From the NCBI RefSeq assembly GCF_024436435.1, contig NZ_JAFMZP010000003.1:372001-436000 (forward strand): DNA of 64,000 nt, in the 5' to 3' direction. Made by a program: the position numbers and the translations under genes. The notes below the pieces were generated by a model. It was given only the letters and a program-made list of their open reading frames with translations, was not told the DNA's origin and made no database searches. Source of the DNA: Desertivirga xinjiangensis. Lineage in GTDB: Bacteria > Bacteroidota > Bacteroidia > Sphingobacteriales > Sphingobacteriaceae. Within the stretch, counting starts at the first letter, position 1; the number at the start of each line of letters is the position of its first letter. Positions 1 through 64,000 of the stretch are shown here, piece by piece.

Positions 1-116
1 TGAGCTCTAGCCTGTTTAAACCGACTGACTTATAGCCTATTGGGACTGTTAATCGGTGTTATGTAAATTTTTATTCTTTAAATAACAATAAATACTATTT
101 TTGAGATTATGTTGTT

Positions 117-148
117 AAAGAGGCAGTAACATACACTGCCTCTTTTTT
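117..148 (+). terminator. Rho-independent terminator of a gene upstream of the window
   Basis: A perfect 11-bp stem (117-127 with 135-145, AAAGAGGCAGT/ACTGCCTCTTT) encloses a 7-base loop and runs into a T tract. It would end a plus-strand transcript arriving from before the window. I see no gene in bases 1-116. Confidence 0.8.
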
Positions 149-194
149 ATTTGATTAATAAACTGGTATAGTATTAGATAGGTTATATCATACA

Positions 195-2429
195 ATGGAT
201 TTTAAATCTCTAAAGGAAATGCTAAAAAGAATATTTCTGGCTTTGTTTATAGTAGCGGCAATTGCTTGTAAGGCAAATTTGCGCGTGAATACCGACGTAG
301 AAGGCTCAAATAATTTAAAGCCGGAACCTCAGCAACAACTGGTAGCTAAGGAATTGGTTAAAGTGCTCGAAAATGCACATTACAAAAAAGTAAAGATCAA
401 CGATTCCATCTCAAATGAGATCTTCAACCGCTTTTTAAAGAGACTTGATGAAGGAAGGAATTATCTACTGGCAAGCGACGTAAAGGAATTTGAAAAGTAC
501 CGGTATGAGCTTGATAACTACCTTCGTGAGGGCGATTTGAGTGCTTTCTTCAAAATGTTTAATACATTTCAGAAGCGCTACCAGGAGAGAATTAAATTTT
601 CAATTTCTCAAACGTCACAAAATTTCGATTTCAACAAAAACGAAACATACATATACAACCGTGAAAAACAACCCTGGTTCAGCACTGTTGCAGCGGCCGA
701 TGCTTCCTGGAGAGCTCGTATCAAATATGAATTGCTGAACATGAAATTGACCGATGACGAGTCGAAGATTCAACGTTCTTTAATTAAACAACGCAACCTG
801 CCTGTAGAAAGGGACACTGCCAATATCGGTAAAACAAAAGAGCCGGCTCTGACAAATGCGGAGGTATTGAAGAAACGCTATACCAATCTTTTAACTCAGG
901 TTCAAAAAACAAACAATCAGGATGCTTTCCAGATGATCATGGATTCTTTCACCGAAGCCATTGATCCACATACCAATTATTTCATTCCACAAAGAGCACA
1001 GGAGTTTAATGAAGAAATGGCGAGAACGTTTGAGGGAATTGGCGCCCGTTTGCAGTTGGAGAATGAAGTGGTCAAAGTAGCTGAAGTAATTCCTGGTGGT
1101 CCCGCCTTTAAAGCCAAAACACTTCAGGCAAACGATAGGATCATTGGTGTTGCACAAGGGAAAGATGGAGAGTTCCTGGATATAATCGGTTGGAGGCTTG
1201 ACAATACGGTGTCGAAGATTAAGGGTCCACGTGGAACAATTGTCCGCCTGAAGATCATACCTGCCGGCCAGGAACTATCGTCTCAGCCAAAGATCATTGA
1301 GCTGGTACGTGATAAAATAGTGTTAGAAGATCAGTCTGCTAAAAAGACAGTAAAGGTTATAAATTCCGGAAACAAGTCGTATAAAATAGGAATTATTGAT
1401 ATCCCTGGATTTTATATGGACTGGAAGGCATATCAGGCAGGAGATCCTAATTATAAAAGTACAACCCGCGATGTAAGGCTGCTGATCGATACTTTGAAGC
1501 AGCAAAAGGTTGACGGAATTGTGATCGACCTTAGAAGCAATGGCGGCGGTTCATTGCCGGAAGCCATCGAACTGACAGGTTTGTTTATTAAAACAGGCCC
1601 GGTTGTACAGGTAAGATACCCTAACAAAGTGGAAGTAGATGCCGATGACGATGCAAGTATCGCATGGACAGGCCCGCTGGGTGTGATGGTCGACAGATTC
1701 AGCGCATCAGCTTCTGAAATCTTTGCTGCTGCTATCCAGGATTATGGCCGTGGGGTGATCATGGGTACCCAAACTTATGGAAAAGGGACTGTTCAGTCGG
1801 CCATAGATATGTCCAGATTTATCAGTCCTCTCGACGAGGTTCTGCTGAAAGCGCAGGGTAACAAAACTGCTACCAATGCAAATGCTCCGAAATTTGGCCA
1901 GGTAAATTTGACTATTGCCAAATTCTATCGTGTCAATGGAAGCAGCACTCAGCACAAAGGCGTGATCCCGGATGTTCAGTTCCCGATGATTTTCCCTGCA
2001 GACAAGTACGGAGAAAGCTCGGAGCCATCAGCGTTGCCATTTGACGCGATTAAACCCAGCACGTACTCTGCTGTTGCTAATCTTTCATCGGTTAAGCCGC
2101 AATTGATCAGCCAGCATGAAGCAAGAATGAAGTCTTCGCCAGAGTATAAATACCTGCTGGAAGACATTAATTTGTTCAAAAAACGCGACTCAGAGATTTC
2201 AGTTACTCTAAATGAGCAGAAGTTAAAGAAAGAGCGTGATGAGCAGGAAGCTAAAACGCTCGCCCGTAACAATGCAAGACGAGCTTTGCAAGGCTTACCT
2301 CCGTTAAAGAAGGGAGAAGTTAAGCCTAAAGATGATAATGATTTCATTCAGGATGAAAGTCTGCAGGTAATGGGCGATTTTATAAAATTAAACGAGAGCG
2401 GTAAGTTTAGTTTGGTTTTAACTCAGTAA
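195..2429 (+). CDS. prc: Tail-specific (C-terminal processing) protease, S41 family, lipoprotein
   Basis: Periplasmic serine protease that degrades or trims proteins from their C-termini. The order is a lipoprotein signal peptide (lipobox ending at Cys25), a long N-terminal Tsp-type helical region (about 45-230), a PDZ domain (about 265-365), the S41 peptidase core (about 380-590), and a charged C-terminal Tsp domain. The Ser-Lys dyad aligns with the E. coli Prc pattern: SASASE gives Ser505 and YGKGTVQ gives Lys530, with the conserved Asp516 between them. The length of 744 aa is usual for Prc/Tsp and longer than CtpA. An in-frame ATG at 219 (Met9), preceded by an AAGGA-like stretch, would give a more typical signal peptide and may be the true start. 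The gene stands alone between two terminators. A second, shorter S41 protease begins at 62558. Confidence 0.93.
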   Translation: MDFKSLKEMLKRIFLALFIVAAIACKANLRVNTDVEGSNNLKPEPQQQLVAKELVKVLENAHYKKVKINDSISNEIFNRFLKRLDEGRNYLLASDVKEFEKYRYELDNYLREGDLSAFFKMFNTFQKRYQERIKFSISQTSQNFDFNKNETYIYNREKQPWFSTVAAADASWRARIKYELLNMKLTDDESKIQRSLIKQRNLPVERDTANIGKTKEPALTNAEVLKKRYTNLLTQVQKTNNQDAFQMIMDSFTEAIDPHTNYFIPQRAQEFNEEMARTFEGIGARLQLENEVVKVAEVIPGGPAFKAKTLQANDRIIGVAQGKDGEFLDIIGWRLDNTVSKIKGPRGTIVRLKIIPAGQELSSQPKIIELVRDKIVLEDQSAKKTVKVINSGNKSYKIGIIDIPGFYMDWKAYQAGDPNYKSTTRDVRLLIDTLKQQKVDGIVIDLRSNGGGSLPEAIELTGLFIKTGPVVQVRYPNKVEVDADDDASIAWTGPLGVMVDRFSASASEIFAAAIQDYGRGVIMGTQTYGKGTVQSAIDMSRFISPLDEVLLKAQGNKTATNANAPKFGQVNLTIAKFYRVNGSSTQHKGVIPDVQFPMIFPADKYGESSEPSALPFDAIKPSTYSAVANLSSVKPQLISQHEARMKSSPEYKYLLEDINLFKKRDSEISVTLNEQKLKKERDEQEAKTLARNNARRALQGLPPLKKGEVKPKDDNDFIQDESLQVMGDFIKLNESGKFSLVLTQ

Positions 2430-2451
2430 TCGCTTTATTCTAGAATACTAG

Positions 2452-2482
2452 AAAAGCCCGGTGTTTTGCACCGGGCTTTTTT
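2452..2482 (+). terminator. Strong terminator after the S41 protease gene
   Basis: A perfect 12-bp stem, AAAAGCCCGGTG/CACCGGGCTTTT (2452-2463 and 2469-2480), with loop TTTTG and a following T run. It separates the protease gene from the repair operon. Confidence 0.93.
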
Positions 2483-2539
2483 CATAATTGGGTTGCTGAT
2501 CCTGTCAAACAATTCTCGTATTCTGCTATTTTTATACTT

Positions 2540-3592
2540 ATGGCAAGACCGCTGCTTCAATTTAACGATAACGGCATTTACTGCGCTGCCGGAGATTTCT
2601 ATATTGATCCCTGGAAGCCGGTTGACGATGCTGTGATCACACATGCTCATTCAGACCACGCCAGATGGGGAAACAAGCGCTACCTTGCTCACGACTTGTC
2701 GCGGGAGGTAATGAAGTACCGTTTGGGGGATATTCGCCTGGAAACAATTGGCTACAATGAAACGATCTTTAAAAACGGTGTAAAAATTTCATTCCACCCT
2801 GCGGGACATGTGATTGGCTCTTCGCAGGTTAGAGTGGAGCATAAAGGTAATATTTGGGTGGTTTCCGGAGATTATAAGCTTGAAGACGACGGTGTTTGTA
2901 CCCCCTTTGAACCAGTAAAATGCCATACCTTCATTTCTGAGTGTACCTTCGGCATGCCGGTATATAAATGGAAACCTCCCACAGAAGTACACGATGATAT
3001 TAACAATTGGTGGCGGACGAACGCCTCTGAAGGCAAAACATCTGTTATAGCCGGTTATTCTCTGGGCAAGGCACAGCGTATTTTGCAGCACTTGGATCTG
3101 TCCATCGGCAAAGTGTTTTTACATGGTGTGATAGCCAATACTCATGGGGCTTTGTTACGCAATGGGATCCATCTTCAGGAGGCCACGCGTATCACTTCTG
3201 ACTTGGGCCGAGATCAAACAAAAGGAGGGATGGTGATTTGCCCGCCCTCGGCACTAGGTTCTCCCTGGATGAAAAGATTTCATCCTTATTCGTTTGGTTA
3301 CTGTTCAGGCTGGATGACGCTCAGAGGAGCTAAAAGAAGGAGGGCTGCAGACAGGGGCTTCGTGCTTTCAGATCATGCCGACTGGGATGGCTTGATACAG
3401 GCGATAGATGCAACGGAATGTGAGTGTGTGTCGCTTACACATGGGTACACTGCTTCCTTTACACGTTATCTTTCAGAACTTGGCTATGACGCCCATGAAG
3501 CTCATACGTATTACGGTGGGGATGAAGGCGTGGAAGAAGATAGCGTACTTGAAGAATCAGTCATTAATGCTTCTGAAGGAGAGGACGTATGA
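2540..3592 (+). CDS. Ligase-associated DNA damage response exonuclease (MBL fold)
   Basis: Metallo-beta-lactamase/beta-CASP-like nuclease of the family encoded beside bacterial ATP-dependent ligases and Lhr helicases; the family relates to mRNA 3'-end processing factors but acts in DNA repair. The metal motif HAHSDH lies at residues 35-40, and further conserved elements are HPAGHVIGSSQ (about 94) and a late DHAD stretch (about 280). The length of 350 aa is usual. It is the first gene of a three-gene operon: its stop codon overlaps the ligase start as ATGA at 3589-3592, implying translational coupling. The exonuclease activity is family knowledge; the metal motif is seen directly. Confidence 0.92.
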   Translation: MARPLLQFNDNGIYCAAGDFYIDPWKPVDDAVITHAHSDHARWGNKRYLAHDLSREVMKYRLGDIRLETIGYNETIFKNGVKISFHPAGHVIGSSQVRVEHKGNIWVVSGDYKLEDDGVCTPFEPVKCHTFISECTFGMPVYKWKPPTEVHDDINNWWRTNASEGKTSVIAGYSLGKAQRILQHLDLSIGKVFLHGVIANTHGALLRNGIHLQEATRITSDLGRDQTKGGMVICPPSALGSPWMKRFHPYSFGYCSGWMTLRGAKRRRAADRGFVLSDHADWDGLIQAIDATECECVSLTHGYTASFTRYLSELGYDAHEAHTYYGGDEGVEEDSVLEESVINASEGEDV

Positions 3593-5205
3593 AGGATTTC
3601 GCCCGTCTTTTCACAGAGCTCGATGAAACCAACAAAACCAACGAAAAGGTTTCAGTCCTTAAAAACTATTTCATTTCTGTGCCTGATGAAGATAAGATCC
3701 ATACCCTTGCTATATTTACCGGAAGAAAGCCTAAAAGACAAATTAATTCAACTTTGATGAAGCTCTGGGCAATGGAGGTTTCCTCTATTCCGCAATGGCT
3801 CTTTGAAGAAAGTTACCAGGTAGTTGGGGACCTTGGTGAAACCATCGCTTTATTGTTCCCGGATACAGATGTCACTAACGATAAACCGCTGTCTGAATGG
3901 ATCGCGGAAATTAATTCTCTTGGCTTAATGACCGAAGAAGGACGGAAGCAATGGCTCATCGATTCCTGGAATATAATGAACCGGCAAGAGCGTTTTGTGT
4001 TCAACAAGATCCTGACAGGTAGCTTTAGAGTAGGCGTATCACAAAATCTGATCATCAAGGCGCTGGCAGAAATCTCGGGGCTGGATGCTGCAACACTCAC
4101 GCACCGCATTATGGGTAACTGGGATCCGGCTTCATTCAGTTTTTATGACCTGATGCAGGAGCAGGATGCTTCCGATGATGCTTCGCGGCCTTATCCTTTT
4201 TGTCTCGCTTATGCAATCCAGGAAACATCAGATAAGCAGAAGACTGCAGAGGAGATAGGAGAACACCTGGGTGATCCACAGCTGTGGCAAGCCGAATGGA
4301 AGTGGGATGGCTTCAGGGCGCAGGCCATTCATCGGGGTGGCAAGATATTTATCTGGACCCGTGGTGAAGATTTGGCAACTGATAAGTTCCCTGAACTTCA
4401 TAGCTTCTTGTTTGACTTGCCGGAAGGAACTGTTTTGGATGGAGAAGCGATTTGCTTTTCGGAAGGCCAGCCCTTGCCATTTAACGTTCTGCAAACCCGG
4501 ATAGGCAGAAAGAATCTCACGAAAAAAATTCTGGCAGAGAGCCCGATGGTCTTTATTGCTTATGACTGCCTGGAGTTTGCGGGGGATGATATACGATCCA
4601 TGCCCTTAAAGCATCGTCGCTCTGTTTTGGAGAAACTTCATCAACACAGTTCTTATAGCGGGATATTCCGGCTTTCCCCAGTTATCAACTTTAAATCATG
4701 GCAGGAGCTTTATGAACTGCGACTTACCTCCAGGGAGAATTACGCCGAAGGGTTTATGCTTAAAAAGCTCGACTCTGTTTACCAGACGGGTCGTAAGCGC
4801 GGCGACTGGTGGAAATGGAAAGTGGATCCTTTATCGGTTGATGCGGTAATGGTCTATGCTCAGAAGGGCCATGGTCGCCGGGCGGATCTATACACCGATT
4901 ATACATTTGCTGTTTGGGACGGGGACAAATTGGTACCTTTCGCCAAAGCCTATTCGGGCTTGACAGATAAGGAGATTAAACAAGTAGATTATTTCGTAAA
5001 ACGGAATACTTTAGAGAAGTTTGGACCGGTTCGAACCGTGAAGCCTCAGCTCGTTTTTGAGATTGGATTTGAAGGAATCAACAGGTCAACACGTCATAAG
5101 TCAGGCGTGGCATTACGCTTTCCAAGGATCCTGCGATGGCGGCAGGATAAGAAAATGGAGGACGCAGACACGATTGAGACCTTGCGGTCTATGCTAGATG
5201 CTTAA
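3589..5205 (+). CDS. ATP-dependent DNA ligase of the ligase-exonuclease-Lhr repair cluster
   Basis: Seals nicks in duplex DNA using ATP. It has an N-terminal DNA-binding domain (about 1-200), the nucleotidyltransferase core with motif I KWDGFR (adenylated Lys238), motif III near LDGEAICF, motif IV EGFMLK, motif V WWKWK, and a C-terminal OB fold starting near 420. At 538 aa it is the stand-alone bacterial type; it has no LigD polymerase or nuclease domains. It overlaps the exonuclease by 4 bases (ATGA) and the helicase starts 6 bases after its stop, so all three are probably translated from one transcript. Inferred role: repair of damaged ends by successive unwinding, trimming and ligation. 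Confidence 0.94.
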   Translation: MKDFARLFTELDETNKTNEKVSVLKNYFISVPDEDKIHTLAIFTGRKPKRQINSTLMKLWAMEVSSIPQWLFEESYQVVGDLGETIALLFPDTDVTNDKPLSEWIAEINSLGLMTEEGRKQWLIDSWNIMNRQERFVFNKILTGSFRVGVSQNLIIKALAEISGLDAATLTHRIMGNWDPASFSFYDLMQEQDASDDASRPYPFCLAYAIQETSDKQKTAEEIGEHLGDPQLWQAEWKWDGFRAQAIHRGGKIFIWTRGEDLATDKFPELHSFLFDLPEGTVLDGEAICFSEGQPLPFNVLQTRIGRKNLTKKILAESPMVFIAYDCLEFAGDDIRSMPLKHRRSVLEKLHQHSSYSGIFRLSPVINFKSWQELYELRLTSRENYAEGFMLKKLDSVYQTGRKRGDWWKWKVDPLSVDAVMVYAQKGHGRRADLYTDYTFAVWDGDKLVPFAKAYSGLTDKEIKQVDYFVKRNTLEKFGPVRTVKPQLVFEIGFEGINRSTRHKSGVALRFPRILRWRQDKKMEDADTIETLRSMLDA

Positions 5206-5211
5206 TCATAT

Positions 5212-7722
5212 ATGGCTAAAGTCAACAGGAGTATTAGATATACAGACACTAGCAGAACAATAGGGGAGGAAGTGATCTCTGAATGGTTTAAATCGAGGCA
5301 ATGGCAGCAATTCCCCTTTCAAATAGAAATGCAGCGTGCTTATCTTGAAGGGAATTCCGGATTACTTAATGCTCCAACCGGTAGCGGTAAGACTTTCGCA
5401 CTGTTCTTACCTTTTGTCGCGGCTTACATCAACCGGTACCCGGATGATTATAAGACCAGGAAAAACAACGGTTTGCTAATGCTCTGGATCACTCCTCTGC
5501 GGGCACTAACCAACGATATTCGCAAGGCGATGCAATCCGTGGTTGATGATCTGGGATTGCCCTGGAAGGTGGGGAGGCGTACAGGGGATACCACCGCGAA
5601 AGAAAAAGCTGAACAAAAGAAACGATTACCCGAAGTACTGCTCACCACTCCGGAGAGTCTGCACCTCATGCTTACTCAAAAGGACTATCCGAAGATATTT
5701 GAAAACCTTGAAGTTATTGTTGCCGACGAGTGGCACGAGTTATTAGGAACAAAAAGGGGAGTGCAGCTTGAGCTTGGCCTGTCCCGATTAAAAGGACTGC
5801 GGCGCTCGGGCTCCGGAGCAAGCATAAAGATTTGGGGGATATCTGCCACTATAGGCAACCTGGATCAGGCCGCAGAAGTATTGCTTGGAGATGCCAGTAA
5901 TGAGGAAAATGTAAAGATGATCAGGGCCCGGTTGGATAAGAAAGTTGTGATTCAGTCGGTTATTCCCGAAAACATCGAGCAATTCTCATGGGCGGGGCAT
6001 TTGGGAATTAAGCTATTGCCACAAGTAATGGAAATAGTCGCGCAAAGCAAAACCACGCTTATTTTTACAAATACTCGCTCACAATCTGAAATATGGTACC
6101 AGGCTATCCTCGACAAATATCCACAATATGCCGGGATCATGGCTATGCATCATGGCTCTTTGGACAATGAATTGAGAAGCTGGGTGGAAGAGGCGCTTCA
6201 TAATGAAATGCTCAAACTTGTGGTCTGTACGTCGAGTCTTGACCTCGGTGTTGACTTTAGGCCGGTTGATACGGTAATCCAGATCGGAAGTCCTAAAGGT
6301 GTAGCTCGCTTTATGCAAAGGGCCGGCCGTAGCGGCCATCACCCGGGCGCAACGTCCCGTGCCTGGTTTGTGCCAACCCATTCTTTAGAATTACTTGAAG
6401 GTGCCGCCATTAAAGAGGCGATGAAGCAGGAAATATTTGAAAGTCGCGATCCTGTAATACTGGCGATGGACGTGCTCACTCAATACCTTGTTACGCTGGC
6501 TGTATCTATTGGCTTCAAGCCTGATGAAATTTACAGGGAGCTTAAAACCACTTACGCTTATTCGGATTTAAAGGAGAGCGAGTTTGGTCAGATCCTCGAC
6601 TTTATTACTAAAGGCGGTAAAACTTTGTCTGCCTACGATGAATATTTAAAAGTTATTGTTGAGGAAGGCTTGTATAAAGTGGATAGCCGCCGGGTAGCTA
6701 TGCGGCACAGGCTAACTATGGGGACGATTGTGGGTGATGTGAGTATGCGGATCAAGTTCCTGACAGGGGGCTATCTGGGTTCTATAGAAGAGGACTTTAT
6801 AGCTCGTTTAAAAATTGGGGACAATTTCTGGTTTGCAGGCCGCAGTCTTGAGCTGGTGAAGGTAAAGGATATGACTGCTTTTGTAAAGAAGTCGCCTAAA
6901 GCAAATGGAAGGATTCCGAGCTGGATGGGAGGGCGGATCCCTCTTTCTTCGCAACTATCCGCCATGTTCAGGAAGAAGCTGGACGAAGTAGCAGACCACA
7001 TTGAGGAAGATATTGAGATTAAAACGTTGCGCCCTTTATTTGATATGCAGGCAAGTATCTCTCATCTGCCGCATAATTCGGAATTTTTGATTGAGCAATT
7101 TCAGTCGAAAGACGGTTTTCATTTGTTTTTTTATCCTTTCGAAGGAAGGCTGGTCCATGAAGGGATGGCTTCCTTGTTTGCTTTTCGAATCGCTAAGCTT
7201 AGAAACGCCACTTTCTCCATTGCAATGAATGATTATGGCTTCGAATTGTTGTCCGATCAGGAAATCCTCATCAGGGAGGCACTTGACCAGGATCTTTTTA
7301 CCACAGATAAATTGCTCGAGGACATTCAGTTGAGCTTAAACGCGAACGAAATGGCCAGAAGACGTTTCCGCGACATTGCCCATATTGCAGGTTTGGTTTT
7401 CACGGGTTTTCCCGGCAAAACGATAAAAAATCGGCACCTGCAGGCTTCAACGTCATTGCTTTTTGATGTGTTTAGCGAATACGAGCCCGATAATGTGCTT
7501 GTTCGGCAGGCTTATAATGAGGCATTGCAATTTCAGCTGGAAGAGTTCCGGTTGCGGGAAGCCTTGAAGCGGCTGCAGAAGCTTAGGGTGGTTATTACCC
7601 GGTGCAGCAAGCCAACACCCTTTGCTTTCCCCATAATGGTTGACCGTCTTCGTGAGAAGCTAACGACAGAAAGTTTGGAGGATAGGGTGGCAAAGATGGC
7701 GATCCGGTATAGTGCGGATTAG
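5212..7722 (+). CDS. Ligase-associated Lhr-like DEXH helicase
   Basis: Superfamily 2 helicase of the Lhr-Core type. The Walker A motif APTGSGKT ends at Thr61, the DEXH box reads DEWH at 172-175, motif III is SAT, and motif VI QRAGRSGHHPG is followed by the winged-helix and Lhr core region (to about 836). The ATG is 6 bases after the ligase stop. In most genomes with this cluster a fourth gene, the metallophosphoesterase PdeM, follows. Here the operon ends at a hairpin and the next gene is convergent and unrelated, so pdeM is absent from the locus. Confidence 0.93.
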   Translation: MAKVNRSIRYTDTSRTIGEEVISEWFKSRQWQQFPFQIEMQRAYLEGNSGLLNAPTGSGKTFALFLPFVAAYINRYPDDYKTRKNNGLLMLWITPLRALTNDIRKAMQSVVDDLGLPWKVGRRTGDTTAKEKAEQKKRLPEVLLTTPESLHLMLTQKDYPKIFENLEVIVADEWHELLGTKRGVQLELGLSRLKGLRRSGSGASIKIWGISATIGNLDQAAEVLLGDASNEENVKMIRARLDKKVVIQSVIPENIEQFSWAGHLGIKLLPQVMEIVAQSKTTLIFTNTRSQSEIWYQAILDKYPQYAGIMAMHHGSLDNELRSWVEEALHNEMLKLVVCTSSLDLGVDFRPVDTVIQIGSPKGVARFMQRAGRSGHHPGATSRAWFVPTHSLELLEGAAIKEAMKQEIFESRDPVILAMDVLTQYLVTLAVSIGFKPDEIYRELKTTYAYSDLKESEFGQILDFITKGGKTLSAYDEYLKVIVEEGLYKVDSRRVAMRHRLTMGTIVGDVSMRIKFLTGGYLGSIEEDFIARLKIGDNFWFAGRSLELVKVKDMTAFVKKSPKANGRIPSWMGGRIPLSSQLSAMFRKKLDEVADHIEEDIEIKTLRPLFDMQASISHLPHNSEFLIEQFQSKDGFHLFFYPFEGRLVHEGMASLFAFRIAKLRNATFSIAMNDYGFELLSDQEILIREALDQDLFTTDKLLEDIQLSLNANEMARRRFRDIAHIAGLVFTGFPGKTIKNRHLQASTSLLFDVFSEYEPDNVLVRQAYNEALQFQLEEFRLREALKRLQKLRVVITRCSKPTPFAFPIMVDRLREKLTTESLEDRVAKMAIRYSAD

Positions 7723-7737
7723 AGTGGCGGAAAATAG

Positions 7738-7769
7738 AAGGAGTCGGTAGTAGATAGTACCGGCTCCTT
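7738..7769. terminator. Terminator hairpin between convergent genes
   Basis: A 12-bp stem with one G-T pair (7738-7749 and 7758-7769), loop of 8 bases, lying between the helicase gene and the convergent DUF4374 gene. It can serve both strands. Confidence 0.7.
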
Positions 7770-7786
7770 TGGGATATTGTAAAAAA

Positions 7787-9028
7787 TTATTGATTAGCCA
7801 GGTACTGAACGGCGGTAATAGTGCCGCTCTCAACTTTTATGCCCTGGGTTGCAGTTGCGTTACCCGCATTTATTTTATAAACATAACCACCTCCGGTTGT
7901 TAAATTGACACCAATATAGGCAGTACCATCTTTAGGGGTAAAATTATTAACTGAAAGGGAGCTAATACTAGCTTTGCCTGGCATGCCAGTCACCATAGTA
8001 ACGGTTTTTGCGGAAACATCAACAATCGCTAATTCTTTTCCTGCTGCGTAAGCACCTTTTTCAGCTTTAGGGAGTACATGAGCTACGAACTTATTACCAC
8101 CCACATAGATCCAGTTTGTAACGTAATAGTTTCCGGAAGCTGCTTCAACGTTGAAGTAATAGTTTTGGTCGAATTCGGTTGTGCCTGATAATACTCTTGT
8201 AATAGCAGCTGGCTTAGTATCTGTTAATCTTTTTACTTTTGTTTCACCTATCAGATCCGTTGTACTAGATACCGAGGCAGAAAATGCATAGACGTCCCCA
8301 TTTTCTACTACACCTAACCCATTAACGAAGTATCTGCCGATAAAGCTGGTACGGTCATCACGGATAGTTTTTTCTAAAGCCATCCCAGGGTAGGAGTATA
8401 CCGCAATATATGCCTGATCATGGTGATCAGAATCAAAGCTACCGTTTTTAATTGGGAAGAACGGTGCAAATACCTTGTCACCTACCTGCTGTAACCAGCT
8501 GAAATGAGCAATTTCTCCATTATTTCCTGGAGCCATAGCATCCAAAGTACCTTCTTTTGCAATTTGCAAGCTATTTGTGCTTACCTGATAATACGGGATT
8601 AAGGTTCCCGCAGGGTTAATAGTACGAGGAATTTTAGTTAGCAAAATATCATCACTAACAGGGGCAAAAGCCTGTACTGTTTCAGTTTGAAAGTTGGTAA
8701 GCTTGGTTAATAGCCCATTTTGATTATTATAAGCTGTTACGGCTCCAGGATTTCCTTGTCCGTAAAGCATGCTGAAAAATTTTCCTTTATGGGTTAAATA
8801 ATAACGGTAGGTTCCGTCCTGCTCCTGGCCATTTCCCTGGGTTGTTACTGAACCTTCATTTAAGCTAGGAACATTGACAAGGTAGTCAGCGACACCTGTA
8901 GAGGCTATCGGTGTTAGAGTAAGGATATATTCCCCTTTCGTAAGATTTGAAGAGTCATTCTTTTTACATGCAGAAAATCCTGCTACCACTACCAGTGCAA
9001 CAATAGCCTTTGTAATTCTTGATTTCAT
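7787..9028 (-). CDS. DUF4374-type lipoprotein of a TonB uptake operon
   Basis: Surface or periplasmic lipoprotein with a signal peptide ending in AGFSAC (Cys21). The rest is beta-rich with repeated blade-like segments, consistent with a beta-propeller-like fold, and has no recognisable catalytic motif. DUF4374 proteins are typically encoded beside TonB-dependent siderophore receptors and PepSY proteins in Bacteroidota, which is exactly the context here: it is the last gene of the PepSY-receptor-DUF4374 operon, 19 bases after the receptor. Inferred role: binding or handling of an iron complex at the outer membrane; the substrate is unknown. The family assignment rests on overall sequence character and context. 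Confidence 0.8.
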   Translation of the reverse strand: MKSRITKAIVALVVVAGFSACKKNDSSNLTKGEYILTLTPIASTGVADYLVNVPSLNEGSVTTQGNGQEQDGTYRYYLTHKGKFFSMLYGQGNPGAVTAYNNQNGLLTKLTNFQTETVQAFAPVSDDILLTKIPRTINPAGTLIPYYQVSTNSLQIAKEGTLDAMAPGNNGEIAHFSWLQQVGDKVFAPFFPIKNGSFDSDHHDQAYIAVYSYPGMALEKTIRDDRTSFIGRYFVNGLGVVENGDVYAFSASVSSTTDLIGETKVKRLTDTKPAAITRVLSGTTEFDQNYYFNVEAASGNYYVTNWIYVGGNKFVAHVLPKAEKGAYAAGKELAIVDVSAKTVTMVTGMPGKASISSLSVNNFTPKDGTAYIGVNLTTGGGYVYKINAGNATATQGIKVESGTITAVQYLANQ

Positions 9029-9047
9029 TTGTTTTGTATTTAATAGA

Positions 9048-11414
9048 TTATTTGTTTAAAAAGTATCTGAGATTGAGATAGAAGCCTCGGCTTGGTTTTT
9101 GTAAACTAAAGTTGTCTACTAAGCGGGCATCGGTAATGTTTTTGGCTTCAAATGCAATATTATATCTGCCATTTTTAAGACTATATACAGCATTCGCATC
9201 TATAGAAACCTGTGTTGGAATCCCTCTTTTGTTAGCACTCGCATCTCTGCTTCCCTCACTTGGCCAGTACAGCCAGAATTGATCAACGAAGAGTAAATTA
9301 CTTCCAAGAGTTAAGTGATTTCCTTTCCTCCCAACATCTTTTAACGAAACAGACAAATCTGCATTAGCAAAGAGATGTGGAATGTTAGGCATCTGATTAA
9401 GATACAAAGGACTCACATTTGTGTAATACTGACCTGATATATTATCGAAGTCATATTTCTGGAGGTTTTTTAAATACTGATATGTTACTGAAGCCCCAGC
9501 CAATAGCCAGTTTTTAAAGGAATACCTAACTTCTCCGTCAGCACCAATGGTACTAACTCCATCTTTGTTATCTGCAATTAATTTTTGCTGGTTTTGATTG
9601 TACCTGGTGAAAATGAAGTTAGTTGCATGCCGGTATACGCCGTTAGCGGTAATCGAGAATCGATTGATATCGTTTAACTTAAAGTTGTAAATAAATCCGA
9701 GATTGATGTTATTACTTGATTCTGGTTTAAGATTTGGGTTCCCTTCCAGGTTTTCTACATCACCAAAGATTTCTTCTGCGTTAGGCATACGATTGGTTAA
9801 TTCGTAAGATGCCTTCGCCTGTAAATTTTTGTTTATGAAATAAGTGGATGCCAGGCCATAACCAATTTTATTTAAGTTGTTTTTACTGGAATTATTTGAA
9901 GTCCCACTTGTATTATGCAAATTGATTAATCGTCCAAATACTGCGGCACTCCACTTGTCCTCCACATCGTAATTGTAACCTACACCTAATACGTTTTTAT
10001 TGCTTTTTTTAACATCTTCCAGCTCGGGGCTCGCAGGATTGAGCTCATCACTTCCTTTCCTGTTAAACATGGTAAACACATTGCTTACTGCAATAGAATG
10101 CTTTTCACTTAATTTATAATTAGCCATTGTTGTTACTAGAACCGGATTGTTCCTGTATTTGTAGTGAGTCCTTGAGCGTTCGCCGTTCGATCCGTTCGGT
10201 TTACGATTTCCATACCAGTCAAATCTTGCATTCACGGTATCAATGTTCTGATCGTATCCGATATTATAGTTTGCGTTTAAGGTCACGTCCAGGCCCTTTA
10301 TCAGGTCGGTTTTTTTGTACTTCAGTGTAGGCATAATGGTGCGACCTCTTCTATGCCAGCCTCCGAAGACAGCCTCCATGCGTGCGCCCGTTTGGATCTC
10401 TTTATAATTCTGTCCAAGTGTTATCCCCAAAAGTAACTTATCTGCAAACTTCTTATTTACCAGTCCTACATTGGCAATAATGGATTCGTTATGATAAGTG
10501 TCATGAAATCTCCTGAGTGTAGCACTGGGAGCAAAAGCACCAGTGTAGATATCTGCGGCGTCAATAGTAACCTTATAATTGTTATCGGAATAATTTTGAA
10601 AGGCATTAAGCTGTACCGTGAAGCCTTTTTTCGTGGTAACAGCGGTGTTTAGTACGCTGCGATGTGTATTAAATGACCCAAAGGAATATGAAACGTCAAT
10701 AAAGTTTCGGTAACGATCTCCTGTAACAATATTAATTGCTCCTCCTAAGGCGTCCGATCCTAGCCACATCGGTACCACACCTTTGTAAACTTCTATCCTT
10801 TCAGCAATATTGATAGGGATATTGTTGATCTGAAAGGAGCTCCCGAAGTTGTCCATAGGTATACCGTCAATAAAATACTTGACGTGATTACCCGAGAAGC
10901 CGTTTAGGGAGAGATTGAAATCAGAACCAACGCCACCGGATTCTCGTACTCTTACTCCTGCAACCTTGTCAAGGGCACCGGAAACATCCAGGGTGGTATT
11001 GTATAACTTGGTAGCATCAATAGCTGTTACATTAAAAGCCTGCCTGTTAACTTCTTTGACAGCGGTTCGGCCGGTAACTGTAACATCAGCGAGTTGCCCT
11101 ACGCTGGCTTTGAGTTTAATATTTAGAATAGAATTTTGCCCTGGGGCAAGTGTAACTTCACGGTTTTGCTTGGCGAAACCAATTGCAATTACCTGAAATG
11201 TATGTGTTCCAGCAGCAATACTGCTGAACTTGTAAGCACCGTCATCATCAGTGATTGTTACCTGGTTTGTATTCTGCAATCTGATTGAAACGCCTGGAAG
11301 TGTCTGACCTGCTTCATCTTTTACCTGGCCTGATATTGAGGCTGTATTTTGAGCGAATGAGAGTAAGTGGAACGTAAATAAGACGCCTGAGAGTAAAATA
11401 TTCTTAATTTTCAT
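9048..11414 (-). CDS. TonB-dependent outer-membrane receptor (probable ferric-siderophore type)
   Basis: Outer-membrane transporter energised by TonB. From the Met at 11414 it has a signal peptide (about 1-21, ending SFA/Q), a CarboxypepD_reg-like domain (about 27-105), a plug domain (about 120-230; GGVGSDFNLSLNGFSG, GSDALGGAINI) and a long beta-barrel ending in an aromatic-rich strand (LRYFLNK). The open frame runs upstream to 11636, but the signal peptide begins at 11414 and a longer start would overlap the PepSY gene, so 11414 is preferred (788 aa). It has no SusD partner, so it is not a SusCD glycan pair. With PepSY and DUF4374 neighbours and Fur-box-like dyads upstream, iron or metallophore import is the best inference. 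Confidence 0.9.
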   Translation of the reverse strand: MKIKNILLSGVLFTFHLLSFAQNTASISGQVKDEAGQTLPGVSIRLQNTNQVTITDDDGAYKFSSIAAGTHTFQVIAIGFAKQNREVTLAPGQNSILNIKLKASVGQLADVTVTGRTAVKEVNRQAFNVTAIDATKLYNTTLDVSGALDKVAGVRVRESGGVGSDFNLSLNGFSGNHVKYFIDGIPMDNFGSSFQINNIPINIAERIEVYKGVVPMWLGSDALGGAINIVTGDRYRNFIDVSYSFGSFNTHRSVLNTAVTTKKGFTVQLNAFQNYSDNNYKVTIDAADIYTGAFAPSATLRRFHDTYHNESIIANVGLVNKKFADKLLLGITLGQNYKEIQTGARMEAVFGGWHRRGRTIMPTLKYKKTDLIKGLDVTLNANYNIGYDQNIDTVNARFDWYGNRKPNGSNGERSRTHYKYRNNPVLVTTMANYKLSEKHSIAVSNVFTMFNRKGSDELNPASPELEDVKKSNKNVLGVGYNYDVEDKWSAAVFGRLINLHNTSGTSNNSSKNNLNKIGYGLASTYFINKNLQAKASYELTNRMPNAEEIFGDVENLEGNPNLKPESSNNINLGFIYNFKLNDINRFSITANGVYRHATNFIFTRYNQNQQKLIADNKDGVSTIGADGEVRYSFKNWLLAGASVTYQYLKNLQKYDFDNISGQYYTNVSPLYLNQMPNIPHLFANADLSVSLKDVGRKGNHLTLGSNLLFVDQFWLYWPSEGSRDASANKRGIPTQVSIDANAVYSLKNGRYNIAFEAKNITDARLVDNFSLQKPSRGFYLNLRYFLNK

Positions 11415-11494
11415 TACTTTAATGGTGATCGTTAAAGGTGTTTCTATTATAGTCCAGTGGTCACAAGATGGGCCTCTAAAGCCGGTTAAAATAT

Positions 11495-12892
11495 CTATAC
11501 AGCTATTTCTTCTTTTAGAACTTTCGGCCTTTGGACTACTGGCCTTCTCAATTGAGGCTGCATTAGTGTACCGGATGTTGAGGATTCCGCCTTCTTCTTT
11601 TCCTTTCCCTTTTTCCCTTTTTTGCGCTTGTTCCACCAGATTAAAAATCCGGTTATCGGTAGGCTTGCAGAAATCAGGCTGGCTATAAAAGCGATGATTT
11701 TGCCGGAAATTCCCAATATTGCGCCTACATGTAAGTCATAATTCATACGCCGGATCTTATCAGGAATACTAGCCTCTGAATACTTTCCAGCAAAAGGAGA
11801 AGCAGATTTAACTTCTTTTAATGTATACTGATCGAAAAAGTATTGGTCAGATTTATAATAGGCACCATGAACATGGTACACTGTTGCGGAAATCACATCA
11901 GCGTTTTCTCGTGGGATGCTTAAGTAAATACTGCCGGAGCTTTTCTGGGAAGCTGGTAATTGTTGCCAGATTATATCGACCGACGATGGCTCAAAAGCGG
12001 CTAACTGAGTAGTGTCTGAAAGTGGCCTGCGACGTTGTTCAAGCGATTTTCCGCCGGAAGTTACCCAATACAATGATTTACTAAACCATTGAAAGCTCCA
12101 TACCAAACCTGTAAGTGAAATTACAACCAGTATTAGCATGCTGTAAAAGCCTAAGACGTTATGGAAATCGTAGTTTACACGTTTGAAGCTTCCGCTCCAT
12201 TTAATTTTAAAGCTTTTGTCGCGGATAGCTTTATTTTTCCACTTCGTAGGCCACCATAATACTATGCCTGATATCAATAGAAATACAAAGATAAGTACAG
12301 CGCCACCAACGATCGGGCGACCGATATTATAGGGTAGCCATAAAGCACGATGGCCGTTTAGTATAAATCTGAAGAAATCGAATTCGGCATCACTGCCTCC
12401 GCCACGAGAAACGGTTTTAACCTTAAGGATTTCACCGGTATATTGGTTCATATAAACCGATGTAAATTTACCTACATGTTTACCGCCGACCCTTTCGCCT
12501 GCTTTTTTGTCTTTCCCGCCTTTGCCACGTTGTTTATCACCAACAGTGATCATTGCACCTTTATTACCGAACTGCTGTTTTACTGCAGGCTTTTTTTCTC
12601 CCTCGGGCCTGCCGCTGAAAAAAGTTACAATTGCAGCTTCGCTACGACCATGATAGCTAACTCCCGTAGCATTTTGGCCGTCCTTTAGGTGTCTATGCGC
12701 TATCGATGTAAGCTGTGTGGGTTGTAGGAATGTCGTTTCCTGAGGAGTAACAAAACGCCATTTTTCAATTAGATCCTTGATCTCATTTTCAAAAACATAG
12801 ATACATCCGGTGATGCTTACAATAAATACAACAATCCCGGATAGTAGTCCTAGCCATAAATGTAACCAGGCGTTTATTTTTTTAAAGGTCAT
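11495..12892 (-). CDS. PepSY-associated transmembrane protein (probable ferric-siderophore reductase-type)
   Basis: Inner-membrane protein with an N-terminal transmembrane helix (about 13-35), a PepSY domain, helices near 190-215 and 250-275, a second periplasmic region and a final helix (about 400-425). It ends in a strongly basic cytoplasmic tail rich in Lys and Arg (KRKKGKKGKEKKK). A second Lys/Gly-rich low-complexity loop lies near 115-150. PepSY_TM proteins accompany TonB-dependent siderophore receptors and are thought to act in reduction or release of iron at the inner membrane. It is the first gene of the operon; the receptor starts 80 bases downstream. The direct upstream region carries two Fur-box-like dyads. 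Confidence 0.88.
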   Translation of the reverse strand: MTFKKINAWLHLWLGLLSGIVVFIVSITGCIYVFENEIKDLIEKWRFVTPQETTFLQPTQLTSIAHRHLKDGQNATGVSYHGRSEAAIVTFFSGRPEGEKKPAVKQQFGNKGAMITVGDKQRGKGGKDKKAGERVGGKHVGKFTSVYMNQYTGEILKVKTVSRGGGSDAEFDFFRFILNGHRALWLPYNIGRPIVGGAVLIFVFLLISGIVLWWPTKWKNKAIRDKSFKIKWSGSFKRVNYDFHNVLGFYSMLILVVISLTGLVWSFQWFSKSLYWVTSGGKSLEQRRRPLSDTTQLAAFEPSSVDIIWQQLPASQKSSGSIYLSIPRENADVISATVYHVHGAYYKSDQYFFDQYTLKEVKSASPFAGKYSEASIPDKIRRMNYDLHVGAILGISGKIIAFIASLISASLPITGFLIWWNKRKKGKKGKEKKKAESSTSGTLMQPQLRRPVVQRPKVLKEEIAV

Positions 12893-12907
12893 TCGATAAG
12901 CCTAATC

Positions 12908-12929
12908 TTATTTGGATTAATTCTAATTA
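12908..12929. promoter_or_regulatory. Fur-box-like dyad 1, upstream of the PepSY-receptor-DUF4374 operon
   Basis: AT-rich dyad centred between 12918 and 12919; 8 of 11 arm positions are complementary. It lies 16 bases upstream of the PepSY start codon and resembles the Fur-type consensus of TTATTTA-like half sites. Weaker than dyad 2. Confidence 0.4.
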
Positions 12930-12966
12930 GTGCAAAGAAAGAAAAAAAGTGAGTTCGCGCCAAATA

Positions 12967-12989
12967 TTATTTAGAATTATTTCAAATAA
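12967..12989. promoter_or_regulatory. Fur-box-like dyad 2, upstream of the PepSY-receptor-DUF4374 operon
   Basis: A 23-base dyad with arms TTATTTAGAAT and ATTTCAAATAA around a central T (12978); 9 of 11 arm positions are complementary. It lies 75 bases upstream of the PepSY start. Iron repression of the operon is inferred from this and from gene content. Confidence 0.5.
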
Positions 12990-13070
12990 GAGTCAGCCTA
13001 TAGAGCTTGAACAATGCTATTCATGGTTACTTGTATATAAAAAAAGACATCTCATAGGTCCCAAAGGTCA

Positions 13071-15716
13071 TTATTCTGGTTCAGAGGTGTTTGTGGTATG
13101 CTTCTTTTTAAATATGCTATTTAATTTATTCTTAATTTCTTCTGATGCTTTTTCCTGAACCTGCTTTTTAAGAGTGTCCGCTTTCTGGTGAATCTGGCTA
13201 GCTGATTTTGCAGCCATTGTACTTACCTCTTGTTTCGCTTTGCTGGTGAGCTCTGCTTTCTTATCTGCGAGCAGCTGGTTTACTGCTGCCTTCGCGGCAT
13301 CTTTGGTTTCAGCCAGGCTGATCTTAACGGTTGGCTTTAAGATAGTTCCTCCAACGAGGGCATTGACTTTCACTGTCTCACCCAGATCAACTGCTGTTCC
13401 GGCTTTGCTGTTAAATTTGGCGATCAGGACATTCGTAGTTTCGGTCGCTTTTGTTCCCAGGTAAGACCTCGGAACGTCCATGCCCAATACATAATTAATT
13501 GTTTGATCAAGCCCATTGCTCCCCTGCACATTCATAAGAAAGTCGCCTTTTTTAATATTAAAAGGGGCAATGTTCAGCTTGCCTTGTTCGATTTTAAATT
13601 TGGCAAGTACATTATTTAGCTCGAGTTTTTTTAGCTTGTCGGTATTCAAAGCAGATGAAAGCTTATTCAGCGGCTCAAAACCTTGAACGATGGCCTGAAT
13701 AATGTTTGTCAAACCAGTCGCATTAATACTTGAATATACCGGCATCATGGTATTATCAAGTTCTGAATCAAAGGACAGTGTTGTTGAAAATGAACCCTGT
13801 GTATATTTAGCCACCGGCGCAAGCATCTTTATGGTATTGAACGTTTCGAAAGCCTTTTGGATGCTCATTTTCTCAATTCCAAAATCAATAGCTACCTTCG
13901 GCTTCTTAGGATTTGTCGTAGCGTATGACCCGTTCATTGTAACTCTGCCGTCCAGCATGGTTAGTGCCATTTCCTTAAAATGTATGGTTTGATTTTTCAC
14001 CAAAAGGGTACCGTTGGCATTTTTAATGTCGTAGTTGTCGTAAAATACCCTGTCTGCTTTCACTCCAAGTTTAAAGTCAATGTTAGCGGGCACCTCAATA
14101 GTTGTTAAGCGGGAAGTGTCCTTTTGTGTTTTTGCAACTGGTTCTGAAGGACCCATAAGCTCATTGATGTCCATCAAACCAGAATTGACACTAAAGCTGC
14201 CTTGGAGTTTAGCATTTTTTTCCATGGCAAATTTCAGATAGTTATCGATCGTTCCCCTGGCCTGGAGGTCACTTTTTCCAACCTTTGCCGAAAGATCTGA
14301 CAAAGTAATGTTCGAGGGATTAAACATCATCTTGGCGGATGAAATCTTTACTGGCATTGGAACACTTGCGCCAGAATAATTGAAGTTTGTCGCAATCATA
14401 TGACCAGAAACTTTGAAATCCTGGTAACGGCCCTTGTCTATAGACGACTTGTTTCCCTTTGCATTCACATCGGTATCGACTATGCCACTGAGCGACATAT
14501 CTTTCATAGGGAAAATGGCTGTAAGCTGCTTGAGGTCCAGCTTGCCTTTTAAGGCCATGTCAACGTAAGGATCACTTACAGGCGTCTGTATCTCCAGACG
14601 CCCATCGAGAGGAACATTTCCAAATTCCATGTGAAAGGCTGGTATATTTACTTGCGTATGGTCGATCACGCCATCGGGATTAGATATCAATGCTTTAACA
14701 TTGATGTTATTGATCGAAGACGGTAAGGAGGGGTATTTGATTTTACCATTTCCAATCACGAAGTTAAGATTAAATGCAGGCAGGGAGGTGTCGTTATATG
14801 TACCCTTAGCTGTTCCATCGAATGCAAATTTTCCACTGGCCTGGAGGTCTTTAAAGCTTGAAGAATAGATGGACGGAATTAAGGAAAGGAAATTCTTGAG
14901 GTCCGACTGCTGGGCATTGAACTTGAAGTCAAGCACCATGTCTGTATCGTTCGGCATAGCAAGGCTTCCTACGAAAGATAACAACAGTTCATTTAACTTG
15001 ATCTGATTTTCGGCAAGACTGAACTTCATTTGCTTCATATTCATTTGAAGCGGTAGATTTGCACTCAGCTTTGCTTTATTTAAATAAGGAATTCCTAAAT
15101 ACTTCACCGTAATCTTCTCAATGTCCGATTTGGTTTCAAGGGTAAATAAATCTTGTGTAAAGTCGCCTGTGCCTGTATGATTCAGGCTATCTAGGTGCAT
15201 AAACACGCTTAGCGATGCGTCATCGTAAACGATGTCCCCATTTGAGATCGAATATTTCTGAAGGGCCATCTTAAAGGAGTTCTGAGCGGTATCCGCAGGG
15301 CTGGAGGATGAGTTTGGTTTAGAGATGTCCCAGTTAGCTTTGCCACTTTTTAGTACCTTAGCATAAATTTTAGGATTATTAAGATTTATAGAGTGTATCT
15401 GGTAGTTTTCACCTTTGATAACACTCATCAAATTCAGGTTCATATTTAGCTCCGGAATGCTTGCCAGTGTATCTGTGGCAAAACTATCAACGCCAATAAC
15501 AGTTAAGTTTTGGAGTTGAATGCCAAGTTCGGGAAATGAACTGATCAAAGTAAGGTCAAGATCTTTGAAATTGACATTTGCGTTAACGTTTTCGTTAATA
15601 GTGCTTTTAACTTTAATAAGAATCTTGTCTTTGAAAATATAAGGTAAGCATAGGGCAGAACCCAAAAGAAGAACCACAATTATAGAAACTGGAATCAATA
15701 CTTTCTTTAAACTCAT
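13071..15716 (-). CDS. AsmA-family envelope protein
   Basis: Large inner-membrane-anchored periplasmic protein of the AsmA/TamB-like superfamily (bridge-like lipid-transfer fold), usually linked to phospholipid or outer-membrane homeostasis. One N-terminal transmembrane helix (about 5-27 from the Met at 15716) is followed by a long beta-rich body and an Ala/Lys-rich C-terminal helix that may be a coiled coil. The frame is open to an ATG at 15758, but an exact -7 element on this strand (15747-15754) lies between the two ATGs, so 15716 is the better start (881 aa). Monocistronic and divergent from the M13 peptidase gene. Confidence 0.85.
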   Translation of the reverse strand: MSLKKVLIPVSIIVVLLLGSALCLPYIFKDKILIKVKSTINENVNANVNFKDLDLTLISSFPELGIQLQNLTVIGVDSFATDTLASIPELNMNLNLMSVIKGENYQIHSINLNNPKIYAKVLKSGKANWDISKPNSSSSPADTAQNSFKMALQKYSISNGDIVYDDASLSVFMHLDSLNHTGTGDFTQDLFTLETKSDIEKITVKYLGIPYLNKAKLSANLPLQMNMKQMKFSLAENQIKLNELLLSFVGSLAMPNDTDMVLDFKFNAQQSDLKNFLSLIPSIYSSSFKDLQASGKFAFDGTAKGTYNDTSLPAFNLNFVIGNGKIKYPSLPSSINNINVKALISNPDGVIDHTQVNIPAFHMEFGNVPLDGRLEIQTPVSDPYVDMALKGKLDLKQLTAIFPMKDMSLSGIVDTDVNAKGNKSSIDKGRYQDFKVSGHMIATNFNYSGASVPMPVKISSAKMMFNPSNITLSDLSAKVGKSDLQARGTIDNYLKFAMEKNAKLQGSFSVNSGLMDINELMGPSEPVAKTQKDTSRLTTIEVPANIDFKLGVKADRVFYDNYDIKNANGTLLVKNQTIHFKEMALTMLDGRVTMNGSYATTNPKKPKVAIDFGIEKMSIQKAFETFNTIKMLAPVAKYTQGSFSTTLSFDSELDNTMMPVYSSINATGLTNIIQAIVQGFEPLNKLSSALNTDKLKKLELNNVLAKFKIEQGKLNIAPFNIKKGDFLMNVQGSNGLDQTINYVLGMDVPRSYLGTKATETTNVLIAKFNSKAGTAVDLGETVKVNALVGGTILKPTVKISLAETKDAAKAAVNQLLADKKAELTSKAKQEVSTMAAKSASQIHQKADTLKKQVQEKASEEIKNKLNSIFKKKHTTNTSEPE

Positions 15717-15746
15717 TTGTATGTGATTGGGATGATCTGTATGTCG

Positions 15747-15782
15747 CAAATCTAACATACTTAAACGTATGTTTCTGACAAA
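15747..15782 (-). promoter_or_regulatory. asmA promoter with overlapping inverted repeat
   Basis: On the minus strand TAGATTTG (15747-15754) matches the Bacteroidota -7 element TAnnTTTG exactly. A TTTG (15779-15782) lies 24 bases further upstream, slightly longer than the usual spacing. A perfect 7-bp inverted repeat, AACATAC/GTATGTT (15754-15760 and 15767-15773), sits between the two elements and could be an operator. Confidence 0.5.
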
Positions 15783-15839
15783 GTAAAATTTTACGCACGT
15801 AATATCTAAATTACTCGCAGCATTATAAAGGTTAATAAC

Positions 15840-17888
15840 ATGTTTAAAATTAAAACCCTCCTATGGATCGCTGTCCCGGCTCTGCTTGCCGCCGCTTGTT
15901 CAGAAGATAAAAAGAGTTCTTCGCAAGCTGGTAAAAGGACTATTTTCTTTGATAAAAGCGGTATGGATACTACTGTCAATCCGGCTGAAAACTTCTTCCG
16001 TTATGCTAACGGTACCTGGCTGAAGAAAACCGAAATCCCAGCTTCGGAAACTGGATGGGGCTCATTTTATGTCTTAGAAGATGATAACCAGAAAAATCTT
16101 CGCAAGATCCTGGAGGAAGCATCTTCGTCTGAAAACGAAGCAGGCAGTATTACGCAAAAAGTAGGAGCCTTCTACGCCAGCGGAATGGATACCATAGCAA
16201 TTGATAAGAGGGGGTATGAGCCGGTTAAGCCACTACTCACGCGCCTTGAAGGATTAAAATCTCCAGGAGATTTGGTTGACTTTGCAGTTTCAGACTATAA
16301 AGACGGAAATGGCTTCTTATTTGAGTTTTACGTTGGTCCAGACGATAAAATAAGTACAAAGAATGCGGTTAATTTTCAGCAAACAGGTCTTGGACTGCCA
16401 AACCGGGATTATTATTTTAATAATGATGAGGCTTCTGAGAAAATCCGTAAAGCATATGTTAAATATATCGGGAAACTATTCAGCCTTACAGGAACAGATT
16501 CAGTTACTTCTGTGAAGAAAGCTCAGGAGATATTGAGGTTAGAGACTAAAATTGCGAGGTCCCACTCCACCCCGGTTGAACTACGAGACCCGGTAAAGAA
16601 CTATAATAAGTTTGCAGTTTCCGACTTCCAGAAAAAAATCCCTGATTACGATATGAAAGAGATCCTGCGAAAGCTGGAGCTGAACACAGATACAATCCTT
16701 GTTGGCCAGCCGGCATATTATACAGCACTGGTTGCCCTATTGAAGACAGAGCCTTTGCAGTCATGGAAAGATAAGTTGAAATTTGAGGCCATTTCATCTT
16801 CGGCTGCTTACTTAAGCAAGCCATTCAGGGAAGCGAGGTTTGATTTTTACGGGAAGACATTAAACGGCCAGAAACAACAAAAGGATCGTTGGAAGCAAAT
16901 GGTGTCTAAAACAGATGAAAGCCTCGGCGAGCTATTAGGCCAATTGTATGTGGAAAAGCACTTTCCTCCTGACGCAAAAGAAAGAATGTTGAAGCTTGTG
17001 GATAACCTCCAGAAAGTCTATCAATCAAGAATTGAGAAATTGGATTGGATGAGTGCGGCGACTAAGAAGAGAGCACTGGAAAAGCTAAATACTTTTGTAA
17101 AGAAAATCGGTTATCCTGATAAGTGGAAAAGCTACAATGATGTGGAAGTTTTAAAGGACAAATACTATGAAAATTTACAGGCTGTTGCTCGACATGACTT
17201 TAAGAAGATGACCTCCAAGTTAGGTAAGCCGGTTGATAAAGCTGAGTGGTATATGACTCCGCCTACTGTAAATGCTTATTACAATCCTCCTTTCAATGAA
17301 ATTGTGTTTCCTGCCGGGATTCTGCAGTTTCCGTTTTTCGATAACAATGCCGATGATGCTATCAATTACGGCGCTATAGGGGCAGTAATTGGGCATGAAA
17401 TGACCCACGGATTTGACGATCAGGGGCGTCAGTATGATAAAGATGGAAATTTGAAAGACTGGTGGACGAAAACGGATACTGAAAAGTTTAATGAAAAGGC
17501 CAAAGTTGTAGGCGATCAGTATAGTAAATATACCGTACTAGATAATTTGAAAGTTAACGGGCAGCTAACAATGGGTGAAAACATCGCCGATATAGGAGGC
17601 TTAGCCATCGCTTATGAAGCGTTTAAGCTTACCAACCAGGGGAAATCATCTGAAAAAATTGATGGGTTCAGTCCGGATCAGCGGTTTTTCCTTTCGTTTG
17701 CCCAGGTATGGCGCATCAAAAACCGGGACGAACGCATGAGGATGCGTATCAGCGTGGATCCTCATTCTCCGGAAGAGTTCAGAGTAAACGGGCCACTTTC
17801 AAATATGCCTGAGTTTTACAAGGCCTTTAATGTGAAGGCCGGCGATAAAATGTACAGGGATGAGAGCCAGCGGGTTAAAATCTGGTAG
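15840..17888 (+). CDS. M13-family zinc metallopeptidase (neprilysin/PepO-like) lipoprotein
   Basis: Zinc endopeptidase of the periplasm or outer membrane. The lipobox LLAAAC places the lipidated cysteine at position 20. The N-terminal M13 domain spans about 45-430 and the catalytic domain about 480-682. Zinc ligands are the HEMTH motif (His519, Glu520, His523) and Glu580 in ENIADIGG; the substrate-binding string NAYYNPPFNEIVFPAG precedes it. The C-terminus has the usual M13 ending of a Lys-Ile-Trp. Length 682 aa is typical. Bacterial members cleave peptides of up to a few kDa; the substrate here is unknown. Monocistronic. Confidence 0.94.
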   Translation: MFKIKTLLWIAVPALLAAACSEDKKSSSQAGKRTIFFDKSGMDTTVNPAENFFRYANGTWLKKTEIPASETGWGSFYVLEDDNQKNLRKILEEASSSENEAGSITQKVGAFYASGMDTIAIDKRGYEPVKPLLTRLEGLKSPGDLVDFAVSDYKDGNGFLFEFYVGPDDKISTKNAVNFQQTGLGLPNRDYYFNNDEASEKIRKAYVKYIGKLFSLTGTDSVTSVKKAQEILRLETKIARSHSTPVELRDPVKNYNKFAVSDFQKKIPDYDMKEILRKLELNTDTILVGQPAYYTALVALLKTEPLQSWKDKLKFEAISSSAAYLSKPFREARFDFYGKTLNGQKQQKDRWKQMVSKTDESLGELLGQLYVEKHFPPDAKERMLKLVDNLQKVYQSRIEKLDWMSAATKKRALEKLNTFVKKIGYPDKWKSYNDVEVLKDKYYENLQAVARHDFKKMTSKLGKPVDKAEWYMTPPTVNAYYNPPFNEIVFPAGILQFPFFDNNADDAINYGAIGAVIGHEMTHGFDDQGRQYDKDGNLKDWWTKTDTEKFNEKAKVVGDQYSKYTVLDNLKVNGQLTMGENIADIGGLAIAYEAFKLTNQGKSSEKIDGFSPDQRFFLSFAQVWRIKNRDERMRMRISVDPHSPEEFRVNGPLSNMPEFYKAFNVKAGDKMYRDESQRVKIW

Positions 17889-17993
17889 CAATGATCTGTT
17901 TACAGGACAGAATTTGAGCTCTTATTTGCGTTGATTCCTTGGAAGTGGAATTGGCAACAGATTTGCAATGTTACCATTATCAAGATTTGCAAT

Positions 17994-18185
17994 ATGAACT
18001 TAAAACGAACATTCGGAACGATCCTGACAATACTGGGTATTGTTGGACTAATATATGCGGCAGTAGGCTTTGTTCAGAATTCTGAAACAGCCAAAGAACT
18101 AATTGTATTTGGCATTTTGGGGATAATATTTTTCTTTACCGGTATTGGATTGGTTAAGGATACCCGGGATGTTGCGAAAATGTAG
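17994..18185 (+). CDS. Small two-helix membrane protein, unknown function
   Basis: A 63-residue protein starting at the ATG at 17994 (MNLKRTFGT), with two predicted transmembrane helices (about 7-25 and 36-54) and a short charged tail. The open frame extends to 17931, but the upstream residues look non-coding and carry a repeated element (AGATTTGCAAT at 17959 and 17983). I do not recognise a named family. Two hairpins follow it. It sits alone between the M13 peptidase gene and the convergent GH1-RmlD fusion gene. Confidence 0.7.
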   Translation: MNLKRTFGTILTILGIVGLIYAAVGFVQNSETAKELIVFGILGIIFFFTGIGLVKDTRDVAKM

Positions 18186-18188
18186 CGA

Positions 18189-18224
18189 CACTGTGCTTTG
18201 GTGATTTTAAGCGAAAGCACTGTG
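18189..18224 (+). terminator. Hairpin directly after the small membrane protein gene
   Basis: An 11-position stem with a single T-T mismatch (18189-18199 and 18214-18224) and a 14-base loop. It lacks a clear T run, so it may be a 3'-stabilising structure rather than a terminator. Confidence 0.4.
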
Positions 18225-18243
18225 GTTTGTCAGGACTTTTAAC

Positions 18244-18291
18244 AGGACGAGTCTCCGCTCATTTAGGGATTGAAGACTCGTCCTTTCTTTT
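18244..18291. terminator. Terminator hairpin between convergent genes
   Basis: A perfect 11-bp stem, AGGACGAGTCT/AGACTCGTCCT (18244-18254 and 18274-18284), with a 19-base loop and a following T-rich run. It is placed to stop plus-strand transcription. Confidence 0.75.
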
Positions 18292-18321
18292 AAATATCTT
18301 CCGCATTAATTAAGAGCACCT

Positions 18322-20523
18322 TTAGGCTGTTTCTGACGCCGGAGCGGACAGATCAATGATAGTTTGGTTCTCAAAATAATTACCTAGGGCATGACTTAGG
18401 CTCGGTAGAAGAAGGCCTTTTTCGCTATGTAATACACTGTATTGTGGTCTTTTAGCAGCAAGGTTGAGTTTTTTGTTCGGAACGCCAATTACCATTGAAG
18501 GATTTACATTGGCATATTTAGCCACTTCGATAGCTAGTTGCGCCCAGGTGATGCTTCCCTGATTAGCAAGGTGCCATATTCCAGATTCATCATCTAGCAG
18601 AAGGTCAAGACTTGCATTTACCAGATCAGGGACATAAGTTGGTGAAACAAAGATATCGTTGGCTGCAGTGAACGAAGTTTTGTTCTTTAAAGAAGTAAGT
18701 ACGTTAGTAACAAAGTTATAATCGTCCCAAGGGCTGAAAAATGCACTTGTTCGTATGATTAAACTGCTGGGAGCTTTCTCGGACACTAGTTTCTCAGCGA
18801 GCGCTTTACTTCTTCCGTACACATTTAAAGGCGATACGGGATCACTTTCTGTATAAGAGCTATTCTTTCGTCCATCAAACACCAGGTCGGAAGAAAATGT
18901 AAGTAATTTAAAATTATACTTCTCAGACAGCAAGGCAAGATTGAGGGGCCCTTGGGTGTTGGCAATGTAACAATCGTTAGAACTAATTTCGGCGTCATCA
19001 ACACGCACAAAGCCTGCGGCATTTATTATTGCCCAGGGCTTTTTTTCCGCAATGACTTTTTCTATTTGACTAGGATCAGCCAGATTAAATTCCTGGCGGC
19101 TTAATAACAGGTAATGAATGCCTCTTAAATCGCATATTCTTGCAAAAGATCTTCCTAAAGTTCCGGTCTTTCCAATAATTAGCAAGGGTTGTGAACCTCT
19201 GTTTTCTGTATTAAGCCTGCGAATGTTGTTCTGAAAATAAAGCACCCGGATATCTTTTTTCCACCAGCCTTTCTCTTCCAGGACCGGGTGGTGAAATTCC
19301 CTTCCATCAGCCAGATGCTTTAACATCCCGGCTAGTGCAGTAGGTCGAGGATGCGGTGATCTCAAATCGAAAATCCCCGGTTCATATTCGACGTTTTTAC
19401 TTGTTAAGAGCTTATTCCAGCCATACGATCCAAGCATTGACCAGGCGGTAATTGCCAAGATGTTAGCACCTTCTTGCTTTAGTTCGCAACAGGTGGTGTA
19501 AATATTTTTTAACCAGCGCATCTGCTCATCCCGGGTGCATCCCAAATGAACTTCAGTAACAGCTATGGGGATTTTAAACCTGTCCCAGGCTTCCTTCAAT
19601 AAAAGCTTTGCTCCATACTCCTCTTCATCAAGATCAACTCTAACAGCTTCAACATCTGCATATTTATGCAGATGATTGCCGCCATGGCTACTTTCGGGGT
19701 ACTTTTGGAGGTTTTCATCCAGGAAACGCTCGGACGTTGGATAGTAATTAAACCCTAAAATATCTACAGGACAGTTTTTCAGTTTGAAGAACCCGAGTTC
19801 CGCCTCGCTAATACCCGACCATAGCAAAAAGCTCCATAAAGGATGCCCGCTGTCGACTTTTCCCATAATCAGATCAAAGCCAAGCCAGCGCCGGTGATTC
19901 TCGAAATCTGCCTGGTATTTTAGCAATGGTGTACTATAAGTTCTGGAAAGGTCTTCAGTTTGGACCAGCTTTGCGTTCGGATTGATTTTCCGGATGGCTT
20001 CCATAGCCAGCACTGTAGCTTTGCATTCATTGATCAATAATTTCAGGAAGCTGGTATTATCTTTTTGATGGGGGTGCCAATGCCCATACAGTCCGCAAAA
20101 CCGTGCGGTAGTTAAGGGTTCATTTACCGGCGTGTAATAATTGATCCAGGGGAATTTTTCTGCAACAAGACTTGCATACTTTGCCAGGCCGGTCGCAAAA
20201 TCATCGGTTTCAATAGATGCATATTTCGGACCGCTGCCATGATGTACTAAGCCGGCAATTGGCTCTACGCCAAGTTCCCTTAAGCGATTAAGATTCCTTT
20301 CGATTGAACCCCATTCTATTGTCTTGTTTTGGGTCGGCTGGTGCTTTTCCCAGATTACTGGATACCTGAGCCGTTTTATTCCCAAACTACATAAGAGTTC
20401 TATGTCTTTCTCCCGGGTGTAATGACCAGCGAAATGTAATTGATCCAGGTATGTATGCCTGACACGGTTAATTGTGCATTCTATTCCACCCCAAACCTCT
20501 ACAGGTTTCGATCCTTCTACCAT
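18322..20523 (-). CDS. Fusion of a GH1-like glycosidase domain and an RmlD-like NAD(P)-dependent sugar reductase domain
   Basis: Two-domain enzyme. Residues about 8-430 resemble a family 1 glycoside hydrolase TIM barrel: NEP at 134-136 supplies the acid/base Glu135, and TEVH gives the candidate nucleophile Glu324. Residues about 446-715 are an extended-SDR domain like dTDP-4-dehydrorhamnose reductase: nucleotide-binding GKTGTLG (451-457), NAAGFVRVDDAE, SSDLVFDG and the YxxxK pair Tyr569/Lys573. There is no predicted signal peptide, so the protein should be cytoplasmic, unusual for a glycoside hydrolase. The downstream-most domain order and the adjacent glycosyltransferase (15 bases upstream, same strand) suggest synthesis or remodelling of an intracellular glycan or nucleotide sugar. 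The substrate is unknown. Confidence 0.85.
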   Translation of the reverse strand: MVEGSKPVEVWGGIECTINRVRHTYLDQLHFAGHYTREKDIELLCSLGIKRLRYPVIWEKHQPTQNKTIEWGSIERNLNRLRELGVEPIAGLVHHGSGPKYASIETDDFATGLAKYASLVAEKFPWINYYTPVNEPLTTARFCGLYGHWHPHQKDNTSFLKLLINECKATVLAMEAIRKINPNAKLVQTEDLSRTYSTPLLKYQADFENHRRWLGFDLIMGKVDSGHPLWSFLLWSGISEAELGFFKLKNCPVDILGFNYYPTSERFLDENLQKYPESSHGGNHLHKYADVEAVRVDLDEEEYGAKLLLKEAWDRFKIPIAVTEVHLGCTRDEQMRWLKNIYTTCCELKQEGANILAITAWSMLGSYGWNKLLTSKNVEYEPGIFDLRSPHPRPTALAGMLKHLADGREFHHPVLEEKGWWKKDIRVLYFQNNIRRLNTENRGSQPLLIIGKTGTLGRSFARICDLRGIHYLLLSRQEFNLADPSQIEKVIAEKKPWAIINAAGFVRVDDAEISSNDCYIANTQGPLNLALLSEKYNFKLLTFSSDLVFDGRKNSSYTESDPVSPLNVYGRSKALAEKLVSEKAPSSLIIRTSAFFSPWDDYNFVTNVLTSLKNKTSFTAANDIFVSPTYVPDLVNASLDLLLDDESGIWHLANQGSITWAQLAIEVAKYANVNPSMVIGVPNKKLNLAAKRPQYSVLHSEKGLLLPSLSHALGNYFENQTIIDLSAPASETA

Positions 20524-20538
20524 AATAAATTTTATTAG

Positions 20539-21678
20539 TTAAGCACTCAACGGAACAGCGACTTTTGAGCCTATTGCTTTCCGGATCAAATCCATCATAT
20601 CCGACCAGGTTTGGTCCCATGATTTGTTTGCAAGGAATGAGTCAACTTCGGTTAACCATTCTTTTCTGGATTTTGTGAGCTCGGATTCGGCTGCTGTTAT
20701 AAATTGTTCGGCATTGTTTACAATGCTTACTAAATTAAGCATGCCATAGGGGTTAATTACATCTCTTATTGGAGTAGATATTACCGGTATCCCTGCGGAA
20801 AGATATTCGGGCGTTTTAGTTGGACTTATATAGCGGGTTGACTCATTTAATAGAAAAGGGATCATTGCAACGTCCCAGCCAGTCAGGTATGAAGGAAGTT
20901 CTTCATAAGACTTTCCTCCTAAATAATGGATGTTCTTGTTTTTCGGAAGTATGTCCGGATTGATTTTGACTACCGGCCCTATAAGAATAAAGTTCCAGTC
21001 GGGGCGGGCACTTGCCACTTTGCCCACTAGCTGGTAGTCGAATCGCTCATCGATAACGCCATAAAATCCGAATTTTTTTCCGCTGATGCCACCCTGATCG
21101 GCAGGCTCAGAAATCTTTTTTCTTGCTTTTGCGAAATGCTTTTTATCGATACTGCTTGGAAAAGGATGAATATTCTGATGCTGGTGTTTTTTTGCTTCGT
21201 ATAATGACTGGCCTCCTGTAAATACTACATCAGCCCTTGTGAGTAATTCTTTTTCAAGATAACTCAGTTCGGTGGGTGCGTTTTTGAATCCAGTAAGCTC
21301 GTCCATACAATCGTAAACCACTAAGCTTGGGAAGTATTCTGCTGAAAACTCCAACGCCATCGGAGTGTAATACCAAAAGATGAAGTCGGATAAGCTTTTC
21401 TCCTTAAGGAAGGTTTTAAGGATTTGCTTTTGTAAATTGGTGTTTTCTTTTTTCCCTTTACCTTCAGGCAAGTGTGGAACTAAAACCCAAAGTTTGTCTT
21501 CACGTTTACTTATTGAAAGGAAACTATCTCCGTCCTTGGGCACGTCAAATACGGGCTCTTCAAAAAAATATACATTAAATTCCCTGGTAAAACGGGTTAA
21601 GAGATGTTGTGGTCGTTGAAATACAAAATCCCAACGCAGATGAGAAAATACTAGTAAATTTTCTGGGACACGTTTCAT
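20539..21678 (-). CDS. Glycosyltransferase, GT4/GT1-like (GT-B fold)
   Basis: Cytoplasmic GT-B-type transferase. The N-terminal half starts with a typical FSHLRWDFVFQRPQHLL string; the C-terminal nucleotide-sugar site includes GVIDERFDYQL, IGPVVKI and a late SPTKTPEYLSAGIPVIST stretch (about 275-293) that matches the GT4 donor-site motif. Length 379 aa is usual. It is the first gene of a two-gene operon with the GH1-RmlD fusion gene. Similar pairs accompany UDP-galactopyranose mutase genes in some bacteria; no such gene is in this window. The acceptor and donor are unknown; a surface or storage polysaccharide is the likely product. Confidence 0.85.
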   Translation of the reverse strand: MKRVPENLLVFSHLRWDFVFQRPQHLLTRFTREFNVYFFEEPVFDVPKDGDSFLSISKREDKLWVLVPHLPEGKGKKENTNLQKQILKTFLKEKSLSDFIFWYYTPMALEFSAEYFPSLVVYDCMDELTGFKNAPTELSYLEKELLTRADVVFTGGQSLYEAKKHQHQNIHPFPSSIDKKHFAKARKKISEPADQGGISGKKFGFYGVIDERFDYQLVGKVASARPDWNFILIGPVVKINPDILPKNKNIHYLGGKSYEELPSYLTGWDVAMIPFLLNESTRYISPTKTPEYLSAGIPVISTPIRDVINPYGMLNLVSIVNNAEQFITAAESELTKSRKEWLTEVDSFLANKSWDQTWSDMMDLIRKAIGSKVAVPLSA

Positions 21679-21803
21679 AGTTTAGTCTTTTATCGTTAGA
21701 AATTAACAATTACTCAAAAAAAACGTTTGCGTGTTAGAAAAATATTTATAGCATTAAGTATCGAAATAAAAATTAACCCCTTCCCCTGCTATAAGTTAGT
21801 CCA

Positions 21804-23339
21804 TCAGGGCACAGTTATTACTGCTATATTTGATTCAATACTTTCGTTTTTTAGCCTGTCAAGTGCTGTAACCACATAGCTATACTGCATTCCCTTTTGC
21901 GAAGTGAAGTCAGTATATGAAGTGACTTGTTTATCAAAACTTATCTTTAAAATCTTCGATGGATCTTGTAAGTTCGCTTGTTCACCGGCATTAAAACGGT
22001 AAACCACATATCCATATGCAGTTTCTCCGTCGCGGGCCTTTAGTGGTTCTGTCCAATTCAGGACGACAAACTGTTCTGCAAGGGTAGCTTGTAAATTTAA
22101 GGGAGCCATAGGCGGGACATCGTCAAGCCAGATCATTTGAGGGGGTAATGATGGATAGTTGTATAAGTCATTACGAAGGGAGTCTTGAAACCCTGCCAGA
22201 TTATTTGTTAATGATTTGGAACTGAAGTAGACGCTTCCCTGCACCCGCGGATTCCGGCGGAGATAACGGACCTGATTTGGAAGCTGCTTCCAATCCAGCC
22301 AGCCTTCACGTCTTTCGGTTGCTCTATAAGCGGCTTGTCCGATATAGACATGTCTTCCGAAGGCATTGTTGCTCCACCAGTCAACCAGTTTCTCGTAAGG
22401 GGCCGCTCTGTAGAAGAAAGGAAAATATATCTGGGGGTTAACATAGTCGATCCAGCCTTCCTGGACCCATTTCCTGGCATCCCCGTAAAGGACGCTATAG
22501 CCTGACAGTCCTGAGCTTTCTGAACCTTCGGTATTCTGGCTTTTGTTCTGCCATATACCGAAAGGACTTATGCCAAATTTTACAAATCGTTTGACACTAT
22601 GGATACTGTCTGATAACTCTTTGATCAGTAGATCCACATTGTTACGGCGCCAGTCGGCAATATTATCGAAATCTTGCCCATACAACCGAAATTGTTCGCC
22701 ATCGGGTATGCTATGGTTCTTTTCCGGATAGGGATAGAAATAATCATCAAAATGAACGCCGTCGATGTCATAATTCTTCACTACGTCCAATACTACCTGT
22801 ACGATATAGTCTCGGACTTGTGGAATGCCAGGATTGAACAGTTTTTTTCCTGCGTAAGTGAAGAACCATTCGGGACGTTGCCGGGTGATATGATCTGATG
22901 TAACATCCGAAGGTGAAAGTGTAAACGTTGCACGGTAGGGATTGAACCAGGCATGGAGTTCCATACCTCTTTTATGTGCTTCGTTAATTGCAAATTCCAG
23001 AGGATCGTAATAGGGGGAAGGAGCCTGCCCCTGTTTGCCTGTAAGAAATTTGCTCCAGGGTTCCTTGCCTTTTGCATACAATGCATCTGTCGCCGGCCGG
23101 ATTTGAAGCAACACGGCGTTTAAGCCACTTTCCTGGTGTTCGTCCAATATTCTAATCAACTCATTTTGTTGCAGGGTTCCAGACAGACCTTGTTTAGAGG
23201 GCCAGTCAATATTCGCAACACTTGCTATCCAAACGCCTCGAAATTCCCTTTTGGGGGGTAATTGTGAAGGTGATTGTGCGGAAATTGATCCTTGTAACAC
23301 AAACGATATGGAGATCAGTGATAATAATCGTACGAACAT
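21804..23339 (-). CDS. Secreted glycoside hydrolase-like protein, GHL10 (DUF187/YngK-like) with C-terminal FnIII domain
   Basis: Exported TIM-barrel protein of the GHL10 family. A signal peptide (about 1-21, ending SAQ) is followed by the family start FRGVWIASVANIDWP, the barrel (about 30-400; LLQIRPATDALY, ELHAWFNPYR, GVHFDDYFYPYP) and a fibronectin type III-like domain (about 415-510). The DDYF stretch after the conserved GVHFDD probably contributes acidic active-site residues. Some relatives act on peptidoglycan or glycans, but activities are little defined. It is monocistronic, transcribed from its own promoter, and lies downstream in sequence order of the glycosyltransferase without forming an obvious operon with it. 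Confidence 0.88.
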   Translation of the reverse strand: MFVRLLSLISISFVLQGSISAQSPSQLPPKREFRGVWIASVANIDWPSKQGLSGTLQQNELIRILDEHQESGLNAVLLQIRPATDALYAKGKEPWSKFLTGKQGQAPSPYYDPLEFAINEAHKRGMELHAWFNPYRATFTLSPSDVTSDHITRQRPEWFFTYAGKKLFNPGIPQVRDYIVQVVLDVVKNYDIDGVHFDDYFYPYPEKNHSIPDGEQFRLYGQDFDNIADWRRNNVDLLIKELSDSIHSVKRFVKFGISPFGIWQNKSQNTEGSESSGLSGYSVLYGDARKWVQEGWIDYVNPQIYFPFFYRAAPYEKLVDWWSNNAFGRHVYIGQAAYRATERREGWLDWKQLPNQVRYLRRNPRVQGSVYFSSKSLTNNLAGFQDSLRNDLYNYPSLPPQMIWLDDVPPMAPLNLQATLAEQFVVLNWTEPLKARDGETAYGYVVYRFNAGEQANLQDPSKILKISFDKQVTSYTDFTSQKGMQYSYVVTALDRLKNESIESNIAVITVP

Positions 23340-23359
23340 ATTTTGATTTCAAAAACGAC

Positions 23360-23367
23360 CAAAGATA
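23360..23367 (-). promoter_or_regulatory. -7 element of the GHL10 gene promoter
   Basis: Minus-strand TATCTTTG is an exact TAnnTTTG match 21 bases before the start codon. I see no good TTTG -33 element. Confidence 0.5.
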
Positions 23368-23466
23368 CTTAACTAACAATAAGAAGAATAGATTATTGTG
23401 CAGAAGCTTGAAACAAATTGTGTAATCATTCTCAGGTTCTCAAGTTCAGAGAGAAAGTTAAAATAT

Positions 23467-23474
23467 TATATTTG
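23467..23474 (+). promoter_or_regulatory. -7 element upstream of the coiled-coil membrane protein gene
   Basis: TATATTTG is an exact TAnnTTTG match. It predicts a leader of about 110 bases before the ATG at 23594, which is long for this window. No clear -33 TTTG. Confidence 0.45.
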
Positions 23475-23544
23475 CGATAAGGGATTAACACAGATTGCAA
23501 TATTTGAAGGTAAAATCAGTTTATTAAATCAAATGATCATGTAC

Positions 23545-23576
23545 ATAAACAGTATATATAAGCCATAACTGTTTAT
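23545..23576 (+). promoter_or_regulatory. Perfect 9-bp inverted repeat in a 5' leader
   Basis: ATAAACAGT (23545-23553) and ACTGTTTAT (23568-23576) flank a 14-base loop, ending 17 bases before the ATG at 23594. It could be an operator or an RNA hairpin that covers the ribosome-binding region. Confidence 0.4.
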
Positions 23577-23593
23577 TTAAATCATACCATACA

Positions 23594-24508
23594 ATGGAAA
23601 AAACTTATCAAGAACAACCACCAAAAAGAGATTCTAATAAAATATATTTTTTGATCGCTGTGATCGTCGCACTTGTGGGAACGAATGTGTATTTGTTCTT
23701 AAAAGAAAAAAAATCTGATGAAAAAATAGTTACCATTAGTGATGAAAAATCGAGGATGGAGCTGGAAATCGACAAGATAGAGACAGAGCTAGACAAAGCC
23801 AACAATTCAAATATTCAACTTACAGCAGATATGCAAAAGGAGCAGGAGCTTGCCCGGGAAAAGATCTCTCAGCTCCGTGAACAGCTTCGGGCTGGTAAAC
23901 TTACCCAGGGACAATTGCTTAAAGCCCAGGCTGAGCTTAAGAATCTACGATATTTTGTTACGAAGTACACCTCGGATATAGCGGAGCTTGAAAAGAGAAA
24001 TGCTGAGTTAACAGTTGAGCGTGATAGTTTGAGAACTACGGTGAGCTCTGTAAGTGATCGGGCGTCGCGACTTGAAGAGCAAAATACAGAACTTAGCTCG
24101 AAGGTGAAGGTTGCTGCTGCATTAAAAACAGGAAACATCGCAATTACGCCGCTCCGTATTAAGAACAGCGGTAAGGAAACGGATGTCAGCCGTGCCAGTA
24201 CAGCGAAAAAGATACGTGTCACCTTCAATATAAATAACAATCCTTTGTCAGAGAAAGGCATGCATGATGTTTTTATAAGGATCATTGACCCGAGTGGAAA
24301 TCTGATTGTGTCAGATAATAGCAGTGTTTTTGCAGCTGACGGCGACGAATTGCAATATACTTACAGAACTGCTATTGAGTTTGATAATACAGATAAGATC
24401 TATAACATAGACTGGACAAACCCGGCGAGTTTCCAAAAAGGGATATATACAGTTGTATTGTATGCTGATGGCTATACAATGGGTAAAACAACTTTTGCTT
24501 TAAGATAG
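23594..24508 (+). CDS. Membrane-anchored coiled-coil protein, unknown function
   Basis: A 304-residue protein with a short cytoplasmic N-terminus, one transmembrane helix (about 18-36), a long heptad-rich coiled coil (about 48-175, rich in Glu, Leu, Lys and Arg) and a C-terminal beta-rich domain (about 185-304) that includes VTFNINNNPL and a closing strand TTFALR. The topology suggests a periplasmic coiled coil carrying a small beta-sandwich. I do not recognise a named family. It is monocistronic, with a long leader containing a hairpin and a strong terminator after it. Confidence 0.8.
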   Translation: MEKTYQEQPPKRDSNKIYFLIAVIVALVGTNVYLFLKEKKSDEKIVTISDEKSRMELEIDKIETELDKANNSNIQLTADMQKEQELAREKISQLREQLRAGKLTQGQLLKAQAELKNLRYFVTKYTSDIAELEKRNAELTVERDSLRTTVSSVSDRASRLEEQNTELSSKVKVAAALKTGNIAITPLRIKNSGKETDVSRASTAKKIRVTFNINNNPLSEKGMHDVFIRIIDPSGNLIVSDNSSVFAADGDELQYTYRTAIEFDNTDKIYNIDWTNPASFQKGIYTVVLYADGYTMGKTTFALR

Positions 24509-24528
24509 TATTGATTCTTAGTATAACT

Positions 24529-24569
24529 GATACAAGAAGCGCTGTTAAGTCAACAGCTCTTCTTGTATC
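24529..24569. terminator. Long terminator hairpin between convergent genes
   Basis: An 18-bp stem with a single mismatch (24529-24546 and 24552-24569) around a 5-base loop, between the coiled-coil protein gene and the convergent outer-membrane barrel gene. There is no strong T run on either side. Confidence 0.7.
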
Positions 24570-24577
24570 ATGTCTTT

Positions 24578-27500
24578 TCAGAAAAAAGCCCTGAACTGCA
24601 AAGAACCGGTGTGTATTGTTCTTACAGCTTCCGATTTCCTTCCTTCATATCCAATATTAAGCTGTACTCCCTGTGTTATCGTACGCTGGAGCCCTGCCGT
24701 CCAGATGATATTATTGCCTGTCTGCAGGCCTTCCAGCATCTCAAAGGACAAGGAAGTATTAGGAGTTCCTTTAAATTTATTTTTTACGAGATTGATGCCT
24801 GAATTGATGGTGCCTTTGCGCAAAATATTATACCGAATATCAGATCCCACCTTGTAATTTGTTGATTCTTCTTTACTGTTTATTTGGTTGTTTTGTTGTG
24901 TAATGGATCCGTTAAAGCTAAGACGCATATTGTTGTTAAACTGATAATTTATTTCAGGCAAAAATTCCAGGAAGTTGATCTGATAGTTTTTTTCAGTGAA
25001 TAGTTCTGACCGGTATTTTTTAATGCCCCGTTTTGTCTCCAGAACGAAATTGGTCTTTTGTATATTCCATCGAAGTCTTACACCGCCTTCATTTCTGTTT
25101 CGGGTATCGAAGCCATTAATAAGTAATAATTTATTTCCGGAAGTTTGATAGTTAAGATCAATACCGTAAACAGGGCTATTCCTGTTTATAAATAAAGTAT
25201 TTCTCAAAAACGTGTTATCTGATATAAGATGTACAGCAGCGACACCCGCAAATGGATTGTAAGCCTGGAAGCCTTTTACGCCACTGGTCTTTCTTTCAGT
25301 TTTAAACGCAGTTTGGCTGGAAAATAGACTGAGGAACTTCTGGAATCCCGCTTTTCTTTTCCACAATAGGGCCGGGCTTAGGCGAAGTGTATAATTTGCC
25401 GTTGTATAATCAGTGTTGATAAATTCGTTTGTATTTTGGTATATACGGATGTACTTTGCCTGATCCTGAAACCGGGCTATTTCAAATTCATTTAGTTCTT
25501 TTATTGCATTTTGATTATAGTCGTTCCATGTATAAGCACCCTGGCCAGTAATCACTTCAAGATAAGAGAACTCGCGTTTTGGTTCTCGCCCCGGACCTAA
25601 TTCATAAAAAATATTGCTATTTACAAAGCCTTTTAATAAGCTTAGGGTATAATCTATTCGTCCCAAAAGCGTGTTTTCATTGTCGTTCGCTATATGCTCG
25701 GCGTATTTAACATCACGATAAGTAGAAGTAATTGTTAGTACAGAGTTTGGGTTCGCTGATAGGTTGACCTCTCCTGAAATGATGTTTGCAAGAGACGAAT
25801 TAAGCAGTTTTGATTGTGAAGGCAGCTGGTCATAACGTTTGCTATACTCGATCCTGGCAGAATTGCCAGATCCGAAATTTGAGACCAGATAAGCTTTGTA
25901 CTGATCAAACGCGAAACTGTTCAGCGCCAGGAAACCGTCTTCCTGCTTTGTCCGATTTAGCTCCTGTTCGAAGTTGATACCGGCTATAAAGGCCTTAAAC
26001 TGACGGCTAAGATCTGCCTGTTGCCGGAAAAAGCTTCCCCTATTAAGCACCGAAGATGAGTTCAAAATATTCCCGGAGTAGCGTATCCGGTACTTTCGCC
26101 AGTCGTAAGACCCATTGAGACTGTTTTGATATCCGGTGTAAATGTTTTCCTTGATAAACGTATTGAACTGGTAGTTGAGGTTCTTTGAAATATCTTTAAA
26201 GAGGCTGAAGGCCACACTGGCTAAATGTTCGTTTTTAAGGGAAGGTAGGCCATGCAGATTAAAGTCGCGTTCAAATTCGACGGGCCGATACCGTTCTATA
26301 GGTTTAAAAGCCGATGATGTCCGTTCGTAACTTGCACTTGTTATTAAGCGCGTAGCCAGGCTGTCCTGCTTCCCAAGCCGTGACTCGTTTTTTGCGTAAA
26401 GCTTCAGTGCGAACCCTTGATTTTGTTTATTTCCGATGTCTGAAAAAAGATTTACATCATTGTTGCTTAAAGCCACTTCCGAACTGATAAGCGTGTTCGC
26501 GGATAGCTTATAGTCGGTGCCGAGCGTAATGAGCTGTTGTTTTTTAGGGGTAATAAGCAGCGTAACGGGTTCATAGCTGCCTTGTTTGTTTCCAGCAACT
26601 GGCGGAACATACTCGAACACTCTTCCATTAGCCGCTGAGTTTGGCTTTAACTGATAATTACCATTATTCGATCCCACATATGAAAAGCCAAGTCTGTATT
26701 TGGCCAGAGCTGGGTCGATGCTTTGCACGTAAACTCCGGTGCCACCCAATGTGTCAATTTGCTTGTACAGGATTTCATTGTCATTAAAGGTTACAGTGTC
26801 GACGTTCGGGAAGTAAGCCTGATTGATGTTATTGCCCACCGCCTGTAAAAAGCCCTTTTGTTCGTTTGTGATTTCCTGAAGAAAAGGCTGGTTCCGGTTA
26901 TCCTGCTCGTTGTAGTAATTGAGTTTAATGGCAAAGCGCGACTTAGAAATCTCCTGGTTGAAGTAACTGAGTGTGCGGGCGTAGTTTTTGTCTGAGTACT
27001 CGAATTCTACAATTATCCGGCTGTTTTGAGTGATAAGTCGTCTCGCCGTAAAGGTTATCTCAGCCGTATTGTAATCAATGACGTAGTCGTTTTCCTGACC
27101 TCTTTTTGCCAGGAGACCATCTACAAACACCCTTTCTGTTCCTGAAAGTACTATGATCGATTGCTCGCCATTGCTGCCTGTGATTCGGTAAGGTCCCTGG
27201 TTTCCCTCGATGCCGTTTATCGAAATACGGGATGATCTGCCCTTTGCCACGGCCGCGGAAACACTGGTTTTGTAGTTCCAGCCCTTCTTTGAGAAAAACT
27301 GGGTAGAAAAGGAGCCTCCTTGTGTTCTTTTGTAGAAGTTCATGAAATAACTGTCGGGCCTTCTTAGCTCAAAATCACCTCCGGTGAGCGAAGCGTTCTT
27401 ACGCTTTAACTGAATAAAGACTTTGTCGAAGTCGTTTATCTGCTGAGTGTTCCCTTCGGGCTGAATTGGAATATTATCATCAGATATCGCTGCAAGAATT

Positions 27501-28012
27501 TCCAGATCCTCTGTGATCTTTCCGGCGAGTTGCAAAGTCATGTTAGAATTTAAGGCAAGATCCTGGTTATTCCCAACACCGACAGTTCTTGAAATGCTTC
27601 CACTTTTGTTCAGCCCTTCTAAGCTGAAAAGTGTGTTCTTTTCAGGGAATGTAGTTTGTTGTTCAAAGTCCTCATTACTGATCACTCCTTCAGTCACCTC
27701 TATGGCCGACCTGTTCGAATACCTGCGCGTAAAAAGCACCGGGAAAACCTGGTATTTAATCTCAAGCGGTGAAACGCCTGGTTTCTCTATCCAGATTAAA
27801 ACAGACTTGGCCGCATCCATTTTATACGTTTCCCGGGAGATTGTATTTCCCTCATAAGTGATGCTGACCGATCCGGGAACAATACTTAGGGTGTCAATTG
27901 TTAGCGTATCCGCAGTACCCTCGATTGATTTCAGGCGATGCAAGTTTTGACCGAATACTTTTGAGCCAAACAGCATGAAACAGCTGGCCCATATAGTAAA
28001 CGATTTCAGCAT
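24578..28012 (-). CDS. Large outer-membrane beta-barrel protein, unknown function
   Basis: A 1144-residue exported protein with a signal peptide (about 1-21, ending VFG/Q), a beta-rich N-terminal region (about 25-150), then a very long series of alternating amphipathic strands typical of an outer-membrane barrel. It closes with a strand ending in Phe-Phe, the usual C-terminal aromatic signature recognised by BamA. It has no plug domain or TonB box, so it is not a TonB-dependent receptor. Strings such as DKVFIQLKR and LTGGDFELRRP recall SprA-like or other long Bacteroidota surface proteins, but the similarity is only by eye. Its ATG overlaps the stop of the sensor kinase gene (TGATG at 28010-28014), so translation is coupled. 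Confidence 0.75.
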   Translation of the reverse strand: MLKSFTIWASCFMLFGSKVFGQNLHRLKSIEGTADTLTIDTLSIVPGSVSITYEGNTISRETYKMDAAKSVLIWIEKPGVSPLEIKYQVFPVLFTRRYSNRSAIEVTEGVISNEDFEQQTTFPEKNTLFSLEGLNKSGSISRTVGVGNNQDLALNSNMTLQLAGKITEDLEILAAISDDNIPIQPEGNTQQINDFDKVFIQLKRKNASLTGGDFELRRPDSYFMNFYKRTQGGSFSTQFFSKKGWNYKTSVSAAVAKGRSSRISINGIEGNQGPYRITGSNGEQSIIVLSGTERVFVDGLLAKRGQENDYVIDYNTAEITFTARRLITQNSRIIVEFEYSDKNYARTLSYFNQEISKSRFAIKLNYYNEQDNRNQPFLQEITNEQKGFLQAVGNNINQAYFPNVDTVTFNDNEILYKQIDTLGGTGVYVQSIDPALAKYRLGFSYVGSNNGNYQLKPNSAANGRVFEYVPPVAGNKQGSYEPVTLLITPKKQQLITLGTDYKLSANTLISSEVALSNNDVNLFSDIGNKQNQGFALKLYAKNESRLGKQDSLATRLITSASYERTSSAFKPIERYRPVEFERDFNLHGLPSLKNEHLASVAFSLFKDISKNLNYQFNTFIKENIYTGYQNSLNGSYDWRKYRIRYSGNILNSSSVLNRGSFFRQQADLSRQFKAFIAGINFEQELNRTKQEDGFLALNSFAFDQYKAYLVSNFGSGNSARIEYSKRYDQLPSQSKLLNSSLANIISGEVNLSANPNSVLTITSTYRDVKYAEHIANDNENTLLGRIDYTLSLLKGFVNSNIFYELGPGREPKREFSYLEVITGQGAYTWNDYNQNAIKELNEFEIARFQDQAKYIRIYQNTNEFINTDYTTANYTLRLSPALLWKRKAGFQKFLSLFSSQTAFKTERKTSGVKGFQAYNPFAGVAAVHLISDNTFLRNTLFINRNSPVYGIDLNYQTSGNKLLLINGFDTRNRNEGGVRLRWNIQKTNFVLETKRGIKKYRSELFTEKNYQINFLEFLPEINYQFNNNMRLSFNGSITQQNNQINSKEESTNYKVGSDIRYNILRKGTINSGINLVKNKFKGTPNTSLSFEMLEGLQTGNNIIWTAGLQRTITQGVQLNIGYEGRKSEAVRTIHTGSLQFRAFF

Positions 28013-31000
28013 CAGGAAGCTAGAGGAAGAATAATATAAAATGTTGTACCCTTATTTTGTTCTGTTTCAAAGCGTATACTGCCATACATGTTTTCGATAG
28101 CCTGTTTGACAAATGCTAATCCTAAACCAGTACCAGAGCTTTTTGTAGTAAAATTGGGATTAAATATCCGTTCCCGCAAGTCTTCAGGTATCCCTTTTCC
28201 ATTATCCTTGACATTGATATATACGTTCTTCCCGGCTGTGCTGAGAACAATTTCGATATTCCCTTTTCTGAAATCAGGTATAGCTTCAATTGCATTTTTA
28301 ATGAGGTTATTGAAGATTCGAAGTAGATGGTCCTTTCCTCCTTTGACGATTACATCTGCTCCGCTAAGCTTCGTAAATGAGATATTGAGATCCGCACTGT
28401 TACGGTATACGTCAATACACTTGTCAATAGTTTCAGATATGTTGATGTTCTCGAATGGAGTATCGGGCATTTTGGCAAAGTTGGAAAACTCCGACGCAAT
28501 TAAGGAAAGGCTCTCTATTTGCTCGATAAATGATTTGCTAAACTTTTCAAACTTTTTATCGAAGTTCGGGTCCTTTTCTTTCCAGGACTTTTCAAGCAAT
28601 TGAACTCCCAGTTTTAATGGAGTGAGTGGATTTTTAATTTCATGAGCTACCTGTTTGGCCATCTCCCGCCAGGCTGATTCTCTCTCGGAGCGTGCAAGTT
28701 TTTGGGCATTTTCTTCGAGGGCTGCAATCATATTGTTGTATTCCTGAATCAGACCGCCGATCTCGTCATTACTCTTCCATTGAATAGGCTCGTTTTTTGC
28801 CCCTATTTGTATCTGACCAAGACTCTTACCAACGAGAGTAAGTGGATAAGTGATCTCATTGGCCAGGAAGATAGCAAAAAGAGCAATCACTACCAGTACC
28901 AGGGCATAAACATTAATGAGGGTATTTAGATATGAACCTACGCGAATATCATATTCGTGTTCATTAGAATAGTTGGGCAAACTGAGGTAAGCAATAGTTT
29001 CGTTTTTGCTGTCTCTGATAGGCTTGTATACCGATATGAATTCCATCTTCCCAATACGCTCATGATTTAAAAATTCTGAGCGCTGGTATTTGTTTAGGAA
29101 GGTATAAGCCATAGCATTCATCAATGGAGATATAAATCCATAATCGTAGATATTTGGCTGGGTAGTAAATATCATTTTTCCAGAAGTGCTATAAAGATTA
29201 AGATCCGTGGCATTAATTTCAGCAAAGGATTGCAGTGCTTCTTCGCTTGAGGAAGAAAGTCCTTTGTTGAACATGTCATTGTTTTCGATAGCGTTTTTAA
29301 TTTGATCGGCCTGCAACACAAGTTCCTGCTCTTTTTGCTGTCTGAACTGCTGGCTGATGCTGAAGTAGGTAATCCCGCCGACGATTAAAAGAGTAACCAC
29401 AATAGCAGCAACCAGAGATGCCTGTATCCTGGTTTTGTATAAAATCCTGTTTCTCGATATCAGGTAGCTCCATCTGTAGCCATTAAGGCGAAAATTATCA
29501 TCGTGAAAAATAACCCAGATCTGGTGGATAAGTATAATGGTGACCGAAAATGAAAGAAGGACCAGAAACAAGAAAGATACGGAGGCGAGCTGTATCACCC
29601 AGGTAATGACTGGCTTGCTAACCACAACTACCTTTGTGGCATTGGATTTATAAATTATATGGCTGTACCCGTTTTTTTCAATATAAACATATTTCCCTGT
29701 TTCGGCTGGAAAATCATTGTTAATGAGATTGTAAATGTAATTGCCGTTTTGATTAAGTAATCGCCCCTTGCTATAAAATGCAAATGAGTAATTATTTAAC
29801 TGTTCGTCGCTATTAATTTTTCCATCTGCTAACACTTCCGGGAAAGATGCCTGCTCTTTGAATGTTTTCGATTCTAACTCAAGGGCGAGAGTCCCAAGAT
29901 GGTGTTCTCCCTGACGGATAGGAATGAGTGCGAAATAATGCTGAAAGCCGAATGTGTTATTAACTCTGTAAAAATATTCGGAAACTTTAATAGAGCCAGC
30001 TACAACCAAGTTTTTAAAATGCTTTAAGGCCTTTGTATCTGTTTCTGGAATACTGTATCCCTCCCAGTTAGGATAGATCTTAAAATCGTATCGCGACAAG
30101 TAGCCATCAAAATGCAGCTTCCTTAATTTTTTTTGGAGCTTTTCTTTGCCATGTTGCTGCTCTTCGAAATAATCGATAACATCCTGGTCCTTTAAGATTT
30201 CTTGCTCAAGGGCAAAAAACATTAAAACCGCGTTCGGGTCGTCTGCGGCTTCAAGCTTGTGAGCTATCTCCTGACGGTTTGCTCTCTCTTTGGTGTATTG
30301 AAATGCCGCCAGTTTAACGGACGCTATAATTGCAAATACGAGTGTCGAGAAGAGAAATATGACAAGTTTGTAACTATGGTTCTTATTATAAAATGCCCAG
30401 CCCCGCAGGAAGATGATGATTGCAAAAAACAAAACAAATATGCTGAATGCATTAAATATGATCTGTATGAATAATATAGATGATACTCCAGTCAGAAATA
30501 TGGACAATCGTTCACGGTTAGTTAAGGAAAGGGTTTGACCGATTACAAGTACAATTTCGATGAGAAGGTATACATTAAAGATCGCAACGCACATTAAAAG
30601 AACTCCAAGCCAGCTATGAGCGTTCAGGTATATGGCATTTGTGAGATCAAAGTTAATGTTGGAGCGGATAACGAGGCTGTAAAAAATCTCATTATGCTGA
30701 TAGGCTACCAGGTAGATGATCACGCCTAATAAAGTGAATATAGCTACGGACGAAGCTTTGTTGAATTTTTTGTCAAAGAGGGTGATTTCAAAACGGTAGC
30801 TGTAGATAAAGCAAATGAACCAGCTTACCATCACTGCATTCAGTATAAAATCGCCAAGCGTTGGGAAGAAATAAGTTCCGGAATAGAATTTTGAGTCAAA
30901 AACCGGGACGTCGAAATAGGTGTCAAACCATGAGAATTCTAGCGTTACTATCCGCAGTATAAGGAAATATAGGAAGAAAAAGAGAATACTTGATTTCACA

Positions 31001-31713
31001 TATCCTTTATTTGAAAAGTGGATGGAAACATAATTCACGAATATGGTGGCGAAAAGAGCTGTAAGCAGCCAGATCCATAATTCCAGCTTGGAATAGAAGG
31101 TATTTGTGATTGCAGATTTTAGCTTTACCGAAAATAGATACTTTCCTTCAGCGGTTTTTATATTATAAACCTGTTTGTCGTTGTAATCAGCAATTTCAAT
31201 GTTGTTTTCGTTGATAAGGTCGGGTGCGAAGATATTTTTGAGATGTTTATTTTGAAACCGATATTCTGATTTTATTGGAATAAGAAAGACAGCTGAAAAT
31301 GTGCCCGACGAGCGTTTTAAAGCCTGATACCAGCCATTTTGACTTTTTATTAAACTGGAACCTTCTTTTAGGCCAGCATCAGTAATCGGTGCAATATTAT
31401 TGGATCCCCAGAACACCAACTGGCTTTTCTGATAAGTAAACACATAAATAGAACGCTCGTCTCCAAAGTTTTCAATGATCTGAGTAGCCAGGCTGGGGTT
31501 ATGATGGATATTTTGGAGATTCTTGAAATTAGTCGGTTCAGCGAGGTAAGCACTTACGAATCTTTCCTTTTTATTTAAGTTCCGCTCTACCAACTTCGCA
31601 TCGAAGTCAAGGATCTCGGATTTATCGAAAGTGAAATGAAGTGTAAGTGCTGTAGCGGCAAAGCTAATAGTAAGTAGAAATAAAAGTAGCCGTATTTTAA
31701 AAGTAGCACTCAC
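28012..31713 (-). CDS. NtrY-like multi-pass sensor histidine kinase
   Basis: A very large (1233 aa) membrane kinase. The order is a transmembrane helix (about 7-25), a periplasmic sensor region, a cluster of about six to seven helices (roughly 205-470), a second extracytoplasmic region, two more helices (near 715 and 765), a further sensor region, a last helix (about 945-965), a HAMP domain (about 965-1015), the HisKA dimerisation helix with phospho-acceptor His1024 (HEIKNPLTP), and an HATPase domain with the N box (near 1135), DNGKGIPE and GTGLGLAFV. It has no receiver domain, and no response regulator gene is adjacent. Its stop codon overlaps the start of the outer-membrane barrel gene (TGATG), an unusual kinase partner. 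Confidence 0.9.
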   Translation of the reverse strand: MSATFKIRLLLFLLTISFAATALTLHFTFDKSEILDFDAKLVERNLNKKERFVSAYLAEPTNFKNLQNIHHNPSLATQIIENFGDERSIYVFTYQKSQLVFWGSNNIAPITDAGLKEGSSLIKSQNGWYQALKRSSGTFSAVFLIPIKSEYRFQNKHLKNIFAPDLINENNIEIADYNDKQVYNIKTAEGKYLFSVKLKSAITNTFYSKLELWIWLLTALFATIFVNYVSIHFSNKGYVKSSILFFFLYFLILRIVTLEFSWFDTYFDVPVFDSKFYSGTYFFPTLGDFILNAVMVSWFICFIYSYRFEITLFDKKFNKASSVAIFTLLGVIIYLVAYQHNEIFYSLVIRSNINFDLTNAIYLNAHSWLGVLLMCVAIFNVYLLIEIVLVIGQTLSLTNRERLSIFLTGVSSILFIQIIFNAFSIFVLFFAIIIFLRGWAFYNKNHSYKLVIFLFSTLVFAIIASVKLAAFQYTKERANRQEIAHKLEAADDPNAVLMFFALEQEILKDQDVIDYFEEQQHGKEKLQKKLRKLHFDGYLSRYDFKIYPNWEGYSIPETDTKALKHFKNLVVAGSIKVSEYFYRVNNTFGFQHYFALIPIRQGEHHLGTLALELESKTFKEQASFPEVLADGKINSDEQLNNYSFAFYSKGRLLNQNGNYIYNLINNDFPAETGKYVYIEKNGYSHIIYKSNATKVVVVSKPVITWVIQLASVSFLFLVLLSFSVTIILIHQIWVIFHDDNFRLNGYRWSYLISRNRILYKTRIQASLVAAIVVTLLIVGGITYFSISQQFRQQKEQELVLQADQIKNAIENNDMFNKGLSSSSEEALQSFAEINATDLNLYSTSGKMIFTTQPNIYDYGFISPLMNAMAYTFLNKYQRSEFLNHERIGKMEFISVYKPIRDSKNETIAYLSLPNYSNEHEYDIRVGSYLNTLINVYALVLVVIALFAIFLANEITYPLTLVGKSLGQIQIGAKNEPIQWKSNDEIGGLIQEYNNMIAALEENAQKLARSERESAWREMAKQVAHEIKNPLTPLKLGVQLLEKSWKEKDPNFDKKFEKFSKSFIEQIESLSLIASEFSNFAKMPDTPFENINISETIDKCIDVYRNSADLNISFTKLSGADVIVKGGKDHLLRIFNNLIKNAIEAIPDFRKGNIEIVLSTAGKNVYINVKDNGKGIPEDLRERIFNPNFTTKSSGTGLGLAFVKQAIENMYGSIRFETEQNKGTTFYIILPLAS

Positions 31714-31741
31714 GTAATAAAGGTTTTAGTAAAAGTAGCAT

Positions 31742-31776
31742 AAAAAAGACAGGTGCAGTACGCATCTGTCTTTTTT
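31742..31776 (-). terminator. Terminator of the queD-folE-fabD operon
   Basis: Stem GACAGGTGC/GCATCTGTC with one G-T pair, extended by flanking A6 and T6 runs (31742-31776). Symmetric flanks allow function on both strands; it lies just after the fabD stop on the minus strand. Confidence 0.85.
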
Positions 31777-31792
31777 GTATTATAAGAGTAAA

Positions 31793-32674
31793 CTAGAAAG
31801 CGGCACTTGTTGTTTGAATTGTTCTGTCTACTTTCTTAATCAAACCTTGTAACACATTTCCCGGGCCAACTTCCGTAAACGAATGAGCACCGTCTTCAAG
31901 CATTTTCTTAACTGTTTGAGTCCACCGAACTGCGCCTGTTAGCTGGGCAATCAGATTATGTTTAATCTTTTCGGGATCAGTATAAGGTTTAGCATCAATA
32001 TTCTGATAGACCGGACAACGTGGCGGCACAATCTGGGTTTCCGATATGGCAGTTTCAAGCTCTGCTCTTGCAGCCTCCATTAATGGAGAATGAAATGCCC
32101 CGCTGACATTTAGTTTGAGCGCTCTTTTTGCCCCTTTTTCGGTCAGTAAGGCACAAGCTTTGTCAATACCTTCAATGCTTCCTGATATTACCAATTGGCC
32201 CGGACAATTGTAATTTGCCGGAACCACAACTTCACTTACCATTTCGCAAACTTCTTCAACGGTATAATCGTCCAGGCCAAGGATCGCAGCCATAGTAGAG
32301 GGCTGGATTTCGCAGGCTTTCTGCATGGCGTTGGCGCGGGCAGCAACCAGTCTTAGTCCGTCCTCGAAGCTTAATGCTCCGGCAGCAACCAGGGCCGAAA
32401 ATTCACCTAATGAATGACCGGCAACCATTTCTGGTTTAAAGTTGTCTCCCAGAGCATCAGCCAGTATTACGGAGTGAAGAAAAATAGCGGGTTGTGTAAC
32501 GTTGGTTTGTTTCAGGTCCTCATCGGTGCCATTAAACATGATGTCAGTTATTCTGAAGCCCAAAACTTCGTTAGCTTTTTCAAATAGTTCCTTTGCTCTG
32601 TCAGAATGTTCGTAGAGGTCCTTTCCCATTCCTGGAAACTGAGCACCTTGCCCTGGAAATACGTATGCTTTCAT
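31793..32674 (-). CDS. fabD: Malonyl-CoA:ACP transacylase
   Basis: Loads malonyl groups onto acyl carrier protein for fatty acid synthesis. The FPGQGAQFPGMG start, the nucleophile Ser88 in GHSLGE, and the GAFHSPLM region with the catalytic His near 197 are all present. The 293-residue length is typical. It is the last gene of a three-gene operon behind queD/PTPS and folE, a grouping with no obvious functional link, and is followed by a strong terminator. Cytosolic. Confidence 0.96.
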   Translation of the reverse strand: MKAYVFPGQGAQFPGMGKDLYEHSDRAKELFEKANEVLGFRITDIMFNGTDEDLKQTNVTQPAIFLHSVILADALGDNFKPEMVAGHSLGEFSALVAAGALSFEDGLRLVAARANAMQKACEIQPSTMAAILGLDDYTVEEVCEMVSEVVVPANYNCPGQLVISGSIEGIDKACALLTEKGAKRALKLNVSGAFHSPLMEAARAELETAISETQIVPPRCPVYQNIDAKPYTDPEKIKHNLIAQLTGAVRWTQTVKKMLEDGAHSFTEVGPGNVLQGLIKKVDRTIQTTSAAF

Positions 32675-32706
32675 TTATGTTTTAATATGAATTATTTAAA
32701 GTAGCC

Positions 32707-33348
32707 TTAATCAAGGCTCGCCGTTATCAGCCTTAAAAACTCTGAGCGGGTTTTGTCGTTAACAAAAGCTCCTGTGAAAGCTGATGTTGTGGTAACAGAG
32801 TTTTGTTTCTGGATACCCCGCATACTCATACAAAGGTGTTTGCATTCAATCACCACTGCTACTCCTAATGGCTCAAGGGTGTTTTGAATACAATCGCGGA
32901 TTTCGTTAGTTAATCGTTCCTGAACCTGTAGCCGGCGAGCATAGGCCTCCACTACACGCGGGATCTTACTCAGACCTACAATCTGGCCGTTGGGTATATA
33001 GGCAACATGTGCTTTTCCCAAAAATGGTAACATATGATGCTCGCACATGGAGTACACCTCAATATCCTTCACTACAACCATCTGGCTGTATTCTTCCTTA
33101 AACATAGCACCTCTTAAAATTTCCTCTGGTTTAAGGTCGTAACCGTGTGTAAGGAACTGGAGCGCTTTTGCTACCCGCTCGGGCGTCTTCAGCAGCCCTT
33201 CGCGACTTGGATCTTCACCAAGGTCAGACAGGATCTGGCTATAATGAGAGGCAATGCTCTCTATTTTCTGAGGATTGTACCGGTCTATTTTGACATAGCC
33301 ATCTAATTCGTTCTCCTCTGCCATATAGTTTTTCGACTGTTCTTCCAT
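32707..33348 (-). CDS. folE: GTP cyclohydrolase I
   Basis: Converts GTP to 7,8-dihydroneopterin triphosphate, the entry to folate and pterin synthesis. It shows the zinc motif CEHHMLPF and the second cysteine in KHLCMSMRG, with the [23 protein letters not shown] stretch (given here in parts: [17 protein letters not shown]) typical of the type IA enzyme. The open frame extends to 33402, overlapping the upstream gene; the ATG at 33348 leaves 10 bases between genes and gives 213 aa, so it is preferred. It directly follows a PTPS-type gene, consistent with shared use of dihydroneopterin triphosphate. Confidence 0.95.
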
Positions 33349-33358
33349 GATGAATTGA

Positions 33359-33772
33359 TTATTCGCCGAAATATTCAACGAAATTATTTTCGGTTTCGAC
33401 AAGTTTTATACTATGCACTGCGACATTTAAAGGATCGAGCTGAGATTTCAGTTGTTTATAGATCTCCATTGCAAGAACCTCAGTAGATGCCATTTTGCCC
33501 TCCATGAAATCGACATCAAGGTTTATATTTTTATGGTCAAGCTTGTCGGTTATATGGGTACGGATGATTTCTTTTAATACTTTCAGATCTATTACGAAGC
33601 CTGTTTGAGGATCTACGTTTCCTTTTACTGTGACAAATAATTCGTAATTATGACCATGCCAGTTCGGGTTTGAGCACTTTCCAAATACTTCTCTGTTCTG
33701 CTCATTGCTCCATTCTTCCCTGAATAATTTATGGGCTGCATTGAATTGCTCTCTGCGGGTGATGTAAATCAT
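33359..33772 (-). CDS. queD: 6-pyruvoyl/6-carboxy-tetrahydropterin synthase family protein
   Basis: Acts on dihydroneopterin triphosphate, giving 6-carboxytetrahydropterin (QueD, queuosine pathway) or 6-pyruvoyltetrahydropterin (PTPS, biopterin pathway). Zinc ligands are the AAHKLF histidine and the HGHNYE pair. The catalytic Cys ([13 protein letters not shown]) and the Asp-His pair in [10 protein letters not shown] match animal PTPS closely. The Met at 33772 (137 aa) is preferred over the 33793 start because the family begins MIYITR...FNAAH. It is the first gene of the queD-folE-fabD operon. The symbol follows the usual bacterial name; the animal-like motif leaves the product open. Confidence 0.88.
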
Positions 33773-33790
33773 TTCTATAATAAATAATTG

Positions 33791-33798
33791 CAAACTTA
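33791..33798 (-). promoter_or_regulatory. -7 element of the queD-folE-fabD promoter
   Basis: Minus-strand TAAGTTTG is an exact TAnnTTTG match 19 bases before the start at 33772. The -33 position has no TTTG. Confidence 0.5.
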
Positions 33799-33894
33799 CA
33801 TAAAATTTTACCTCCGGCGATTTCTGCTGGGGTCTTGTTGGGGATATCTGACCCGGGATTGACTTTTATGATGAAATTAAAATCAATCAATATG

Positions 33895-33902
33895 TAACTT
33901 TG
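33895..33902 (+). promoter_or_regulatory. -7 element of the mqnB-mqnD promoter
   Basis: TAACTTTG is an exact TAnnTTTG match ending 4 bases before the mqnB ATG, predicting a leaderless or nearly leaderless mRNA. It diverges from the queD promoter. Confidence 0.55.
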
Positions 33903-33906
33903 CCAG

Positions 33907-34551
33907 ATGAAATTGTTGTTGGTGTCAGCCACTCAGCTGGAAATTCAACCATTTATTTCTCATTTCGAATTGCCTGGTCTGTCTGGAACAGCGGCAAGGC
34001 ATGAAATAGAGGTGTTAGTTACAGGGGTTGGAATGGTTGCCACTGCCTTTAATCTTGGAAAGGTTCTGTCAAACGGAGCATTTGATCTGGCAGTCAATGC
34101 CGGAATTGCTGGTGCTTTCGACAGACGCTTGCAGCCGGGGGATATAGTACGGGTAATAAATGACTGTCTGGCCGAACTTGGTGCTGAAGATGGAGACGCT
34201 TTTATCCCTGTAAACGAACTGGGTTTTGGTGATAGTACTTATGTTGATTCCCCTGGTTCTTTGATAAGCGCTTCGTTTTTAGGTTCTTTAAAGCCGGTAA
34301 GCGCAATAACCGTAAACCGGATTCATGGCACGGAGGAAAGTATAGGTAGTATAGTTGCCAGATTAAATCCCCAGATAGAAAGTATGGAGGGCGCTGCTTT
34401 TTTTTACTCCTGTAGCCAATCAGGGTTACCCTATATTCAAATCAGGAGTATCTCCAATTATGTGGAAAGGCGTAACCGTGAAAACTGGGATATTCCCCTG
34501 GCTGTAAAAAACCTAAATAAATGTTTAATAGAGCTGATAGATAATATATGA
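33907..34551 (+). CDS. mqnB: Futalosine hydrolase
   Basis: Cleaves futalosine to dehypoxanthine futalosine and hypoxanthine in the alternative menaquinone pathway. It has the nucleoside phosphorylase/hydrolase fold: the TGVGMVATAFNLG loop, NAGIAGAFD, and the SMEGAAFFYSC purine-site string (Glu in MEGA). The 214-aa length fits MqnB. Its stop overlaps the mqnD start as ATGA (34548-34551), and both encode consecutive pathway enzymes, which makes the call firm. Menaquinone is the main respiratory quinone in this phylum. Other pathway genes (mqnA, mqnC, mqnE) are not in the window. Confidence 0.93.
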   Translation: MKLLLVSATQLEIQPFISHFELPGLSGTAARHEIEVLVTGVGMVATAFNLGKVLSNGAFDLAVNAGIAGAFDRRLQPGDIVRVINDCLAELGAEDGDAFIPVNELGFGDSTYVDSPGSLISASFLGSLKPVSAITVNRIHGTEESIGSIVARLNPQIESMEGAAFFYSCSQSGLPYIQIRSISNYVERRNRENWDIPLAVKNLNKCLIELIDNI

Positions 34552-35390
34552 AACTAAGTCTTGGATTTTCACCATGCCCTAATGATACTTTTATTTTTGA
34601 CGCCCTCATCCATCACAAAATAGATACTGAGGGACTAGAATTTGAAGTGTTTTACGATGATGTCGAAACCTTGAACCAAAAAGCGTTCAGGAAAGAACTT
34701 GATATAACGAAATTAAGTTTCCATGCATTTGCTTATGCTTTGAATGAGTATGTGCTTCTTGATTCAGGTAGTGCCCTTGGTTTCGGAGTTGGGCCTTTAT
34801 TGATTTCCAGGAGGCCGGAGCCCCTACAGTCGGAGATTCCTAATCTTGAAATTGGCATTCCGGGGAAGTTTACCACTGCTAATTTTCTTCTTAGCGTGGC
34901 TTTTCCTGAAGCTATAAACAAAAAAGAAATACACTTTTCAGAGATCGAGGATTCACTGACAAAAGGAGACATCGATCTCGGCCTGATCATACATGAAAAC
35001 AGGTTTACTTACCAGGACAAAGGTTTGAATAAAGTACTTGACCTTGGTGAATATTGGGAACAAAAAACCGGCTGTGCGATTCCGCTGGGAGGAATTGTGA
35101 TCAAACGAGATCTGCCTGAAGACATACAGTTAAAGGTAAACAGGGCGATTAGGAGAAGTGTGGAGTTTGCGTTTGCTAATCCGAAATCGGGACTTGCATT
35201 CATCAAAGAGCATGCACAGGCTATGCAGGAGGAAGTTATGTATAAGCATATCGAGCTGTACGTTAATAAATATTCAATAAATTTGGGCTCTGAAGGTAGA
35301 AAGGCAGTGCAGCTGCTTTTCGATGTTGCCTTAGAGAACGGAATTATTCCTAGACTAGAAAAAAGTATTTTTTTAACACAAGATTCTTAA
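34548..35390 (+). CDS. mqnD: 1,4-dihydroxy-6-naphthoate synthase
   Basis: Converts cyclic dehypoxanthine futalosine to 1,4-dihydroxy-6-naphthoate in the futalosine menaquinone pathway. The periplasmic-binding-protein-like fold starts with GFSPCPNDTFIF, a family hallmark, and contains KLSFHAFAY, GPLLISRR and the GLIIHENRFTY string carrying the catalytic-site His. The 280-aa length is usual. It is translationally coupled to mqnB by an ATGA overlap and is followed after 12 bases by the heptose epimerase gene, so the three may share a transcript. Cytosolic. Confidence 0.95.
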   Translation: MKLSLGFSPCPNDTFIFDALIHHKIDTEGLEFEVFYDDVETLNQKAFRKELDITKLSFHAFAYALNEYVLLDSGSALGFGVGPLLISRRPEPLQSEIPNLEIGIPGKFTTANFLLSVAFPEAINKKEIHFSEIEDSLTKGDIDLGLIIHENRFTYQDKGLNKVLDLGEYWEQKTGCAIPLGGIVIKRDLPEDIQLKVNRAIRRSVEFAFANPKSGLAFIKEHAQAMQEEVMYKHIELYVNKYSINLGSEGRKAVQLLFDVALENGIIPRLEKSIFLTQDS

Positions 35391-35402
35391 AATAAGATAT
35401 AT

Positions 35403-36368
35403 ATGATAATAATTACAGGTGCAGCGGGATTCATCAGCAGCTGTTTAATACAAAAACTGAACGATGAAGGTTACTATGACCTGGTTCTGGTTGACGACTT
35501 TTCTAATGAAGAACAAAATAAGAATTTCGAAGCTAAGCGCTATTCTCAAAAAGTTGATCGCGATGAGTTTATTGGATGGCTAAAAGAAAATCAACTTCAT
35601 GTTCAGTTTATCTTTCACCTGGGAGCCCGGACAGATACTACCGAGTTTGACTATGAACTATTAAAGAAACTGAATCTTCAATATACCCAGGATATTTGGA
35701 ATATATGCGTTGAATTCGGCTTGCCATTGGTGTATGCTTCCTCTGCTGCTACTTATGGTTTGGGAGAGGCAGGCTATGATGATGATGAAACGCGGCTGGA
35801 TGAGTTGAAGCCGCTTAACCCTTACGGTGATTCTAAAAACGAGTTCGATAAGTGGGCGCTTAAACAAGAAAGACAACCTTATTTCTGGGCAGGATTGAAA
35901 TTTTTTAACGTTTACGGACCTAATGAATATCACAAAGGACGTATGGCATCGGTTGTATTCCATACGTTTAACCAGATCACGAAGACGGGGGGAATGAAGC
36001 TTTTCCAATCACATAACCCTGATTTTAAGGATGGTGAGCAGAAAAGAGATTTTGTTTACGTCAAAGATGTAACGGAAGTATTGTATTTTTTAATGCATCA
36101 TCGCAAAGATTCCGGCATCTATAATTTAGGCTCGGGTAAAGCTCGTACTTTTCTGGATCTGGCCGTTAATACGTTCAAAGCAATGGACAAAGAGCCAAAT
36201 GTCAGTTTTGTACCCACGCCGGAAGATATCAGGGATAAGTATCAGTACTTTACCGAAGCTAAAATGGGCAAGCTGGAGGCTATAGGTTACCACAAGCCTT
36301 TCCATTCACTGGAAGAGGGGGTGGAAGACTATGTTAAGAATTATCTTATACCAGGCAGATATTTATAG
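35403..36368 (+). CDS. hldD: ADP-L-glycero-D-manno-heptose 6-epimerase
   Basis: Epimerises ADP-D-glycero-heptose to the L form for lipopolysaccharide inner core. It is an extended SDR: the nucleotide loop GAAGFIS (7-13, with Ser in place of the last Gly common in the family), the HLGARTDTTEFD string, catalytic Ser in SSAATYG, and the YGDSK Tyr/Lys pair. Later strings FFNVYGPNEYHKGRMASV and RDFVYVKDV are typical of RfaD/HldD. The 321-aa length fits. It follows mqnD by 12 bases on the same strand and converges with the LolC/E permease gene only 3 bases away, with no terminator between them. Confidence 0.92.
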   Translation: MIIITGAAGFISSCLIQKLNDEGYYDLVLVDDFSNEEQNKNFEAKRYSQKVDRDEFIGWLKENQLHVQFIFHLGARTDTTEFDYELLKKLNLQYTQDIWNICVEFGLPLVYASSAATYGLGEAGYDDDETRLDELKPLNPYGDSKNEFDKWALKQERQPYFWAGLKFFNVYGPNEYHKGRMASVVFHTFNQITKTGGMKLFQSHNPDFKDGEQKRDFVYVKDVTEVLYFLMHHRKDSGIYNLGSGKARTFLDLAVNTFKAMDKEPNVSFVPTPEDIRDKYQYFTEAKMGKLEAIGYHKPFHSLEEGVEDYVKNYLIPGRYL

Positions 36369-36371
36369 TTA

Positions 36372-37598
36372 TTATAATTCATCTTTACTATTGTTAAGGT
36401 GTTTTACACTTAACCGCGATGAGACGGCAGAAGCTATTGTAGATATCAGGACAACTGTTACAAATATCAACACATAATCAACCCAGTTGATCCCGATAGG
36501 ATAGGCGTCGGTTATAAAATCAGCTTCTGCCATTTTTATAAACCCATATTTCTGTTGAAGAACTGAGAAAACATATCCGGCAAACATTCCGGCGATACAG
36601 CCTATCAGCGATATCATCATTCCTTCCACGAAAAATATATTTCTTATTAGCGCAGTGTCTGCCCCGATGCTGCTTAAAATGGCAATATCTTTTTTCTTAT
36701 CGATCACGAGCATTGTCAGGGATCCTATGATATTAAAAACTGCAATGATAAGAACAAAGGTAAGGATGAAAAATATCGCCCATTTTTCAGTATTTAAGAT
36801 CTTGTATAGTAGTTCATTTTGCTGCACCCGGTTTTTTACAAGAAACTCTGAGCCTAGCTTTTGGATAAGTTCCTCCTGAAACTTCGCTGCCGATTCGCCC
36901 TTTTTAAGATACAATTCTATTGCAGAAATATTTTTCTCTTCACCAAGTAGTTCTCTTGCAAAAGTTAAAGGAACAATTAACGATTCGTCAAATTGCTGTT
37001 GTATCTGAAAAACCCCGATAGGATGTATTGTTTTTACGGTGAACTCTTCTGCGGGATTAAGTGAGTTTGACTTCCCCTTATTGGGTGAAAATACCTGAAG
37101 GTCTCTAAAGTTATCGCCAACGTTTATGCTGAGCGCAAACTGCACCATTGAACCAATCACCGCGTAGGGAGTATCCTCTGCCTCAAGTATAAAAGCTCCC
37201 TGTAATAGTGTACTGTCGAGATTCTGGCGTTTTAGAAAATCTTTAGAAACTCCTTTTACCATGGCGATGTATTGGCCGTCGTCATATTTCAGGAGTGCTT
37301 TCTCTTGTAAGACCTCAGTATAATTAGATATCCTGCTGTCTTTTTTAAGGGAAGTGAACACTACCTCCGAGGGATCGAACGTTTTGCCTTTTGACGGTTC
37401 AATTCTGATTTCAGGCGTGAAAGTATTGTACATTGACAATATCACGTTTTCAAACCCATTAAAAACTGAAAGTATGATGATTAGTGCGGCACTGCCCACA
37501 AAAACGCCCAGCATGGAAATGCTAGAAATAAAATTTATGGCATTTAATGATTTCTTAGAAAAGAGGTATCGTCGCGCAATATAATAGGAAGTATTCAA
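36372..37598 (-). CDS. ABC transporter permease of the LolC/LolE (FtsX/MacB) type
   Basis: Inner-membrane permease of the lipoprotein-releasing family, which extracts lipoproteins from the inner membrane. It has four transmembrane helices (about 22-45, 275-300, 325-350 and 370-395) and a periplasmic MacB_PCD-like domain between the first two. The N-terminal YIARRYLFSKKSLNAINFIS string is characteristic of Bacteroidota LolC/E-like permeases. No ATPase gene is next to it; the nearest ABC ATPase (45476) is unlinked. It lies 32 bases downstream of an MBL hydrolase gene on the same strand and could be cotranscribed. 408 aa, complete. Confidence 0.88.
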   Translation of the reverse strand: MNTSYYIARRYLFSKKSLNAINFISSISMLGVFVGSAALIIILSVFNGFENVILSMYNTFTPEIRIEPSKGKTFDPSEVVFTSLKKDSRISNYTEVLQEKALLKYDDGQYIAMVKGVSKDFLKRQNLDSTLLQGAFILEAEDTPYAVIGSMVQFALSINVGDNFRDLQVFSPNKGKSNSLNPAEEFTVKTIHPIGVFQIQQQFDESLIVPLTFARELLGEEKNISAIELYLKKGESAAKFQEELIQKLGSEFLVKNRVQQNELLYKILNTEKWAIFFILTFVLIIAVFNIIGSLTMLVIDKKKDIAILSSIGADTALIRNIFFVEGMMISLIGCIAGMFAGYVFSVLQQKYGFIKMAEADFITDAYPIGINWVDYVLIFVTVVLISTIASAVSSRLSVKHLNNSKDEL

Positions 37599-37630
37599 GA
37601 GCAGCTCATTGAGGTTAATACATCAGTGTG

Positions 37631-38266
37631 TTAAAAAAACGGGTTATGCTGCTTCTCAAAGCCGATGCTTGTCTCTCTTCCATGTCCGGGATAAACAATT
37701 GTAGCGTCGGGCAGGACAAAAAGCTTTTCGCGGATGTTGGACAATAGCTGAGCGTGATTACCTCCTGGAAGGTCAGTTCTACCGATACTCCCGTAAAATA
37801 AAACATCGCCGCCGATTACTATTTTTTCGGTTTTGCTGTAAAAGCAGAGATGTGCAGGTGAGTGTCCAGGTGCAAAAATAATTTCGAGTTCGCTGTTTCC
37901 AAAATTGATACTTCCTGTTTCAGGGAGAAATCTTTCAGGTAAAGGAGAAACTTCGTACTGAAATCCCTGCGCTGGAGCATACGATGGAACGGCTGTAAGA
38001 AGCGGTAGTTCACCCTCATGAAACTGAGGTTTCAAGCCATAGGTGTCAAATACGAATTTGTTGCCTAAAACATGGTCGATATGGCAATGGGTATTCAGTA
38101 AAAGAACAGGGCTAAGTTTTTGTTCAGCTATGTATTTTGTAATCGCATTCTGTTCGGCTCCGGTATACATTCCCGGATCTATAATAACACACTGTCTGCT
38201 TTCATCAAATAAGATGTAAGTGTTTTCCTGATATGGATTGTTAACAAAGGAATGTACATGTATCAT
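37631..38266 (-). CDS. MBL-fold hydrolase, glyoxalase II-like
   Basis: Cytosolic metallo-beta-lactamase-fold hydrolase with the binuclear metal motif THCHIDH near residue 60, further His/Asp ligands (APGHSPAH and VIGGDVLF) and a late PGHG string. Its length of 211 aa from the ATG at 38266 matches the small hydroxyacylglutathione-hydrolase-like proteins common in this phylum; a TTG at 38275 would add three residues. The real substrate may be another thioester or a persulfide because glutathione is not general in Bacteroidota. It is followed by the LolC/E-type permease gene. Confidence 0.9.
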   Translation of the reverse strand: MIHVHSFVNNPYQENTYILFDESRQCVIIDPGMYTGAEQNAITKYIAEQKLSPVLLLNTHCHIDHVLGNKFVFDTYGLKPQFHEGELPLLTAVPSYAPAQGFQYEVSPLPERFLPETGSINFGNSELEIIFAPGHSPAHLCFYSKTEKIVIGGDVLFYGSIGRTDLPGGNHAQLLSNIREKLFVLPDATIVYPGHGRETSIGFEKQHNPFF

Positions 38267-38315
38267 AGCTCTCAAAAATAGTAAAAACCTTTAGGTTAAA
38301 ATGTTCTTTAAAGGT

Positions 38316-38894
38316 CTACTTCCACCGGAATGATTTTACAAAAACATCGATGTCTTTTTTAACGAAGTCGAGGACTGGCTTTATGGAATCAATGCGGGGC
38401 ACTTCGTCAAAGTACAGAGCCCCCCTCAAATAATGCTTCGTACTGTCAGTGAGGAAAAACTGCACTGATGAAGCTGTATTGCCATCGATAGTATAATAGA
38501 TTCCGTATACCTTTTTTTCAGGATAAGCTATCCTTGCTTCATTGATCCCGGTTGCTTTTACAGTATGTTTAAAAGCGAAGGTCCTTGAGTCTTCAATTAG
38601 CTCATTAAAAACTTTTCTTGAGGAGATAGGCTGATAGCTTAGGTGAATTTTCCCGTTGAATTCGGGATAAACGATATTTAGCCAACATGGCTCGGTGCCC
38701 TGGGAATCGTCAGGCAGCACTTTTGCATACCTGGCGTAGTCAAAAATGAATGGGCAGTTACTTTTATATTCCTGGTATGATTTCTCAGGCAGAACTATGT
38801 TAAAATATCCCCGTGGTTTTGGGGAATAGTCGTTTCTGCAGGATATGCAACTTAATAAGCTTGAAAAAATCAGTAAGTAAGTTGCATGTCTCAT
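38316..38894 (-). CDS. gldD: Gliding-motility lipoprotein GldD
   Basis: Lipoprotein needed for gliding motility and type IX secretion in Flavobacterium; its exact job is unknown. The lipobox LLSC gives lipidated Cys16, and the mature N-terminus carries the GldD hallmark PKPRGYFNIVLPEKSY. The 192-aa length is typical. It overlaps aroE by one base (TAATG at 38892-38896), so it is translated with aroE and comA from one operon. Only gldD and the later porX represent this system in the window; the core secretion genes are elsewhere, so the cell may or may not glide. Confidence 0.92.
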   Translation of the reverse strand: MRHATYLLIFSSLLSCISCRNDYSPKPRGYFNIVLPEKSYQEYKSNCPFIFDYARYAKVLPDDSQGTEPCWLNIVYPEFNGKIHLSYQPISSRKVFNELIEDSRTFAFKHTVKATGINEARIAYPEKKVYGIYYTIDGNTASSVQFFLTDSTKHYLRGALYFDEVPRIDSIKPVLDFVKKDIDVFVKSFRWK

Positions 38895-39673
38895 TAGCTA
38901 TTCCATATTTCCCAGGATTTCACTGCTTGCAGGTCAAGCATTTCCTCCCCGTTTTTTATCATTGCACCTTGCTGTTTTCCTCGTTTAAGGAATTCAGTTT
39001 CCTTAGGATTATATACCAGATCGTAGAGTAAATGTTTTTCAGAAAGATATTCATATGGGATGTCTGGGCAGGCACTGATATCGGGGGCTTGTCCCAGAGG
39101 CGTTGTATTTATGATAAGGGTATACTCTTTAATAAGGCTTTCTGAAAGTTCTTCATAAGTAATTTGCTTTCTAGCTTTTTTGCGTGAAACACTTTGGTAA
39201 TCAATACCCAGTTTTTTCAGGACAAAGATCACCGCCCGGGAGGCGCCTCCCGTTCCCAGTACAAGCGCTTTAGTATGGTGTTTTTTCAGCAAGGGTTTAA
39301 GAGATTCCAAAAAGCCGTATGCATCAGTATTGTAACCTTCCAGGCGCACTTTCATAGGTGAAAGCTCACCGGTAAAAAAGGACTCTACTGGTTTGTTTTT
39401 TATGATCTTGATACAATTAACAGCATCTATGTCCTTGGCTTCGGCGCTGATCTTATCTAAATAGTACATCACCCCAATCTTGTGGGGTATGGTTACATTA
39501 AGACCACATAGATCAGGGTTGGAATTAATAAGTCCTTCGATATCGCTTATGTTCTGAATAGGAAATAATTCGTAAGAACAGTCATTCAGCCCCTCTCTTT
39601 CAAATTTCTCGGTAAAGTACTTTTTTGAGAAGGAATGCCCCAGAGGATAGCCAATCAATCCGAATTTCTTCAT
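38894..39673 (-). CDS. aroE: Shikimate dehydrogenase
   Basis: Reduces 3-dehydroshikimate to shikimate with NADPH in aromatic amino-acid synthesis. It shows GYPLGHSFSKKYF at the N-terminus, the NVTIPHK substrate loop with the catalytic Lys, EGYNTDAYGF, and the cofactor loop LGTGGASRAV. The ATG at 39673 begins the standard MKKFGLIGYP; the longer open frame to 39733 would overlap comA and is rejected. The stop overlaps the gldD start as TAATG; comA ends 16 bases upstream. 259 aa, complete. Confidence 0.94.
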   Translation of the reverse strand: MKKFGLIGYPLGHSFSKKYFTEKFEREGLNDCSYELFPIQNISDIEGLINSNPDLCGLNVTIPHKIGVMYYLDKISAEAKDIDAVNCIKIIKNKPVESFFTGELSPMKVRLEGYNTDAYGFLESLKPLLKKHHTKALVLGTGGASRAVIFVLKKLGIDYQSVSRKKARKQITYEELSESLIKEYTLIINTTPLGQAPDISACPDIPYEYLSEKHLLYDLVYNPKETEFLKRGKQQGAMIKNGEEMLDLQAVKSWEIWNS

Positions 39674-39689
39674 ATTAAAAGAATATCCT

Positions 39690-40463
39690 TTAAACGCTAA
39701 GTGTTTTAAGAAAGTGATCAAAAGTATCGCCACGCAGGCCTAAGCGAATCGTTTCCAGAGGGATCACTTCTGCGGGAGCGATATTGCCAAGATTGACATT
39801 TGCACCAATCAGCTTAATAAACCAAACCTGCTGGTCTTTCTGAGGTGCCTCCCAAATGATTGTGCCTTCTGGTATCTGGGTAAGGATTTCATCTACGAGC
39901 CCTTCTCTTACTTCGCCAGATTCACGGTAGATCCCCACATTTCCACCTTCCCTTGATTCGGCAATTAGTTTCCATGAACCAGCTTCGATTTCTGCATGCA
40001 TCATTTTGATCCACTTGTAGGGTGCAAAGATCTTCTGCGCATCCTTAGATCCAACCTCGGAGATAACTGTAACCTGTGAGCTCAGTTTTCTGATAAACTC
40101 ACACTTTTCATCGTGCTCTATGTCGATGGATCCGTCAGATACCTCAGCAAGCTGCATGTCATACTTGTCAAGTACCCTGCGGTAGTCTTCAAACTGATTT
40201 CTGATTACGAAAGCTTCAAACAAGGTCCCGCCAAAATATACAGGTATGCCGGCGTTTCTATAAACTGCTAATTTATCTTTAAGATTAGGGGTAACGAAAG
40301 AAGTAGACCATCCAAGTTTTACAATATCCACATAAGGGCCTGATACTTCAAGAAAGTTCTCAATTTCTCTAATGCTTAAGCCCTTGTCCATAACCATGGT
40401 TAGGCCTTTCTCTCTGGGCTTTGGTGTGCGATCAGGAATTTGATTTAAACTGAAATTAATCAT
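39690..40463 (-). CDS. comA: Phosphosulfolactate synthase, ComA family
   Basis: Joins sulfite to phosphoenolpyruvate to form phosphosulfolactate. The TIM-barrel family signatures are PREKGLTMVMDKGLS, DIVKLGWSTS, PVYFGGTLFEAF and the late GLRGDTFDHF. In methanogens the product feeds coenzyme M and in Bacillus it leads to sulfolactate; Bacteroidota have no coenzyme M, so the product may feed sulfonolipids (capnine/sulfobacin type) or sulfolactate, which is inference. The ATG at 40463 is preferred over 40472. It is the first gene of comA-aroE-gldD. 257 aa. Confidence 0.88.
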   Translation of the reverse strand: MINFSLNQIPDRTPKPREKGLTMVMDKGLSIREIENFLEVSGPYVDIVKLGWSTSFVTPNLKDKLAVYRNAGIPVYFGGTLFEAFVIRNQFEDYRRVLDKYDMQLAEVSDGSIDIEHDEKCEFIRKLSSQVTVISEVGSKDAQKIFAPYKWIKMMHAEIEAGSWKLIAESREGGNVGIYRESGEVREGLVDEILTQIPEGTIIWEAPQKDQQVWFIKLIGANVNLGNIAPAEVIPLETIRLGLRGDTFDHFLKTLSV

Positions 40464-40479
40464 AGCCTGCAAATCTCAC

Positions 40480-40518
40480 AAAAAAAATCCAATACTACCG
40501 TGACAATTGTATTGGATT
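40480..40518 (-). terminator. Terminator after the TPR protein gene
   Basis: A perfect 10-bp stem (40486-40495 and 40509-40518) that on the minus strand is followed by a T8 run. It sits between the TPR gene and comA and insulates them. Confidence 0.85.
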
Positions 40519-40629
40519 GAGTATTTTTTATGTTAAAAAAAACTTTTTATTGAAAGTAAATGGAATTAACGGTCGGGAAGACGTTCTTCGAAATCGTTAA
40601 TTGCAGTTGTAAGCCTCTTTAATGCAGGA

Positions 40630-42036
40630 TTATATCAGATACTTATTTATTATATCAATTATAATTTTATTGTTCTGCAGCTGAGGAAGATACTCAAAAA
40701 GAATATCATGCTTGGTGGGATCTATTTTAAGTGCGATTTCCAGGCAGTTCAATGCTTCGTTATATTGGCCATCTGCAAAGAGATAGGCTACAATACGGTA
40801 GTACAATTCAGCAGCATCGGGATTGTTCTTAATAGCTTCTGCCATGATTTCAATGGCTTGCACGAGCTTGTTTTGCTCGTATAGAATAGATGAATAATCC
40901 AGCCATGCTTCCACATCAATTGGATTTAGTTCGATCACTTTCTCGTAGGCCTTTTCTGATTCTTCGAGTTTGCCAAGTTTGTATTGTGCATCAGCAATAG
41001 CAAACCAATAGTCGGCATTCAGGTCGTCTAATGCCAGGGCCTTATTATAGAAATGAAGCGATTCAAAGTAACGATCTTCGAAATCGAGAGTTACACCAAT
41101 CCCAAACCATGCATCAGCCAGTTTCGAATCCATTTTTACGGCTTTTTTGTAATATGACCGCGCCTCTTCCATTTGTTCAAGTTTTTCATAGCATTCGCCA
41201 ATTGCACAATACGTATCTGCATTAGGCGGTTCATATTCAAAGGTCTGCTTGTAAACTTCAATGGCTTCGGTAAACTTGTCCAGATGAACCAAGGAGTTTC
41301 CCTTGTTGAAATAAGCAGATGAAAAGTTCTCTTTAATGAGAATGGCATAATCATATGCATCTATTGCCATTTCAAAAAATGACATCTTATGGTAGGCATT
41401 ACCTAAGTTGTACCATGCAGCGTAGCTGTATGGTTCATTGTCAATGTATTGTTTGTAAAACTGGATGCTTTCTTCCTGTTTGTCTAAAACATCATAGCAG
41501 AAGGCAAGTTCATATAATGCATCCTGATTTTCCATGTTTTGTTCGAGACATTTCTTCAGGCTTATGACCGCGTTTTCATAATCACCTACGTTCTGATACA
41601 CCATTGCGATATGTAATAATATCTCATCGGTGTTTTCAGCCAGCTGGAGAGCCTTCTGGTAATTTTCAAGAGCTTCGTCATGCCGCTCCAGTATCTGATA
41701 GATATTTCCCCGTATAAGGAATATATCTGCTTCGGAGGGCTCAAATAGTTCAGCTTTATCAAGAGCCTCAAATGCATTTTCGAACTGGTTTGTCGCGATA
41801 TATAACTGAGCCTTTTTAATGTGAAAAACTACGGCAAACGGGTGCTGATTTACGGCATACTCCACCACCTGCAATGCTTTGATAGGGTCGTTTTTTTCAA
41901 TATAATAATCTATAATGTTTTCGAATGCCTGCGCATCAAAAAAATATTGATCCTTATTCCGGATCATTTCCTCGTAACGTTCAACTGAAAATTTAGGATC
42001 TTCACTGAACTCAAATTCAAAGTCATCTTCCATCAA
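40630..42036 (-). CDS. Tetratricopeptide repeat protein
   Basis: A 468-residue protein made of about a dozen TPR units with the usual 34-residue spacing (repeated A-x-x-x-Y/F-x-x-A and P positions). It has no signal peptide or transmembrane helix, so it should be a cytosolic scaffold or chaperone-like adaptor. The partner is unknown. It begins with an acidic stretch (EDDFEFEFSEDPKFSVERYEE, in parts EDDFEFEF and SVERYEE). It is monocistronic, with a large AT-rich upstream region shared with the divergent small protein gene. A short open stretch of another frame just after its stop is described in the findings. Confidence 0.88.
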   Translation of the reverse strand: MMEDDFEFEFSEDPKFSVERYEEMIRNKDQYFFDAQAFENIIDYYIEKNDPIKALQVVEYAVNQHPFAVVFHIKKAQLYIATNQFENAFEALDKAELFEPSEADIFLIRGNIYQILERHDEALENYQKALQLAENTDEILLHIAMVYQNVGDYENAVISLKKCLEQNMENQDALYELAFCYDVLDKQEESIQFYKQYIDNEPYSYAAWYNLGNAYHKMSFFEMAIDAYDYAILIKENFSSAYFNKGNSLVHLDKFTEAIEVYKQTFEYEPPNADTYCAIGECYEKLEQMEEARSYYKKAVKMDSKLADAWFGIGVTLDFEDRYFESLHFYNKALALDDLNADYWFAIADAQYKLGKLEESEKAYEKVIELNPIDVEAWLDYSSILYEQNKLVQAIEIMAEAIKNNPDAAELYYRIVAYLFADGQYNEALNCLEIALKIDPTKHDILFEYLPQLQNNKIIIDIINKYLI

Positions 42037-42304
42037 TACTAAGGTTAAAAAGAACGCCGTCTTTAGGTTAAACTCATAATGAAAAAACTATGCCAGTTTT
42101 ATTAACTATTAAATTACTTTAAAAAAGGATAATCTCATTTAATTATTTATCAACATTTTAGTTGGTTTTTTCATAATGATTTGAACATTAATAAAATAGC
42201 AGATCGGATTGTGAATAAGTCGTGCGTGTGTAGTAAAATGCTGAATAATATAAATATAAGGAAAAGTCTGACATTTGAAAGAATATTCTTGACACCTGGC
42301 TGTT
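42037..42304. other. AT-rich divergent intergenic region
   Basis: This 268-base stretch separates the TPR gene (minus) and a small protein gene (plus). It is very AT-rich, holds no open frame of interest and no strong hairpin that I can see. It must hold the TPR promoter, but I could not place it. Confidence 0.6.
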
Positions 42305-42312
42305 TATATTTG
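42305..42312 (+). promoter_or_regulatory. -7 element upstream of the 113-aa protein gene
   Basis: TATATTTG matches TAnnTTTG exactly and ends 7 bases before the ATG at 42320, so the transcript is predicted to be leaderless or nearly so. No TTTG stands at the -33 position. Confidence 0.5.
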
Positions 42313-42319
42313 CATTTAG

Positions 42320-42661
42320 ATGACACCCGCAGAGATAAACAAAAGATGGCCTGAACTTCAGGAACGGCTGGCCAGGCATTTTGATACAGATATTCCGGAT
42401 ATAAAGGTAATGTTGTTTTTGATCGGCGTCCAGGAATTGGGAAAAGGGCCGAGGAAGTTTTCAAAGCGACAGAAGGAAGAGCTGATGCATATTGCTAACT
42501 GCCGCCTGTTCAGTGAACTAGGCTTTTACGAACTCGAAGGTTTAGACCAGGACGGCTGGCCACATTGGAAGTTGGTGAAACCAATTCCAGCTTATACTTT
42601 GCTTGAGCAGGAAATGTTGATGAAGTCATTACTCATCGACTACTTCGATGATTTTGATTAA
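42320..42661 (+). CDS. Conserved-looking small acidic protein, unknown function
   Basis: A 113-residue soluble, helix-rich protein with no signal peptide, transmembrane helix or cofactor motif. The central segment (GVQELGKGPRKFSKRQKEE, 36-54) and the C-terminal HWKLVKPIPAYTLLEQE look like conserved patches. The C-terminus is acidic (DYFDDFD). I do not recognise a named family. Its start is supported by a -7 promoter element directly upstream. The next gene is 63 bases downstream on the same strand but has its own signal peptide start and may be separately transcribed. Confidence 0.8.
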   Translation: MTPAEINKRWPELQERLARHFDTDIPDIKVMLFLIGVQELGKGPRKFSKRQKEELMHIANCRLFSELGFYELEGLDQDGWPHWKLVKPIPAYTLLEQEMLMKSLLIDYFDDFD

Positions 42662-42724
42662 ACGTTGTCCGGCTGGCTAAACCCTCAACTGATTTTTTGA
42701 TCTATTCAATAAACACACATTTAC

Positions 42725-43453
42725 ATGAGATTTTTAATAGCGGTATTAGTACTTTTCCTTTCGAGTGTTACCAGCTTCGCTGCCAAACCGCAAAATACTT
42801 ATGTGCGCATAAGAACGGCACATGGAGAATGCATTGTTAGATTATACAACGAAACTCCGAAACACAAAGAAAACTTTACCAAGCTGGTGAAGCAGGGTTT
42901 CTATAATCAAACCTTGTTTCACCGGGTAATTAAGGATTTTATGATCCAGGGCGGTGATCCCGGCTCTAAGAACGCAAAGCCTGGACAGCTTTTGGGGAAT
43001 GGCGGTTTGACTTACACCGTTCCTGCAGAATTTGCTCCCGGATTATTTCACAAAAAAGGAGCATTGGCTGCAGCCCGTGACAATAATCCAGAAAAGGCTT
43101 CGAGTTCTACCCAGTTTTATTTGGTACAGGGAAGAGTTTTTACGGAGGAAGAATTGAATCGTATTGAACAATTCTATTTGGGTGGACGGAAGATGCCGAC
43201 TGAACAAAGAGATGTATATAAGACGCTAGGGGGTGCCCCTTCTCTTGATCAGAATTACACTGTTTTTGGGGAGATAGTGCAGGGGGTGGAATTGGTCGAT
43301 GCTATCGCAGCTCTGCCCGGCGATCAGAATGACAGACCTTTAACTGATGTACCGATGCAGGCTACTCTCCTTAAAAAGAAGGAAGTAAAAAAACTTGAAA
43401 AGGCCTTGCTTCAGGAGGCCTTCAGGAAAAATTTAATTATGCGATCAAGATAG
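42725..43453 (+). CDS. Exported peptidyl-prolyl isomerase, cyclophilin type
   Basis: Accelerates proline cis-trans isomerisation during folding in the periplasm. A signal peptide (about 1-20, ending SFA) is followed by the cyclophilin domain: FTKLVKQGFYNQTLFHRVIKDFMIQGGDP (seen in parts as FHRVIKDFMIQGGD), SSTQFYLV and VFGEIVQG. The catalytic Arg (HRV) and Gln (TQFYLV) positions are present. It is the two-part Bacteroidota type with an insertion (about 138-165) inside the domain. It lies 4 bases before the exonuclease III gene on the same strand and is probably cotranscribed. 242 aa. Confidence 0.92.
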   Translation: MRFLIAVLVLFLSSVTSFAAKPQNTYVRIRTAHGECIVRLYNETPKHKENFTKLVKQGFYNQTLFHRVIKDFMIQGGDPGSKNAKPGQLLGNGGLTYTVPAEFAPGLFHKKGALAAARDNNPEKASSSTQFYLVQGRVFTEEELNRIEQFYLGGRKMPTEQRDVYKTLGGAPSLDQNYTVFGEIVQGVELVDAIAALPGDQNDRPLTDVPMQATLLKKKEVKKLEKALLQEAFRKNLIMRSR

Positions 43454-43457
43454 ATTA

Positions 43458-44225
43458 ATGAAGATCATTACATATAATGTTAATGGGATACGCTCTGCCC
43501 TGAGTAAAGACTGGTTAACCTGGCTTCAGGCAGCAGATCCGGATGTGGTATGCCTTCAGGAAATAAAAGCTCACCCTGAGCAGCTTACAGACCTGGGTTT
43601 ACTGGAGCGTTTAGGGTATGAACATTATTGGTATCCGGCACAAAAAAAAGGCTATAGCGGAACAGCGATTCTTACGAAACATACTCCGAAGCATGTGGAG
43701 TACGGTTGCGGCCATTGTGATTACGATTTTGAGGGCCGAATTCTCCGGGCGGACTTTGAGAACGTTTCGGTGATGAGTACTTATTTCCCTTCAGGCTCGA
43801 GCGGTGATCTCAGACAAGTTTTTAAATATCGTTTTCTTGACGATTTTCAGCAATATATCGATAAGCTAGAGAATGAACATCCAAGGCTTGTGATTTCGGG
43901 AGATTTTAATATCTGCCATAAGGCAATTGATATTCATAACCCGAAATCTAATGCCAATTCGTCAGGTTTTCTTCCGCAGGAAAGGGAATGGATGGAGAAC
44001 TTTGTGAATACAGGATTTATTGATTCGTTCCGCTATTTTAATGAAGATCCCCACCATTACACGTGGTGGAGTTTCAGAGCTGGAGCGCGTAAGAAGAACT
44101 TAGGCTGGCGTATCGATTACAACATGGTTAGCAAAGATTTGGAACCTCATTTGGAACGCTCCAAAATTTTATGCGATGCGGTTCATTCTGACCACTGTCC
44201 GGTATTGCTGGAATTGAGTGTTTAG
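43458..44225 (+). CDS. xth: Exodeoxyribonuclease III (AP endonuclease)
   Basis: Repairs abasic sites and 3'-blocked ends in DNA. The exonuclease-endonuclease-phosphatase fold is evident: YNVNGIRSAL, LQEIKAHP with the metal-binding Glu, SGDFNICH with Asp and Asn, and the terminal HSDHCPV carrying the catalytic His. The 255-aa length matches ExoA/XthA. The start at 43458 is 4 bases after the cyclophilin stop. It overlaps the convergent 5-formyl-THF cyclo-ligase gene by 4 bases at the 3' end, so the two transcripts have no terminator between them. Cytosolic. Confidence 0.95.
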   Translation: MKIITYNVNGIRSALSKDWLTWLQAADPDVVCLQEIKAHPEQLTDLGLLERLGYEHYWYPAQKKGYSGTAILTKHTPKHVEYGCGHCDYDFEGRILRADFENVSVMSTYFPSGSSGDLRQVFKYRFLDDFQQYIDKLENEHPRLVISGDFNICHKAIDIHNPKSNANSSGFLPQEREWMENFVNTGFIDSFRYFNEDPHHYTWWSFRAGARKKNLGWRIDYNMVSKDLEPHLERSKILCDAVHSDHCPVLLELSV

Positions 44226-44803
44226 ATGTAATTGTTAAAGCGCCATATCCGGTATGGCGTTATGCAAATATCCAGAGGGATATCATGTTCATCCGTATCC
44301 TCAATTTTCTCTTCAGGCTCAAAAAGTGAAACACCAATTTTTATTGTCTCTGATCTGCACTCTGAAAGGAACCTGTCGTAAAACCCTTTTCCATAACCAA
44401 TGCGGTTACCTTTCTTATCAAATGCAAGAAGCGGCACAATTACGGCATCTATTCGCGATGGTTCCATTTCTTCACCATATTCAGGTTCGGTGATACCCCA
44501 CTCGTTCATGGCCAGTGCGGTATGCTCATTCCATACAATATGAACCAGGGTGTGTGCCTTTATATCGCTTTTGGGCAGAAGGATTTTGATCTCAGGGTGT
44601 TTTTCTCTAAGCCAGTCGACCAGTAAGAGACTATTGAATTCGTGCTTCCCTACTATTGGATAAAAGGCATGAAGATATCGAACACGGCTGAAATCTAGTG
44701 AAGAAAAGTAGTTCAAAACAGCATCAGACAGATGCCCGGCCTCTTGGGTGCTTAGATCGCTTCTTTTCTGGAGATACTGTTTTCTGAGTAGAGATTTGTT
44801 CAC
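44222..44803 (-). CDS. 5-formyltetrahydrofolate cyclo-ligase
   Basis: ATP-dependent conversion of 5-formyl-THF to 5,10-methenyl-THF, recycling the folate pool. The N-terminal basic helix (NKSLLRKQYLQKRSDLS) binds phosphate and the C-terminal motif RIGYGKGFYDRFL is the family hallmark. The 193-aa length is standard. Its 3' end overlaps the exonuclease III gene by 4 bases on the opposite strand. The efp terminator and gene lie upstream on the same strand, so it probably has its own promoter in the gap 44804-44872, though I could not place it. Confidence 0.95.
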   Translation of the reverse strand: MNKSLLRKQYLQKRSDLSTQEAGHLSDAVLNYFSSLDFSRVRYLHAFYPIVGKHEFNSLLLVDWLREKHPEIKILLPKSDIKAHTLVHIVWNEHTALAMNEWGITEPEYGEEMEPSRIDAVIVPLLAFDKKGNRIGYGKGFYDRFLSECRSETIKIGVSLFEPEEKIEDTDEHDIPLDICITPYRIWRFNNYI

Positions 44804-44810
44804 AATGATT

Positions 44811-44841
44811 AAAAAGAAACGGTTGCAATTATTGCAACCGT
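44811..44841 (-). terminator. efp terminator
   Basis: Near-perfect palindrome with stem ACGGTTGCAAT/ATTGCAACCGT (44819-44829 and 44831-44841) that on the minus strand is followed by a T-rich run. It lies just after the efp stop. Confidence 0.85.
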
Positions 44842-44872
44842 CGTTATTAACCTAATTAGTTTTTAGAAGGGC

Positions 44873-45433
44873 CTATTTTACCCGTTCAATATAATCGCCT
44901 GTACGTGTATCAACGCGTACCTTTTCACCCTGATTTATAAACAAAGGCACTCTGATTTCAACACCCGTTTCGACAGTAGCATATTTGGTTGCGTTAGTTG
45001 AGGTGTCACCTTTAACCGCCGGTTCAGTGTAAGTGATTTCAAGTTCAACACTTGTTGGCGCCTGAGCCATGATAGGTTCGTCACTTTCAAAAGCTATAAT
45101 TACATTCATTCCTTCTTTAAGGAATTTTGCAGCATCTCCGAATAACTGTTTTGGGATATTAAACTGTTCAAAAGAAGTATTGTCCATAACCACAAAAAAT
45201 TCACCGTCAGGGTACAGGTATTGATAATCGTTTGTTTCTACTCTGCAGATCTCTACCTCTTCATCCGTGCGGAAACGGTATTCTACCAATTTTCCTGACT
45301 TAACATTTCTCATTCTTGCCTGATAAAATGCACGAAGGTTACCTGGTGTACGGTGGATAAATTCTTCAACCGCTACCAATTCGCCATTAAAACGTAGAAT
45401 GTTACCGTTTTTAATATCTGAAGCCTTAGCCAT
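44873..45433 (-). CDS. efp: Translation elongation factor P with Asn at the tip position
   Basis: Rescues ribosomes stalled at polyproline stretches. The three OB-type domains are visible: the N-terminal KOW-like domain (1-62), the central domain (about 65-125) and the C-terminal domain closing with TRTGDYIERVK. The hallmark VYTEP-like string (ITYTEPAVKGDT) is present. The loop that normally carries the modified Lys or Arg (PGKGQAF in E. coli) reads TPGNLRAF, putting Asn32 at the tip. Length 186 aa. It has its own promoter (45455-45462) and terminator. The variant loop is a property of this lineage's proteins rather than a defect, to my recollection. Confidence 0.95.
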   Translation of the reverse strand: MAKASDIKNGNILRFNGELVAVEEFIHRTPGNLRAFYQARMRNVKSGKLVEYRFRTDEEVEICRVETNDYQYLYPDGEFFVVMDNTSFEQFNIPKQLFGDAAKFLKEGMNVIIAFESDEPIMAQAPTSVELEITYTEPAVKGDTSTNATKYATVETGVEIRVPLFINQGEKVRVDTRTGDYIERVK

Positions 45434-45454
45434 AAAATTTTTAGGTTTAAAGGT

Positions 45455-45462
45455 GCAAAGAT
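45455..45462 (-). promoter_or_regulatory. -7 element of the efp promoter
   Basis: Minus-strand TATCTTTG matches TAnnTTTG exactly, 22 bases before the efp start. A weaker TTTC stands near -33. Confidence 0.55.
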
Positions 45463-45475
45463 ATAATTAAAATAA

Positions 45476-46111
45476 TTATTTGAAATCGGTAATATTGAGC
45501 CGGGATGAGCAGAAGTCGTATTCATGCTCCTGGTTAGAACACACGATAACGATTCTATCAGCCGTGAAATCTTTGATGAAACTTTTATACCAGGAAATCC
45601 CCTGGTTGTCAAGGTTGGCAGTAGGTTCATCCAAAAGCAAGACAGGCGTGTCTGAGCAAAAAGCTAGGACCAGCTTGGTTCGCTGTTTCATGCCAGAAGA
45701 GAAGTATTTTACCTGCTTGTGCCTAGATCGTTCGAATCCTAGCAGATCTATCACAGCATTTGCCGTAAGATTTCCTTTGTACTTCTTAAAACTAAAATGA
45801 AAATCTATCAGTTCTTGGAGACTGAGTTCTTCAATAAGCTCAAGATAAGGGGTTGCTATACTTAGCTCATTGAAGATGGTATCTTCGTCGAGTACCTTTT
45901 CCTTGTGGTAGGATACCTTTCCTTCGGAAGTAGTAAGATTTCCTGCAATTATTTGCAGCAAAGTGGATTTTCCGGAACCATTATGCCCTAATATCGCATA
46001 CGAATTACCTGTGGAAAAGGTAAAATTAATGTTCCTGAAAATCCACTCACGATTATAACGCCGGCCGATATGCTCGAGTTGTATCTTCATACCTGCGCCG
46101 CTGCTCGTCAT
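45476..46111 (-). CDS. ABC transporter ATP-binding protein of the lipid A operon
   Basis: Cytosolic ATPase subunit. It has Walker A GHNGSGKST (42-50), the signature SSGMKQRTKL, Walker B VLLLDEPTAN and the switch His region near the end. Only 211 aa and no transmembrane part, so the permease is encoded elsewhere. An internal ATG at 46090 (Met8) would match the common MKIQLEHIG start. It is one base from the lpxA stop on the same strand, so it belongs to the lpxD-lpxC/fabZ-lpxA operon, which hints at envelope-lipid or lipoprotein export but does not prove it. The closest analogues are small CcmA- or LolD-like ATPases. Confidence 0.88.
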   Translation of the reverse strand: MTSSGAGMKIQLEHIGRRYNREWIFRNINFTFSTGNSYAILGHNGSGKSTLLQIIAGNLTTSEGKVSYHKEKVLDEDTIFNELSIATPYLELIEELSLQELIDFHFSFKKYKGNLTANAVIDLLGFERSRHKQVKYFSSGMKQRTKLVLAFCSDTPVLLLDEPTANLDNQGISWYKSFIKDFTADRIVIVCSNQEHEYDFCSSRLNITDFK

Positions 46112-46112
46112 T

Positions 46113-46895
46113 TTATGCGCCGGTAAAACCCTTCATAATCCCACGGTTAGAGTTCCTGATAAAGTCCAGGATCTCATCGCGGACTTCTGTTGGCTGATGC
46201 TCAGCTTCAATGAGGTCAAGTGCGGTCGTGATATTGTATTTTTTAACAAAGAGGGTACGGTAAATATCCTGTATCTCGTTAATTTCATCTGAGGAAAAGC
46301 CTCTTCTCCTTAATCCGACAGAGTTAATGCCTACGTAAGATAAGGGCTCACGCGCCGCTTTAACATATGGGGGGACGTCTTTACGAACTAACGAACCTCC
46401 CGTCACAAAGGCATGAGAACCGATATGGCAAAACTGGTGGATAGCTACCATTCCGGCAAGCACTACATTATCGCCAACTGTAACATGTCCGGCAATAGTT
46501 GTATTATTAGAGAATATACAGTTATTACCAACAAGGCAGTCGTGTGCTACGTGGCAATAGGCCATGATAAGGCAGTTCTTACCGATAACGGTTTTCCAGC
46601 GGTCTTTTGTTCCCCTGTTAATAGTTACGCACTCCCGTATAGTGGTATTATCACCGATCTCTACGGTTGTATCTTCTCCGGCAAATTTTAAGTCCTGTGG
46701 TGCTGCTGAAATAACGGCTCCTGGAAATATCCGGCAATTTTTGCCTATACGGGCACCATCCATGATGGTGACGTTAGGACCAATCCAGGTACCCTCGCCG
46801 ATTTCAACATTCTTGTGAATAGTTACAAAAGGCTCGATCACCACATTGTCTGCAATTTTTGCCTGAGGATGGATATATGCTAAGGGTTGAATCAT
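46113..46895 (-). CDS. lpxA: UDP-N-acetylglucosamine acyltransferase
   Basis: First step of lipid A synthesis, adding a hydroxyacyl chain from acyl-ACP to the 3-OH of UDP-GlcNAc. The left-handed beta-helix is visible as repeated hexapeptides (such as IEPFVTIHKNVEIGEGTWIG in the first third), with the catalytic His in AYCHVAHDC and the C-terminal helical region carrying SDEINEIQDIYRTLF. 260 aa, typical. It lies 5 bases after lpxC/fabZ and 1 base before the ABC ATPase gene. The order lpxD-lpxC/fabZ-lpxA is the usual one for this phylum. Confidence 0.96.
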   Translation of the reverse strand: MIQPLAYIHPQAKIADNVVIEPFVTIHKNVEIGEGTWIGPNVTIMDGARIGKNCRIFPGAVISAAPQDLKFAGEDTTVEIGDNTTIRECVTINRGTKDRWKTVIGKNCLIMAYCHVAHDCLVGNNCIFSNNTTIAGHVTVGDNVVLAGMVAIHQFCHIGSHAFVTGGSLVRKDVPPYVKAAREPLSYVGINSVGLRRRGFSSDEINEIQDIYRTLFVKKYNITTALDLIEAEHQPTEVRDEILDFIRNSNRGIMKGFTGA

Positions 46896-46900
46896 TCTGA

Positions 46901-48304
46901 CTAACTTTCTTTAACTTTTACAATTTGGGCCATTAATTCAGCTTCAACAACAATTCTTTCTCCAACCATTCCAATTCCTTTCATCTGAGCGATTCCCCGG
47001 CGTATCGGTGCCAGCAGGTCGCATCGGAAAATTAAGGTGTCGCCAGGTATTACTTTATCTTTGAAGCGTGCATTTTCTATTTTCAAAAACAAAGTTAACC
47101 AGTTTTCTGGGTCTGGAACAGTATTTAGTACTAAAATTCCTCCCGTTTGTGCCATCGCTTCGATCTGAAGTACACCCGGAAAAATAGGAGAACCAGGAAA
47201 ATGCCCCTTAAACAAGTCTTCGTTCATAGTGACATTTTTCACGCCAACTACGTGGCTTTTAGTTAGTTCTAGTATTTTGTCAACGAGAAGGAACGGTTGC
47301 CTGTGCGGAAGGATGTTCATAATTTGAACCGTATCATACACGGGCGTAGCATTAGGGTTATAAACCTTAACCATCTTTTTGCTTCGTTCTTTCTTAATCT
47401 GAGCCTTGATCCTTTTTGCAAAAGCAACGTTTGCAGCGTGACCTGGCCTCGCCGCCATGATATGACCGCGAAGAGGCACACCTACCAATGCAAGATCCCC
47501 AATCATATCAAGGAGTTTATGACGCGCAGGTTCGTTTTGATGCCTCAGTTCAATGTTATTCAAAATACCTTCTCTTGCAACATCAATGTCTTCGCGGTTG
47601 AAAAGAACGGCCAAATGTTTAAGCTCTTCCTTACTCACGTCTTTATCAACAACCACGATGGCATTATTAAGATCGCCCCCTTTAATCAGGTTATGTTTCA
47701 ACAATGCTTCAAGCTCGTGAAGAAAGCAGAACGTGCGGCTTGAGGAGATTTCTTTTTTGAAGTCGGTTATTGTGGTAATTGCTGCATGCTGACTTCCCAG
47801 TACAGGCGAATTGTAATCGATCATACAGGTAAAACGATAGTCGCTATCCAAAGGCATTGCTACCATTTCCACTTTCCTGTCGGGTTCGGTATAATGGATA
47901 TTGTAGGGAATATGGTAGTATTCCCTTTCGGCATCCTGTTCCACGAACCCTACTTTTTCTAAGGCTTCAATAAACAAAATGGAACTTCCATCCATGATAG
48001 GAGTTTCTGGCCCGTCTAGTTCAATTAACACATTGTCTACTTCCAGCCCAACCAAAGAAGCAAGCACATGCTCGATCGTGCTTACGCTGGCGCCGTTTTG
48101 GGAAATGGTTGTTCCTCTGGATGTATCAGTAACGTTATCTACATCGGCATCTATTACTGGCTGCCCTGCAACATCAACCCTCTTAAATTTATAGCCATGA
48201 TTCTCCGGAGCTGGTTTGAAGGTCATATTAACAGGCTCGCCTGTATGTAATCCTGAACCTGATACGGTAATTTCCGATTTTATAGTACGTTGTCTAACAT
48301 TCAT
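46901..48304 (-). CDS. lpxC/fabZ: Bifunctional UDP-3-O-acyl-N-acetylglucosamine deacetylase / 3-hydroxyacyl-ACP dehydratase
   Basis: Fusion of two enzymes. Residues about 1-305 are LpxC, the zinc deacetylase committing lipid A synthesis: SGSGLHTG, the first zinc His79 in EHVLASL, and the HKLLDMIGDLAL string with His and Asp ligands. Residues about 325-467 are FabZ: LPHRQPFLLVDK, GHFPGSPIFPG with the catalytic His and QIEAMAQ with the catalytic Glu. The fusion is the normal form in Bacteroidota and gives fixed stoichiometry of lipid A and fatty-acid enzymes that share the hydroxyacyl-ACP pool. It lies between lpxD and lpxA. Confidence 0.97.
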   Translation of the reverse strand: MNVRQRTIKSEITVSGSGLHTGEPVNMTFKPAPENHGYKFKRVDVAGQPVIDADVDNVTDTSRGTTISQNGASVSTIEHVLASLVGLEVDNVLIELDGPETPIMDGSSILFIEALEKVGFVEQDAEREYYHIPYNIHYTEPDRKVEMVAMPLDSDYRFTCMIDYNSPVLGSQHAAITTITDFKKEISSSRTFCFLHELEALLKHNLIKGGDLNNAIVVVDKDVSKEELKHLAVLFNREDIDVAREGILNNIELRHQNEPARHKLLDMIGDLALVGVPLRGHIMAARPGHAANVAFAKRIKAQIKKERSKKMVKVYNPNATPVYDTVQIMNILPHRQPFLLVDKILELTKSHVVGVKNVTMNEDLFKGHFPGSPIFPGVLQIEAMAQTGGILVLNTVPDPENWLTLFLKIENARFKDKVIPGDTLIFRCDLLAPIRRGIAQMKGIGMVGERIVVEAELMAQIVKVKES

Positions 48305-48328
48305 ATCTGATGTAATCAGCTGTTTTCT

Positions 48329-49360
48329 TTAATTTTTTTCTTTTAGTTTCCGCTCGAGCGCCTCAATTTTGCGCTCCAGTTCAGGAAGCCTGTTAAGTAC
48401 CACCTGTGCACGCATATGATTGGTATAAGAAGTAAAAGGGGCACCTGCCCACTTCTTTCCTTCCTCCTCGATAGAGCGGTTGATTCCTGACTTTGCTTGT
48501 ATTTGGGTGCCTTTAGCAAGGGATATGTGACCTACAATACCTACCTGACCACCAATTACCGATTGTTCACCTACTTTTGCACTGCCCGATATGCCTGTTT
48601 GTGAAGCAATAACAGTATTTTTTCCGATCTCTACATTATGTGCCAACTGTATAAGATTGTCCAGTTTCACACCCTTTCGTATGATAGTAGAACCCATGGT
48701 AGCACGGTCTATAGAAGTATTTGATCCGATCTCCACATCGTCTTCAATAACCACATTACCTATCTGACTCACCTTGGTATAGCTTCCGTCAGCCTGAGGA
48801 GCGAATCCGAACCCGTCGCTGCCGATTACGGTACTTGAATGGATGATCACACGATTAGCAATCTGACAATCCTCATAGACTTTTACGCCTGAAAATAATG
48901 TACAGTCATTTCCCAACTTAACGTTATCTCCCAGGTAAGTCTGAGGATATATCTTACAATTATCACCGACAACCACATTGGCACCTATATAGGCAAAAGC
49001 TCCAATATATACATCCTTACCTATAGTAGCAGACGGATGGATGAATGAAGGCTGTTCAATTCCAACTTTGTTTAACCTTAGCGTGTTATATTTTTCCAGC
49101 AAAATTGAAAAAGCACTGTAGGCATCTTTAACCCTTATTAATGTGGTACTTACAGGGGCAGACGGAATGAAGCTTTCATTGATGATGACCACCGAAGCTT
49201 TGGTTTCATACAAAAATGACTCGTACTTTGGGTTGGCCAGAAATGACAAGGAACCTTCACCGGCATCTTCTATTTTCCCTAATTGATTTACTGTAACGTC
49301 AGGATTTCCATCCACACTACCATTCAGTAAATTTCCAATTTGTTGGGCAGTAAATTGCAT
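48329..49360 (-). CDS. lpxD: UDP-3-O-acylglucosamine N-acyltransferase
   Basis: Third lipid A step, adding the N-linked hydroxyacyl chain. An N-terminal uridine-binding domain (about 1-100; FTAQQIGNLLNGSV, SFLANPKYESFLY) is followed by a left-handed beta-helix of hexapeptide repeats (about 105-300; QLAHNVEIG holds the catalytic His) and a C-terminal helix with the ELERKIEALERKLKEKN coiled stretch. 343 aa, normal. It is the first gene of the lipid A operon; a textbook Bacteroidota promoter ends just at its ATG. Confidence 0.96.
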   Translation of the reverse strand: MQFTAQQIGNLLNGSVDGNPDVTVNQLGKIEDAGEGSLSFLANPKYESFLYETKASVVIINESFIPSAPVSTTLIRVKDAYSAFSILLEKYNTLRLNKVGIEQPSFIHPSATIGKDVYIGAFAYIGANVVVGDNCKIYPQTYLGDNVKLGNDCTLFSGVKVYEDCQIANRVIIHSSTVIGSDGFGFAPQADGSYTKVSQIGNVVIEDDVEIGSNTSIDRATMGSTIIRKGVKLDNLIQLAHNVEIGKNTVIASQTGISGSAKVGEQSVIGGQVGIVGHISLAKGTQIQAKSGINRSIEEEGKKWAGAPFTSYTNHMRAQVVLNRLPELERKIEALERKLKEKN

Positions 49361-49364
49361 CAGG

Positions 49365-49395
49365 CAAATTTATAGGTTATTAGTTTATGAACAAA
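49365..49395 (-). promoter_or_regulatory. lpxD operon promoter, textbook -33/-7 with no leader
   Basis: On the minus strand TTTG (49392-49395), a 19-base spacer and TAAATTTG (49365-49372) match the Bacteroidota consensus exactly. The -7 element ends 4 bases before the ATG (49360), so transcription should start at or within a few bases of the start codon. Confidence 0.82.
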
Positions 49396-49446
49396 TTTTA
49401 AGACTCTGACTTGAAAAAGAGTTTGAGTTTGTTCGTACTTGGTTAA

Positions 49447-50670
49447 TTATAAGTCTTTTACGTGGCAAAGGATGTGCTTTTTGACCGTTTTTGCAAGTGC
49501 TTCGAGATTAGAATTGTCAGAAGCAGCTGCAATATCCATTATTGAACCATCCTTCATCAGCAAATTTATGTTTCCATCATCCACACGATATGCATTGTTT
49601 TTTATTGTGTTTGTGAACACAAAATAAGAAGCTTCTTCTACATTTACACTATATCTCGTCATTGCTTTTTCAATCAGGGCATTAATGCGTTCTGGAGGCG
49701 GAGCTTCATTGGATATTTCCACATGATAAAGGTTCCTGCTTATTAAATTACGACATAATTGCGATAATATTTTATCATCGGCCGATGCCCATACTTTAAC
49801 AGATGTGTAAATATCAAAATCATCCAGTGACGAAAAGCATTCAAGGTGCTTCGGATCGTTTTCGAAATCCTTCTTTCTGATGGTATTGTTCAGAAAATGA
49901 GCAAAGTTAGGGGTAGCAAAAAGGTCCATCCCGTTCATTGTAAGTTGTTTGGCTCTCTCAAGGATCTTTACTAAAAGTTGTTCTGCAGCAATCACAGCTT
50001 TGTGAAGGTACACTTGCCAATACATTAGTCTGCGGGCAATCAAAAACTTTTCGATTGAATAAATGCCTTTTTCCTCAATCACAATCTGTCCCTGACTAAC
50101 ATCGAGCATTTTAATTATGCGGTCAAAACCGATAATGCCTTCGGATACCCCGGTGAAGAAGCTGTCCCGGTTAAGGTAATCCATTCTGTCCAGATCAAGC
50201 TGTCCAGAAACCAACTGGTACAAAAAGGTTTTTTGATAACTATTGTTGAAGATCTTAAGAGCAAGGCTAAGCCGCCCCCCAAACTGTCGGTTGAGGTTGT
50301 TCATGAGGAGGCTCGAAATGTGTTCATGCGAGATCCCCTCAACGATGGTATGTTCAAGGGCATGCGAAAAAGGCCCATGACCAATGTCGTGTAGAAGAAT
50401 TGCTATCGTCACGGCCTCTTCTTCTTCGTCCGTTATCTCGCGACCTTTACTTTTAAGGGTTTCTATGGCCATTCCCATTAGGTGCATTGCCCCCAGCGCA
50501 TGGTGGAAACGGGTATGCAGAGCACCCGGATATACCAGATGAGTCATTCCCAATTGTTTTATATTTCGCAAACGCTGGAAATAAGGATGCTCAATAAGAT
50601 CAAATATTAAATCGGAATGGATACTTATAAAACCGTAAACCGGATCGTTGATTATTTTTTTCTTGTTCAA
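49447..50670 (-). CDS. HD-domain phosphohydrolase
   Basis: Cytosolic metal-dependent phosphohydrolase. HD motifs are visible: RFHHALGAMH with His56 and His57 and LLHDIGHGPFSH with the His-Asp pair at 94-95; the later DLDRMDYLNRD string is also typical of the dNTPase-like subgroup (dGTPase/SAMHD1-type). Length 407 aa. The protein begins MNKKKIINDPVYGF as usual for the family, but the codon at 50670 is TTG; the first internal ATG is at Met42 and would delete conserved sequence. It is divergent from porX and 86 bases upstream of lpxD on the same strand. The substrate is not known. Confidence 0.88.
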   Translation of the reverse strand: MNKKKIINDPVYGFISIHSDLIFDLIEHPYFQRLRNIKQLGMTHLVYPGALHTRFHHALGAMHLMGMAIETLKSKGREITDEEEEAVTIAILLHDIGHGPFSHALEHTIVEGISHEHISSLLMNNLNRQFGGRLSLALKIFNNSYQKTFLYQLVSGQLDLDRMDYLNRDSFFTGVSEGIIGFDRIIKMLDVSQGQIVIEEKGIYSIEKFLIARRLMYWQVYLHKAVIAAEQLLVKILERAKQLTMNGMDLFATPNFAHFLNNTIRKKDFENDPKHLECFSSLDDFDIYTSVKVWASADDKILSQLCRNLISRNLYHVEISNEAPPPERINALIEKAMTRYSVNVEEASYFVFTNTIKNNAYRVDDGNINLLMKDGSIMDIAAASDNSNLEALAKTVKKHILCHVKDL

Positions 50671-50765
50671 AGTTGTAGTCCCGCTGCAAAAATTGTTAAA
50701 TTTAATGATACAAAAAACAGCTTAAAGTGTTATACCTTGGCTGAATACTAAATAATAGGAAAAAA

Positions 50766-52319
50766 ATGCAGGAAACAACAATCCTTTGGGCGGATGACGA
50801 AATAGATTTATTAAAGCCTCATATATTGTTACTCAATGATAAAGGTTATAAAGTCACCACGTTCACAAATGGAAACGATGCACTGGATGCGTTTAAAAAA
50901 GGGTATTTCGATTTAGTTTTCCTTGACGAAAACATGCCTGGACTTACCGGGTTGGAAACCCTTTCTGAAATTAAAAATATAAGCCCCGATACTCCGGTTG
51001 TCTTAATCACTAAAAACGAGGAGGAACACTTGATGGAGGATGCAATAGGTTCAAAGATCGATGATTATTTGATTAAGCCGGTTAATCCGAAACAAGTACT
51101 CCTTACAATCAAAAAGCTTACTGAGAATAAGAGACTGATAAGTGAAAAGACCTCGATGGCCTACCAGCAGGACTTCAGGAACCTGGGCATGACCCTTAAC
51201 GAAAGTTTGAGTTTTAGCGAATGGGTGGATGTCTATAAGAAGCTGGTATTTTGGGAGCTTTCCTTAGAAAAGCTTGAGGATGCGGGCATGCATGAGATAC
51301 TTACCCTGCAAAAGGCTGAAGCCAACACGCAATTCTCGAAGTTTATTGAGAAAAATTATTTGAATTGGGTGAAAAATCCGGACGAGGGCCCACTCATGTC
51401 AAACCAGTTGTTACGAAAACGATTATTTCCGGCTCTCGAAAGTAACAAGCCGACCTTCTTTATTTTAATCGACAATTTGCGTTACGACCAATGGAAGATA
51501 ATAAATCCATTGATTACAGAACATTTCAGGATGGATGAAGAAGATACTTACTTCAGCATATTACCTACAGCCACGCAGTATGCGCGAAATTCGATCTTTT
51601 CCGGATTGATGCCTTTGGACATGGAAAAACGCTTTCCGTCGATGTGGCAGAACGACGAAGACGAAGGGGGTAAAAATCTTTTTGAAGAACAGTTCCTTGC
51701 AGACCATATCCAGCGCACATTGAGACGAGAAGTGAAGCATTCTTATACTAAAGTGCTCACCTTTGAACAAGGGAAAGATGTAGTGGAGAACTTAAACAAC
51801 CTGATGGGCAATGAATTGAATGTGATCGTTTACAATTTTGTTGACATGCTATCTCATGCCCGTACGGATATGGCTATGATCAGGGAACTAGCCAATGATG
51901 AGGCTGCTTACCGGTCATTAACGCTTTCGTGGTTTGAGCACTCGCCTTTGCTTGAGGCTCTTAAAAAGTTATCACAGAAAAATGTAAAACTGATAATCAC
52001 TACTGATCATGGCACTATCCGGGTAAAACATCCCAGTAAAGTCATAGGCGACCGGAACACCAACACGAATTTGCGCTATAAACAAGGCAAGAATTTGAAT
52101 TTTAACGCAAAGGAGGTGTTCCATATCAAGAATCCTCACGAGGCATTGCTGCCAAAATTACACGTAAGCTCCAGTTTTATCTTTACCAAAGAAGACGGTT
52201 ATTTTGTCTACCCTAATAATTACAATCAGTTTGTAAATTATTACAACGAAACGTTTCAGCATGGCGGTATTTCTTTAGAAGAGATGATAGTTCCCTATGT
52301 TACTTATAGCAGTAAATAG
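50766..52319 (+). CDS. porX: Response regulator fused to a PglZ (alkaline phosphatase-like) domain, PorX type
   Basis: Regulator of type IX secretion in Porphyromonas and relatives. Residues 1-125 are a receiver domain: acidic pair Asp10/Asp11, phospho-acceptor Asp54 in VFLDENMPG, and Lys104 in YLIKPVNP. A helical linker leads to a PglZ domain (about 225-515) with metal-site strings FFILIDNLRYDQW, FSILPTATQYARNSIFSG (candidate nucleophile Thr) and TTDHGTIRV. PorX of P. gingivalis hydrolyses oligonucleotides and interacts with the sensor PorY and SigP; no porY gene is next to this one. The 517-aa length fits PorX. It is divergent from the HD gene and followed after 20 bases by tsaE. Confidence 0.9.
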   Translation: MQETTILWADDEIDLLKPHILLLNDKGYKVTTFTNGNDALDAFKKGYFDLVFLDENMPGLTGLETLSEIKNISPDTPVVLITKNEEEHLMEDAIGSKIDDYLIKPVNPKQVLLTIKKLTENKRLISEKTSMAYQQDFRNLGMTLNESLSFSEWVDVYKKLVFWELSLEKLEDAGMHEILTLQKAEANTQFSKFIEKNYLNWVKNPDEGPLMSNQLLRKRLFPALESNKPTFFILIDNLRYDQWKIINPLITEHFRMDEEDTYFSILPTATQYARNSIFSGLMPLDMEKRFPSMWQNDEDEGGKNLFEEQFLADHIQRTLRREVKHSYTKVLTFEQGKDVVENLNNLMGNELNVIVYNFVDMLSHARTDMAMIRELANDEAAYRSLTLSWFEHSPLLEALKKLSQKNVKLIITTDHGTIRVKHPSKVIGDRNTNTNLRYKQGKNLNFNAKEVFHIKNPHEALLPKLHVSSSFIFTKEDGYFVYPNNYNQFVNYYNETFQHGGISLEEMIVPYVTYSSK

Positions 52320-52328
52320 TTTGCTGAT

Positions 52329-52336
52329 TATCTTTG
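52329..52336 (+). promoter_or_regulatory. -7 element of the tsaE promoter
   Basis: TATCTTTG matches TAnnTTTG exactly and ends 3 bases before the ATG at 52340, predicting a leaderless mRNA. It lies just after the porX stop. Confidence 0.5.
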
Positions 52337-52339
52337 TGT

Positions 52340-52756
52340 ATGGAATATTGTGTCTCTTCAGTATCAGAACTTAAGGATGTTGCCCAAAAGATATTGAATT
52401 TTGCAGAAAGAGAACGGGTTTTTTTGTTTTTTGGAGAAATGGGTGCTGGCAAAACCACCTTTATTAAAGAGCTATGCAGTACCCTGGGAGTAAGTGATAT
52501 TACTTCAAGCCCAACTTTTTCAATAGTTAACGAATACAATTCGCAACAAGGGCCGGTATATCATTTTGATTTTTACCGCTTGAAAAACGAATCTGAAGCG
52601 CTTGATCTTGGTTATGAAGATTACTTCTATTCAGGAAATTTCTGCTTCATTGAATGGTCAGAAAAAATCCCGAATCTGTTGCCTCCTCAATCAATTACTG
52701 TTAAAATTGAGGTAGTTAATGATGATCAAAGACTAATTATGGTTAACAAAAAATAG
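52340..52756 (+). CDS. tsaE: tRNA threonylcarbamoyladenosine biosynthesis ATPase TsaE
   Basis: ATPase partner of TsaB and TsaD in making t6A37 on ANN-decoding tRNAs. It has the Walker A motif GEMGAGKTTF, switch string SSPTFSIVNEY, HFDFYRL and the FIEWSEKI string with the conserved Trp-Ser-Glu. The length of 138 aa from the ATG at 52340 is usual; a TTG at 52334 could add two residues. It follows porX by 20 bases and has its own -7 element, and the alanine dehydrogenase gene follows on the same strand. Cytosolic and probably essential. Confidence 0.95.
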   Translation: MEYCVSSVSELKDVAQKILNFAERERVFLFFGEMGAGKTTFIKELCSTLGVSDITSSPTFSIVNEYNSQQGPVYHFDFYRLKNESEALDLGYEDYFYSGNFCFIEWSEKIPNLLPPQSITVKIEVVNDDQRLIMVNKK

Positions 52757-52817
52757 AAAGACTATCTATTAATATTAAAGCTATTTTGTATTTTTCATCC
52801 CAATTGAATCTTAAATA

Positions 52818-54032
52818 ATGATGAGCCAACTTTCCAACATTGCAAAACAAGGTCTTATGCAGCCTCAGGAAGCAATGCTTGAAACGAAAACAAGGAAGAA
52901 TAATCTCCATATTGGCATCCCAAAAGAAACATCTTTCCAGGAGAACCGTATTGCGTTAACGCCGCTTTCCGTTGCCTTATTAGTAAATAATGGACATCAG
53001 GTATTGATTGAATCGGGTGCTGGCAACGGGGCAAATTTTTCGGACACTGATTATAGTGAACAAGGCGCACAGATCACGTACGATAAGAAGGAAGTGTTTA
53101 AATCCGATATCGTCATCAAGATTGGACCGCCTACTGAAGACGAGATTAGTTTAATGAAACCACAGCAGGTGCTTTTTTCTACGCTTCAAATGGCGTCTCT
53201 GAAGGCTGAAAGCCTGGAAGCGATGATGAAAAAGAAAATAACTGCCTTGTCTTACGAATATCTGCGAGATGAAGGCGGGATTTTAAGTGTGATCCGGTCA
53301 ATGAGCGAAATTGTTGGAGCAACTTCCATATTAATCGCAGCCGAGTATTTGAGCAATGTGTTTGCCGGAAAGGGATTAATGCTGGGGGGGATCACCGGTG
53401 TTCCTCCTACTGAAATAGTAATTCTTGGAGCAGGTACAGTAGCTGAGTATGCTGCCCGCACAGCTATATCTCTGGGTGCCGAGGTAAAGGTCTTCGACAG
53501 CTCTATTTACCGGCTTCGCCGCTTACAAAACAATATCGGGAGCCGTGTATTTACCTCTGTTATTCAGCCGATAGTATTGAATAAAGCCATCACTACCTGT
53601 GATGTGGTAATAGGAGCTATCCGCTCTACGAGCGGAAGGAGCCCTTGTATTGTATCAGAAGAAACAGTAAGCAAAATGAAACCAAACTCTGTGCTGATTG
53701 ATGTTAGTATAGATCAGGGTGGTTGCTTTGAAACGTCGAAGATCACTAACCACACACACCCTGTGTTCCGCAAGTATGATGTAATTCATTACTGTGTTCC
53801 GAATATTGCCTCGAGGGTTGCCCGTACTGCCACTTACGCTCTTACTAATATCTTTACACCCATACTCATGGAGATTGGAGAAATGGGCGGTATAATGAAT
53901 GTTATCTGGGAGAGGCCTGGAGTAAGGAATGCAATTTATCTATACCAGGGACACCTAACAAATAAACATCTGGCTGAACGGTTCAATATACCACCAAAGG
54001 ACCTTGAACTGTTGATCATTTCAAATCGATAA
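52818..54032 (+). CDS. ald: Alanine dehydrogenase
   Basis: NAD-dependent interconversion of L-alanine and pyruvate plus ammonia. It has the AlaDh/PNT N-terminal domain starting GIPKETSFQENRIALTP, and the Rossmann domain GAGTVAEYAARTAISLGAEV with Asp following in VFDSS. Late strings RSTSGRSPCIV and VPNIASRVARTATYALTN are typical. At 404 aa it is a little longer than the classic enzyme because of an N-terminal extension (about 1-30) and a helical C-terminus. It is followed by the nested inverted repeats that lead into yihY. Confidence 0.92.
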   Translation: MMSQLSNIAKQGLMQPQEAMLETKTRKNNLHIGIPKETSFQENRIALTPLSVALLVNNGHQVLIESGAGNGANFSDTDYSEQGAQITYDKKEVFKSDIVIKIGPPTEDEISLMKPQQVLFSTLQMASLKAESLEAMMKKKITALSYEYLRDEGGILSVIRSMSEIVGATSILIAAEYLSNVFAGKGLMLGGITGVPPTEIVILGAGTVAEYAARTAISLGAEVKVFDSSIYRLRRLQNNIGSRVFTSVIQPIVLNKAITTCDVVIGAIRSTSGRSPCIVSEETVSKMKPNSVLIDVSIDQGGCFETSKITNHTHPVFRKYDVIHYCVPNIASRVARTATYALTNIFTPILMEIGEMGGIMNVIWERPGVRNAIYLYQGHLTNKHLAERFNIPPKDLELLIISNR

Positions 54033-54083
54033 TCCCCTTCTCCTTAATGGATACAAGCAGCTTGCTATTAAATAGTATTTCTT

Positions 54084-54158
54084 AAAACACTTTTATTTAT
54101 TTATGCATTTAGTTTGAATATTATGTATTCAAAATATGCGTATAAATAAAAGTGTTTT
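54084..54158 (+). repeat. Nested perfect inverted repeats enclosing the yihY start codon
   Basis: Outer arms of 17 bases, AAAACACTTTTATTTAT (54084-54100) and its exact complement (54142-54158), lie across the yihY start. Inner arms of 8 bases, TTTGAATA (54113-54120) and TATTCAAA (54126-54133), sit in the loop. The ATG at 54136 lies in the outer loop; the outer right arm covers codons 3-8. Confidence 0.85.
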
Positions 54159-55098
54159 TAAAGATATATGGAAAATACTTATCGGAAGTTTTAATGGGTT
54201 TATGAATGATCGCTGCCTGAAGCTATGTGCAGCACTTTCGTATTATACCTTATTTTCCCTCGCTCCCATGCTTATCATGTTAATCTACCTGGCGGGTAAA
54301 ATATACGGAGAAGAAGCATTCCAGGGAAAAGTTTTTGAACAGATGAATAGCTTTATCGGCGCAGAAGCTGCTCTTCAAATCCAGGAAATTATCCAGAACG
54401 CGGCGATAAAGGAAAATTCTGTTTGGGCGATAGTGGTTGGTGTGGTAACTCTTTTCATTGGGGCGACCGGAGTTTTTATGGAGATCCAGGATTCCTTAAA
54501 CATGATCTGGCGGGTAAAGGCTAAACCACAGAAAGGCTGGCTAAAAATGATCACTAACCGTTTGTTGTCTTTCTCGATGATTGCAACTCTCGGCTTTCTT
54601 TTAATTGTTTCCCTTGTAATTAATGGTTTGATAGCTGCATTCAGTTCTAGACTTGAAGCTTATTTTGATCAAAGTCTCAATGTACTTATCTGGTTGATTA
54701 ACCTCGCGATCACCTTCCTGGTAATGGCAGTACTGCTTGGGATAATTTTCAAATTCTTGCCCGACGTTAAAATCAAATGGAAATTTGTTCGTGCAGGAGC
54801 CATCTTTACGGCTGTTTTGTTTATGCTTGGGCGTTATATTATCTCCCTGTATATTGAAAAGGTTGGCCCGGGAACTACGTACGGTGCGGCGGGTTCGCTT
54901 ATCGTCATACTAGTCTGGGTATACTATACTGCTGCGATATTATATTTTGGCGCGGAATTTACTCAGGTATACACCGAAAAATATTGTGGTACTATTGAGC
55001 CTGCATCTTATGCAGTTCATGTGCAGCAGATCGAAGAGGAAAAGGATGTTGCTGTTTTACCGAAGCAAAATCAAGACGAAAACCCTCCGGGATCTTAA
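54136..55098 (+). CDS. YihY/BrkB-family inner-membrane protein
   Basis: Polytopic protein with about six transmembrane helices (near 30-55, 90-115, 140-165, 180-205, 215-240 and 250-275) and a hydrophilic acidic C-terminal tail. The N-terminal LKLCAALSYYTLFSLAPMLIM and the later GPGTTYGAAGSLIVILVWVYY strings (seen in parts as ALSYYTLFSLAP and TYGAAGSLIVILVWVYY) mark the YihY/BrkB family, whose function is unsettled (formerly called RNase BN or virulence factor). 320 aa. It follows ald on the same strand. Its start codon is within nested inverted repeats that could control translation. Confidence 0.92.
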   Translation: MRINKSVFKDIWKILIGSFNGFMNDRCLKLCAALSYYTLFSLAPMLIMLIYLAGKIYGEEAFQGKVFEQMNSFIGAEAALQIQEIIQNAAIKENSVWAIVVGVVTLFIGATGVFMEIQDSLNMIWRVKAKPQKGWLKMITNRLLSFSMIATLGFLLIVSLVINGLIAAFSSRLEAYFDQSLNVLIWLINLAITFLVMAVLLGIIFKFLPDVKIKWKFVRAGAIFTAVLFMLGRYIISLYIEKVGPGTTYGAAGSLIVILVWVYYTAAILYFGAEFTQVYTEKYCGTIEPASYAVHVQQIEEEKDVAVLPKQNQDENPPGS

Positions 55099-55103
55099 CT
55101 TAA

Positions 55104-55133
55104 ATATGAAAGAGGTTTTTGCCTCTTTCATAT
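55104..55133. terminator. Bidirectional hairpin between yihY and the DUF4197 gene
   Basis: Perfect 12-bp stem ATATGAAAGAGG/CCTCTTTCATAT (55104-55115 and 55122-55133) with a TTTTTG loop. It lies between convergent genes. Confidence 0.8.
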
Positions 55134-55142
55134 GTGAAAATG

Positions 55143-55886
55143 CTAATTCGATTTGTTCCTGTCGGCATATCCGAACACCTTTTGCAGTAAAGAGGTGTTT
55201 CTTGCACTGAGATTCTGTCTGATCTTTAGCTCTTCCTTAGCAATTTCCTGGAACAAGCCGCTAATTGCCATTTGAGTAACATAACTGCTGAGGTCAGGAT
55301 TAATGTCGGCTGTTAGAGGAATCGCATTATACCGGGTAACTACATCACCCCAATATTTCGTTGCACCAACTTTTCCCAGGCTATTCTGAATAACAGGCCT
55401 GAACTTTTCCGTAAGCTGTGCGTTAGTTACTCTTTTGAAATAGCTTGTTGCGGCATCGTTCTGTCCTCCTAGAAGAATATTTGTGGCATCCGCTATCGTC
55501 ATTTGTTTAATGGCACTAATAAAGATAGGTTTAGCTTCTTTTGCTGCATCTTCAGCCGCACGGTTCAAGCTAGTGATCACGTTATCACATAGCTGGTTCA
55601 GTCCAAGGCTACGCAAGGTTTTTTCAGCTTTTTGTGCTTCAGCAGGAAAAAGAATTTTAATTGCGGCATTGCCTAAAAAACCGTTTTGACTGGATAAGCG
55701 CTCGGCGCTATAAGTTGTCCCATATTCTAAGGCCTGCTTTAGCCCGGAGGCAATTTCTGCAGAGCTTGGATTTAAACCGCCAACTCCTCCCTGCGTCATT
55801 ACCTGCTGGGCTGCTACATTCAGAGTTTCGCAACTGCTGAATAAAATCAAAGTTGTTGCCGCTACTATTAGTTTTATCTGTTTCAT
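55143..55886 (-). CDS. DUF4197 lipoprotein
   Basis: Lipoprotein of unknown function. From the ATG at 55886 the signal peptide ends in LFSSC (Cys19); the open frame to 55955 has extra residues with no signal character and is rejected. The mature protein is mainly helical (about 30-247), with the family string LKQALEYGTTYSAERLS and an NPDLSSYVTQMAISGLFQ stretch. 247 aa. It is convergent with yihY, with a shared hairpin. No enzyme motif is apparent. Confidence 0.88.
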   Translation of the reverse strand: MKQIKLIVAATTLILFSSCETLNVAAQQVMTQGGVGGLNPSSAEIASGLKQALEYGTTYSAERLSSQNGFLGNAAIKILFPAEAQKAEKTLRSLGLNQLCDNVITSLNRAAEDAAKEAKPIFISAIKQMTIADATNILLGGQNDAATSYFKRVTNAQLTEKFRPVIQNSLGKVGATKYWGDVVTRYNAIPLTADINPDLSSYVTQMAISGLFQEIAKEELKIRQNLSARNTSLLQKVFGYADRNKSN

Positions 55887-55983
55887 TTGTGTGTTTACAA
55901 GTTTAGAGCACATGCGCCTCCAATGGTTTAACATCATAATACACCAAAGAAACATAGATTAAGCGGTTTCTAAAGAATTCTAT

Positions 55984-57840
55984 TTAATTTTTTGAGGTCA
56001 ATAGCTCATCTGACAATAGAGAGGAGGATTTAACCAAGTTCAGGAATTCTTTTCGATAGCCTTCTTCATCCTGGCCGACAGCGGCTTTAGCCCATTCGAT
56101 TACCTCTTTGAAAGTTGCATTCTGTTTAAATTCTGAGTTCCTGAGGATCATTCCGTAAGCAGCTACCGAAGCGGCGAAGCGAAAATCATTTGAGGTACTT
56201 TTCCATGGTGTACTGGTGTCGATCACTGGCTTTTCGAAATGCTTGCTTGAATTTCCTGTCGCCGTTTTATAACGGATCTTCACAGTTAGCAATTCATCCC
56301 CTAATGCGAGTCGGGTGACTGATGGTTTTTGGTATTTCAGGACGTCTGAAAATCCTATGAATTTACTTTTTATACCGACGGGGATTATTTCATAAAGCGC
56401 TGTGACCGTATGCCCTGATCCCAGATCTCCTGCATCCTTTTCGTCGTTGTTAAAATCTTCGTTATTCAGCAGGCGGTTTTCATAACCTATCAGACGAAAA
56501 GCCTGCACCTTTCCAGGGTTAAATTCTACCTGAAGTTTGACATCTTTTGCAACGGTATGCAATGTCCCTCCAAACTGGCTTACAAGTACTTTGCGGGCTT
56601 CCGCAATATTATCCACATAGGCGTAATTGCCGTTACCCTTGTCCGCGAGAATTTCCATTTTGCTGTCTTTATAGTTCCCCATGCCAAAACCCAGTACAGT
56701 AAGAAAGATACCGCTTTCCCGTTTTTCCTCGATCATTCGCTGCATCTCGGAATCACTTGAGGTGCCAATGTTAAAATCTCCATCGGTGGCTAAGATCACG
56801 CGGTTGTTTCCTGCCTTTAGAAAGTTCTCCGCTGCAATAGCATAAGCCAGCTTTATGCCTGCACCACCTGCCGTAGAACCTCCCGCTTCAAGCTGATCTA
56901 ATGCGTTTTTAATTGTTTGCTTCCTATTGCCGGATGTTGGAGGTAACACCAAACCGGCGGCACCTGCATAGACCACTATGGATACCTTGTCGTCCTCTCG
57001 CAACTGGTTTACAAGGAGTTTAAGGGAAGACTTAAGCAATGGAAGCTTGTTTGGCTGGTTCATAGATCCCGAAACGTCGATCAGGAACACCAGATTTGAT
57101 GGAGGTATACTTCTTGTATCCATTTTTCTGCCCTGGAGCCCTATTTTTACAAGACGGTGGCTATTATTCCAAGGGGCTTCAGAGATTTCCGTGTCCATCG
57201 AAAGCGGTATATCCTTCTTCGGTTCTGGATAGGTATAGTTAAAATAGTTCAGCATCTCTTCAATCCGAACAGCATCTACTGGAGGTAGCTGACCGCTATT
57301 TACAAATCGCCTTACAGTGCTATAGGAGGCTACATCTACATCAATACTAAATGTCGATAGGGGATTCCGGCTGACATTTTTGAATCCATTTTCAGTAATG
57401 CTATTATAGGATTCTGTATTGAAATCTGGTACAGGCGGGTGGATGTAGTGGCGCCTGGATTTGACCATAGCTACGCCAGCAAGTTTTCCTGATAAAAGCT
57501 GAGTAGTCTGCACTTCCTTGTCTTCGAAAGCCCTGATCTTGACACTTAATTTAACATTAACTATTGTTTCAGTGCCAACAGTCACTTCTTTCTGCTGGTA
57601 ACCGGGGTAGGAGAATACCAGCGTTCTGTTGGCTTTGTCAAGAGTGACCTTGTAGAGACCCTGGCTATCAGAAGATGTTACTTTCGAAGAATTCTTAACC
57701 CGAATATCCACAGCACTTAGCGGCTGATTATTAGAGTTGTCAGTAATAATGCCACGGATTGTTTGTGCCATCGCTGGCGTTTGAGCCGGCACAAAAAAGA
57801 TCATTAGCAGAGCTTGAATAATATGGAAAGTCGTTCTCAT
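55984..57840 (-). CDS. Exported VWA-domain protein with CarboxypepD_reg and YfbK-type domains
   Basis: Envelope protein with a signal peptide (1-25, AMA/QT), a CarboxypepD_reg-like beta sandwich (about 27-100), a short segment resembling a SusC plug (LLSGKLAGVAMV, 115-126), a YfbK-type region (about 155-245), a VWA domain with an intact MIDAS, DVSGS at 255-259, and a C-terminal DUF3520-like region (about 430-610). VWA domains bind metal and protein partners; the role is unknown. It is divergently transcribed from an ECF sigma factor gene with only 161 bases between the starts, so it is a likely target or partner of that sigma system. Confidence 0.85.
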   Translation of the reverse strand: MRTTFHIIQALLMIFFVPAQTPAMAQTIRGIITDNSNNQPLSAVDIRVKNSSKVTSSDSQGLYKVTLDKANRTLVFSYPGYQQKEVTVGTETIVNVKLSVKIRAFEDKEVQTTQLLSGKLAGVAMVKSRRHYIHPPVPDFNTESYNSITENGFKNVSRNPLSTFSIDVDVASYSTVRRFVNSGQLPPVDAVRIEEMLNYFNYTYPEPKKDIPLSMDTEISEAPWNNSHRLVKIGLQGRKMDTRSIPPSNLVFLIDVSGSMNQPNKLPLLKSSLKLLVNQLREDDKVSIVVYAGAAGLVLPPTSGNRKQTIKNALDQLEAGGSTAGGAGIKLAYAIAAENFLKAGNNRVILATDGDFNIGTSSDSEMQRMIEEKRESGIFLTVLGFGMGNYKDSKMEILADKGNGNYAYVDNIAEARKVLVSQFGGTLHTVAKDVKLQVEFNPGKVQAFRLIGYENRLLNNEDFNNDEKDAGDLGSGHTVTALYEIIPVGIKSKFIGFSDVLKYQKPSVTRLALGDELLTVKIRYKTATGNSSKHFEKPVIDTSTPWKSTSNDFRFAASVAAYGMILRNSEFKQNATFKEVIEWAKAAVGQDEEGYRKEFLNLVKSSSLLSDELLTSKN

Positions 57841-58001
57841 GTTTTATATCGTTGATCTTACTGAGGATGCCGGGCGAACTGAGTTTCCACAAATTATTTT
57901 TTAAAAATATTGTGGTTTATGATAAAAATCTGCATCATTATGAAATATCAATAACACAAGCAGGCTTGAAATTTATCCGGCATAGAAATACGCGTGCATC
58001 G

Positions 58002-58547
58002 ATGACTGAAGCAGAAATGCTCTCTGAATATCGCCGTACCGGAGATTTGGAATTGCTAGGAAGATTGTTCGAAGCTTACATGCCTCTGCTCTACGGTGTC
58101 TGCTTGAAATATTTTAAGGAAGAAGATGAGAGTAAAGATGCTGTGATGCAGATATTTGAACAATTAATATCCAAGCTCAAAGTTCATGAGGTGAGCAACT
58201 TCAAAAGCTGGTTATATACTCTGGCAAGGAACCATTGTTTAATGGCTTTAAGAGTAAGCGGAAAACATGAGTTTGTAAATATCGAAGATTATGGTGTGGA
58301 AAAACCGCTGTTTCAGCATCCTGACTCTGATGGTGAAACTGAAGACCGGTTAAAAAGCTTGGAGCGCTGCATGAAAAAATTGCCGGAGGAACAGCGTTTG
58401 GCTGTAGATTTGTTTTATCTGCAAAAGAAGTGTTATAAGGAAGTGACTGATCTGACCGGATTTGATATCAACAAGGTTAAGAGCTACATCCAGAATGGCA
58501 AACGTAACCTCAGGATTTGTATGGAGAGAAGTGGTGGAAGCGAATAA
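58002..58547 (+). CDS. ECF-type RNA polymerase sigma factor
   Basis: Alternative sigma factor. Region 2 (about 20-90: LFEAYMPLLYGVCLKYF, DAVMQIFEQL) and region 4 (about 120-175: LPEEQRLAVDLFYLQKKCYKEV, then the helix-turn-helix INKVKSYIQNGKRNL) are visible. The ATG at 58002 matches the family start (181 aa); the open frame to 57852 would add 50 residues with no sigma character and run through the promoter region. The next gene begins inside its last codons, so translation is coupled. It is paired with a membrane anti-sigma-like protein and is divergent from the VWA-domain gene. Confidence 0.9.
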   Translation: MTEAEMLSEYRRTGDLELLGRLFEAYMPLLYGVCLKYFKEEDESKDAVMQIFEQLISKLKVHEVSNFKSWLYTLARNHCLMALRVSGKHEFVNIEDYGVEKPLFQHPDSDGETEDRLKSLERCMKKLPEEQRLAVDLFYLQKKCYKEVTDLTGFDINKVKSYIQNGKRNLRICMERSGGSE

Positions 58548-59523
58548 AATAACATATAAGGAGATAGAGCAGTATCTGAAAGGAACACTGGATGCGAGTG
58601 CTATGCATGAGCTGGAACGTCGTGCACTGGATGATCCATTTCTTGCAGATGCCCTCGAGGGTTATTCCCATACAGATCATGATGATGCTCATTTGAGTAT
58701 TCTGCAAAAGCAGCTTTACGAGCGGATCGCTATTCAACAGGAGAAAAAGAATATTTTCAATTTTACCTGGCAGCGGCTCAGCATTGCTGCGGTTGCAAGT
58801 TTGATGTTTATCAGCGCAAGTATTCTTTTTTGGATGAAGGGCAGCCAGCAGGAACCGGGGCTTGCATTGAAGGAGAAAAACGTAGATGTTGTTTTGCCTG
58901 ACAGCGATACCAGGCAGGAGCTGACCTCAAAAGAAAGGGAGGAGCTGAGCAAACCTGGGACACAGATCACAACTGCGAGACCGGTATTTCGACAAACTCC
59001 TGCCAAAACACCCAAGGCGGGCCCTCTTGAGAACGAACCGGTCCTGGCAAGTTTGAAAAAGGAAGAGCGGTCGGTCACGCTGAATGAGGTGATCGTGGTT
59101 GATAACAACGTGCAAGCCGATTCGAAGCCCAATGTGTCAGCTGCAGCCAGTGACACAATGGTTGTTCCTCAGGTGATCGCTGGCAGAACGTCTGGAGTCG
59201 TCATACGTGGCAGGAGCAATTTACCAAACGAATCAAAACAAGCAAATCCGTCGTTTGTACAGGCTGATTCTGAGCCTGTGATCGGCTGGAGGAAATACCA
59301 ACGCTATCTAAGGAATAATCGCAGTAATCCAGAAGCACTCATTCAGGACACCAATATCATCATATCTTTCACAGTGAATAGGGATGGACGACCTGAAAAT
59401 TTCAAGGTGGTTAAAGGCTTGAGCGATGCTTTCAACAACGAAGCTATAAGGCTTGTCAAGGAAGGTCCAAACTGGAAGCCTGGTTTGTCTGAGACCCAGT
59501 TAAGCGTTGAATTTAAAAAATAG
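58531..59523 (+). CDS. Membrane anti-sigma-like protein with C-terminal TonB-like domain and SusC plug-like linker
   Basis: A 330-residue single-pass protein with an N-terminal cytoplasmic helical region (about 1-78), a transmembrane helix (about 83-101), a long extracytoplasmic linker, and a TonB C-terminal-like domain (about 248-328: FTVNRDGRPENFKVVKGL, NEAIRLVKEGPNWKPG). The linker holds SVTLNEVIVV (181-190) and GRTSGVVIRGRS (218-229), which resemble the start of a SusC plug. The start is a GTG at 58531 or 58534 inside the sigma gene's last codons; an in-frame ATG at 58495 is less likely. Inferred role: anti-sigma or signal relay tied to TonB-linked transport. Confidence 0.75.
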   Translation: MVEANKITYKEIEQYLKGTLDASAMHELERRALDDPFLADALEGYSHTDHDDAHLSILQKQLYERIAIQQEKKNIFNFTWQRLSIAAVASLMFISASILFWMKGSQQEPGLALKEKNVDVVLPDSDTRQELTSKEREELSKPGTQITTARPVFRQTPAKTPKAGPLENEPVLASLKKEERSVTLNEVIVVDNNVQADSKPNVSAAASDTMVVPQVIAGRTSGVVIRGRSNLPNESKQANPSFVQADSEPVIGWRKYQRYLRNNRSNPEALIQDTNIIISFTVNRDGRPENFKVVKGLSDAFNNEAIRLVKEGPNWKPGLSETQLSVEFKK

Positions 59524-59575
59524 TTCGTTTTCCCGCACATTATGCTGGTTCTGCGGTTTTACATAAAACAAGCTT

Positions 59576-61438
59576 ATGAAGAAACTTTTTCTATTTTTTT
59601 GCATCGTTTTTTTTGCCTGCCAGCCTAAAAAAAAGGATATCACAAACGTCGAAATAGGCGAAAGAACTGACCCCCATTCTTTTTCAGAACCAGATAAAGC
59701 AATTGTCAAACACCTTGATCTCGAACTTCGTGTAGATTTCAGTTCTCATACAATTTCAGGGAAAGCGACGTGGGATATTCAAAATGTATCAGAAGCCGAT
59801 TCCATTGTGTTTGATACTCATCAGCTAAAAATAGATAAGGTTACTCTTAACGGCTTGGCCGAAGCTGCAGGATACACATTGGGGCGGGAAAATAAGATTT
59901 TGGGTAAAGCGCTTACGATAAAAATAACGCCTGATACGAAAAAAGTAAGTATTTGGTATAAAACGGCGGCGGATGCTGCCGCTCTGCAGTGGCTAACCGC
60001 CAGCCAGACAGCTGGAAAGAAACATCCTTATTTGTTTACTCAATCGCAGGCTATTCTTGCTCGTACCTGGGTACCCTGCCAGGACAGTCCCGGGATAAGA
60101 TTCACTTATAGAGCACATGTCTCTGTGCCAAAGGAGCTAATGGCAGTGATGAGTGCGGTCAATCCACAAATGAGATCGAAGGACGGGACTTACACGTTTG
60201 AACAAAAAAAACCGATCCCGTCTTATTTAATGTCCCTCGCCGTTGGTGACATCGATTTTAAGGAAATTGATGCCAGAACAGGAATTTACGCAGAGCCCAG
60301 CGTGCTACAAAAGGCCGCCTGGGAGTTTGCCGATATGGGTAAAATGGTGGCTGCCGCGGAGAAGATCTACGGGCCTTATCAGTGGGGAAGGTACGACGTA
60401 TTGGTGCTTCCCCCGAGTTTTCCATTTGGTGGAATGGAAAATCCAATGCTGACTTTTGCAACGCCTACAGTTCTCGCGGGCGACAGATCACTGGTGAATT
60501 TGATTGCGCATGAACTGGCACACAGTTGGAGCGGCAACCTTGTTACCAATGCCACATGGAATGACTTCTGGTTAAATGAAGGCTTTACTACTTATTTCGA
60601 AAGAAGAATTATAGAGGAAGTTTATGGTAGGGAAGAAGCGGAGATGCAGGAAGTGATTGGCTTTAACCTGCTAAAAGCAACGGTTGCCGAACTGGGAGAT
60701 AAGAATGATGATACTAAATTGAAAGGAAGCTTTGAAAACCGTAATCCGGACGATGGTGTTACAGACATTGCTTATGAGAAGGGTTATTCTTTTTTGCGGC
60801 TGATGGAAGAGGCTGCAGGCCGGAATGTGTTTGATGCCTTTGTAAGCGAATATTTCAAAGGCCACCAGTTTAAATCTATAGGCACAGAAGACTTTGTGTT
60901 ATATCTGCAAAAGAATCTTATAGCCAGAGACGTAAAGATTAGCGACAAAGTGCTGGTCTCCAAATGGATTTACGAACCGGGCATTCCGTCGAATGTAATC
61001 ATTCCGTCATCGGTGAAATTCAGGGCCATAGATTCTATAATAAAGTCCTGGGATGGAAGCGTTAAAGCTGGCAGGTTGGCTACAAAGATCAAAAGTACTA
61101 ACGAAAGGCTATACCTTATCAGCGCTTTGCCCGACAGTTTGTCGACACACGATCTTAGCCTTTTGGATAAAGACCTGGGTTTTACCCGTTCCGAAAATAC
61201 TGAAATACAATGTGCATGGTATACACTGGCCTTAAGATCAAATTACGAAAAAGCCTATCCGGAAATAGAAAAGTACCTGATTAATGTGGGACGGAGGAAA
61301 CTGGTGCTGCCTTTGTATAAAGAGATGGTAAAGACCGAAAAAGGAAAAAAATGGGCCAGGGAAGTTTACTTAAGGGCCCGGCCAAATTATCACTCTGTAA
61401 CTTTTAATACGATAGACGAGTTATTGGATGATAGATAA
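59576..61438 (+). CDS. M1-family aminopeptidase, LTA4-hydrolase-like, lipoprotein
   Basis: Zinc metallopeptidase of the envelope. The lipobox VFFAC puts the lipidated Cys at position 15. The saddle-like N-terminal domain (about 35-230) is followed by the thermolysin-like domain: the GGMEN substrate loop, zinc-binding HELAH (His312, Glu313, His316) and Glu335 in NEGFTTYFE. A C-terminal helical domain (about 480-615) is like that of leukotriene A4 hydrolase. 620 aa, normal. Unlike cytosolic relatives it is membrane-anchored outside the cytoplasm. It is monocistronic. Confidence 0.93.
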   Translation: MKKLFLFFCIVFFACQPKKKDITNVEIGERTDPHSFSEPDKAIVKHLDLELRVDFSSHTISGKATWDIQNVSEADSIVFDTHQLKIDKVTLNGLAEAAGYTLGRENKILGKALTIKITPDTKKVSIWYKTAADAAALQWLTASQTAGKKHPYLFTQSQAILARTWVPCQDSPGIRFTYRAHVSVPKELMAVMSAVNPQMRSKDGTYTFEQKKPIPSYLMSLAVGDIDFKEIDARTGIYAEPSVLQKAAWEFADMGKMVAAAEKIYGPYQWGRYDVLVLPPSFPFGGMENPMLTFATPTVLAGDRSLVNLIAHELAHSWSGNLVTNATWNDFWLNEGFTTYFERRIIEEVYGREEAEMQEVIGFNLLKATVAELGDKNDDTKLKGSFENRNPDDGVTDIAYEKGYSFLRLMEEAAGRNVFDAFVSEYFKGHQFKSIGTEDFVLYLQKNLIARDVKISDKVLVSKWIYEPGIPSNVIIPSSVKFRAIDSIIKSWDGSVKAGRLATKIKSTNERLYLISALPDSLSTHDLSLLDKDLGFTRSENTEIQCAWYTLALRSNYEKAYPEIEKYLINVGRRKLVLPLYKEMVKTEKGKKWAREVYLRARPNYHSVTFNTIDELLDDR

Positions 61439-61439
61439 A

Positions 61440-61468
61440 GTTTACCAGGAGATTCCCTCCCGGTAAAC
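61440..61468. terminator. Terminator hairpin between convergent genes
   Basis: A 12-bp stem with one mismatch (61440-61451 and 61457-61468) around a 5-base loop, between the M1 peptidase gene and the convergent porin-like gene. Confidence 0.75.
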
Positions 61469-61471
61469 ATA

Positions 61472-62068
61472 TTAGAATAATTTATAGCCAAGGCTTAAAT
61501 GCCATAAGTTCTGTTTTTGGTCGTACTTGCCACTTTTCTCAATATTGCTAAGTCCTTTTTCATAACGAAGATCTACACTGATATTACCTACATCAACACC
61601 TGCGCCTAATTGAGCGCCAATAGTCTGGTTTTTATAGTCGTTAACATTGGTCCCCATATTGTAATTCTCCTCAAAATCATTTTTAAGAATGAACGACACG
61701 ATAGGACCTGCCATGAATCGAATGTTGAGTTTATCCATCCCTATTTTATTACCGAGCAAGACGGGGATATCAAGCGTGGTGAAATTTACCTTGCCACTTC
61801 CAGATACTGTTGTTCCATCCGCATCTATGTTACCAAATTTCCCCCCTTTACTTCCGAGGTATACCTCAGGTTGTACGTAAAATCCTGCGCCTCCTACTCT
61901 GGCCCAGGCTCCAACCTGGTATCCCAGGCGGTTTTCGGTGCTTGCCCAATCTGCCTGAAGGGTTGCAAGATTTACTCCGGCTTTCAAGCCTAGATCAAAA
62001 GACGGAAGCTGCGCCCGCACAGCAAAGGCTGTTAATAGAATTACAGTGGTAGTTATTAGCTTTTTCAT
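61472..62068 (-). CDS. Small outer-membrane beta-barrel protein (porin family/PorT-like)
   Basis: An exported barrel of 198 residues from the ATG at 62068, where the signal peptide MKKLITTTVILLTAFAVRAQ begins; the open frame to 62227 adds residues with no signal character. The mature protein starts PSFDLGLKAGVNLA, the usual opening of outer_membrane_beta-barrel (OMP_b-brl_2) proteins, has eight or so amphipathic strands and ends LSLGYKLF with a C-terminal Phe. The ligand is unknown. It is divergent from the CsbD-like gene, with an imperfect inverted repeat (62118-62140) between them. Confidence 0.88.
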   Translation of the reverse strand: MKKLITTTVILLTAFAVRAQLPSFDLGLKAGVNLATLQADWASTENRLGYQVGAWARVGGAGFYVQPEVYLGSKGGKFGNIDADGTTVSGSGKVNFTTLDIPVLLGNKIGMDKLNIRFMAGPIVSFILKNDFEENYNMGTNVNDYKNQTIGAQLGAGVDVGNISVDLRYEKGLSNIEKSGKYDQKQNLWHLSLGYKLF

Positions 62069-62182
62069 CTTAAATGGTTTTGTGTTTGTTGAATTTTTTG
62101 GGTGAGTTTTTGAGAATAACATTTTAAGTTTAAAAATGTTGTAGACAGCGGGTTCAGGTTTTAAATAAGACGTATTAATTTT

Positions 62183-62190
62183 TACATTTG
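62183..62190 (+). promoter_or_regulatory. -7 element of the CsbD-like gene promoter
   Basis: TACATTTG matches TAnnTTTG exactly, 15 bases before the ATG at 62205. A TTTA stands at the -33 position with 19-base spacing. Confidence 0.55.
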
Positions 62191-62204
62191 TCACAAAGAA
62201 AACC

Positions 62205-62420
62205 ATGACAGAAATTACTATCAGCAATCAGAATTGGGAGAAGCTTAAGCTTAAAGTTAAACGTAAATACCGCGAACTTACTGACGATGACTTGGCCTAT
62301 TCTCCCGGCGAGGAGGAGAAGCTTATTCAAAATTTGATGTCGCGGCTCCGTCGCAATAGAGAATATGTGGTTTTTACATTGAAGAAAGGTCTTGTTAATA
62401 TTGACAATAATCTTTTATAA
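62205..62420 (+). CDS. Small CsbD-like protein
   Basis: A 71-residue soluble protein. The W-x3-K-x3-K-x3-Y-x2-LTDDDL pattern (residues 11-30) is that of the CsbD-like stress-protein family in Bacteroidota, though the C-terminal half (NREYVVFTLKKGLVNIDNN) is less like it. The role in stress is family knowledge only and not established. It has its own promoter and lies 137 bases before a second S41 protease gene on the same strand. Confidence 0.65.
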   Translation: MTEITISNQNWEKLKLKVKRKYRELTDDDLAYSPGEEEKLIQNLMSRLRRNREYVVFTLKKGLVNIDNNLL

Positions 62421-62557
62421 GATTCTGTATTCAGGCGTTATTTTTTCATAACTTTTTACTTTTTTTTCCGTACAGACGTTATTGTATGACGGCTTGATCT
62501 TGTCATAAACCAGACATCTTACATTATAATACGCATCTGCGTAAACGTGAAATCAAT

Positions 62558-64000
62558 ATGAGAAGACAGAGTACTACCTTTAAGAGATTTCTTTTGGCAG
62601 CTTGCCTTGCTGCGGTCCTTGGTACATCCGCGTTCCGCGAAGATCTGTTCCTGTACTCTAAAAACATCGACATTTTCGCCTCTCTATACAAAGAACTGAA
62701 TCTAAATTATGTAGATGAAGTAAACCCCTCAAAACTTATGAAAACCGGTGTGGATGCAATGCTTGATAGCCTTGATCCATATACCGAGTACGTTCAGGAG
62801 TCAGATATTGAGGATTATAAAATGAAGTACGTAAGTACTCAATATGGTGGAATTGGAACCAGTGTTCACACCCGGAAAGGGAAGTTTATAGTAGCCGACA
62901 TTTTCGAGGGATTTCCCGCACAGAAGGCAGATATCCGTGCCGGCGACGAACTAATAGAGATCAATGGGATATCCCTTAAAGGGAAGCTTTACGATCAGGT
63001 GAGCGCGATGCTAAAAGGACCAAAAAACACCGTATTAAAACTTAAGCTAAGCCGGCCGGGCGAAAGTGGTCCTATAGAAAAGTCTTTAATACGCGAAGAA
63101 ATTACGCAGAACAATGTGAGTTACTCCGGAATGCTGAGCAATAATATTGCTTACATAAAGTTGGATAAGTTTCTTGAGAATTCTAGCCTCGAGGTAAAGG
63201 ACGCGCTTTTAACTTTGCAAAAAAGTAACCCCGATGGTCTTATACTTGACTTGCGGTATAACGGAGGGGGCATATTGCAGGAAGCTGTCAAAATTGTTAA
63301 TCTCTTCATAGAGCCGAATGTAACTGTGGTTACTCAACGAGGACGTAATAAGGCGAAAACTGTAAGTTATAAAACCTTCGACGGGCCAATCGCCGCAAGA
63401 TTGCCACTGGTGGTGCTCGTTAACGGGCGTTCAGCATCGGCCGCAGAAATTGTTGCAGGGTCATTACAGGACTTAGACAGGGCGGTAATTGTAGGACAGC
63501 GGAGCTTTGGTAAAGGCCTTGTACAGCAAACATTTAATTTACCTTATAATAGCTTGGTAAAAGTAACAGTAGCGAAGTATTATACTCCCTCAGGCAGATG
63601 CATCCAGGCCCTCGACTATGCCCACAGGTTAGAAAACGGTGGCGTTGAAAAGGTCGCTGATTCATTGATTACAGAATATAAGACGAAATCAGGACGGTCA
63701 GTTTTCGATGGTAGCGGTATTTATCCTGATGTATATGTTGCTCCGGTTAAATATAGTCCTATTACTCAGACTCTTCTTTCGAGGAACCTGATTTTCGATT
63801 ACGCAACACAATACAGAAAGCAAAATCCCTCCATTTCGAGTGCGCGAAGCTATAAGCTTACAGACTCAGAATATGATCAATTCTCAAGCTATTTATCCGA
63901 CAAGGATTATAATTACAGTACCAAAACAGAGAAACTCATTAACGAGTTGAAAGCTGAAGCACAGAATGAAAATAAGCTGTTGGAAGTAAGAGCAGAATAT
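62558..64000 (+). CDS. S41-family C-terminal processing protease, CtpA-like (partial, runs off the window)
   Basis: The 5' 481 codons of a serine protease that lacks a stop in the window. It has an N-terminal signal or anchor helix (about 9-25), a PDZ domain (about 100-175; GGIGTSVH, INGISL), and the S41 core: NGRSASAAE with nucleophile Ser294 and RSFGKGLVQQ with Lys319. It is a shorter CtpA type without the Tsp N- and C-terminal extensions of the protease gene at 195. A charged helical C-terminus is under way at the window edge. The upstream 137 bases hold a 6-bp inverted repeat (62485-62490 and 62502-62507). Confidence 0.92.
   Translation, partial: MRRQSTTFKRFLLAACLAAVLGTSAFREDLFLYSKNIDIFASLYKELNLNYVDEVNPSKLMKTGVDAMLDSLDPYTEYVQESDIEDYKMKYVSTQYGGIGTSVHTRKGKFIVADIFEGFPAQKADIRAGDELIEINGISLKGKLYDQVSAMLKGPKNTVLKLKLSRPGESGPIEKSLIREEITQNNVSYSGMLSNNIAYIKLDKFLENSSLEVKDALLTLQKSNPDGLILDLRYNGGGILQEAVKIVNLFIEPNVTVVTQRGRNKAKTVSYKTFDGPIAARLPLVVLVNGRSASAAEIVAGSLQDLDRAVIVGQRSFGKGLVQQTFNLPYNSLVKVTVAKYYTPSGRCIQALDYAHRLENGGVEKVADSLITEYKTKSGRSVFDGSGIYPDVYVAPVKYSPITQTLLSRNLIFDYATQYRKQNPSISSARSYKLTDSEYDQFSSYLSDKDYNYSTKTEKLINELKAEAQNENKLLEVRAEY

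What the first reader, a model, noticed from the sequence alone, without database searches (positions are those of the whole stretch)
18322..21678. Cytosolic GH1-like/RmlD-like fusion enzyme coupled to a glycosyltransferase
One polypeptide joins a TIM-barrel glycosidase-like domain with both catalytic Glu residues (135, 324) and a sugar-nucleotide reductase domain with an intact nucleotide loop and YxxxK pair. There is no signal peptide. A hydrolase and a reductase in one cytoplasmic protein beside a glycosyltransferase suggests an undescribed glycan or glycoside pathway, perhaps trimming then reducing, or a GH1 domain acting as a transglycosidase.
Basis: partly seen in the sequence, partly recalled or inferred. 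Interest (0 to 1): 0.6.

Follow-up and report, generated by a model that had tools for sequence, protein, structure and literature searches.

The report
Two-enzyme sugar protein in mobile cluster
This gene makes one soluble protein that joins a sugar-cutting (or sugar-transferring) enzyme to a sugar-reducing enzyme; the same fused protein is found in very different bacteria, usually with a sugar-attaching enzyme and often with an enzyme that makes furanose galactose, so it probably belongs to an undescribed pathway for a galactose-based product whose chemistry has not been tested.

Summary
ORF 18322-20523(-) is one 733-aa protein: a divergent GH1 barrel (E135, E324) followed by an RmlD-type reductase (S545, Y569, K573). 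A glycosyltransferase ORF lies 15 bp upstream. There is no signal peptide and no sequencing-error fusion: 87 aligned sequences (others 43-74% identical to it) carry both domains. AlphaFold gives pLDDT 91.9, pTM 0.91; Foldseek matches RmlD (TM 0.93) and GH1 (TM about 0.7).

The protein is the signature of a conserved, patchy, apparently horizontally moving module in Bacteroidota, Cyanobacteria, Deinococcus, Acidobacteriota, Chloroflexi and Proteobacteria. Of 75 loci, 63 have the same glycosyltransferase and 51 have glf (UDP-galactopyranose mutase), 25 as a GT-Glf fusion; galE/galK/galT often lie nearby. The window lacks a linked glf.

Rhizobial modules keep GT-Glf-GH1 but have lost or decayed the reductase, so GH1 is the constant part. 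Best reading: a cytosolic pathway making a galactose/galactofuranose glycoside or glycan, with GH1 as transglycosidase or editing glycosidase and RmlD as a sugar 4-ketoreductase. Chemistry is inferred, not shown. An EcfG-like promoter motif and desiccation-prone hosts hint at a stress role. I found no published description. New variant of a known kind.

The parts
20539..21678 (-). Glycosyltransferase, GT group 1 (GT4-like), distant TuaH relative; C-terminal SPTKTPEYLSAGIPV motif, E291
   Evidence: Pfam PF13692 27.4 bits (cut-off 27); NCBIfam TuaH 86.5 bits, far below cut-off 550; same GT in 63/75 homologous loci; motif
18322..20523 (-). GH1-RmlD fusion protein, 733 aa, cytosolic
19240..20523 (-). 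GH1 (beta/alpha)8 half, about residues 1-428; acid/base E135 (NEP), nucleophile E324 (TEV); the canonical FEW glutamate position is G368 here (D or G in family)
   Evidence: PF00232 residues 34-371; profile vs GH1 beta-glucosidases E 1e-22; residue counts; Foldseek TM about 0.7
18418..19185 (-). RmlD-type NAD(P)-dependent 4-ketoreductase half, residues 447-702; GxxGxxG 451-457, S545, Y569, K573
   Evidence: PF04321 208 bits; TIGR01214 205 bits, below equivalog cut-off 224.05; TM 0.93 to 1vl0

Best explanation
The protein is the bifunctional enzyme of a mobile, conserved GT-(Glf)-GH1/RmlD module that assembles a galactose- or galactofuranose-containing glycoside, glycolipid or glycan in the cytosol. 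Shown: the fusion, intact catalytic residues in both halves, the linked GT, and the recurrent link to Glf and Leloir genes. Inferred: the GT attaches a sugar (UDP-Galf where glf is present; another nucleotide sugar, or UDP-Galf from elsewhere in this genome); the GH1 half then acts on that product as a retaining transglycosidase, or as an editing glycosidase; the RmlD half reduces a 4-keto sugar, either nucleotide-bound or already attached, to give the final sugar. The product is probably a stress or desiccation-related glycoconjugate.
For: Module: of 75 loci with at least 3 kb upstream, GT within 3.5 kb in 63, Glf in 51, GT-Glf in one polypeptide in 25, galE in 14, galK or galT in the locus in 21 (domains checked). 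Mesorhizobium and Ensifer have overlapping or adjacent GT-glf-GH1 ORFs. Horizontal spread: sparse in Bacteroidota (5 of 297 genomes, one of them GH1 only) yet full length at 43-55% in Cyanobacteria, Deinococcus, Alpha- and Betaproteobacteria; module Glf of a Mucilaginibacter MAG and of a Deinococcus are 71% identical, against about 40% to this genome's own Glfs. Both halves under constraint: E135, E324 and S/T545 87/87, K573 86/87, Y569 84/87; pairwise distances of the halves correlate, r = 0.89. Confident two-domain model. A cytosolic GH1 transglycosidase and an SDR 4-ketoreductase acting on an attached keto sugar, as separate proteins, are published in soapwort (PMC11782082). Stress: EcfG-like GGAAC-N17/18-GTT upstream of the first module gene in 4 of 6 alphaproteobacterial loci against about 0.03 expected each; Mn-catalase, DUF892 and ligD neighbours.
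Against: No substrate or activity is known. The window has no linked glf, and 24 of 75 loci lack a linked Glf, so galactofuranose is not obligatory. The genomes tested carry a separate stand-alone rmlD and rmlB, so the reductase half is not needed for ordinary dTDP-rhamnose and its substrate is open. The reductase half is lost in some modules. The stress link rests on a motif in few genomes and on habitat impressions.
Confidence: 0.5

Rival explanations
1. Catabolic or recycling role: the GH1 half hydrolyses an imported or turned-over galactoside in the cytosol and the module belongs to galactose utilisation; the RmlD half reduces a keto-sugar by-product.
For: GH2, galK, galT, GH43 near many loci; Flavobacterium MAG L088 has galT-galK-GH2 beside the fusion without GT or Glf.
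Against: The commonest partners are biosynthetic (GT in 63/75, Glf in 51/75); no recurrent transporter family stood out among neighbours.
Confidence: 0.2
2. The RmlD half is not an enzyme but an NAD(P)-binding regulatory or scaffold domain, as in MAT2B; the GH1 half does the chemistry.
For: Dispensable or decayed in rhizobia; Caballeronia lost YxxxK; Foldseek also hits MAT2B; below the RmlD equivalog cut-off.
Against: S/T545 87/87, Y569 84/87, K573 86/87; best structural matches are RmlD reductases at TM up to 0.93.
Confidence: 0.15
3. Ordinary exopolysaccharide or O-antigen genes: the fusion makes dTDP-L-rhamnose for a nearby GT, with the GH1 half as a relic or a quality-control glycosidase.
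For: RmlD domain match 208 bits; rmlB over cut-off in 23 of 24 genomes.
Against: No polymerase, flippase or rmlA/B/C family recurs among the neighbours; a separate rmlD over cut-off in 14/14 genomes; GH1 catalytic residues are invariant and GH1 is the part that is kept when RmlD is lost.
Confidence: 0.12

Closest known systems
GH1 beta-glucosidases (e.g. 2o9p, 5wka, 9uct)
   Same: Barrel fold, NEP acid/base and TE nucleophile, conserved His, Asn, Tyr and Trp of the active site
   Different: About 16-20% identity; TEVH in the window instead of TENG; FEW glutamate replaced by Asp or Gly, so the -1 sugar is probably not glucose; fused to a reductase
RmlD, dTDP-4-dehydrorhamnose reductase (1vl0, 3sc6, 4wpg)
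   Same: Fold (TM 0.93), nucleotide loop, S/T-Y-K triad
   Different: C-terminal half of a fusion; window copy below the equivalog cut-off; genomes have their own rmlD
Soapwort saponin pathway: SoGH1 cytosolic transglycosidase, and SDR 4-ketoreductase of the FucSyn type (PMC11782082)
   Same: Works-alike: a cytosolic GH1 adds a deoxysugar, an SDR reduces an attached 4-keto sugar, with GTs
   Different: Plant, separate proteins, acyl-sugar donor likely, no Glf; relatedness to this family not tested here
Plant SFR2 (GH1 galactolipid galactosyltransferase; from memory)
   Same: GH1 used as a galactosyl transferase under freezing or dehydration stress
   Different: Lipid substrate, plastid protein, no reductase; not compared by sequence here
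TuaH (teichuronic acid biosynthesis GT)
   Same: The adjacent GT is a distant relative
   Different: 86.5 bits against a cut-off of 550

Membership tests
GH1 | Pfam Glyco_hydro_1 above cut-off | tested here: met
   47.2 vs 22.6 bits
GH1 | (beta/alpha)8 fold with two catalytic Glu (NEP, TE) | tested here: met
GH1 | Canonical TENG and FEW sugar-binding motifs of beta-glucosidases | tested here: not met
   TEVH in the window; FEW Glu aligns with D/G368
GH1 | Retaining beta-glycosidase or transglycosidase activity | not testable with these tools
   needs enzyme assay
RmlD | Pfam RmlD_sub_bind and catalytic S/T-Y-K with nucleotide loop | tested here: met
   208 bits; residues
RmlD | Equivalog TIGR01214 over cut-off 224.05 | tested here: not met
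   205 bits; a few related fusions just exceed it
RmlD | Reduces dTDP-4-dehydrorhamnose | not testable with these tools
   needs enzyme assay
TuaH | NCBIfam TuaH over cut-off | tested here: not met
   86.5 vs 550 bits
GT-Glf-GH1/RmlD module (defined here) | GT adjacent to the fusion | tested here: met
   15-bp gap in the window; 63/75 loci
GT-Glf-GH1/RmlD module (defined here) | glf in the same operon | tested here: not met
   absent in the window; 51/75 in relatives; this genome's glfs are elsewhere

The most novel reading that the evidence does not exclude
A horizontally spread stress pathway in which a GH1 transglycosidase and a 4-ketoreductase, fused in one bacterial protein, build or remodel a galactofuranose-containing protective glycoconjugate inside the cytosol: a bacterial counterpart of the GH1-plus-ketoreductase chemistry known in plant saponins.
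Probability: 0.2. Interest if true: 0.8.

Novelty: new variant of a known kind. Interest (0 to 1): 0.52.

Why it matters
The family is annotated mostly as 'family 1 glycosylhydrolase', which hides a second enzyme and a conserved gene partnership. A cytosolic hydrolase-fold enzyme tied to Glf and a GT points to synthesis rather than degradation and would be a bacterial case of GH1-based glycan assembly; many hosts are desert, soil-crust or otherwise desiccation-prone bacteria.

Tried and rejected
Sequencing-error or assembly fusion: rejected. One-sided pseudo-enzyme: rejected for most homologues, true for a few. Linked glf in the window: not there; both glf genes of the genome are distant and of another subfamily. 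Absence of rmlB or rmlD as proof of a non-rhamnose substrate: failed, both are present. Literature on this fusion: ten searches found nothing on it; only the analogy in PMC11782082. The strict EcfG consensus GGAAC-N16/17-CGTT matched only one of the alphaproteobacterial upstream regions, the relaxed form four of six loci.

Full report
The observation. The fusion is 733 aa; Pfam places GH1 at 34-371 and RmlD at 447-702, both above cut-off. The GT ends 15 bp before the fusion starts, on the same strand, so co-transcription is likely. Neither protein has a signal peptide by hydropathy.

It is a real fused protein. In the same genus and family the frame is intact at 54-74% identity. A genome scan gave at least 593 pattern matches, 80 loci kept. 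Across 87 aligned fusions the two glutamates are invariant, S/T545 invariant, K573 in 86 and Y569 in 84. Sampling caveat: the scan used GH1 peptide patterns ([GT]L[VL]HHGSGP, P[VI]NEPLTTA) and kept the best matches, so full-length fusions are favoured and the HH/NEP residues are partly conserved by construction; E324 and the RmlD residues are independent of that. Pairwise distances in the two halves correlate at r = 0.89, as expected for halves inherited together.

Structure. AlphaFold2 on 54 sequences gave pLDDT 91.9 and pTM 0.91. Foldseek finds RmlD at TM 0.93 (1vl0) and GH1 beta-glucosidases at about 0.7 with roughly 16-20% identity. The profile of the GH1 half matches GH1 beta-glucosidases at E = 1e-22. 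The glutamate of the FEW motif, which in beta-glucosidases binds the -1 glucose (established knowledge of GH1), is Asp in 52 and Gly in 34 of 87, so the sugar recognised is probably not glucose (inference).

Neighbourhood. Of 75 loci with enough flank, 63 have the GT within 3.5 kb and 51 a Glf; 25 of these are a single GT-Glf protein of about 800 aa; galE lies close in 14 and galK or galT in the locus in 21 (Pfam confirmation). The window belongs to the 12 loci with GT but no linked Glf. Its genome has two Glfs, 96% identical to each other, elsewhere in the genome (one clearly among other glycosyltransferase genes), about 40% identical to the module Glf. Module Glfs of a Mucilaginibacter MAG and a Deinococcus are 71% identical to each other, and only 5 of 297 Bacteroidota genomes passed the threshold, one with the GH1 half only: patchy, and most simply explained by horizontal transfer.

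Which half matters. In Ensifer the module is GT-glf-GH1 with no reductase; in two Mesorhizobium strains the tail looks like a decayed RmlD. A further Bacteroidota genome (G308) has the GH1 half alone, near a Mn-catalase gene. So GH1 is the constant element and the reductase an accessory that can be lost.

Mechanism. The linked genes are mostly synthetic, which argues that the GH1 half makes or edits a glycoside rather than digesting food. The published soapwort case shows that a cytosolic GH1 can be a transglycosidase and that an SDR can reduce a 4-keto sugar after attachment (PMC11782082). I therefore favour GT transfer, GH1 transglycosylation or editing, and RmlD ketoreduction; the order and the substrates are inferred. 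A separate rmlD (14/14 genomes) and rmlB (23/24 over cut-off) mean the fusion is not the housekeeping RmlD.

Physiology. A motif like the EcfG general-stress promoter stands 69-128 bp upstream of the first gene in 4 of 6 alphaproteobacterial loci against about 0.03 expected each; the strict consensus fits only one of them. Neighbours in some loci include DUF892, Mn-catalase and ligD. Many hosts are desert or soil-crust organisms by name. This is suggestive only: the motif was looked for after seeing the neighbours, and the relaxed form was used.

Verdict. Real, conserved, and undescribed in the literature library searched; both parts are known enzyme kinds; the combination and the module are the new variant. 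The chemistry needs the bench.

Noticed in passing
L009, L033, L040, L043, L044, L046-L048, L052-L056, L068 and others: GT and Glf fused into one protein of about 800 aa in Cyanobacteria and Segetibacter (25 of 75 loci); Pfam on L068 confirms GT group 1 plus GLF.
   Followed up: partly
L024:6268-7485, L026, L031, L037, L070, L089:12132-13337; G000:C21:719276-720388: A second, stand-alone GH1 paralogue of about 405 aa stands beside the module, divergent in most and directly downstream in Aquiflexum (L089); a homologue is unlinked in this genome.
   Followed up: partly
L063:3045-4190, L051:6118-7239: ORFs of 373-381 aa (FMGGFECST...) that BLAST-cluster with the GH1 group but match no Pfam family, near GH2 and galT in Microcoleus.
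   Followed up: partly
L013:17382-19808 and 24663-25817: An Azospirillum thermophilum plasmid carries two fusion-type genes, an annotated beta-glucosidase and glf within about 15 kb.
   Followed up: no
window 21804-23339: GHL10 glycosyl hydrolase-like protein with a signal-like N-terminus just upstream of the GT on the same strand; no evidence that it belongs to the module.
   Followed up: partly
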